Origin: Antedon bifida
Taxonomy: Eukaryota > Echinodermata > Crinoidea > Comatulida > Antedonidae
Assembly (NCBI GenBank): GCA_963402885.1
Contig: OY727103.1
Location: forward strand, 16,022,085 to 16,086,084
Direction: 5' to 3'
Length of the DNA: 64,000 nt
The notes beneath the pieces were generated by a model. The model saw only the letters and a list, made by a program, of their open reading frames with translations, was not told the DNA's origin and ran no database searches. Of this stretch, positions 1-64,000 are shown in pieces (positions within the stretch are counted from its first letter, which is position 1; each line of letters opens with the position of its first letter). Both the position numbers and the translations under genes were made by a program.

Positions 1-179
1 ACATAGGAAATGATGATTATTAAAATCTACACAGTTCAATTTCAAATTGTTTACGTTGTAAGACGATGTTTCACCAAATTAATACATCTTATACATATAT
101 ATATGTACACTAGACCTACATGACTTCAATAAATTTGTTTTCCCTTTCAATTTTAACACATTTGTTTCTGTATTTGCAG

Positions 180-2395
180 ACTGGCAGTTCTTGTCCCCAG
201 TATCCGTCCTTTGCATCCAAATCCTCTGGCCCCTTATTATCCCCCAGCGGCAGAGAAAATTCCATCATAAGTCTTGGGGAGGAAGCCAGAGTTCGTAGCG
301 AGCTGGCTTCAGAAACCGCGTCTCCCGAGTTACATCTGCAACCCCGAAATTTAAACAAAGCAGATGAGATGATGGAAAAGGATATGGATAATGAGAGAGA
401 TGAAATAGAACAACGATACATTGATAAAACTGACGAAAGAGACATTGAAAATGGAGAAATGTAAGTCTGTTTTTGGTAGTATAGTCTGTTTTTTTACAAA
501 TATAACCATTGTCTTGTCTATCAAAAACGTGCTTGCATATGCTAGACCATTGCAATTTAGTAATATTAGACGGAACAGTAATTTAATAACTACTTCGAAG
601 TAACTTTGCGTCAGGGAGCTAAGTTAATTGGTCAGAGCCGCACCCATTTGTTTTGAGTATTCTCGAGTGTACTTAGTATTATCAAGTACAGTCACGTCGG
701 AGTAGGGCAAGCATCTGACCAACTAGAAGGATTGTAATTGTCGTGTAATCATTTATGGTTATCCTTGACAATATTCCTAAATTAAGAATGTAAAAAAAAA
801 GGATTATATATTATATTATCATAATAATAGGCTTTAAACCCTTTCATAATAATGTTTGCAAAGTCCTAACTCAAAAAAATGAAATATCAGGAAAATATAT
901 GAAAGAATTGCCAGAGATAAAATTAATAATATAAATATCAAACTATAGAGGGTGCTTTTACAAAAATAAGTCTTGATATATTGATTTTACTAAGCATTTT
1001 TGACATCAAAATATTGATTTTTTTTTTAATCGGGCAATGTCTGTTATATACTTATTTACAAATAAAGAAATTCAGAAATTGGAAAATTGTGAAAGTTACA
1101 ATCAAAAAGACATACAAAAGCAGGTAATAAATATACTTGGAATTTTCCCAAGTAATGTTAAAAAATTCATAATCAATTTTGATTTCATCCTGTTGAAAGA
1201 AAACCGATTCTTTTTTGTTAAAATTATTCTTTATTATGTTGCTAATGGTTTCATCCTCTCATAATGTAATTTTAACTCCTAAAGAAAATCTTGAAACGCC
1301 TGTCTAAACAATGCAGTTCATAGCAAATATATAAAATAAACACTTACAACATCTAATGCAAAATGAATATAAATAAACCATATTTATTCTGATAATCTGT
1401 CGCATCTGTTACAAACCCTTGTCTGTTATTATAGTAGTAGTGTTATATTTATTGTAGGATGTTTATTAAATTATATCCTGCGATTTATTTTTTTCTGTAC
1501 TTAAAATATCTATTTCTATGATGTTCTGATTATGGGAAAAAAAAACGAGAATAACATACCTTATAAATATTTAATGTCATTATGTATAAAAATAGGGGTT
1601 TTTTTCATTTGATTACATAAAAGATATCTTTTAAATATAGAAAATAAAATTAAAATAATACAAATATATTAATATAAAAATTAATTTTTTATTTACGAAG
1701 GCTTGGAACTTCTTTATGACTGCTTTATTTTCATAGCTTTTTGCTTATTTTACCTATAAAGAGATCCAGCAACCCATTTTTACAGCAACACTTTGGAAAT
1801 AATACATAGATTATTGCATTTAAGTTTCTTGTTTTTAGTTTCTGGACAAGCAACAAACAAAATCATTGTCTAATTTGTATTAAGAATTTCATGGAAAACG
1901 AGATAAGTAATGTATCAGTATTACAAGTGACTAATATATATTTCCTGTTTTTCATATAGCATTGAAGACGATCCACAAACACAATCTAGAACCTATGCCA
2001 ATTTTGCACAGGAAGAGGTCATAATAGATAATGACCTTGATGGACCTCCGACCCAGGTCAGAATTATGTCAAAGTTCACAGGTGAGGAAGAACCAGAAGA
2101 TACATCGCAAGTTGACACTATTACGCAAAAATTTAGCGACGAAGCTACGTTAGACGAACCTTCAGAAAACATACCATTGGAAGAACCGATGGAGGAGGAG
2201 ATTGTCGAGGAAGACAGCTTTGAGGAACCGCCCACGCAGGTCAGGTTTGTGTCAAAGTTCACGAGCCAAGGGGTCAGAGATGAAGAAGAGAATGTGTCAG
2301 TCTTCCCACCATTAAATGGTCATGTGATAGAAAATGAAAGCTTAGATCATATGCAGGAGTCTGTGATTGAAAATCATGTCTCGCAGTCAGTGTGA
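180..2395 (+). CDS. 3' end of an unidentified gene, acidic C-terminal tail
   Basis: Two exons are visible, 180-460 and 1960-2395. The acceptor is TATTTGCAG before 180, the donor is GTAAGT after 460, the next acceptor ends in CATATAG, and the stop TGA is at 2393-2395. The join is phase 2 and stays open, giving 239 residues of C-terminus. The first exon is Ser/Pro-rich and then strongly charged (Asp/Glu/Arg, helix-like). The second is acidic and holds two copies of a motif: PPTQVRIMSKFT (from 2045) and PPTQVRFVSKFT (from 2230), about 60 residues apart. No membrane segment or known domain is visible, so this is probably a disordered cytoplasmic tail. The frame starts before the window. AATAAA polyadenylation signals lie at 2400-2405 and 2441-2446, just after the stop. 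I do not recognise the family. Confidence 0.75.
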
Positions 2396-3285
2396 TAAAA
2401 ATAAAAGTGATCATTAAAAGGGATCGTTTGACAAGAAAAAAATAAAATGCTGAAACTTTGATATTGTCAAAGAGTATGCAGGTCCAGATTTTGCACACGA
2501 TTTGTTATGGACGTCCATAATCTGGATCCATAGTTTTTAGTTGTGCTAGTTACCCGTCCTAGAGAGGGCGCCCTGCAGCTGGTTGGACTCTAGTTTATGC
2601 AACAAATTTATCAATGTATCTTGATCTCAATCTGCCGCATCCTTCTTCTCCCAACCACGATACTTAAAACAAAACTATTTTCAAATCCGATAGTAATACT
2701 TCTTAAATTGACAGAGTTACTAAATGAATCGTATTCTTTGTGATTAAGAAATACCCAAAATTAAGCTGCCTTAAGATAAAATCTAATCATTTTATCATGA
2801 AATACTGACGACTATAATACATGTTAAAAAATCGGTCGCGCCATGTGCTCATTTGTAATAAATATATACTAATGTCAAGTGCCCATTCATAATGAATTTG
2901 ATGTTAAATTTGCTATTTCTACGGAATGAAATTCCCTCATTAGAAATTCCAATAAATTTGCTTTAATTTATTTTCCACAATCTGATTAAATGCTACACAA
3001 ATGCTATTAAATTTATTTATTTAAACATATGCGTATACAAAGTATTTTCATGAAACGTGATACCGAGAAAGAAGGTATCGTATGACATTGAGCAATTACA
3101 ATTTTTATAAGAAAATGACCCGCATTCACAAAATTACCCAATAAATTGTTTGTAAAGCTACTGTAAGAAAGTATGTACACTTTTAACCTTGTATAAATGG
3201 GTTTATAGTTGAATATTCTGGTTTAATTCTACTATTATCAAACATAGGCCTGAAACAGGCATATAGGCCTGCAGGTAACAAGCCT

Positions 3286-3425
3286 AAAGCTCTGTCTACA
3301 CTATCAAACTTTATGAGTAACAACAAATGTGATGTGCCCATATATGGACATGATGATGTCATATCACTACCATATTTGGTTATATCACTACCATATTTGT
3401 TGTGGATAGTGTAGACAGAACTTAA
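3286..3425. mobile_element. MITE, family A (copy 1)
   Basis: The ends are inverted copies of AAGCTCTGTCTACACTATC. The interior has CCATATATGG at 3338-3347, then direct repeats of ATATCACTACCATATTTGG. There is no coding capacity. It is one of ten copies in the window and close to the family's full length of about 140-155 bp. Confidence 0.85.
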
Positions 3426-4711
3426 GAGGTGTGATTACATTGCATCTTCCCTCTTTTTTTAAACATTACTCTATTGCCTTTTATATCTAAAAATGTAAAT
3501 TTGCACAGATCTTCATGTTTTTCAGCTAAACTAAATAATCAAATTCTGTACATTTGTTTAAGCAATTGGAATAAATGACATATCACATAAGGTCTATTTA
3601 TATACAGGCTTACTAACATACCAATGTCTCCATGTGAAAATACTATCTGTATATTCAACCCCAAATTTGAGACAACAATGACATGTTGTCTACTTTGTTT
3701 TCTTCCCAACAATCTCATTCCTTTACTAGAGCATTGATGTGTAAACATAAAGTGTACATTTGGATCGATACAATTTATCAAAATATTATTCCATTATTCC
3801 GGAATATGGGATGCATTTTGTATTATAATGTTGTGCATCAGTCAGTGTTGTTCCTCTTCAATGATAATGGCCAACATTTCAAGTTTATATCTCAACCTAT
3901 ATGTGAGAATATACAGTACATCTTATAGCTAGTAAAATGTGTTTATGGAAACTAAAGTGAATGCTTGATGACAGTCATAAAAGTCTAAGCTAATTAGTGT
4001 CAGTAAATTTAATGCTATGGTACATTGTAACAAATGGTCATACATCTTAAATACCTTCTTATACTTGTCTGTATTGCCTAATGGCTAACATTTCTATTCT
4101 ACAAAAAAAATCTATATACAGCCCTCAACCTTTGGAATCTTGCATGTTAGCCTCTAGAGTAGTCACTGAAATAACGTTGTAAGCATAAATCAACTTATTA
4201 ATGTAAAGCCATAAGAAAACAAAACATGCCAAAGTTCGTGCTAAATTATTTTGTGGAAGTCCAAGTTTTATTTGTTTTTTTAAATGTAGTTTTGACTACA
4301 TATTATAATGTATTATGCTAATGTATGAATGAAAAAATGATCATGAGGATTGCCATCATGAGTAAATTTATAACAATTGTAAAGTTTGATTTGAAAAAAT
4401 TGTTGGAATTAGATTGTAGATGGAGTATGCTGGTTAGCTAGACAATTTGAAGATAAAATATATTTTTAATTTTACGCAAGTGTATGGTCACCCCATCCCC
4501 TTATAGAAATGATTATGTATTGCAATATATTACACATTATCATGTGTAATTTTAATCCGAGTAAAAATAATGATACACATTTAATTAAATTTTGCATTGG
4601 GAAAATCACTTGAATTTTTCCAAACCTGTCACAAAAATGTATTGAATTATAATATAAAATATACTTCATAGTACACACTGCCTATTTGGTTAGTTATCAA
4701 TCAAAAAGTTG

Positions 4712-4862
4712 GTGGTCAATTGGTATGGTTCCATCCTTGTAATCCTAAGATCATTGGTTCGAATACCAGTTTTCTGTCCTGCATTTTTTGTTGGAAATTC
4801 ACCAAATAAATAACTGAGTTTACAAAAGAAGACAGTGGGACATCGACTACTTGAAAAAAAAA
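4712..4862 (+). mobile_element. tRNA-derived SINE
   Basis: An A-box-like sequence (TGGTCAATTGG, 4713-4723) and a B box (GGTTCGAATACC, 4756-4767) have tRNA-like spacing. They are followed by a non-tRNA body ending in an A-rich stretch near 4855-4863. The acceptor stem does not pair well, so this is a retroposon and not a tRNA gene. Confidence 0.6.
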
Positions 4863-5303
4863 AAGATTTTACAATTGATGTTAAATTTTAAACCGAACAA
4901 CAGTGCGAGCGTCACGCATCATCGCAGTCGTTGTCCTACTGTCCTGTTTCGTAAACTCACCATTGTAACGTGTGTGGTTATGGATGAATTGGTTTTTTCG
5001 AAGTGAATCTTGAAATAGAGAAATACTAAGAGTAGAATTTATCCCTAACTTTTTCCAATTTTTAATACTATTTTGCACCAAAAAAATGTAATCACCACTT
5101 TTGTATGTATTCTAAGTATCTGCAGGACATTTATAGGTAAACATAATCTGCAAGCATTCATGTTTAACTAATTAATTAATTCTCAGGACATTAATTAATG
5201 TAGTGCTTTATAGTATTTCAAAAGATGGCATTATAAGTACATACTAAGTAAGTTTACGTAACAGGAACAAATAGAAAGATGAAACAATTGAATAGTGGTA
5301 TTA

Positions 5304-5452
5304 AAGCTTTGTTTGCACTTGGATGCAACGCAATGACGTAGCGTAAGTGAGTTGACCAATCACAAGTGACAGTTCGGATGTTCTATATCGCGTTGTGATT
5401 GATTGCTTGTGATTCGCTTGCATCATTGCGTCCGAGTGGAAACCAACCTTTA
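5304..5452. mobile_element. Inverted-repeat element, family B (copy 1)
   Basis: The left half contains CGCAATGACG and TTGACCAATCACAAGTGA. The right half mirrors it, ending with CATTGCGTCCGAGTGGAAACC. Related copies lie at 32523-32675 and 44928-45065. It is non-coding, MITE-like, and carries inverted CCAAT/ATTGG pairs. Confidence 0.7.
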
Positions 5453-5564
5453 TCTTCTGCAGGGTATTGGGTATTTTCAAACATTTGTGATGTTACTAAA
5501 GCGTTCAAAACAGCAAATTCTTCCCCTTTAGCAGACCCCCATTGCCACATACCATTATGGCATC

Positions 5565-5720
5565 TAAAGCTATGTCTACACTATCAAACTATTTTGACAA
5601 AAAAGTGTTATGTACAGTACCCAAATAAGGTTGTGTTACACCTAAATTCGGTAGTGGTATGACGTCATCATGTCCATATATGGGCACATCACATTTTTTG
5701 AGAGTGTAGACAGAGCTTTA
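5565..5720. mobile_element. MITE, family A (copy 2)
   Basis: It begins TAAAGCTATGTCTACAC and ends GTGTAGACAGAGCTTTA. The interior is in opposite orientation to copy 1 and includes CCATATATGG. It is complete at both ends. Confidence 0.8.
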
Positions 5721-6847
5721 GGTTGGTTGGTTGGTAACCACTGTCATGTGGTTTTTGTAGTAAATTGTTATATTTGGACATTCATATTCAGTTTACATGA
5801 TAATTAATTTTCCAATCAACTAATTAATTTAAAAGACATTGACTGTGAATATATCTTAACTTCTAATGTTTATTTTTATATTATATGAGAGTATTTGACA
5901 TGAAAAATGACTAGATGCCTGTTGCTTAGAAATTGCTACTATGACAACCAAAAATTATTTATTTTCTTCTTCCGTTTAAAATGTGTTTTTAGGGTGAATG
6001 TATTGGACATTCAGTGTTTTGGAATGTATATGGAATAATTACAGTTTTTACACTTTCTTTAAATCAAGCAAAGGCTATCCTATTATACTTACCAAGGAGG
6101 TACAGAACAAAGTTTTGGTATTTGTACCACAGTACCATCACTAGGTTAATGTTAATAAGTACAACCATGGAGAAATCCCAACTTATTTCTCCATGGAAAA
6201 ACACAGGCTATGACGCAGTAGAACATTAAATGTTGTGATACCTTCCACAACAACCCCAAATTCTCATTTTTGTGTGTTGTGGGTGCTAACGCAACAGCAG
6301 TAGTAGTTCATTACTTGCCTCGTAGTCTATGCCATGAAATGTCAGCAAGGGGGTACAATACAGTACCATGTTGATGAGTGTGACCACTGTTGAAAAAGGG
6401 GTGGGGGGAAAGGAATTATCCTTGTACTAAAGGGTCAAAGGTGATCCATATAAGTCTCCATTTTGTTAATGATATAAAGATACAGTTGTTTCTTTATTTA
6501 CCCAAATTTTATGCAAATGATGGTACTTAGATTCCGTAGACGAGTCATGGAAGGGTATCACAGGGCGATACATATCTAGCGCATAGCTGCTGCTTTTATC
6601 TTTTTAGTGTAAATGTTTTTAACAATTTTTGGCCAATTTTATTCATTAGCCTAAATTAATGACTAAAATTGTAGTTTACTAAAAGTAAATAAAAAAATGT
6701 AAACATTTTCTTTTAAAAATTGTTTTATTTGTTGTTTTTTAAATCATTTTACATTACAAAATATATTCTGACAGACTCCAATGATGGACATGCCCGTTTT
6801 ATTTCTTCAACATTGAAGCCTGTATCCTTTTGAGTTCTAAACAAAGT

Positions 6848-7002
6848 TAATCTCTGTCTACACTATCAACTTTATGTGACAAAAGTGATGTGCCCATATA
6901 TGGACATGATGATGATCACTACCATATTTAGGTATATCACTATCATATTTGGGCACATCACACTTTTTTTGTCAAACTAGTTTGATAGTGTAGACAGAGC
7001 TT
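6848..7002. mobile_element. MITE, family A (copy 3)
   Basis: It begins TCTCTGTCTACACTATC and ends GATAGTGTAGACAGAGCTT. The interior repeats ATCACTACCATATTT and contains CCATATATGG. It lies about 140 bp downstream of the ZNF277 stop codon, on the ZNF277 3' side. Confidence 0.85.
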
Positions 7003-7142
7003 CAGTAGTGAGGGCATGTTGAATTTGTATTTCCCGTACTCTATGTATAAAGCACAAAACAAAGATATCTATATATATAAGATTACTTTTATTATCTGGT
7101 ATTCTTTCCATTATATATATTCCAACCATAGCAAAGTCTTTG

Positions 7143-10100
7143 TTATGATAATAGGTTTAACAACAAGAGACCATCTTCTAGTTTCCTCATCTCTTCATCA
7201 ATATCTTCCGCAAGGACCACTGTATTTTCCTCCTCGTTGTCATCGTCTTCCAAAGCACAAAGAAGTGTGTCATTCTCATACGTAGGAAAGAAGTATCTAC
7301 AAGATCAAAACATGGTAACATTTAATAATTACTGCACAATTTCGACAAAGCACTTTCATAGAAATATCTTATGTAAACTTTAATTTTACCATCTTTCATG
7401 ATGATTTCATATCTCTACCATATTTAAGCATATCACTACCATATTTGGGCACATCAAACTTTTTTTGTCAAACTAGTTTGATGGTGTAGACAGAGCTTAA
7501 ACTATGAATTTTCAGGCTTTCGTAGATCTTCGTCTATACATTTGTGCAACAGAATCTCCGATCAATCTAAATATATATAGACATGATGACTTACTGTGGC
7601 TGATCCCACACCTTGCGGTCAGGTATTTGTGATATGTGTTTTTCTTCGGTCATATGCTTGTAAATTTCGTCATCCGATGTGTATTTTTCTCGACAAACAA
7701 AACAGCTGTGCTGGTGCATTTCTCGACGAATAAAATTGATTAACTTAATTTGGTGATAAAAGTTTAAATCTGCAGAAAACAAATTGGAAATTGTTAATTG
7801 CTTTGAGTTTCATAAATGGAATATAATAAATAATTTTGAAAAAATAATGAGAGCCAATTTTACCTAATTTTTTTTTAATAACGCCAAGATCAAAACTGTG
7901 AACTTGTGTCATGTGACTCAACATGGTTGACATTTCAGAGGAGTTGTAAGAGCAAAACAAACAAACAATATTCGCACTTGCATCATCATCCCAATCTTCC
8001 CAGTTTCTGGTGAAAAAGAAACAATTAGTATATAGTAAATGTAGGCCTAACAATAATAGTTTAATACAATTAACATACATAATAATAAAACAAAAGAAGA
8101 TATATAATCTCTTAGGCAGAGGAAATAATATTACTAAATCAATCTCATTGGTAATTTTTCTTAGCAGCACTGGAAGGAGTTTAGGACAGGGCAAACGCAC
8201 ACACTTGTACATTGTTGACAAAAAAAACCTGACTTGACAAAAAAACATGAAGTCTGGAACCAATGCTGCCATAATGCAATGCACCAACCTACAGCGTCAT
8301 AGTTCCTAACAAACAACTTGGGATTGCTGTTTGTTATAAAGAGACATTTTGGAGCATCCCACCAGGAATTTTTCTTTCATTTATTAATCACTTACTCAGA
8401 GTCTGGGGATTCACTCCGTGCTGCTATATCCCTATCATCTTCTGCCCGCACATCTTCCCAGTTTTTACCCATCTCTAAATAGTTTATAATGTAATATTTG
8501 TCGTATTCTTTATTCTTTGGGTTGACTTTTTTGTGTTGCTTTTTTCTCATGTGATCTTTTAAAGTGGTCCTGTCACGAAAAGTTTTCTCACAATATAAAC
8601 ATTGTAATCTAAAAGACAAAAATAGACCCGTTTGATTAATAAAAATGTTTTAAGTAAATTTATATTTGTAAACATTCTTGAAATATGTTTTTTTCTAATA
8701 TTATACATGATTAAATTATTATGTTACATAACTTACTTATCAAGCTTTTCTTGTAACTTGTCTAAAAATTCATTCACAAAAACTGCAAAACAAAAATATT
8801 TTATAAAATCGTTGTCATAATCATAATTTTATTTACTGTACTATAAGTCAAGTCCACTAGGAGGTAGTATTTGTGAACTGCTGTACTTTCCTTGTACTCT
8901 TTGTGTTCAACTTATAGTCCACCTTATTCTTACTGTATATATATACTGTATCTCCACATAGTTTCTGTAATACAGTGTCACATGTATCACATGTGACAAC
9001 ACTATTATGTTAAGGTTTACAGCCTATGATACCGGACAAATTGTATATTGTACATTGCGATTCAGTAGCCTGCAGCTAGGATGATAATGCTATTGTTTAC
9101 CTTGCCTCTTCACCACTGCTGTAAATTAAATTAGTAAAGTAAATACTTACCAATATTATCGGATCTTCCTATTGCAAAACTGTGATCCTTGGATAAGTGA
9201 TCTATCAATGCCATTCTGTTCCCTTCAAACACATCCCAACAAAACAGACACCGCCGTTTAAAGTTGACATCATCACGCTCCTTCTGAAGCTGGAGGAGGA
9301 TGGAGTCGAGTCGTCTGCGTTGCAAGAACTCCCTCAAGCCTTTATCCTCTTGCAGCACATCGGACAATAGGTAGAAATCTTCTTGTTTTCCTGATAGAAA
9401 ATATATTCTTTAATATGAATTAGTTCAAGCCAAACATTTTTTTAATTTAGAAACTTGACAAATATTCCATAAAATATCAACAATTCAAGTTTTAACTTTC
9501 AGAAGTTACACAAAATCATGGCAGTAACTGAAGCTGCCAATTACCTGGACTGTCCTGTTTGCAATTGGTTTTGATGACCGAACAGAAGTCTATGATTGGT
9601 TGTTCAGAAAATCGCATTTTCCAATATCCAATATAGCTGAAAATTAAAAAAAAAATACAGTAAAACCTCTCTTTTCGGACACACCCTATTAAGGGGACAC
9701 TTTAATTCATTAAATCTATCAAGGGCATATAGGTTTTAACATCACAGCCAACCCCTATTAAGGGGACACTCTGTTGGATCCTGACTGAAGGTTCCCTCTA
9801 GGAGTAAGTCAGTCGACGTTAAAATCTTTGGGTGTTGTTGTTTCTGTTGAGAGAAAGGAATTTGTTATTTACCATGTATAGTTGCACATTGAGAATAACA
9901 CTTTACCTACCCTACAAAATCACTAATCAAATTGACATCTGCTATCAGAAATTTATGTTCATCAATCATATGTTTCAGAAATGGATCTTTATCTTCTTTA
10001 ACATCAAACAACATTGAACAAAATACACAGGTTACTGTATTAGTTCTCAGAGATTCAATCGCTAGATCCCGAGCATCACTGCTTTCTGGAAGATTTAGGG

Positions 10101-10149
10101 CTTCCAACTGGACGTCATCTTTCTGACTTGTTTCACCACCACTTGCCAT
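7143..10149 (-). CDS. ZNF277: Zinc finger protein 277
   Basis: Eight exons join in frame: 9911-10149, 9545-9636, 9151-9390, 8737-8782, 8396-8608, 7864-8006, 7595-7769, 7143-7296. They give 433 residues; the vertebrate protein has about 450. All introns are GT-AG. Five C2H2 fingers are visible, at about C41/C44/H60/H65, C158/C161/H175/H180, C209/C212/H225/H231, C292/C295/H308/H313 and C347/C350/H363/H369. The stretches LQCLYCEKTFRD, HMRKKQH, IKLINFIRREMHQ, DRKVWDQ and FPTYENDTLLC identify the family. ZNF277 is a nuclear zinc-finger protein reported to bind ribosomal protein uS5 and to act with Polycomb; that is family knowledge. The start is the first in-frame Met and gives MASGGETSQ. A candidate poly(A) signal on the - strand lies at 7088-7093. 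Introns carry family A, family K and pogo-like repeats. Confidence 0.95.
7400..7500. mobile_element. MITE, family A (copy 4, left end missing)
   Basis: Only the right part is kept: CACTACCATATTTGGGCACATC, then TAGTTTGATGGTGTAGACAGAGCTTAA. It lies in the last intron of ZNF277. Confidence 0.7.
8957..9050. mobile_element. Inverted-repeat element, family K (copy 1)
   Basis: The core TACAGTGTCACATGTATCAC is shared with copies near 22440, 31118 and 42218. It lies in a ZNF277 intron and is non-coding. The ends are degraded. Confidence 0.55.
9658..9815. mobile_element. Dispersed repeat with CAGTAAAACCTC end (family M, copy 1)
   Basis: It begins CAGTAAAACCTCTC and contains two copies of CCTATTAAGGGGACAC. 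Related sequence occurs at 41673-41855, 43155-43215 and 63836-64000. The CAGT-AACCTC end resembles pogo/Tigger-type termini; the assignment is tentative. It lies in the first ZNF277 intron. Confidence 0.5.
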
Positions 10150-10414
10150 ATTAGGAGTGTATGTAAATATATAATCGGCTAGTTAGGGCCTACCCTACCA
10201 AAAAATATGGAAAGTTAAAAACATTTTGTGCATTTTCATAAGATAAACATTTTAATTCAAATTCTTTTATTTAAACATTGTTGAATTTACAATATTAAAA
10301 TAACAATTAATAAATAATTAAAAATACAAGTTCACATTACAACATATAAAAATGACATTACAACAATATTTAAAGCATTAATAAAATAGCAAGCCTGGCT
10401 CTCCTACCTAGGCC

Positions 10415-10622
10415 GGGATCCAGTCAAGTCGCCCCATCGCAAAGTCGCCTCATACAAAGTCGCCCAATACAAAGTCGCCCCATCGCAAAGTCGCCCCAAA
10501 ACAAAGTCGCCCCGGCACAGTCGCCCCATCGCAAAGTCGCCCCATTACAAAGTCGCCCCAACGCAAAGTCGCCCCAACGCAAAGTCGCCCCAACGCAAAG
10601 TCGCCCCATCGCAAAGTCGCCC
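10415..10622. repeat. Left arm of the foldback element, 13 tandem units
   Basis: Units follow the form GTCGCCCC plus a short variable tail. The tails run ATCGCAAA, ATACAAA, ATACAAA, ATCGCAAA, AAAACAAA, GGCACA, ATCGCAAA, ATTACAAA, AACGCAAA three times, and ATCGCAAA. Open frames across this array are translations of the repeat, not genes. Confidence 0.9.
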
Positions 10623-12057
10623 ACGGTTTTATTTCGGTATGATTATGAAGCGCCGCCGCTAGTAGTACGCTGTAGTCGGTTGCGTTTGATATCGATTGCG
10701 TTGTTACTTTGGTCGCGCTAAAGTAAATGTCGTATATACATTATAATGTTTATCCTATTATATACATAATTTGTGTTTTAATTTTTATTTTACAGGTTTT
10801 AATGGAGTGATGTGCTTTTTAAAAATCATTAAAGAAATAGTCCCTTGTTTGAAAGTTCTAAAAAGATTATCCCTGATTTATAGTTTCGAAAATGTTAATT
10901 TAATATGATTTTAAAATTAGTTACCAGAGCCACTATTACGAATCTTTCTTCAACCTACGCGTGGATACCAGCTCATTTTTAGGATAATATAATAAATGTG
11001 TAGTAGGCCTTCGTATAGATTTACAGTAGTTAAAACAATAACAGTGTTGTAAGACAATGAGTGTTATAGGCTACTTATTGATCATTTTGCATTTATTGAC
11101 AAGTTATGTGTCTTAATTTTATAATGACTTTTCAAAATGAAGAAAAAAATAAAAAAATTTCATCACCGATATGATTGTTTTACATGCAGGTATTTTTGTA
11201 AAATTCAAAACGCTACATTTTGACCATGGAATAACCATCGTACAGTATCGTGTGCGTGTTTTTTAAAAAGGGGAATCCCCGACGGTCAGCAGAAAGACGT
11301 AGCAGCTGTGAGGAAACAGATACCAGAAGGCGCAGCTCCGATTGGTTTCAGAGAATGTTTCAGATGGCGAGTCGCCTTTTATTCAACAGCACAATGATCA
11401 TTTTACTGAAGAAATTCTTTTCAACCCTTTTGGTTATAGAACATTCTAATTATCATGCCTAATAAATATCCTCATATCGGGTGTTTATTTAATTTTAAAT
11501 TAAACAAGACAGTGAAGAGGCACGGAATAATACGTACACGGACGTACGACGAATACACACACGCACGTACACGTACGTCATCATTTACGACATATAGTGG
11601 TGATATGATGCAATTTTATAATGGATATAATGATGGGATTGCCTTTCCAGGCTTAGAATCAATGTTCATTGTAATACTATGTATATAATAGTAAACTGAA
11701 TGTTTATAAATAAATTGTTTTACGTAATTTGTTGCATATAAAATAAAAGACACAGACGCAGCCTACGTTTCCTATAAAATATTTCACATTTAAATAATTA
11801 TGTACTGTTAAATGACATTATGCTGGATAATACTATATAATCTTAAACTATGTTTACAAATTGTCATTTTTTAAGGCACACATCTTTCTCATCATACTGA
11901 CCTGTAAAATAAAAACAAAAATCAATTATTAATATAGGCCTAATAATAATAATAAATATTCATCGACCAAAGTAAAAATAATCTAGATCGTATAACATCA
12001 TTTTATCGCGACCAAAATTAAACGCGACCGATTTCGAACGCGACTGATATCATCGTA

Positions 12058-12255
12058 AAACTCCGGCGGGGTTTCCCCATCTTCAGATGGTGCGTTGTAG
12101 TGCGACAACGGCGGAGTAATTACGGGGGTTTCCCTCTGGTAAGCTAGCACGTTAGTGCGACCGCGGAGTGATTAGTCGGGGTTTCCTCTCTGATGATGGG
12201 GGTGCGTGCCGATTGTGTAACCTGAGACTACATGGCGGGGCTTCCCCTTTTATGC
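12058..12255. repeat. Internal spaced repeat of the foldback element
   Basis: Four copies of a GGCGGGGTTTCCCC-like motif are spaced about 60-80 bp apart. Several are preceded by GTGCGAC and GCGGAGTNATTA. The block is GC-rich and lies next to the right arm, so it may be a subterminal binding region. Confidence 0.55.
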
Positions 12256-12326
12256 ATACACGTTCCGTGTTATTTTGTGTATCATTGCGACATTTTACGC
12301 ACTTGTAAACTATTTTTTAACGTTTT

Positions 12327-12536
12327 GGGGCGACTTTGCGATAGGGCGACTTTGTGATGGGGCGACTTTGCGATGGGGCGACTTTGCGTTGGGGCGACTT
12401 TGCGATGGGGCGACTTTGCGATGGGGCGACTGTGTCGGGGCGACTTTGTTTTGGGGCGACTTTGCGATGGGGCGACTGTGTAAGGGGCGACTTTGTATGG
12501 GGCGACTTTGCGATGGGGCGACTTGACTAGCATCCC
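12327..12536. repeat. Right arm of the foldback element, 13 tandem units
   Basis: These are GGGGCGAC-type units, the reverse complement of the left arm. Read inward from the outer end, the variable tails are ATCGCAAA, ATACAAA, TTACACA, ATCGCAAA, AAAACAAA, GACACA, ATCGCAAA and so on. The order matches the left arm almost unit for unit. Confidence 0.9.
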
Positions 12537-13345
12537 CTAGGCCTAGCCTAGTCGTAATCCTCTCGCGGGCGTGGAGGGGTCCTTCTCGCGGAAGCTACTC
12601 TCTAGCCGCGCCTATACTAGCTAGGCCTAAGGTCTACCCATAGTCCTAGTCCTCTAGAGGCTAACTATGCCTAGCTAGCCTTATAGATGTATAACATAAA
12701 TGTTAAGACATATCATAGGTCTACCCTAGAGAAGGTAGCCTAGCCCTATACTATACTTTGTTATGCAGTAAAGGTAAAATGCGGTCGCCGTGTGTGTGTG
12801 TGTTGTTTTGGTTTTTTTTTTGTTAAAATTATTGGCACGGTCACCGTGCTGATAGAAAATACTAATTTACATAAACGCGACACGCGGCGAGAAATGACAC
12901 GCATGGTTGATCTTTGGTTGATATAAGTGACCCCCATAAAAAAAACCCATAATACAAAATATAATTCGGAAAAACCGGTCGTAAATAATGAAGTCTATTC
13001 TTGGAGTGTTGTTTGTTTTTATAGGATGCTGTTCTAACGTAATCTTTTTAGAACTTCTGGTAACGTAAGTATTGTTTATTATACATTAGCACCGGTTAAA
13101 AATAGGTCCGCCCTAGTAGGCCTAGGCCTAGCTAGGCCTTGGGCCAGGCCTACTAGCTAGGACTACGGTACGAGTAGTAGTAGGCGTTAGGTCCCTCTAG
13201 CTCTAGCCAGGCGAAGCGGCCAACTAGGCATAAGCCTGCCTATAGTATAGAGGGCTACTACTTCAGGTATAGGCCTAGGTCTATTTATATTATAGATGAT
13301 ACTACTAATCCTCCTACATTGCCTACCGTACATTATTCTAGCCTA
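12537..13345. repeat. CTAG/AGGCCT-rich low-complexity patches
   Basis: Two patches (12537-12745 and 13105-13345) are dense in overlapping CTAGGCC, GCCTAGC and TAGTCCTAG words. They flank the first exon of SLC35B4. A similar patch lies at 20105-20310 beside the presumed first exon of CDK17. Confidence 0.6.
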
Positions 13346-16300
13346 GGTACCATATAACTTTTGATTTCAAAGATTTGCAAATGTCTGATTTTAATAAATT
13401 ATAAATATGTTTTTGTTTTTACAGTGAATATCCGGGATGTGGCAATTTAATAACATTTGCTCAGTTTTTTATCATTTCTGTAGAAGGTTTTATATTTACC
13501 ACTAGATTTGGTACAAAGAAACCTGTTATTCCTGTAGTGTAAGTATATACTGTATGCGTTAACTATGTGCAAACGTGAAAAATTTCAAATTTGCGCAAGT
13601 ATTTCCTTTGCAATTTGAATACAAATAATTGATTCAAATTGCGCAGAAAAAAAAAAAACACAAGATATTTTTAGTTTATAAAACAAAAGCTTGTATAACC
13701 AAATCTTTTATGCATACATTTTCTAAATAATGGAAGTGATAAAATAAAAGATTTAAATGTTATAACATTGTTATTTTGGAGAATGATAAATCTGAATTAA
13801 TGATTGTTTTTTCATATTTTTTTTTAATTTTTAGGAATGTGTATTCATATTTTTTAATTATTTAAAAAAAAAATTTCATACTTTGAACTAATTTACATAT
13901 TTTCTTTTTTTTTTTACAGAAATTATCTGTACATGGTAATGTTCTTTTTTATTGTGAGTGTAGTTAACAACTATGCAATCAATTTCAACATATCTATGCC
14001 GTTACATATGATATTCCGCAGTGTAAGTATTGTATACTAAACCTACCTATGCAAAAAGGTTGTTCCAACAAGAATATTAATTTAAGGATTGGACCCTGAC
14101 ACTTGGTAAGGATTGAACCCTGGTACTAGGTCAGGATTGAACCCTGGCACTAGGTCAGGATTGATTGTCCCCTGGATCCTGGGATTGGAAGGCAAGCATG
14201 TTAATCACCAAGCTAGAACTCCACTTGCATTAACAATTATATTTTCTTTTATAGGGTTCATTAATAGCAAATATGATATTAGGAATAATGATATTGAAGA
14301 AAAGGTAAGTAATTAAATCGCTCAAAAATCAATTTTCAGTTTCTTTGTTAAATTATATATATTGTACAGTAAATATTAATGTTATAATGTTTGTATTTAT
14401 TCCTGTTTTTTTTTTCAGATATACTATTTCAAAGTATTTAGCTGTTTTGATGATATCAGCCGGTATATGTACCTGTACCATTATGTCTGCAAAAACAGTT
14501 GTAAGTTTAAGTTTTCTTTAACTTAAATTTATCTTATTATTATTATTATTATATCTAAGAGAACCTGGTTTTATGATTGTTAATTGTTACTGGTGGTATT
14601 TGATATTATTGGAGTAATAATAACTAATCTATTAATGGTTAATGTTGCTACCTGCACATTGTTAGTCAGGTAGAATTTCACGCAGTTGGTGGTTGTTATA
14701 ATATAAATTAAAAACCCTTTCATTAAGACTACCTCTATTTAGAGACTGCTAGATAAACAGTAACTGTAGATTGTTAATTATGAATCCTTATAATTGATCA
14801 ATTTTGAACTTTGACCCTTATATCTGATTGATTACCTTCCAAATTCGTAATCTACTGAAAATTATCTAGAAAAGTTGGATGGCTATTGTCCCCCACCTAC
14901 CACCAGGCTATTAATTAGTAAGTAGCCAATTCAACTGGATATATAAACTATATAATTAATATAAACTATGTGTCATTAGAGGCTTTACAACCCTGGCAGG
15001 GATGACCCTTGACCTTGGGATTGGAAGGCAAGCATTTTAACTACCAAATTTCAGCACCACTACAATATGTTTACTATATTTCATTATTTGGCTCTTCGTT
15101 GATTTTTTTGTTTTTAAGATTAATGAGTGATCTCTTTCTTCTTTGAACTTCTTGTTTTTTTAGAGTCGTGAGAGTGACAAACATAAACACTATGAGGAAG
15201 AGGATGAGACAGAATCAGCAGAATTTTTCACCTGGCTAATAGGTTAAAAAAAAGATATCAGTAAACCCTGGGTATCATTGCATCTTCTCTGCAAGCGTAA
15301 TACTGCTGTGGACATTTAAACTTGCACATGACATACCAATGACTTTGTTGGTATAGGCCGAACCTAGATTCAAGATTCATTTATTAATTTAATAGGAAAT
15401 TTCATTGCTTGCATTTAAAAATAGAATACAAATATGATACAAGATCGGTCAAGAAAAATTGACCTATTGCATTTTAGCCCCTCATGATCATAAGCCTACC
15501 TTGCAATTTTGTATTGGAGTCAACTGCAAACTAACAAAAATATGATACATTCTTTATTGTGAATCAATAACTTGGCATAAGATTATGTATTCTATTCACA
15601 AGTCATAGTGGTATTTCTTATTATCAGTATGCAATTTAATACTTTGTATAGTAGTACATTATGCTAGGTTTTAGTATCATGCGATCTCCAATAACACATT
15701 TTAATTGTCATTTGTAACATTGTTCATGTCGTAAAAACTGGTAAAAATAACCTACCATCCACCCTACGTTCAATACCGGGATAATTAGCATAATGCATAT
15801 GATGTGCCTACTATGGTATATATATAGATAACATGCAAAGAAGCAGTATTTTTTATCTATTGTTATTCTTGTAGGTATTGGTATGCTGACATTTGCTCTG
15901 TTTATGTCTGCAAGAATGGGTATCTATCAAGAAGTACTATATAAACAGTATGGAAAACATCCCAGGGAAGCACTTTTTTATTCTGTAAGAATTGTTATTT
16001 CTTAACACTCATCTTGCTGTTTGCAAGTGCACTAGACCTGTTCTGAGGGTGGTACAATCCAGTGATTTCAACTCAACCCCACCCCAAACTCCTATAATAA
16101 AATTTTGATCAACTTTGCACACAATTTATTCAATTCTGAATGTTATTCGTTCTTAATAGTTTTCATTATTAATATTATTATTTATACATATTTCCATTTT
16201 CATACCCAAATGTCTGGGTTCCGCCACTACAATCTCTTCTTCTATAACTTTAATATAGTTGTTCATTAACATAAAAACAATATACTGTACAGTAAAACTT

Positions 16301-17963
16301 AGGTGCCAACAAATTGTCTTCTTCATAGGGTTCTTGTGAATAGAGTCAGCCATAGTTTTAAAACATATATTTCCCCTTTGTTTCTTGGGATTGTGTCCTG
16401 AATAAGCGTATCCCAAAGGGGGGAATCTATGGTTGTATAAAGTCTACACTATGAAAGTAGTTTGACAAAAATTGTGTGATGTGCCCAAATATGGTAGTGA
16501 TATGCCCAAATATGGTTGTGATATGATGACATCGTATCAATATTTGAGCATTAAGTTTGATAGTGTAGACAGAGCTTTAGATATTGTTTTACTCTCTTTT
16601 CAGCATGCTATACCACTGCTAGCATTTGCCTTCATTGGCAAAGACATTATGCATCATGTGTCACTGTTCTCTCAATCAGGTAAATGATTTTAAAATATAT
16701 TCATTAAATGAAATGTTAGTGAAATCATAATGTCCATATATTCGGAAGTCACATTTTTTTGTCTTATAAAGTTTGATTGTGTAGACAGAGCTTAAAATTA
16801 GATGAACCTGATTGAGTTTACTCCGTTCTATGAATGATTTAAGCTTATCCATAAGTTACATCTGTCTGTAACATGTTAAGATAAATATAGCAGAGTTACA
16901 ATTGCAGTTTAGGTTGTTCTGCATTTATCACTTTTGGAACTTATCGGAAGAACATCAGAGTTATATCGAAACAGAGGTATTATTATCCATTTATGTGTTG
17001 ATAGATAATATACTGTACATGTTATAACATACTCAATGTTATGGTTTTCTTACAGAACCTGTTGAAATTCCTTATTTGGGCATAGAAATGCCTATACTCT
17101 GGCTCTACATGATTGGAAACTGTATTACTCAATATCCTTTAAAAACATTTTTTTCACAATACCTCCACAGTTTTGAAGTTAATAGATTTAGCACTTCCAG
17201 ATGATCCAAAAATAAGTTAGATATTTATGATAATATAAAACAAATACAAAAAAAAAGTGAGGCAAACTACCATGATTTAACATTTCAAACTTATTTGTTC
17301 ATATTCAGGAATTAATAATACTGTATTTACAATGTAACATATTTCTAGGTAATAATGGTGTGTTGGGATTTACACCTACCTTTAGAATACCTTGAATTAT
17401 TTTTTATTTTTCCATCCCACCAACCACTCTATAAAGCATCTTTGCCACCTGGATTAGGCCTTCTACAGAGACCACAATGATCAGCACAATCCCTACCCTT
17501 TATGAGCAAATTGTCTTGCAAGCAACATCACAGGCAGGTCTCAAACTCATGCCTCAAACCATTTCCAAATCCTTGCCTTAAACCCATGCCTCTCACATGA
17601 TAGTCCAATGCTCTATATCTTGTCACATTTATCCTAAGCTTTTACAAAATCTAAATCCTAAATAAACATTTGATATTAATATATTATTTGTTACGTCCTT
17701 AACTCAATGTATTCACGTATGTCTGTATTCGATCTGTCTTCATCCTTACCACAGAATGTTCATCTCTCGTTGTTACGCTCGTCGTCACGTTGCGCAAGTT
17801 CGTCAGTTTGATTTTCTCCATAGTCTACTTTCAGAACCCGTTCACGTTCTATCACTGGATCGGTACTGGTATGGTTTTCGGTGGTACGCTCATTTTCTTA
17901 GGTTTTATCGAGAAAGTTACAAATGTTTTACGGCCACCACCTAAAGATGTGAAAGTGGAGTAA
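12988..17963 (+). CDS. SLC35B4: UDP-xylose / UDP-N-acetylglucosamine transporter
   Basis: Ten exons join in frame to 337 residues (vertebrate protein 331): 12988-13064, 13425-13538, 13920-14022, 14255-14304, 14419-14500, 15164-15242, 15875-15984, 16604-16679, 17056-17131, 17717-17963. Diagnostic stretches include GCCSNVIFLELL, MPLHMIFRSGSLIANMILG, FALFMSARMGIYQE, LTTECSSLVVTLVVTLRKF and YFQNPFTFYHW. The protein is a multi-pass nucleotide-sugar/drug-metabolite carrier of the Golgi/ER. It exchanges UDP-xylose and UDP-GlcNAc for glycosylation; that is family knowledge. The start is the Met that begins the first hydrophobic helix. The tail KDVKVE is hydrophilic and not a clear KKxx signal. Nine exon junctions fit: eight introns are GT-AG (one with the weak donor GTTAAA after 15242) and the last is AT-AC. 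A possible poly(A) signal is AATAAA at 18582-18587. Confidence 0.95.
14100..14222 (-). mobile_element. tRNA-derived SINE with internal triplication
   Basis: The - strand reads as a tRNA-like head, with an A-box-like TAGCTTGGTGATT and a GGTTCAATCCT B box. The B-box segment (GGATTGAACCCTGGCACTAGG on + strand, about 24 bp) is repeated about three times. It lies in the SLC35B4 intron before exon 4. Related copies are at 14975-15055, 30527-30608 and 62585-62675. Confidence 0.65.
14975..15055 (-). mobile_element. tRNA-derived SINE fragment
   Basis: The + strand reads ACCCTGGCAGGGATGACCC, then GGGATTGGAAGGCAAGC and TTAACTACCAAATTTCAGC. This is the complement of the same tRNA-like head as at 14100-14222, more diverged. 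It is intronic in SLC35B4. Confidence 0.55.
16436..16579. mobile_element. MITE, family A (copy 5)
   Basis: The right end GATAGTGTAGACAGAGCTTTA is intact and the left end is worn. The interior has CCAAATATGG boxes. It ends 24 bp before exon 8 of SLC35B4, so it abuts that exon's polypyrimidine tract. Confidence 0.8.
16728..16793. mobile_element. MITE, family A (copy 6, right half)
   Basis: Only the TGTCCATATATTCGG segment and the right end TGTGTAGACAGAGCTTAA remain. It lies about 50 bp after the donor of SLC35B4 exon 8. Confidence 0.65.
17132..17716 (+). other. U12-type AT-AC intron in SLC35B4
   Basis: The intron begins ATATCCTTT (17132-17140), the U12 5' splice-site consensus, and ends in AC (17715-17716). 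A U12 branch-point match, TCCTTAAC, lies at 17696-17703, about 14 nt from the 3' end. Removing it joins CA to G and restores the conserved ITQ-YVCIR reading across the junction. No GT donor or AG acceptor nearby gives an open, homologous frame. Confidence 0.93.
17430..17640 (-). mobile_element. SINE-like retroposon in the U12 intron
   Basis: Read on the - strand it has a tRNA-like head (GAGCATTGGACTATCATG, then a weak B box GGGTTTAAGGC), followed by GCAAGACAATTTGCTC. The body is typical of invertebrate SINEs. The exact limits are uncertain. Confidence 0.4.
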
Positions 17964-18600
17964 CAGATTTTGCTATTTTTTAAATACTGTACCTTACAAG
18001 AAGGCTAGGTATGATTGAAGAATGAATACATACATTGAGTAACACAAATGATGATATGAGCATGATAAGAGTTTAGTTGGGGTACATGAGGGGTCAATCA
18101 ATAATTAAGTATTAATAATAATGAATGTTATTCATTGCCACTGTACCTCATTTAACTTATGTAAAAGTTAAGTAATAATAATAATTAATATTACTCAATG
18201 CCACAGTACCTCATTTAACTTACGTAAAAATGTTGTGTCTAGAGGTATTGTCTTAAAGCTTCTGGCTACTCTAAATTACAAGACGTCACCACTGTCTCAC
18301 TGTGTGTTCATATACAAAGTATACTAAAAGTAAGTAACAAAAGTAAAAACTGACTCATTTGAACGACCAGCGTAGTGCCATAGTGATGCGGTGACAGAGT
18401 TGTGTCCTCTATTCCCGAACGGCTTTCCTCATCATCATCTTGAGGACTAGCATTACACATTTTTTAGAGTAAATAATCTTTGCATATGTTTAGCGGTCTG
18501 AGGCTTGATATGGTACCGTATCCCAAGCCACGGCATTACAAAAAAATGTGTGTGATATTCAAACAGTTATTTATTAACATAAATAAATAGTAATTATAAT

Positions 18601-18838
18601 ACCGTAAATCCTTGGGGTATAATCCCACCCCCTACTTTTTATCTAATTTCACAAACAGCCATATCCTCGGGTATAGTCCCAGTATTGACTTTTGATCTGG
18701 ATGTTGGAGTTTGATACAAGAAATCCTTACCAATCATTTTTTTTCCTGAACCAGGGTTTCCCTGGGTATAGTCCCACCCCCAAAGTTGGCCTAATTTCGT
18801 GTTCTAGCGGGTGGGATTATACCAAAGGATATACAGTA
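18601..18838. mobile_element. Inverted-repeat element, family I
   Basis: The left end reads ACCGTAAATCCTTGGGGTAT followed by AATCCCACCC. The right end is the complement, GGGTGGGATTATACCAAAGG followed by ATATACAGTAA. The interior has extra GGGTATAGTCCC copies. It is non-coding. A related fragment lies at about 19015-19065. Confidence 0.75.
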
Positions 18839-19260
18839 ATAATGTTTAGTTATTATAAATTAGATAAGGAGTATAGGTGCTTATAGTGTCTTTGTAGTGT
18901 AAGAGCAGCTGCAATAATTTACATTTTTTTATGAAACTAATAATTCCAAATTTTAATATGGCTGGTTATAATCTCATGCTCGAGTATGGTAAATGATAAT
19001 CCATTGTTGAAGCTATCTCAGTATAATCCCACCCCGTAATTTTCATACAAAGGCCCCTGGGACTATAGTTGGTCATATACATTAGTATAGTATATATATA
19101 TTCCTTTTTCATTTCTATAAACTATGTGATGTGTGTGTAAACTATGAAATGGCATGTGTGCCAAAATGTTTTTTCTTAATTTTTACTAATATTAAGTTGA
19201 ATTGCCGTCTAGAACCTAGACAAACATTAGTACTACAAATCAGATTACAAGTTTGCTGAG

Positions 19261-19390
19261 TTTTTCGTGGTAGTACATAGCCTGGGACAGATCCAGGATT
19301 GTTCAAACAAGGGAGCACTAAAAATATTATAGTTTGTCAAAAAAATAGATATCAAAAAGTATTTTATAATTTCATTTAACTGTCAAAATT
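19261..19390. mobile_element. Dispersed repeat, family H (copy 1, diverged)
   Basis: It contains CAGATCCAGGATTGTTCAAAC, then GGGAGCACTAAAAATATTATAG and GATATCAAAAAGTA. This matches the order of blocks at 33897-34010 and 50173-50313. Confidence 0.5.
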
Positions 19391-19859
19391 GTGAGTTTGC
19401 TTCAATTTTTTATTATGCATGTATGTGGTTGTTGTTTATTCTATTATATGAATAGTTTTACTTTATTATATGATTATTCACAAAATTGGATTGAAGTAAA
19501 AAAAAATGTAATTGATAAAAACAGTAATTTAAAGAAAAAAAATATTCAACTAGAAGTACATTGTTTGGATGTCAATTGGTTACTGATTAAATTTAATTGT
19601 TTAATTTTTTTAAAATTATAATGTACCAGTATTATTTTGTTTGATTATATATACAGTAATAATTATGATATTGTGATGTTATTTATTTTTAACAAAGTAC
19701 ATTTATGTAGCATATTTTCCCACCCATCCGATGTTTTAAAAATTCAATAAAATTATAACGCATGATATAATAAATAAAGCAAAGAATAATTCTTTTATAA
19801 AAATTGGTTCAAAGATCTTTTATAGTTAATAATAATAATACCGTTGGGGGCGCTATATT

Positions 19860-20020
19860 AGGCGCTGTTTTATTTATTATGCTGGCTGGTTGTCTGATTT
19901 TACGTTGAAGTCCAGAAAAACATCAGCTGGAAGTAAGCTAGAAAAAGAACGACAGTTATCATTTATAAATAATTATTGTGCAAATTTGGATTCAACAGTG
20001 ACATTCAGTGTTGTACAAAG
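19860..20020 (+). other. Probable non-coding first exon of CDK17
   Basis: A donor consensus (AAAG before GTATGA, donor at 20021) ends a stretch preceded by the GC-containing GGGGGCGCTATATTAGGCGC at 19846-19865. It lies upstream of the acceptor at 31362 that begins the CDK17 leader exon. The transcription start is not determined. The assignment rests on splice-site quality and position only. Confidence 0.4.
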
Positions 20021-20104
20021 GTATGAATCGAACTATTTAATTTACTTATCGTTTCTGTATTGACAAATTGCTTGCATAAATGCCATGCCCAACAAGCCAG
20101 ACCT

Positions 20105-20310
20105 GACCACCACCTAGCCTAGGCCTAGGCCTAGCCTACACTACACTGCTGGCTGCTGTCAGACGATATATATAGCACCAGGCTAGCTAAGCTTACTAAG
20201 AAGGCCTAGTCTCCTATAGGCCTGTAGAGTTGGCCTGGGGGCCTAGTCGCAGGATATACAGTACAGCCTAGCATGCCTGCGTCATTCATTAGCCTGTAGG
20301 CCTAGCTAGG
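20105..20310. repeat. CTAG/AGGCCT-rich low-complexity patch
   Basis: Overlapping CCTAGGCCTAGGCC-type words follow directly after the presumed CDK17 first exon. It resembles the patches flanking SLC35B4 exon 1. Confidence 0.6.
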
Positions 20311-21403
20311 AAGGAGCTAAAGATTAAATAGATCAGACTGTCAATGATGTGTGTGCCAAATTTGCAGTTAGGCCTAATTAATAATAATATTGCTCAATGT
20401 AATTTTTATTGTTTATGTACAATTAATGAGTGTTTCTTTTTACAATAGCAGAACGTATCTTTAAAAATATTTTTTCAAAATTAAAATCGTGATGTTTAGC
20501 CGGGAGACAAGTCAAAATTTTGAGAATCTCCCAGCAAAAATGCGATGTACAATTTTCCTTACATTTTGTGTTCCACATGTTTCATATTATTACATTACAT
20601 CTGATAATTTCAGATTTCTAATTTATGTCAACATAGGAGATACAATTTTTGAATCTCTCAAAACAGTGAATGCCCTCTTGATGCCATATGGAAAAGAAAC
20701 ATTTTTAGCGAATAACAATAACCAAAGTGGGGACTATCAAACCATAAGAACAGACACCGCACCTTTACAAAATTCAAGAAGAATGACAATTATAGCAAAG
20801 CTAGTGAACTACCCTGGGAAATACCTCGGAGTGTCCTTGTTGTAGCTTCTATTTTTGTCTCTCAATTATGATGAATATTGATCTGAAATCTAGCGAGAAA
20901 ATGCAGTCAAAATCAATGCGAGGAAGAATGCCATCTAATGCTATTAAATCATGAATATTGTCTGAGATAGCCACAGTGAAGTCTGTAGTTTAATTAGTGT
21001 CATATTACTGCAGAAGTCAAATTAAAAATTCAGTCCAGATTGGCGTGAAACTTGCGCTTCATCTAGATTTGAACGTACTAATGTGTTTTAATTAAATGAA
21101 ATTTGCACTCGTTGTTCTTGAACAGTAAGGCTTAGGGACGACACAATAATAAAATAATGTATTATGAATCAATACAAAAGGTAGATAAGATTAATGATTT
21201 TGAAATTAAGACAACACACCTGGCAGTAATAAAAACATTAACTACAAATTTTGAATTCTTCAACCAATTGAAACTAGATTGTGTTCGTACAGCATTTGCC
21301 AACACTCAATTTAATATTGGGTATAGAAGATGGTTTTAAAGATACGTTGACACTCAGGCAAATTTCTGGTCATTTGGCCAAATAAAAAATCATGAGAAAT
21401 TTA

Positions 21404-21731
21404 CGCCCGTATTCTTAAACCGGACTTTACAGGTAGTCATAGTTCGACTAATTCAGGCCAACCTCGACTAAATCGAGATGGATTTTGATCGATTTTTTTT
21501 AGTCCTGGAGGGAGCAGGCTAAATGGTTGACTAAATGGTTTTTAAACGATGTTTTTGAAAAACATAACAGTCATTGAGTTGTTATATTGGCCAGATTTTG
21601 AAGAATAAAATATCTATTTTTATATTAGCTTAATTAAATATACATTGGTATATGTTATAATAATGAAAATCATCTTTATTTACAACCATATACAAATTAC
21701 ATTAGTCCGGTCCGGTTTAAGAATACGGGCG
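21404..21731. mobile_element. Inverted-repeat element, family C (328 bp)
   Basis: The termini are perfect inverted repeats of 22 bp (21404-21425 against 21710-21731). The outer 13 bases are CGCCCGTATTCTT. The interior has short mirrored CGACTAA/GACTAAAT words and no coding capacity. This is the only copy in the window. Confidence 0.85.
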
Positions 21732-21739
21732 ATAGTGTT

Positions 21740-21825
21740 TAAAGTCTATTCTGGGTTTGGTCAAAAATGTGTGTATAGGAAACTGTAACTGAATCCGGGC
21801 CCAGTGTGAACATACAGTTAACTTT
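21740..21825. repeat. Fragment related to the outer element at 50473-50945
   Basis: It shares TGAATCCGGGC, CAGTGTGAAC and an ATGTGTGTA block with the right arm of the larger element. It directly follows the family C element. Confidence 0.45.
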
Positions 21826-22120
21826 TAACTTGAACCTAAATTTCAGCTTGCACCCACTCTTTCTTAGAAACATTAAAAATGCTTATTACGGTTTATAACT
21901 ATATTATCTACCAATAACTTTTTATCATTAAACAAATAAAGCACAATACTGTACAATAGGTGGGCTTTATCTAGGGGCGTCAATCCTCCTTTCAACATAA
22001 CATTTTAAATCAAAAACAGTCTGCAGAACAAATAAAGCAACATAATAAACCGATTTATCATGTTGACAGTTGTGTAGAAGTGCATGATTTCCTGCTAAGT
22101 TTACCATTTCACACCTGCAG

Positions 22121-22201
22121 ACACTCCAAGGATGTGTCTATAATTGTCAGACTTTATTTCCAGAGAATGCCTCGCGAATTCTTCAGGAAATATTAAGAAA
22201 A
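22121..22201 (+). other. Candidate cassette exon in the CDK17 leader
   Basis: This 81 bp segment has a good acceptor (TTCACACCTGCAG) and a strong donor (GTAAGT). One frame is open throughout for 27 codons, but it does not join in frame to the next exon. It also contains a short upstream ORF (ATG TGT CTA TAA). It is best read as an optional 5' UTR exon or a chance match. Confidence 0.3.
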
Positions 22202-22439
22202 GTAAGTTTGTGTTTTACCTTGAGTTCTCTTCAAAGCGTTAAAAATATCTTGTTCTTTGAAACAATACCCAGTGGATGTTATTAATGTTATCTAAGATCT
22301 ATTTATAGTGTTGTCTTATTATAGAAGTTAACTAGTTTTGTTATTTGAATCCGAGTAAAATTAACAGCCTGTTTTATGTTTAGCGTATCAGCCGATTCTC
22401 TGTAGTAAACTGTATGACATTCGATAATTATGCCCAGTA

Positions 22440-22577
22440 ATGTATCGGGCAAATTCTTTAATACAGTTGTCACATAATCACATGTGGTGCTATGGTTAAC
22501 ATACTTTAGCCTTATGGATTATGATACAGGCATTTAGAGATACAAGTGACACATGTACAGTATCACAAAATTTGCCT
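22440..22577. mobile_element. Inverted-repeat element, family K (copy 2)
   Basis: The left part is TGTATCGGGCAAATTCTTTAATACAG. The right part is its approximate complement, ACAGTATCACAAAATTTGCC. CACATGTG-type words lie inside. Confidence 0.6.
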
Positions 22578-25500
22578 TGATATTGTTAAAATTATAGATA
22601 GTACCAACAATTGACTAGCTACACCAGTATGACTGGAAGTATTAGTATTAAAAATATATTCCTCCATACATACTACATTACCTCACTTCACCATCCACTA
22701 TTAGAATGATCTAAAATCGATCTACAGTATTGACATCTACAGTAAATGGATTTTTCTACCTTTTGGCACACATATTTAGTTTTTGCACTGTATCCGATAT
22801 CCCTGCTAAAAATAAAACCATAAATTAATAAACTTAGGAGTAAAGCACGAGTTAGTGTGCCTGCCCTTTTGGGTTGCCATTTCACTAATGTGCTAAAATA
22901 GACATCCTTCTTCATAATGAACTATAGCCGTGCGCCAAGTTTCATTTCCAAGCTATTAGCTAATGTATTGTATGCTTTTACCCAATTCACACGGCAAGAA
23001 TATGAACATTAATGTGATAGGAGAGTGGATCTCTTGATACACTCAGGCATATCGTGCATGCATGTCTATTATTAATAAAAGAAACATCTCAGAAAAAACA
23101 ATCCATTAATCTGTTCCCGCATAGAGTACATAGTAACATAGTTAGCGTGCAGACAGTTGGCAGTTTGACTTAATAAATGATATTCATAAGAAGAAAAATA
23201 TTTTGGCATACATGGCGTGTCATATAGTAACCATATACTTGTGCTGGAACCTGCAGTAGCAATTATTTTCCGAAACTACATAAAAAAGGAACAGAGTTTT
23301 AGTAAAATCCGAACTACTGTAGTACAGTATTACTGTAGCCTTGTTTCGGCGAGAATGCAATTTATCGTTCGTTTAATAAATTTGTAAATTGTTATGTGAA
23401 AATTGAGCTTAAGTTGTAATTGTCACTTGCTCAAAGACTTCCATAAACACTTAAACATATTAAGTGGGAAATCCCATATTACGTTAATGACGTATTACAG
23501 CCTTGATTACCATACTGAAGGGAGGCATATTATAGTGTACACTGAATCATGAATGGTACAGTACATTATATTTTACAGAAAGTGTAAATTTGTATGAAGA
23601 AGTCATTAATAAAACAAATGATTAACTGACTTTTAAAGAGGTGTAAATTCCATCCCACAGTCACTACACATTGGTACCTCATGTACAGTACGTTATGCGC
23701 AATTTGAAATTGCTCACGGATGGGTGTTGATGAGCTACGTTGCCGATGATGAGTGAATATGGGGCTTTACCCTCCTCTTTATGCCTGTACAGTACTACGT
23801 TTTGTTGTTTTCAAATTGTGCATTGAATTTGAAATTACAAATCTCTGCGCAAATTTAAATTGTGCAATAAGAAAAACCTTGCGACAATTTTCATGAACAA
23901 ATATTTTTATTCATGTGATTTTGTCCTTTTATTTTTTATGGTGTTTTTTGATATCCGTGACAAGCTACAATAGACACTTTTTGAGCCACTGTGTTTGATG
24001 AAAATATATTGAGGAGTTGAATTGGAAAACGAGCTTAAAACTTTAGTAGGGAGGCTTATTACTGTACATCATCGTAATCTTACTCTTTCTCAACCTAGTA
24101 GAACTTAGTATCGATGATCTACCACTAAACTCTGATGCTGTTCTACATGCAATACTAATTATGCAGAAAATAGAAGATCATTATCTATATCTGTATACAA
24201 TCAAAATGCAAATGCAAAGTCTCAGGAGTATCCGCCTCACAATTACATTTACTTGTCGTGCCATATTTGTATGTCGTCGTCATGGATATTTAGACCATTC
24301 ATTGTTTAAAGGTTTGTAAGGTGAGAATTCTCATTAAAACTTGCTTGCCGAACAAAGCATTTTTAGCTCAATAAAGAGCACATTCAAAATACATTTTCTA
24401 GAAGAAGAAATGAGTTTGTTGCGTAGAAAAAATAATATTATTTAATCTTTAATATAGTAATTTAATCTTTTGTTTTGTTTAATAATAATAATGCCTACAC
24501 CTGTAATGTAAAATCTTACTCTTACTGACTTATTTCAATCTCATTTTAAAACATTTTCAAGCACTTTGAGACAAGATCTGCTAATTGTTAAAAATGCTAT
24601 ATGACAACATTATTACAATATGAATTAGAATGTGTATTGACTTGCCTCTATTACAAATACAGTATCCCTGATTTTCAAATAAAATACTTTTTAATACTGT
24701 ACATGAAATATCTTTTATAAACTGGTTTTTGCTTTTTTTAAATCCATATTCCTAATTTACTAAAATGTACTACTAGCATTTTGTTTTAATAATATTATTT
24801 CAATTACTTAATTAAACCTTACTTTCTTACTCATATGAAAATAATATTATAAATTGAGTGCTTTATTATTTTTTTAACAAAAAAATTGTAGAAAATTGTG
24901 TGAAATAAGTTCATCTAAACTGTCAGACTTTGCATTTTAGGTTTTGGGATCAAATAACGTTGCAGCCTAGGTTATTTTTGTACTTTGTTGTTTTTGCTGC
25001 TAGTGGTGTATAGACCTCCTAGGTAGGCTAAACGTGTATTGTAACAAGTAATATATTGAGACAGCATTTGGTGTAACAAGTCCTTAAATGGATAAAGTAA
25101 AATTCATTTACACATTTAAAATTATATACAAAAACGTTTTGAGGGTCTGTTTCTTTTGCATAGCGCTGAATAAAGCAAATTTATTGAAAAAAAAAAAATT
25201 CTGCTCCCAAATAACATTACAGTAACAATCATTACCCAAAAAGCCTTTGTTAATATTACTATAGTGACTTTAACTCTGACTAAAACTATTTATATGAATA
25301 GCGTTTTTGTTCTTTTTTCATTAATACTGTACTGTATGACATTTTTCCCAGCCTGACATTGTTCAGACATGGATACTGTTTATTAGGTTATATGCATGAT
25401 ATGCATATAACCTCTTGATTCTGTCAGGATCTTTATTTATTTATTTATTTATTTATTCTTTCCTTAGCACTATTTTGTCCGTGAATTATCTTGGCATCAG

Positions 25501-26452
25501 TTTCATCTAGCTAAGTCAATTTTTCAGAGTATATTCCTTATGGCCAGGAATCGATGTGGTCATGTTTTCACGGTGCGCAATCATAAATTACGCGGTCTAC
25601 GCGCGATTTAATGAAATCACGTTTGTAATCATATCTTCACAAGCATGAATCACTTTTAAACAAAATTTGGTACTCATAAATTTCAGGTCATATTTCATCA
25701 TATGGCAATATAATTACGTGCGTAGCGCATATAACGCATGCGTACGCGCGCTTAAAAGTTTTAAAATTGTCAAAATTTATTTTCGATGAAATTAGAGTAC
25801 GTTTCAGGCAATTTTAAGCGTTTAAAAAATTGCCACGAGTGCGCAGAATTTTGCACGCGCACTGCGCGTTAAACGTTAATGCGCACTCTTTTTGCCCGAT
25901 TTCTGTTTTACAATCTTTCTTTAATAATATCATCATATTTGATTCACTTTTCAACTCGAAATTGCGTTATACAAGCACGTCAAAAGTGACAGGCTACGCA
26001 CGTATAAGTTAACAAAATAGTGAAAATATGCTAAATTTTAAAATTAATATATATCGTCAGAATGCTGGGGAACACCTATTTTTTATTTCATTTTCTTGAA
26101 GTGTATGTATCATATGTATGATTTATTATCAAATTAAGAGAACAAAAGTTGATTAAGTCATCATTAATTGCATATTGAATTAAAAAAAATTAATTTCGAC
26201 AATCAAACAAATTTTGACATTTTCTTAGGCCGAAATAACAAACTTAACATTAACTTTCTTTCTTAAGAATTTCATATATTAAAGTTAAAAGTATATAGTT
26301 TGACAGTGCATCATTTTTTTAAATTTTTAAAGATGTCATCATAGTAATAAATTATAATTCATTGCGGTATGTAATAATCTATCTGCACCAAAGTGGCTAC
26401 TGAATAGTAAATACACGGAGGAATCATTCTACATGTTTTAGTAAGTTGCGTA

Positions 26453-26515
26453 TGGCTCGGTGGTCTGTGCTCGTGTCTATAGCATTCAAGGTACCGAGAT
26501 CGAGCCTCACTTTGG
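26453..26515 (+). mobile_element. tRNA-like SINE head
   Basis: The A box is TGGCTCGGTGG (26453-26463) and the B box is GAGATCGAGCC (26496-26506), at tRNA-like spacing. The paired stems of a working tRNA are not evident. Confidence 0.5.
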
Positions 26516-26634
26516 GTAACGAAACGAAATAAGATTTTTTTTTATTATTTGTATTGTTTGTTCAATTTTATTTCTTAGTGTATAGATTATACACATGATT
26601 TATAATGAAATCTAGATAAAAAGAAACTTATGTC

Positions 26635-26700
26635 AAGATTCAAGATTCAAGAAATTTTATTTGTCCATAAAAATGGAAATTCACTTTGCTTGGTAGATTA
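26635..26700. repeat. Retroposon tail with GATTCAA repeats
   Basis: The repeated word AGATTCAAGATTCAAGA is followed by TTTTATTTGTCCATAAAAATGG. A weaker match is at 15364-15430. Short terminal microsatellites of this type end some CR1/L2-like LINEs; the assignment is tentative. Confidence 0.35.
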
Positions 26701-28552
26701 AAACAACAATATTGCAAACAATTTAAAACGTGCAGTATTATAACAGATTAAAAAACTTATGTCTTTATTATTATGTAACAAATGTGGTTTATGACATTAT
26801 ACGCAGAGGGATCTTTGATCGGATTGCGATACCGGCTATTGTATTTGCGTTAGTAAGATCCTAGCATATATTATAAATAATTAAAGATTCTGAGAAAATC
26901 AATCAATCAATATATCTTTTACAAATCAATTATCTTTATTTTAATCAATGCATATAACCTATAATTCGTCATAGTGACGAATTAAATCTAGTTGCTATTA
27001 AGTATTATATTATTTTATATTATTGTTTCGTACCAAAAAGAAAATTTCTATTGGCAGCATTTCTGAATACAACCTTTGTAAGTTCTATTTATATAATCAT
27101 CCCAAAATAACTAAAGCCGAATAAGAAAAAACAATAAGACTGGACAGAATGAACAGCATCAGAACACAAACCAAAACAGGAAAGATTTAAACCAATTGGG
27201 AAGAATACTGTAATGTCACAAGGTGTAAATGATGAACTATACATTTGATTGCTTTACAATACAGTTCAAATTCTATTGTCCTGTTTTGAATAGTTTTATT
27301 TACAATGAGAATAAAAAATAAACAAATACAGTACAACAGTCAAAGAGTAGCGATAAAGCCAGTTGTTAGAAAAGTACCAGACTATGACCTAGTGTTGCTG
27401 TTGTTTATCTGTCTACCTATCAATGTACAACTTGTATTTAGATTATTAACTGCATATGTGTGTATTTGATTGTTGCACAATAGTCTCATTGCAGCAGTGT
27501 ACAGTTAATTGTTAACGATGAGACTGATGATATTCAAACAGTTTTAAATAAGTATATCCATTTTCATTTCATTTGAATATTAATTTTTTTTCCTCGTTTA
27601 TTTGCGTGTTTAGTCTCAGTCAAAGTGCATGTTTTTCACTATACATTTTATGATATTTACACCATTCAACGTTCCTTGTTTATACAATGATATTCAAGTG
27701 TTAACATTGTCTGTCACCTTTGAACGTTGGACAATTCAATGTTATTGGCATTGACTCACTCTATTTTTTTATGATTCCAATATTGTGATATCTAGATCCA
27801 GAGTATAGAAAAACATACAAATCTTGCTTACACTATGTTTGTACAAAAGGTAAAATTATCTTAATGTGAATATGACAGCACCTACTGTATTTCTGTGTTC
27901 ACACGCACTAATATTAAGCTTAGTAGACCGCATTTAAAGCTGATCCAAATCATATCCAAGTTACAACCGACGTACAGTAAGTAAAAAAAAGTATGTACCG
28001 ATGTGATTATAACTTCAGTAGATTCAGGGTTATATTTGATGTAATGTTACTGTAGGCATAAACATTTGAACGTAGATCAAGTTAATCCGCATACTTGTAT
28101 TTAACTCCAATAGAGAAAAGAGAGTGTTAGTATTTTTAGGTGGCGCATGTCAATCATCATCCTTGTTTAATGTATACAGAGTTTGATTTGATTTGATTTG
28201 AATTTATTTGGAAAATCATCATAAAAAATACATACAAAGTGATAACATAAATTACGGACATTACAAATAATACATGTTTCATGTAGTTTCATGTAGCATT
28301 CTGATACTCTTTTTCTTGAGTCTATCTAATTCCAAACGGTAGGTATGTGTACTATGCTACCACAGGAAGTCAAAGTGCTAGATTACTCAAGTATAGTGAA
28401 ATCACCTTTTATACTAATCATCATATCTGTTCGCACTTGACATATGTTCTAGACTGGTGTCCACACTTAATTCAATACTGTAATAATGCTTTGTATTGTT
28501 TAAATATTCAAAATCTTCTGTCCATTTTCTGGATAAATATTGACACACTGCT

Positions 28553-28712
28553 CACTGGTGTAATGCAGAGGACTTAGGCCCCTGGTTTAGGGATCCTAAG
28601 TGGCCCTAAATGCTAGAAACTGTGGTGTTTTTAGCCATTTTCGACATATTTTGTTCATATGTTCTGGGCTCCTGGGTTTAACCTGTGAGTGCTCATAGAT
28701 GTTACGCCACTG
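28553..28712. mobile_element. hAT-like MITE, family F (copy 1)
   Basis: It begins CACTGGTGTAATGCAG and ends GTTACGCCACTG. Inside it shares GGCCCCTGGTTTAG and GGCTCCTGGGTTTA with copies at 42528-42664 and 44680-44873. Confidence 0.65.
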
Positions 28713-30526
28713 ACGATACTTATTCACCTAGACTCTTCAATCCATATTGAATACAGGACATATGGTAACCCAATTGTAAATATTGTCGACTCTATAATGA
28801 ACCAGTTTCAGTATAGAAAAACGTGCAGTATTACTGTTGTTATTTTACATTCGTATAAAAGTTTACAAATCACAATGAATAAAGCCTCAAGTGCCATTCC
28901 CTGTTACTGCTATTGTTGAAAATTGACCATTTCATTCATTTAGAACAATTAGAATTGTGTGGCATAAAATAAAAACAAAAGAGTGTATTTGGCCAGTTTA
29001 AACTAAATGCTTGATTGCAAATGCTATGCTACAGTATCAGTGATTTGCTGAAAAAATGAATCATATTGATAATTTAATCTTATTAATTGATAATTTAATC
29101 TTATTAACTCAATTCAATCAAAGCCAATTTGAAAATAAATTAAATGTCTATATAAATCCCACACAAAATTTCATTCAAATTTAAATTCTGTAGACTAATT
29201 ATATTATGCATCCATTAAAACATGAACCTTTTTTTATTTTACCCCATGGCAAAATAGAACAGTCCAGATTACATCATCATAAATGTTTGAATGTGATATA
29301 TTGTCAATGTTACTTGTAACATTATAAAATGTATTTTTAGAAGCATGTACTTTAATTGGATACATTTCTTCTTAATGATTGTCTCCTTGTTCAATCTATG
29401 TGTATTTATTATAAATGTTGCTATTCCTATAAGAAAATATTTTGTTTCATCTACTATCCACTTTTTTTTTATTGTCATACATTAATCCACCCACACACAC
29501 ATTGTCATGCTATAATATTAATGTTATTATTTTATAATGTTCTTCAATGTTTAAGTAATGTATGTTGTTTGCTGGAAATAGACCTACTGCAGCCTTTCAT
29601 GGCCATGATCAATCAATATTGTTTGTGCAAGAAGAAGATCATGAATTTAAAGTGTCTCTTCAATCTATTGAGCGGTTTCAGAGCCTTTGGTACTTAAGTT
29701 AAACATAAAAATGTAGATTTAAATTTAACATAAATTAACAGGCATAGAACAAATTGTAAACCGCCTGGTGAATATACTGAAAATTAATTAATATTTAGAA
29801 TACAATAATAATGATGAGGAAATTATTTTTTTGGTCTCTGCGATTTCCTGTCTTCGTTCTGTACAAATTTGTGTATGCCGTAAATTATTATTCACAACTG
29901 TACAATTACAATGGCATGTTGATGATGTAATTTAAAATGAGTGTGATTTACAACTTCTGCCTTCCTACATACCACATAGTCAGTATTTTAAACTTTAACC
30001 CCTTACTCATCAAACAATCCTAAAAATGTTTTCATAAAACATAGCAAATTATTACATTTATTTATTCATTTTACCAGGGTGGCTCAATTAGTCAGAAGTT
30101 CAGCACGACATTTTACAATTTTTACGCCAAATTCCACTGCATTCATGCCTGATGCACTATTGCATAAATCTTATGCATACTGTGTACTGTATGTTGTATC
30201 TACAACCTATTGTGTATTATGTTTCTATAGGGCGAATCTGGAATTTGATCAGATCAAAAGTTTAATTTATTGTCAGAGGTTAGATAAACATTTAATAAAA
30301 TAACAGCATAGTCTACTTTATACAAGCAATAATTAAGCTCAAAATATGTTGAAAAATATAAATAATTAAAAGTATTTATGTTTTTAATTTAATGTCATTA
30401 ATCCTACAGATTAAAGAAATCACTTTAAAGCAGAATATTTAATTATGGTATTGTTATAAGATGATAGTTATTTCACTATAAAAGATTTACAAAAATCTGA
30501 ATGAATTATTATTGGTTGTTTCTGTT

Positions 30527-30608
30527 AGACTAAATCCTGACATAAGATAGGATTTGCACATAGAACTCGGAGAATAAGCAGACATCTTAACCACCAAGCT
30601 ATGACTCC
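30527..30608 (-). mobile_element. tRNA-derived SINE fragment
   Basis: The + strand ends CATCTTAACCACCAAGCTATGACTCCAC, the complement of the A-box head shared with 62585-62675. The B-box half is degraded. Confidence 0.5.
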
Positions 30609-31117
30609 ACAAAATGTTCACTTCTCTCGTAGTCCGAGATCTTTTCCAAGGACTATACCATTCAGAATATCTTACGACTAAACTAATTGATAACCATCTA
30701 TTTAGATCGATTGAGAAGCGTTATTCAGCCCAGCCATTTGCTTTCATCATCACCATTTTAACAGCCCGCAATTACTTCACGCTTTTTTAAAACCATTCAA
30801 CCGTACCAAATTACAATTAGAGTTGTCATAATTTAAATCTGTTTTATAATGAATGCATTGATTATTACTCCAAGAATTCACAGTGAAAATCGACAGTTAC
30901 ATCATTAAACAGTTGATTTTTAGAAATAGATATTCATAAAGCTTAATAGTAAAATCATTGAGAAATAAAACTTATTTTCTCCATGGTAAATTGTACTGTA
31001 TACAGTCACACTTATTTTAGATGAGTTTTTTCTTTTTTGCAATTGCTATTTTATTGTAACGATCATGTTTCTGCTGATTCCACCAGATTGTCTGCACTGT
31101 ATCTACACTTAACAATA

Positions 31118-31254
31118 TGTGTCCAGTATCATAGGCAAATTCTGTAATACAGTGTCATATACAGTATGTATCATGTGGCATCTGTTAGGCTTATGGCCGG
31201 TAATACAAGCATCACATGTGATAAAGTATATTATGACAGTATCACAGAATTTAT
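31118..31254. mobile_element. Inverted-repeat element, family K (copy 3)
   Basis: The left part is GTATCATAGGCAAATTCTGT and the right part is ACAGTATCACAGAATTTATAG. It ends about 110 bp before the CDK17 leader-exon acceptor. Confidence 0.6.
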
Positions 31255-31362
31255 AGTATATAGTATCAAGAATTGACTACTACTAATTCTACAAAGAAAA
31301 ATGCAATGCAATTTGCTATTTGTCTTTTTATTTTAAATACTTGTTTATTTTACTATTTGCAG

Positions 31363-31658
31363 ACTGTACAACAATACCATTAAAATCTAAGGAAGTCATA
31401 CCAGTAGAGACGAGAAAGGACTCATTCATAAGGGAATTAATTACACAACTATTTGGAAGTGATTGTTAAAACATGGAGTCAAGGAACTCAAGTCTAATAG
31501 TGTAATGATCTTATGAGATTTCCACTGCTGAAGTACATCATAAACTTCTTAAATCCAATTTAAAGTAACTTATTAATAACCAAATCTGAATGGTATTACA
31601 ATTGCTACTAGATAATTTGACTTGTTAGTATACTAGACAGTGTTATTATTCAAGAATC
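31363..31658 (+). promoter_or_regulatory. CDK17 5' UTR within the first coding exon
   Basis: The acceptor TACTATTTGCAG precedes 31363. The leader runs to the ATG at 31659. It contains a short upstream ORF of ten codons starting at the ATG in AAAACATGG (about 31473). A 35-codon open stretch from 31364 to the TAA near 31468 has no in-frame ATG and joins nothing recognisable, so it is treated as leader. Confidence 0.5.
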
Positions 31659-47413
<15,755 letters not shown>

Positions 47414-48165
47414 GCTATAGCTGGTGTCATCATGTCTTATGGGACCATTATCAATCATATCCTAATCGTAAAAACTAATTAATATAGATACTATATGTTG
47501 TCCATGTTGTCAGCAACGCTTGGTAGAAACCGATCAAACTGGAGCAGCTGTTAAGTGCTCTACTTGTTTGGTAATACTTGACAGAAATATTAGGCTGCAA
47601 CACTTGTTAGATGGCAACGCTTGTTAGAAGATGTGTTGTCAGATAGCAACATGTTTGTTAGATGACAATGCTTGTTGTTAGATGGCTGACAATGTGTTTT
47701 GTTAGATGGCAACACTTGTTGTTAGATTGCAAAATGTGTTGTTAGATGGCTGACAATTCTTGTTAGAAAGTAACACTTGTTGTTAGATTGCAACATTTGT
47801 TAGGTGTGTTGTTAGATAGTAACATGTTTTGTTAGATGGCAACACATTTTGTTAGACAGCAACTCTTGTTGTTAGATAACAACACATTTTGTTAGACAGC
47901 AAAACTTGTTGTTAGATGGCAGCACTTAGCGTTGACAAATCTGTCAAAATATATGTTTAAATTAAAACCCTTGATACAACCGTAATTTATTAAGTACGTG
48001 CTGTTGTAAATTATTTCAACACTTGAGTGTAATATTTATGTAAATGCACATGTGACAATCATCTTAATATGGGTCAGAAATCACTCATGCGTGTCAAGAA
48101 TCATGTGTAAATGGAACAAGAGGTCAAACCAGTAACTTGTTGCAAATAAAAATCAAGAATGGTGG
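47414..48165 (+). other. Presumed CDK17 3' UTR
   Basis: The sequence after the stop runs through a GTTAGA repeat array (47570-47935) to an AATAAA at 48145-48150. The end point is inferred from that signal alone. Confidence 0.4.
47570..47935 (+). repeat. Degenerate GTTAGATGGCAACA array in the presumed 3' UTR
   Basis: About 15-17 units of 17-24 bp share TTGTTAGATGGCAACACTTG. Each complete unit has TGTT and AACA four bases that can pair across a 7-base loop, AGATGGC. The unit length varies, so this is an old and diverging array. Confidence 0.8.
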
Positions 48166-48590
48166 GGGAAAGAAGGCGGGGTGGTGTGAGCCAGGGACTA
48201 TATCATGCCTTGAGCCATTGTTATCCCATGGGAATAAAAATGCACTGTATTTGTCCCTGCATTCTGCTTGTGTATGTGTCCATGTTCTACATGCAGGTTC
48301 AGAAATGACCTTAATAATTTACCATTCATCAAAAGTTTAGAATGTATTCATAATTTATGAAATCACTCCACTGAAATGATAATTTTACAAACAAAATTCA
48401 ATCATGTAATTCAAAGTAATTAATTTTTAAAAATTCAAAGATTCTTGCGTACTTATAAAGTCATTATTTTTGTATGTAGAAAATAGCGCAGTGATTGAAA
48501 ACAAACCAGGTTTAATTAAGTTTTTGTTAGTAACAAGTCATTGACTGATTGACACAACTATCATTTGATCATTCTAGCTGGTTTGTAGTA

Positions 48591-48758
48591 CAGTCGACTA
48601 ACCCAATACAGGACTCTCTAAAAACTAGAAACTCTCCCAAAACCAAACTTTTCTTTAGGGCCAAAATGTCCCAATTTCTTTTTTAGAAACGCCAGAATAT
48701 CTGGAAAAACAGACATTAAGGCCAGCTCAAGGGTGTCCAGTATTGGGAGAGTTGACTG
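48591..48758. mobile_element. Pogo-like MITE, family G (copy 2, complete)
   Basis: The left end is CAGTCGACTAACCCAATACA. The right end is the complement of CAGTCAACTCTCCCAATACT. The CAGT-CAACTCTCCC terminus is typical of pogo/Tigger-related elements. It is about 168 bp and non-coding. Confidence 0.7.
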
Positions 48759-48774
48759 TGTAGACATGGAGGTG

Positions 48775-48912
48775 TAAAGCTCTGTCTACACTATCAAACT
48801 TTATGTGACTACAAAATATGATGTGCCCAAATATGGACATGATGATGTCATATCACTCCCGTATTTGGGAATATCACTACCATATTTGGGCACATCACTC
48901 TATTTTGATAAG
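48775..48912. mobile_element. MITE, family A (copy 8, right end missing)
   Basis: The left end TAAAGCTCTGTCTACACTAT is intact. The interior has CCAAATATGG and CCATATTTGG boxes. The right terminus has been replaced by unrelated sequence. Confidence 0.8.
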
Positions 48913-50172
48913 CTGAAATCACAACTACAGGTATATCATACTCTGGTTTAAGATGTTAAATCTATGTTAACTAATGTCAAACTGTATTGACTATATCGAC
49001 ACAGATGACTTGAAAATTAATCCGATACAAAAAAGATAAGCCACAATGTGTGAGGTACATGCTGAAGAAAATTGCAGTTTCGATAGGTGAAAGAAATGAA
49101 GACTGTTGGTGGCAACACTACCTTTTGAAGTTTTCAAATGTATATTTTAACAATGATTTTTCAATATTGGATAACTCCACTTACATTTCATTGGCTAATA
49201 CTGTAAAAACAGTAATTTTGACATGAACATCTCACCAGTTTGATTGGCATCGGTTTGATTGGCATCGGTTTGATTGCCACCGGTTTGACAACACAAGATC
49301 AAGTGGTTTAGTGTCTTTCTGTTTTGTGTTAGCTTGCCACTAAATAAGTGGTACTGTACCTCCTCGAATAAACTTATATTCATTTTAACTAACCTTAATG
49401 CCTTTTTTACGAGCTAATTCCACTTTTTCAACATTTTAAAATTTTGTAATTACGAATACAAATAAGTTTTACTCTACATAAATTATTTATAGAAATTATA
49501 CATAGAAATGGAAAAGCTATGTATTTGTCTAAATTCATAATATGTGATGTGTTTTATTGTGAGTTCTGTTGGCCTAGTAAAGGTTTGCCCTTGTTAACCC
49601 CTTTTTCTGCTGAACCCACCCGATATGAGGGTCAGGCCTTTGACTATTGGGATAATATAACCAATATATAAATCACAAAGATAACTATTTATATTGTATT
49701 ATAACTAAATAATGTAAAATTAGTAAATAGTGTTGATTTTAAATAGTGCTTAGTAGAATTTTCTGTATGCACAACAGTTAAAACACTAAGTTTTCATTAA
49801 CGTCGCCCTCATACTGTTGATGATGTACTGTTTGTTCCTAACTATTTTTACGACAATTTCCAAGATTAGATATAATGATGTAATCATTGAAATAGGCATT
49901 TTGGGACTTCCGCGCATACTTAACGCCAAGGTGGATAACCACCTATAAGTATTGTCAAATCTTATATGAAATTTATTTTCGCATAAGCTACCACAATGCT
50001 GATAGGTGTTTAGACTTGCGCATGTTGTGTTTAGACATGTACACACAGTATTCGTCACACCCAATTGCTTCGTATATTGCAAATGTACTGTACAGTCCCT
50101 ATTACCCGATCATAATATTGTGCCTTTGGCCAAACGTGTCTTTTATTTTTACCATCATATCCTTTTTCTCGG

Positions 50173-50313
50173 CAGGGGCAGATCCAGAACATTTCAAACG
50201 GGGTGCGCTAAAATATACTATTGTTGTCAAAAATTGATATCAAAACGTAGTTCATAATTTCATTGTGGCTGTCAAAAGGGGAGAGGGTTGTACCTTTGGG
50301 GATCCGCCCCTTC
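50173..50313. mobile_element. Inverted-repeat element, family H (copy 3, complete)
   Basis: It begins CAGGGGCAGATCCAGAAC and ends GGGGATCCGCCCCTT, which are inverted matches. Internal blocks are shared with 19261 and 33897. Confidence 0.7.
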
Positions 50314-50472
50314 GGAGTACAACCCCAATACAATAAAAAGTATTTTTATTCCATTGTGTGCTATAGAGAGAATACCTCATAATAATCATTATCATTATTT
50401 TAATCCCTTGTTTTATTTGTAGTGTACTTAGTCTTATCATTGGCCTAATCAATAACGTGTACAGTTCTTAAT

Positions 50473-50945
50473 CTACGTTCACACTAAAGCCTAGTTTCCA
50501 TAAAATCGCTACACGACAGAGCGTAGCGATTCTGTGGAAACGCTAGAATTTATCGGGGATCTAGTACGCGAGCGCTAAATATTCTTTGGTACGCGTATAC
50601 GATTTATCGTCGACAAAATCGGCAAGGTTGAACATGGTTGAACTTTGCCGATTTGACTGCGATGAATCGGGGAGCCTTCCCGATTGCGTCGGCGACATCT
50701 GCGCGTGTTGCGATTTTAATGGAAACGCTGTAGCGATTTTATGGAAACCAGGCTTAAGGCCGGATTCCAGTCTGGAGACTGCAGAAAAAGGATCATTAAA
50801 CAATGGGTATAGTGTTAAAGAATAAACCATTTACACTAAACACATACCGGATTCCGTATAACACATGTGTGTAAACAAAAAACGTAACATAGCCTAGAGT
50901 TTTCTCCGGCCGCCAGAATGAATCCGGGCACAGTGTGAACGTAGG
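50473..50945. mobile_element. Outer inverted-repeat element, interrupted by another
   Basis: The ends are CTACGTTCACACT and AGTGTGAACGTAG, perfect over 13 bp. After removing the inner element, the next inward bases also mirror: GGCCGGATTCCAGTCTGG against CCAGAATGAATCCGGG. Confidence 0.75.
50485..50757. mobile_element. Inner inverted-repeat element, family D
   Basis: The ends are AAGCCTAGTTTCCATAAAAT followed by CGCTAC, and their complement TAGCGATTTTATGGAAACC followed by AGGCTTA. The interior repeats GTAGCGATT and GGAAACGC. It sits just inside the left terminus of the outer element. Confidence 0.8.
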
Positions 50946-51984
50946 TTTAGTTGACTTTATACATTCATAAACGATCACTATATATAATATTTTTTGTTCA
51001 GTTTTTAGTGTTGATTATTGTAAATTAAGTTTATTATTATAATTATTATAACACATTTATATTGGTACCCTAATGATATGTACTCTCAATCATGCATTTT
51101 ATTTTTGTGAAATTAAACAATCTAAACAATGGCGCTCGAAAATTGAGGCTTTTCCATGTAACTAATAAATATAAACAAATAAAATGTTTTATTTGTAAAA
51201 TTATTCATATTTCCAGTACAGTAATTAGTTAAAGTTTGATTTTATTTTAGCTAAAATAACCTGATATTTCTGATTTTGTTAACCCACACAAAAAAGTGCA
51301 ATCATCAAAATAATAAAGACAATTTTAGTCTTAAAATAGTAGGAATAAGGTTAAAGGTCATTATCACGTTATATGTCATACAAACTGGTTGTGTCATTGC
51401 GCATGTTCAGTTTATTATTGTTATTGATAATAAAGGTGACCAACATACAGAATATTGTTGATTATGTTATGTATTTTTTATATAATTAATGATGGGTAAT
51501 TATTGTGGTGTGGTGTCTGGTACTCCGCCTTCATTTTATAGCTTTAATTAATAAAATTAAGTTAAATAGTGACATGAACAAGGCAAATTAAAAACACAGT
51601 TATTTTTTGTATTTGTCTTACAAAACTATGTTACATTCATTCACCTGATTAAAGAAAAATAATAGAAAATTGTTTCATAATATCAAAATTTATTATAAAA
51701 ATTATTAATGTTTAATGAAAGTCTATAGCAGAAGATAGTGTATAATGTCAATGAAGTATTTTAGTAAAACTTGTTTTAGATACTATATACTATACTATAT
51801 GGATTTATAAAGTGCTTTTTCAAAAAAAAAGAAACCAAATAGTTATAGCAGTATACAAGGACGTCTAGATATATATATAGGTAGGCTTATACATTTTCTT
51901 GAGCTTTTAAATACAGTATATAGTAATATATATACCAATTAGCTTTGCGTCAAGATTTTTAATCGATGAAGGGAGACAGTGTAT

Positions 51985-53203
51985 CTATGATACATAATAT
52001 TTGTCAATTACTCTAACAACATCAAACCGTCCACAGGCTATGCAAGCCTGACGCCATTCATCAACCGTCGGGTCACGATTTTCAGTAATTGTTAAATGCT
52101 GTATCATGGTTTTTGAGGGACTAAACAATACAGAACTTGTCTCACTCTTGCTCTCCCATCGACGTATACACCTTTTCTCTACGTTGAAATGATCCGCTAT
52201 TAACTGCCAGTTCTTCCCACCAGGATCTGTCATATCCAACGTCATAGTCATTTTCGAGAGTACACTCTCTGGCATGTCTTCCAATTTCTCATCTAGACTA
52301 TGCATTAGAAAATCTTTTGCCGTTCCTATTAAAAGAGTATGATGTTATAACATCACAGCAGTACAATTCTCAGTAAAAGAAACAACGAACGTAGGCCTAA
52401 CTATACTTTACAAAGTGATACCGATAGGCCTACCTGGTTTACCGGTACTTGATCCAGACGGGCACTGAGCAGTGTTTTCCACACACCCGACTTCAATGTC
52501 TTTATTCAAGTTCTTTGTACTTTCTGAAAACATAATTGTAAATTTTTTTTAAAACACACATAAACAAACCCATTAAAAAGTACAGGTATGAACAAATTTA
52601 AAAAACACAATATAGAAACAAAAATATTTATTATCCAGAACTAGTTTCCACAGTTTTTGTTATATTAACAACACAGATTTACTACAGAATTACATTTATT
52701 TTATGGTAGCCACTATATACTGTATCTTTAAAAAACATTTTTTGAAGAAAAATAATCCTACTGGCTGTGAGAAATATAGTTTGTTATAATGTTTGTCATT
52801 TACTTTTTTATTCTAGAAATTATGAGGATTGTCTTTCATAATAATAGTTTTATTTTCTCATCTTACTTACTCTCTTTATAGCTTGAATTTGTCTCATAAT
52901 ATCAGATGTATTAACATTTTCTTCAATTTCATTGGCAGTTTGGTTTTGTTCTGTATTTCTATCACATTGAGGTGGTGTCACAGCGATTTCAGGCTGCACT
53001 GTACCGTCTTGTAATTCTTCATTTTGCGCATCTTGTGGAATTACCGGTTCTGGTTCTCCCAAAAGTTCTACTGGTGCTTTTGTAATTTTGTCTACTAGTT
53101 CTTCCGGAAGCTCGTATACTGGTTCTTCCGGAAGTTTGTTTTCTCTTTTAAAAGATTTCATTTTTGCTTCACTCACTCCTCCTCTACTCCAAAGATTACC
53201 CAT
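51985..53203 (-). CDS. Death-domain protein with N-myristoylation-type start
   Basis: Three exons, 52867-53203, 52434-52523 and 51985-52325, join in frame to 255 residues. The start MGNLWSRGG has Gly2 and Ser6, the N-myristoylation pattern, followed by a Lys/Arg-rich stretch. Residues about 24-110 are acidic and Pro/Glu-rich (LPEEPVYELPEELV) and look disordered. Residues about 160-252 form a death domain: DPGGKNWQLIADHF, RCIRRWES, SPSKTMIQHL, then TVDEWRQACIACGRFDVVRVIDKY, matching helices 2-6 of the fold. Death domains assemble oligomers in NF-kB, Toll/IRAK and apoptosis signalling. The pairing here suggests a membrane-anchored adaptor; that is inference. I do not recognise a named family. 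Exon 1 must use the second of two tandem donors to stay in frame. A possible poly(A) signal on the - strand is at 51689-51694. Confidence 0.85.
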
Positions 53204-53990
53204 GGTATTGATAAGTGATGAACAATTCTGTATTTTCAATATTATAAAATACAGAAATTAGTGGAACCCAGATTTAGTCAAGTGCATGTTACTGAATGAT
53301 ACAATTGTTTTTGACTATGATTTAGACATAGAACAACTCAATTTCTTGCCCCATACTAACAAATACATTTACTTTGAAGAATAACACTGAAATAGCAAAA
53401 GCAATACATATCAAGGAAATTAACATACAGTAATAAAGGAGATAAACAAAACAACAAAAAACTTAACGCGACATTTGTACCATGAATGAGTTATTCTAAA
53501 TAATATGGTTGTACCATAATATATAGTCTAAGATTTGTCAATGCACAACAATTGTCGTATTCGATTGGGAACTTTCGTTGTCAACGTAAAGATACTTTTT
53601 GTATTCGAATTGTAAATTTGTCCTCAACAGAAAGTCATTCGAATAGAAAACGTTGACAACGAAAGCTTTTTCGTTAAGAACAATCTCAACGCTCAAAATA
53701 CTCCGTTAAAGAAGTACTCAACGGAAAAACTGTACTCAACGGTGAAAGTCTAAATCGAATACGACAAATGACTATCTATGACTGTCCATTCATGCAAAAT
53801 GTATAGTTTCTATTTTCTAATATGGAGGTACAAATTTAACAATAATTAAGTTGTTTTAGTAGTAGTGACTTGTTTTTATTAACTTACCGCAGGTTTAAAG
53901 GTTGGCGGGCGTTACTGGATGTTTCACAATACCACAGTTAAGGAAGAGTGTTAAATTTCTACCTTATTAGTCCCAACAGTTCTATCAAAA
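53204..53990 (-). promoter_or_regulatory. 5' leader of the death-domain gene
   Basis: A good acceptor (ATTGAAAATACAG) places the start of the coding exon at 53227. Upstream, a strong donor on the - strand (CTGCG before GTAAGTT) ends a probable non-coding exon at 53888. Its 5' limit, near 53990, is a guess. The intron between them contains the family J element. Confidence 0.5.
53552..53767. mobile_element. Inverted-repeat element, family J
   Basis: The left end is TTGTCGTATTCGATTGGGAA and the right end is the complement, AAATCGAATACGACAA. The interior repeats GTTGACAACGAAAG and TACTCAACGG words. It is about 216 bp, non-coding, in the first intron of the death-domain gene. Confidence 0.8.
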
Positions 53991-55351
53991 TATCACCTTG
54001 CGCGACAAAAGTCTTTGTGGTCGCGCAAACAATGAAATGGCTAACATTATATATGGATATGGGAATTTCCAACTGGAAATGAAATCAATACTACAATATA
54101 GTTTGCTCAATGACTTCCTTGCGGGAAATCGATTGTACACAAAACCCTTAGTTCATACTTACCTACCAACAGGTCAAAGTCATGCAGATTTATTATACGT
54201 AGCCGTTAGTTATGCAAATTTGAATGATAACCATAGCATATTTTTTTGTGTGTGAAAATGTTATATTTAATTTCCATAGAATTTTACAAGATATGCCTAT
54301 AGCCTAGTATACTTGATTGCAGTTGGAAAATGTTAGGCCTTACATGGCCTTTAAATCTAGTTGATTTAGTCATTTCTTTAAACTATTCACACAGGGAACG
54401 GTGAGCCGGGATGAGTCTATACATCTATCTATATAATTATAATTTTTAAAAACATTTTTTTGATTTTATGATTAATGTTAATAAGTAAGTATTTAATGAG
54501 TAAATGGTTATATAATACTTGTATAAGGCACAAACATAACAAAAGTGAGTGAATGAGCTTTATGATTTTGTAACTATTGTTTGATATTCTAGTTGAATGT
54601 AATTGAGGAAAAACTTAGTCATAGAGTGAATTCCAGAAATGAATGATTCTTTGCGAGAATTAGAAGTCAGGTCTGCACTCTTGAGGGCTTTAACTAGTTG
54701 CTTTTTAAACAATTTGTATGAATATCCTCTAGTTCTGGTAAAATTCAATTTGGTTAAAAACAGATCTGGGTCTACATTCTCAGAGTTATTTATGGTTCTC
54801 CTTTGTTCAAGTAGTAAGTAGTTGGATATAATCTCAGTTTGTTTGGTCGTAAAGACTATGTGGCTGGAGATGGGCAATACTAGTTTAAAGAAATTTAGGA
54901 CTTGTTCACCATATCTTATCACGTCTTAAAAATGCTCTACAAAAAAAAGGTCCTATTTTAATTGTCCTATTTATTTGTTTAAATATTTATTATTATCACT
55001 TCTCATCAAAATACATTCATAAATAAAACATTATAGTAGAGAATCTTTTTCATGGTCAATTTAATCGAAGAGTGTATTTTCCTCTCTCCTAGCTGTAAAA
55101 CATTTTATAATTTGATTTGTATAAACTAGTGGAAACAATAATATGTACCAGTTGAAATACAAATTTTATAAGAACAAATTTAAGTATTGACTTATTAAAC
55201 TAGAGAGGGCGCCATTTAAGACGACTGTCAATAAAGTGTCATCACAAAATTCACAATACCATTTTATAGTCTGCCAGTGTAGTCTGATGTCTTATCGTAG
55301 CTAATAAAATCCAGCGATTCTCTCCCTTTTTGAGAGAACTTAGTGCTTAAA
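53991..55351. other. Divergent intergenic region
   Basis: It separates the head-to-head death-domain gene and the gene starting at 55352. A decayed LINE fragment fills 54560-54922. GAGAGGGCGCCATTTAAG at 55203-55220 may mark promoter-proximal DNA of the + strand gene. Nothing else is recognised. Confidence 0.5.
54560..54922 (-). pseudogene. LINE reverse-transcriptase C-terminal remnant
   Basis: A 120-codon open frame contains NVDPDLFLTKLNFTRTRGYS and YKLFKKQLVK. This is like the DVDP...F-L...TRGHS-KL-K block near the C-terminus of jockey/CR1-type non-LTR reverse transcriptases. The catalytic part is missing. The frame is still open, so the decay may be recent, or the length is chance. Confidence 0.6.
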
Positions 55352-58300
55352 ATGGCATCTTACTGGGCTGTTATTTACCTTTTAATTTTCAGTATAGTTG
55401 GAACTTTTACATTAGATACATCAGTGCCTCCTTTGGAAGAGTAAGTACCTGCTAACTAGCTAGGCTTCTCAGGCTTAGCCTTAGGCCTCATCAGGATCTT
55501 TCTCTTCTGCCTGACTTCCTGCGTCAATTAAGTCAGTGCCTGCCTCATTAATAATTGTTGATTCTGCGTCTTTTTTTTAACTTTTCTGATAAAAATCCAT
55601 TCACAGGACAAATGTACACATATTTAGGAGTGTGCTTACGGTGTTTTGTTATCGTTTTTTTTGGTGAGAAAAAACTTGACAGGATTTTAAGCAGAGCCTG
55701 TCTTTTTTTGCATATGATTTTAATAATTGATCATTTTATGATTTTGTAACAGTTTTAGAAGGTTTTATTTCAAGCTTTTCTTATTATTATTCCTGTCAAA
55801 CGTTTGATTCACAGAATTGGGCTACAATTTGGTTGTTCCCAAACAATTTTTACCTGCCCATCTTTATTGTTAAATTGTTTTGTTAGAAAAACTATTCATC
55901 AATTTCCATTTTCCTTTTCTACATGCAGTGAAATTCTATGTTCGACATGATTTTTTGGTAGCCCCAGAAACTCAGGCAGGTTATTCTGTGAGCCTTACAT
56001 ACAATAAATAAACTCTATAATAATATGCTGCATCATGTATGACAACTATAAATTACTGAATACATTATAATGATTATTTTTTGATTCATTTAACATGTTT
56101 GTTTTTCTAAATTTATTAGTAGTAGTACAGTGTCAATATTGAAAGTTTCCCTTTACCAGTAATTATTATTTCATATCATAATAATATTATACCAGCCTTT
56201 ATAAAATTCACAATTCGCCCAACTCGTAAATAGTTATAGTTAATAAATCTGATCATACAGTACGTCAGAAATCTAATTGAAGATGGATTTGCAATGTACG
56301 TAAATCATCAATATTTGTAAACTATTACTCAGTATAAGAGAAATACAGTATTCATCAACTATTGAATAAATAATTTATTTATTATTATAATATACAAATA
56401 ATAAATAAATTATATATATAATTATATATAATTTATTCATTATTTGTATAATATTATTTCATAAAAAAGTTATATTATATATTATGATAATAATTAATAC
56501 ATGACAATACAATATTAGCCTACACTTCTTAATGAGAATTTTACACCAAATTGTAATAAAAATTGTATAATAAATCAAAATGATATTAATTACTGTAATT
56601 ACTCTCCTATAATATTATCCACAACAGGTGTTGTACAGCAGTTAGTTAATCCATCCTTCCTCCTTACAAATTGTGTACACATTTGTTATGTACAGTAGGA
56701 CTTGTATCTGAGAAAACTTGTTCTACAGTGTCATCTTCAGGTTCCAAATCATAAAAATCTATAATAGATAAAATATTAAAAAATTGAATTAATGGACCTG
56801 CATAAAATATTTTTTGTTGGTCAATTATAAACATAACCTTAGTTCTTGTCAGATTTTGAACTCTAATCAAGTGATGGGTGTGGTACAGTAAGTAATTTAG
56901 GTAAAGCGCCCTTTTACAAATCCATAAATAAATGATTAATTTACAATGGGAAAACCATGCTAAAGATCTAATTGTATGAGCCTTAATAAAGTAATTTCTA
57001 TGGTACAGTGGTATGGTAATATCTAGTATTTGTCCTGTGGGAAACCAGACCGTGCCTCGATATTTGATTACTTTCGTACACATTTGAACTTGAATTATAT
57101 TTCTTTTGTAGAGTGAAAGAAATGGCATCAAGAATACAGTTGGACCTAGTAAATCACCTTAATGACAAAATGAAGCCATCAAAACTGCAAGATGTAAGTA
57201 ACATTGTAAAGCTTATTTTGTTAGAAATTGGTCAATGCATGCCAAATAAGTTTAAATTTGCCGAGACATAATATATCTGTAAATTGTGCAAACCTGTTAT
57301 TCAAACCCCCCATAATATTTTTTCTGGAAGAAAATCCAGTGAGGGCCAACTATAAAGTCATCATTTATCTGTGAAAACCAGGTATCATACAGTTGCTATT
57401 AAATATCTCTTTGATCAATTTAAAAAATGATTTTAATAAAGATTTTTAACATAGACCTTTTACTTCCCTTTTATGTTAATTAACTACAAACAACATGGAA
57501 GCTAAAATGTGTGTCGATCATGCATCCTAATTTGGTGATTGTTTGGTATTATGATTATTATAATTAAGGGGTCATTTTGTAGGTTAGCTGATCGTTACAG
57601 CTTAGGAGTAAATAACCGCATATCATGTTCCAATTATTGATTTCTGCTTTATGCAGAGTTAATGAAATGTGTAATGTTATTAACATATTGTGTGCAGTAT
57701 GTTCACTGCCATTTTAAGTAGCAAACATTATGTGACAACAAATGTGATGTACCCATATATGGACATGATGTTATCACTACCATATTTGGCCATATCACTA
57801 CCATATTTGGGCACATCACAGAGCTTAGATGTTTCTTAGCAGTCCATGTTATACTGTAAATGCTTAAAAATTATTTGATACATTTTTTCGCATTAATTTC
57901 TATAAAAAATTATGTTTATAGCATATGTTGTTCAGTTAAATAGTAGGACTAGGGATATCTCAATTTTATTTTCTGTTTCCCGTCCCAAACTTTTGAATGA
58001 GTGTGATGCCAACCTTAAAAATGCATCTTAACTTATTACAAATATTTTGTTTTTTTTATAAAACAATTTATCCAAATAAAGTTTTTTTAACAAGGGATTA
58101 ACATGACAAGATTTCTCTTCTAGAATAAATTATATTGCCTGTAGTGTAATACGTATATATTATTATTTATTGCCTTAGTAACTATAAAATGTATGACATC
58201 TTTGCTCTGTTCAAGATGGTACCTAATAAGGGATGGGCTTGTTTCATATAAGATTAGGGTTCTTCTTAGATATGTTACGTGACTAGAATTAAAAGAAGAT

Positions 58301-61300
58301 TGTGACTAATATATTTTTAAAAGCTTTTTGATATTAAAATTTTTATGAATTATGTTAATATTAAGATACTTAATAATATGTATAGCTTTATTAGTAGAAA
58401 TAATAACAATTGATACAATTTTTACTTTTTGCAACGGAAAACCTTGTTCACCAGAAAGGTGTTCTTCCAGAGGCCATATAATATATTGTCTTTAAATATT
58501 TTTAAAAGGTATTTGAATTTAGTAGCGTTTGACCTGACCTAGGCTGGTCCACGGTTGTCACAAATCGAAAGCTCCCTCTACTGTTATGTACCTGTATCTT
58601 GTAAGTAAGATACAATATTGTATAAAAAAATACCTGCCCTGTACTATATCACTGATATACAATTAGGTTTTACCACTGTGTTTATGCCAGTCAGACTCTG
58701 TTATATTGCATTTAATAAAAGAGTGTATTTTTGTATACTGTATAATGTTGTTATTGTTAGTGAATGGAGTCACTCAAGTACGTAAAAAGAATTGTATTTT
58801 AAGTACCTTTAAACATTTCTGCATGATAATAAGCATGGAGTATTATCCCATACAGTAATAAGGCATTGACAGCCATATACAGTACATACAGTATATTATT
58901 ATTAAGACATAGAAATACTATAAATATTATTGATTATCAACTAATGTTACCCTGTTAAAATAATCTGAATAAAAAATGATTAAACAACAAAAAACAATAA
59001 GAAAATGGATGTAAAATAAAATCACCAGAAAAAAAAGGCCCTTTGAAAAAAAGATAAATTTGTATCATGACTAGGTTTTTGTAAAATAATAATAGGTATT
59101 TATCAATAGCTTGTATTCTACGTTTTAAATGTCATATGTCACACTACAAACGGAACTAATTATACTATGCATTCATTGATTTCAAATAATATTTTTGAGA
59201 ATTTTTGAATAGATAATAATTTTAAATAGAATAGATTTGAAACATACATAGCTGTTTATTCAAAACTTCAAATAAAAAAAAATGATAATTTGACTCATCT
59301 TACAAGATGGTGTCCAAGGTCACTGAAATAGATAAAAAGAATTCTTTGAAGTGTATTATAATTATATGCAAATTTATTCAAATATTCATTGCATGATATC
59401 TAGTAATTTAATAGCTTTTAGACTATGCATAAGATAGACACCTTCCAAGTCTGTTGAGATTCAAAATACTGTAATAGCGATATAGTCACATAAAATAATA
59501 ATGTTATTAGTTTTTAAATGATTCAATTCATTCAAAAAAATAACAGGCCGTGATTTTTGCGGAAGAACCTTTTGTTTTTTTATTGAATCCTGATGAAATT
59601 GCTTAGGTGGTAATTAAAGACTATAAAAAAGGTTGTTTTTTCAATATTTAATGTCAGCCTTAAAAGATTATTCTTTAATTGCCTCATCAAAATTTATGGT
59701 ATGAATTAAAGTTTGTTGGAACATATTTGATAGAGCTCAATTAATGGTTGTTGGTGATTTACAGCCTCATTCTCCTCAAAATAATGTTTGTGTTTTACAG
59801 TTACTTCCACATTTCCTAATCATGATCAATGATTGTCTGTGTTCACACACACTAGAGTTATTCATGATAAAATGGATTAAGCTTTTATAAAAAATTCGAA
59901 TCATTTCAGTGTTACTTTTACATCCGATGTATCTTCTTTTGTGATCGGTAACTCGCTTTTCTGTGTCTTTTTTTCCAATGGGCTAGGTTTTTTTCTGATA
60001 CAGTAGGTTTTAATTCAGAGGTATTTATCTCTGGTAGAGAAAAGAGCTTGCTTTAAACTAATTTGACAAAAAAGTATGATGTACCCAAATATGGTAGTGA
60101 TATGCCCAAATATGATAGTGACACAACATCATCATGTCCATAGAGTACCTAGGAGGCACATCTTGTCACATAAAGTTTGATAGTGTAGGCAGAGCTTTAT
60201 GATTAATCAAGTTTGATGGCTTCCCAAACGAGTGTCACATAGTCTAGGTTGTACAATAGTTACTCAGTTTGTTATGTTGAATGCAAACTGACGTTGTCGT
60301 TAACCATTTCAAACCAATCTAGTACTCAACATGACCTTTTGATTGTAAGAGTTGTTTCATCGAAATTGCATGAACAGTTGTCTGAAAGGCGAAGATATGT
60401 TTTACAATACAGAAGATCCTTTGAATAATGGCATAAGAAATTGAGACAAATTCTTTCATTTGCGATTTTATTGTGTTACTCAATATTTACAATTTTACAA
60501 ATAATTGTAAAACAATTCAATTTTGTTCAGTTTATTATTTCAAATATCGTTAAGATTGTAAATGTACAGACCGAGAATGCCTAATCTTATAAAGGCAGCA
60601 GTATAAGTAGTAAAAATTAGTGAAAATATAATTACTTTATTAATTACAGTAAACTGAATCAGCATAGAAACTGCATTCCAATTATTATTCTGTAATTTTA
60701 ATTGACTTGTTTGAAACACTTGAATTGTCTAGATTTAAAACAATTATCTTAGTAATGAAGTGATCTCTAAAAAAAATATAAAATTTGTTTATTCCTTGAA
60801 ATGAGAATAAAATCTGGCCCATGGTACAATATACCCCATAGTTAAAGTCATAGCAGTTGAGCCAGGCCGAATTTCCCCAGGTACTGTAAGTTGGTTCCTA
60901 CCCACCAATGTTAGCGATTGACAGTACTCATGAAACCAACTATAACTGACACCTTAATGCGCTAATTTGTATCGTATCTTCTACATTACTACAATAATTG
61001 GTAGAGTATATAGTAGCTTGCTATACAGTAGCAATATCTATATTCATAGGTAATACACTAGTGAGAAAATATTCTGCAATACAGCAATAAAGCCAATCCT
61101 ACAGTCTACTAAACACACTTGATATTAGAAATAATGCCACTGTTTACTGTTGTGCACTAGTGTACATTATGAATCTACAGTAGTACAGTAGTTCGTTTAA
61201 TCCATTGTTGTACCTCGAAATTCAGTCTCTTTGTCGAGCATTAATTTTTCCTAATCTTTAACACAAGTTTAATGTCATTACTGTTTGAACAACACTCATA

Positions 61301-64000
61301 AATGAGTTTGCTTTTTTAGAATGAAATATTTTAATTTGTAATGGTTTTAATAATGAAATGAAAATACTATGAATTCAAATTGGAGAAAACTTGAATAAAG
61401 TAATATTAGTGCCATTTTAAAAGTATAATACTGTTTGTAGCATACAATATACTGTATGTACTTTAATCAGTTAAAAATGAATTATTCATTTGCTATACAA
61501 AACATAATTACCAATGATTAAAGAATGTCATTTAAATGATTAAAAATGTAAATGGGTCAATCATTTAAATGTTATGTATTCATTATTCATTAAAAATGTA
61601 AACCTGACATTTATACATGTACAGTATTACTAGTCATGTTAATGTACTGTAAATTGACAATTTGGTAACCCAACACGACAAGAACAAGATTTGATCATAA
61701 TAGTTCCATTTCTCATTTTATGTAGGTTGCTCCATGCACTGATTAAATATGTTCACTGATTTACTTTAGGGGTGTAGTTTTAAGCAGATGGTGAAAGGGA
61801 TTTGAAATATCACCCTGCTGATTATCATTCTCCCTGGTTTGTTGAGACACACCCTGTCCACAAGGGCACGAAGCAGTAAACATGCTTATGTCTGCTGACG
61901 ATGAAACAAAGACTATATTTAAACAGTCATTTCTATTCTGGATTTACCCTTTAATATTTTTTTCAGTATTGTCAGTATATTAGTTGCAATCCACAGATAA
62001 AATAAAATATGAAAAATTACTATAATAAATTTCTAGCTACTGTATAATGCATGTATCCTTTTTTGAGATTATATTTAAGAAGTAATTTCTATTCTTGATT
62101 TATCCTTAGTTTATTATTTTGTTGACAATCTGTACTGTCAGTATTTCTGTAAAGTAGTAGCAATCCACAGATAAAATAAAATATGAAATATTATTACTAT
62201 AATAAATTCCTAGATATACAATGCCTGTACCCTATGTTTTGAACTGTTCCTGTAAGAATTCGCTAGCGTAATATTCTTCTGCCAAATCATGAAACAAAAT
62301 ATTTAGATATTTTTATTGCTCAATAAATAGAAATTGGTTTCTGTCGTACAAAAATGTCTTTTCCTTTGGCAATAAAGCAATAGATATGATGCAAAATAGA
62401 AGTCGTAAAAAAAGCTGTCAACATCGTAATGTTTCATTCCTGTGTAGTACCAGCTGAGTACAGGAGGAATGTTAGTAGACCTTACGGATCAAGAGAATTT
62501 GTCAAGAAAATCGCTAACTACAGAATTCATGAACTCTTCGTCTCATTTGAGGCTAAGGGAGTGTGAGTTAAGTAGCGAGAGTTCATGAGTTTACAACCCT
62601 GGCACTAGATCAGGATCGAACCCTTGACTTTAGGATTGAAAGGCAACCATGTAAGCCACTAAGCTACAGCTCCACTATATTTAATGAACAATTTTTATTG
62701 AGCCTTACAGTAACTTGACATGAAAAAGTACTTACAATTACCAAATAAATTTTGTATCTCTTGTATTTTTACATATTTTTCTTTTCAGAATTTTCATTAA
62801 TTTCTGTGATTGTTAAGGATTGTTGTAATTAGTGTTTAATTTCACAATCATCACTTCATCTTAAAATTAGTTTTAGGAATTATTGCTAACACACCCCAAG
62901 CAACTCAACACTGGTATTCAAGCTAATTGATTATTTTTTCTGAATAATATCATAAGCAATCGGACTAATTCACCGTTATAATGAGTCCGTTAGATTAGAC
63001 TATAATTTCTGTGATTAAGAAAGTGAGAATGTCATTTGGCAAAATAACTCTATTCATGCTTGTATTTCGTTGATGTTAGACACTTCTTATTAGATAGATT
63101 TAATGATATAAAGATCTACATATTATGAATCATGCTTTCTGCGATAGCAAGACTCTATGATTTATAATTACTTTGCATTGGTCGCATAAATACATCTTCA
63201 TTTTTCTGTAAAAGCAGAGGTATTTATTGTAAATTACCAAATCCATTATGTTTTGCAAATGGGAAAATTATTATATTCATATATTGAATGATTTAAATAA
63301 AAGTATGATTGAATAATATAATTCTGTTTTCAATACATTATTCATACCATTATCCTTGATGACATTGCAGGAATATAGTATATTCATAAATGAAGTCTTG
63401 TGATCAATGTTTTCATCAAATCATTATGTGACAATAATGATATGTACTACAATGTTTAAATGAAATGGGGTCTCTCAGGAAACCAGTAAATCTTGTATGG
63501 AAGAGATCCCAGATTACATTTAAAAATTAAAGTTTTCTTAATAACAAAAAAACAATAAAGGGGGTGAAAGTAGGGGTTTGTTCTGATCTTTTGTCAGCAA
63601 TGTCAATATACCGTATGAGCAAAGATTGTTGAATAGCGCTATACAAATTGATTGATCGATTGATTAATTGCAACGAAAGGATATTAGATAAACAACGAGA
63701 TACATAATTGAAATATTCATTTTGAATAAGTTTTCAACTGGCTGCATATATTACAAGTTAGGATATTATTATTAGTATACTCTCAGTATGCAGTAATTTT
63801 CAACCTATGATCATTGTTGACAAATACAAAAATATACAGTAGAACCTCTATTAATGTGACACCTTCGGCACCTGACAAAGTTTCCCCTGAATAAGGTTGT
63901 CCTCTGAATAGGGGTGGGCCATAGTGCATTGTAATGTATTTATACTTGTTTGTCCTTAATAATAGAGGTGTCCCCTGAATAGAGGTGTCCAAAGGAGGGG
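55352..64000 (+). CDS. 5' end of a gene for a secreted or membrane protein (partial)
   Basis: Exons 55352-55440, 57112-57193 and 62448-62562 join in frame, with donors GTAAGT, GTAAGT and GTGAGT. The start MASYWAVIYLLIFSIVGTF is a good signal peptide. The next stretch (LEEVKEMASRIQLDLVNHLN, KMKPSKLQD, then YQLSTGGMLVDL) is amphipathic and helical, with NSS at the end as a possible glycosylation site. The placement and pattern recall the VWA_N region that follows the signal peptide in voltage-gated calcium channel alpha2delta and CACHD1 proteins. That is weak, and the family stays open. The third exon lies 5.3 kb downstream and is less certain than the first two. The gene runs out of the window. 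Confidence 0.55.
56385..56455. repeat. AT-rich palindrome
   Basis: ATACAAATAATAAATAAATT and its mirrored complement AATTTATTCATTATTTGTAT face each other across an alternating TA centre (TATATATAATTATATATA). It could extrude as a cruciform. It lies in the first intron of the 55352 gene. Confidence 0.6.
57728..57827. mobile_element. MITE, family A (copy 9, ends eroded)
   Basis: The interior is well kept: ATGTGACAACAAATGTGATG, CCATATATGG, and ATCACTACCATATTTGGGC. The termini are reduced to CACAGAGCTTA on the right. Confidence 0.7.
60043..60200. mobile_element. MITE, family A (copy 10)
   Basis: The left end is eroded (AGAGCTTGCTTTAAAC). The right end GATAGTGTAGGCAGAGCTTTA is nearly intact. It has a CCAAATATGG box; the other internal boxes are mutated. 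Confidence 0.75.
61913..62235. repeat. Tandem duplication, about 160 bp unit
   Basis: Both halves contain, in order, ATTTCTATTCT, GATTTA-CC, a CTGTCAGTAT-like block, GCAATCCACAGATAAAATAA and CTATAATAAATT-CTAG. The copies are diverged, so the event is not recent. Confidence 0.6.
62585..62675 (-). mobile_element. tRNA-derived SINE head (best copy)
   Basis: On the - strand the A box is TAGCTTAGTGG (62656-62666) and the B box is GGTTCGATCC (62613-62622), both near consensus. It begins AGTGGAGCTGTAGCTTAGTG and lies 23 bp after the third exon of the 55352 gene. Confidence 0.75.
62676..64000. other. Intronic tail of the window
   Basis: No further exon in the right phase is recognised after 62562. 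A family M repeat starts at 63836. The rest is plain AT-rich DNA. Confidence 0.5.
63836..64000. mobile_element. Dispersed repeat, family M (copy 3, cut by window end)
   Basis: It begins ACAGTAGAACCTCTATTAAT and carries TTTCCCCTGAATAAGG, GTCCTCTGAATAGGGG and GTCCCCTGAATAGAGG. This is the clearest copy of the family. Confidence 0.65.

Follow-up and report, generated by a model that had tools for sequence, protein, structure and literature searches.

We have analyzed a 64,000-nucleotide window of the genome of the crinoid Antedon bifida (G000:C16:16022085-16086084; positions are those of the window unless a contig is named). On the evidence of its sequence, the ninth and last intron of a SLC35B4-like transporter gene in this window is almost certainly an AT-AC intron of the minor (U12-type) spliceosome, spliced at 17131/17717. 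What we observe directly are the splice signals, the reading frame, the genes for the minor snRNAs of the host and, by computation, the pairing between these RNAs and the intron. The U12 AT-AC reading is supported by the agreement of the signals and the frame with the lower scores of all GT-AG and GC-AG alternatives and with the snRNA genes. The result corrects the gene model, which annotation could otherwise truncate or mis-splice.

The SLC35B4-like gene

The gene lies on the + strand at 12988-17963 and its ten exons encode a 337-residue transporter of the UAA family. Exon 1 starts with the ATG (12988-13064) and is followed by seven exons with GT-AG borders: exons 2 (13425-13538), 3 (13920-14022), 4 (14255-14304), 5 (14419-14500), 6 (15164-15242), 7 (15875-15984) and 8 (16604-16679). 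Exon 9 (17056-17131) has an AG acceptor on its 5' side and an AT donor on its 3' side, and ends in phase 2 with ATTACTCA. Exon 10 (17717-17963) includes the stop codon. Introns 1 to 8 are thus GT-AG and only intron 9 is AT-AC, as the first-pass annotation had said in counting eight ordinary introns beside this one; its coordinates for the AT-AC intron were also exact. Seven of the eight GT donors read GTAA and one reads GTTA. The tail encoded from exon 10 amounts to 82 residues if the split Gln codon is counted, and 767 nt of coding sequence lie upstream of exon 10.

The spliced product contains a full-length UAA domain: residues 3-316 match positions 2-307 of the 311 in the Pfam UAA profile (PF08449) in one stretch, with 380.7 bits. 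Exon 10 by itself matches profile positions 243-307 with 86.0 bits. We tentatively take the gene to be SLC35B4, rather than SLC35B1 to SLC35B3, from its sequence near ITQYVCIR and in the exon 10 stretch. A search of solved structures (E up to 0.1), in a reference set that does not contain SLC35B4, returned only three SLC35B1 sequences, the best at 44.2 bits. The genome has at least 10 UAA matches among the best candidates scored, three of them inside the SLC35B4-like gene and seven elsewhere; no second SLC35B4 copy was recognised by eye among the seven others listed. A SLC35B1-like paralogue on contig C1 differs from intron 9 in having an AG acceptor of the ordinary, pyrimidine-rich kind, which by alignment lies about five codons away. 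Another UAA-family transporter (G000:C14:6216586-6217485) is encoded in one open frame of 343 residues, as against ten exons for the SLC35B4-like gene.

Splice signals of intron 9

Intron 9 (17132-17716, + strand) is 585 nt long and interrupts the frame in phase 2, as defined by its signals and the reading frame. It begins with ATATCCTTTA and ends with TCCTTAACTCAATGTATTCAC. The 5' splice site ATATCCTTT at 17132-17140 agrees with the U12 consensus [A/G]TATCCTT and can pair with the U11 and U6atac RNAs of the genome. The branch site TCCTTAAC at 17696-17703 fits the consensus TCCTTRAY, close to the acceptor, and leaves A17701 (or A17702) bulged in the computed U12 helix; 13 nt separate it from the end of the intron. 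U12-type introns have AT-AC or GT-AG termini, and here the gene model places AT at 17132 and the AC acceptor at 17715-17716. All three signals, with the correct spacing, had been recognised in the first-pass annotation. Lin et al. 2010 (PMC2831892) describe the motifs of the class as ATATCCTT, TCCTTAAC and AC, and intron 9 matches these motifs exactly.

Among 20,000 dinucleotide-type shuffles of intron 9, a method that keeps the first base A, one started with ATATCCTTT, and 33 of 20,000 had TCCTTRAY at -28 to -8. If these rates are multiplied as independent, both motifs would occur together by chance at about 1e-7. Each strand of the AT-rich window has three copies of ATATCCTT; apart from the one in intron 9, these are two sites on the + strand and three on the - strand. 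Single motifs thus recur, and the evidential weight comes from their placement at a coding junction. Within intron 9, positions 17197-17361 belong to a dispersed repeat with at least 30 other partial matches in the genome, at 71-86% identity.

In a search for a second U12 intron, motifs were listed across the window on both strands and the sites at 40345 and 63684/62818 were inspected. The ATATCCTT at 40345 is part of the end, rich in pyrimidines, of an ordinary intron that precedes a kinase-like exon, and continues as TTTTTGTTTC. On the - strand a pair of motifs lies near 63684 and 62818, where no coding stretch was seen to join in any of the three frames read.

The exon junction and alternative joins

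Splicing out intron 9 joins ITQ to YVCIR, restoring the reading ITQYVCIR that had been proposed for this junction. When the two boundaries were moved together through 41 length-preserving registers (-20 to +20), AT-AC termini occurred at shift 0 only and GT-AG termini in none. Shifts 0 to +4 yield the identical peptide MIGNCITQYVCIRSVFIL. The protein therefore narrows the junction only to five registers, and it is the AT-AC signals that pick shift 0.

With any intron length allowed, 13 GT-AG or GC-AG joins (7 GT, 6 GC) keep the frame. Their donors lie between 17057 and 17299 and their acceptors no further than 17849; donors further downstream are closed because the retained frame stops 23 residues past ITQ. 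The C-terminal parts of these products and of the AT-AC product, starting at residue 161, were compared with the UAA family. The score was 200.2 bits for the AT-AC product and 87.4 to 175.8 bits for the 13 others. The top alternative, GT 17170 to AG 17754, preserves the length of 337 residues and one continuous UAA match (175.8 bits) with 12 residues replaced. This GT-AG pair (17170-17754, + strand) overlaps the AT-AC pair with a shift of 38 nt and has a weak donor, GTTTTG. Over the full length, the UAA score was 380.7 bits for the spliced product, 321.8 for the join of GC 17080 to AG 17754 (307 residues) and 281.6 with intron 9 retained. The earlier claim that no GT-AG alternative gives this reading holds for the conserved peptide, but the GT-AG join 17170/17754 also gives a product of 337 residues. 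The companion claim, that a standard predictor would lose the last 82 residues, has the right figure, but the loss is unnecessary since either 17170/17754 or GC 17080/AG 17754 could be used.

The overlap itself admits a twintron-like arrangement, in which the AT-AC pair 17132/17716 and the GT-AG pair 17170/17754 are both used and give two open 337-residue transporters that differ by 12 residues. If this were true, the C-terminal isoform would depend on which of the two spliceosomes, minor or major, acts on the transcript. It is an unlikely arrangement: use of the GT-AG pair is disfavoured by its weak GT donor and its lower family score. A lineage-specific gain of intron 9, or a change in its class, would fit the data too. 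That a GT-AG (or GC-AG) intron is used in place of the AT-AC one, whose appearance would then be due to chance, is very improbable. The 13 in-frame joins give this reading its room, and the best of them, 17170/17754, in which YPLKTFFSQYLHK replaces YVCIRSVFILTTE, has its intact length and continuous match in its favour. However, its product falls 24 bits below the AT-AC product, its donor (ACA-GTTTTG) is unlike all eight GT donors of the gene, and a perfect U12 5' splice site and branch site would be left idle by chance.

There is likewise very little probability that the major (U2) spliceosome removes the AT-AC intron, as is known for sodium channel introns. Termini alone are indecisive, since AT-AC introns of the U2 type exist (PMC2831892, PMC3584512). 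However, such introns have G at +5 (PMC2831892), whereas intron 9 has C at +5 within a full U12 motif. Its branch site is also an exact U12 one, and its acceptor is not preceded by a long pyrimidine tract. A pseudogene copy, or a segment always retained to give a shorter transporter of 279 residues through the frame that stays open for 23 residues after ITQ, is highly improbable, since the ten exons form one open frame, exon 10 is conserved (UAA, 86.0 bits) and the seven other UAA matches listed are, by eye, unlike a second SLC35B4 copy. Retention of intron 9 would remove the last conserved stretch of the transporter, and the stop would have no exon junction downstream of it because intron 9 is the last intron.

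Minor spliceosome genes and RNA pairing

Searches for snRNAs and protein families covered the 315.6 Mb genome (27 contigs). At least one locus each for U12 (124.2 bits), U6atac (136.6 bits) and U4atac (96.9 bits), and at least two for U11 (88.6 and 85.6 bits), scored above the Rfam cut-offs, so that the host is predicted to carry U11, U12, U4atac and U6atac genes. The two U11 loci (L011 1501-1629 and L012 1501-1631) are diverged, lie on different contigs and have the common 5' end AAAAAGGGCTTTT; from their sequences, both may be active. The PDCD7 family, which we take to be that of the U11-59K protein, was matched in two stretches on contig C15. None of the five minor-spliceosome families (U11, U12, U4atac, U6atac and PDCD7) was found in the 14 control genomes, all of which are prokaryotes.

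With the RNAs of the same genome, the computed pairing of the intron 9 5' splice site reaches -5.2 kcal/mol for U11 and -6.4 kcal/mol for U6atac; the corresponding values for the 5' splice sites of the eight GT-AG introns are -0.9 to -2.9 and -0.9 to -4.7 kcal/mol. The computed helix with the genome's own U12 has ten pairs, formed by TCCTT and ACTCA of the intron, with A17701 unpaired. The U12 energy by itself discriminates poorly: intron 9 has -11.5 kcal/mol and intron 8 has -10.6 (the best 16-nt stretch within its last 40 nt), the GT-AG introns span -6.3 to -10.6, and the control introns of KCMF1 and PHB2 (see below) have -6.3 and -7.6. According to PMC3584512, the adenosine of the branch site stays outside the helix with U12, and either of the two A residues may play this part.

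On these data, ATATCCTTT and TCCTTAAC would be recognised by the U11 and U12 RNAs, and U11 would then be replaced at the 5' splice site by U6atac. A17701 or A17702 would attack the 5' splice site and exon 9 would be ligated to exon 10, giving transcripts spliced at 17131/17717 that read ITQ-YVCIR. The order of these steps is taken from the known minor spliceosome. Removal of intron 9 would make the full transporter.

Control introns in the same genome

The two genes chosen as positive controls, KCMF1 and PHB2, are both from Table 2 of PMC2831892, which gives them an AT-AC intron of the U12 type in the fly as well as in human. Both have such an intron in this genome. For KCMF1 there were four zf-Di19 matches, of which two neighbourhoods were examined and one was translated; for PHB2 there were seven Band_7 loci, all of which were motif-scanned and one translated. 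The names KCMF1 and PHB2 in this genome are presumptive assignments from sequence. The KCMF1-like intron (G000:C8:33292978-33293363; L033 5538-5923, minus strand) is 386 nt long, starts with ATATCCTTTTG (containing ATATCCTTT), has the branch site TTCTTAAC and ends in AC; its removal joins HRTVRDL to DEAAAGRHVRRMFHPGRG (RDL-DEAA). The PHB2-like intron (G000:C7:28593655-28594199; L038 1738-2282) is 545 nt long, starts with ATATCCTTTC (containing ATATCCTTT), has the branch site ACCTTAAC and ends in AC, and its removal joins EGEAESAIM to LGEAISQNPGYLKLRKIRAAQ (SAIM-LGEA). This genome thus keeps minor introns with the same signals in its KCMF1- and PHB2-like genes, whose counterparts have long been known to contain such introns.

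Other features of the window and genome

Just upstream of the SLC35B4-like gene, positions 10422-12528 hold a foldback-like element with two inverted arms of 201 nt, 95% complementary and 1705 nt apart, made of arrays of the AAAGTCGCCCC type in which repeats are mostly spaced at 16 nt. On the - strand at 7591-10182, in divergent orientation to the transporter gene, are open frames that resemble exons of a C2H2 zinc-finger gene, presumably ZNF277-like; one of the two frames scanned matched zf-C2H2_2 (41.3 bits) and the other had no match. Three of the seven frames of the window scanned for families gave a match. A protein-kinase-like frame (40327-40638, + strand) scored 28.8 bits, where Pfam sets its cut-off at 31.7. 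A Death-domain frame (51985-52344, - strand) scored 27.3 bits, above its own cut-off. In the mitochondrial contig (15,844 bases), COX1 shows its conserved residues when translated with table 9, in which AAA codes for Asn and both AGA and AGG code for Ser, and the strand opposite COX1 carries what we take to be ND1- and ND2-like frames. Together these features suggest an echinoderm, perhaps a crinoid or a starfish.

Comparison with known systems

U12-type AT-AC introns, which are removed by the minor spliceosome, are exemplified by those of KCMF1, PHB2, STX6 and SLC9A7. Intron 9 shares with the known members their 5' splice site, branch site and AC acceptor, and it is likewise a single minor intron among GT-AG introns. 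Its host gene, to which the name SLC35B4 is tentatively given, resembles SLC35B4 in encoding a UAA protein, here of 337 residues with the family match at residues 3-316. The host gene is the one difference seen from the known introns: Table 2 of PMC2831892 covers 19 U12 introns of the fly and names SLC35B4 for none of them. Literature searches for SLC35B4 with minor intron, minor spliceosome or AT-AC returned no paper, and SLC35B4 with U12 returned one, on sheep pituitary (PMC10684748); intron 9 may nonetheless be in published gene lists. According to PMC10639083, deuterostomes except tunicates, for example the starfish Asterias rubens, have a vertebrate-like density of minor introns, and a minor intron in this genome is therefore expected. 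Intron 9 leaves the understanding of minor introns unchanged. What this genome gains is a clean AT-AC example and a set of genes for the minor snRNAs; the intron is an ordinary, textbook member of a well-known class.
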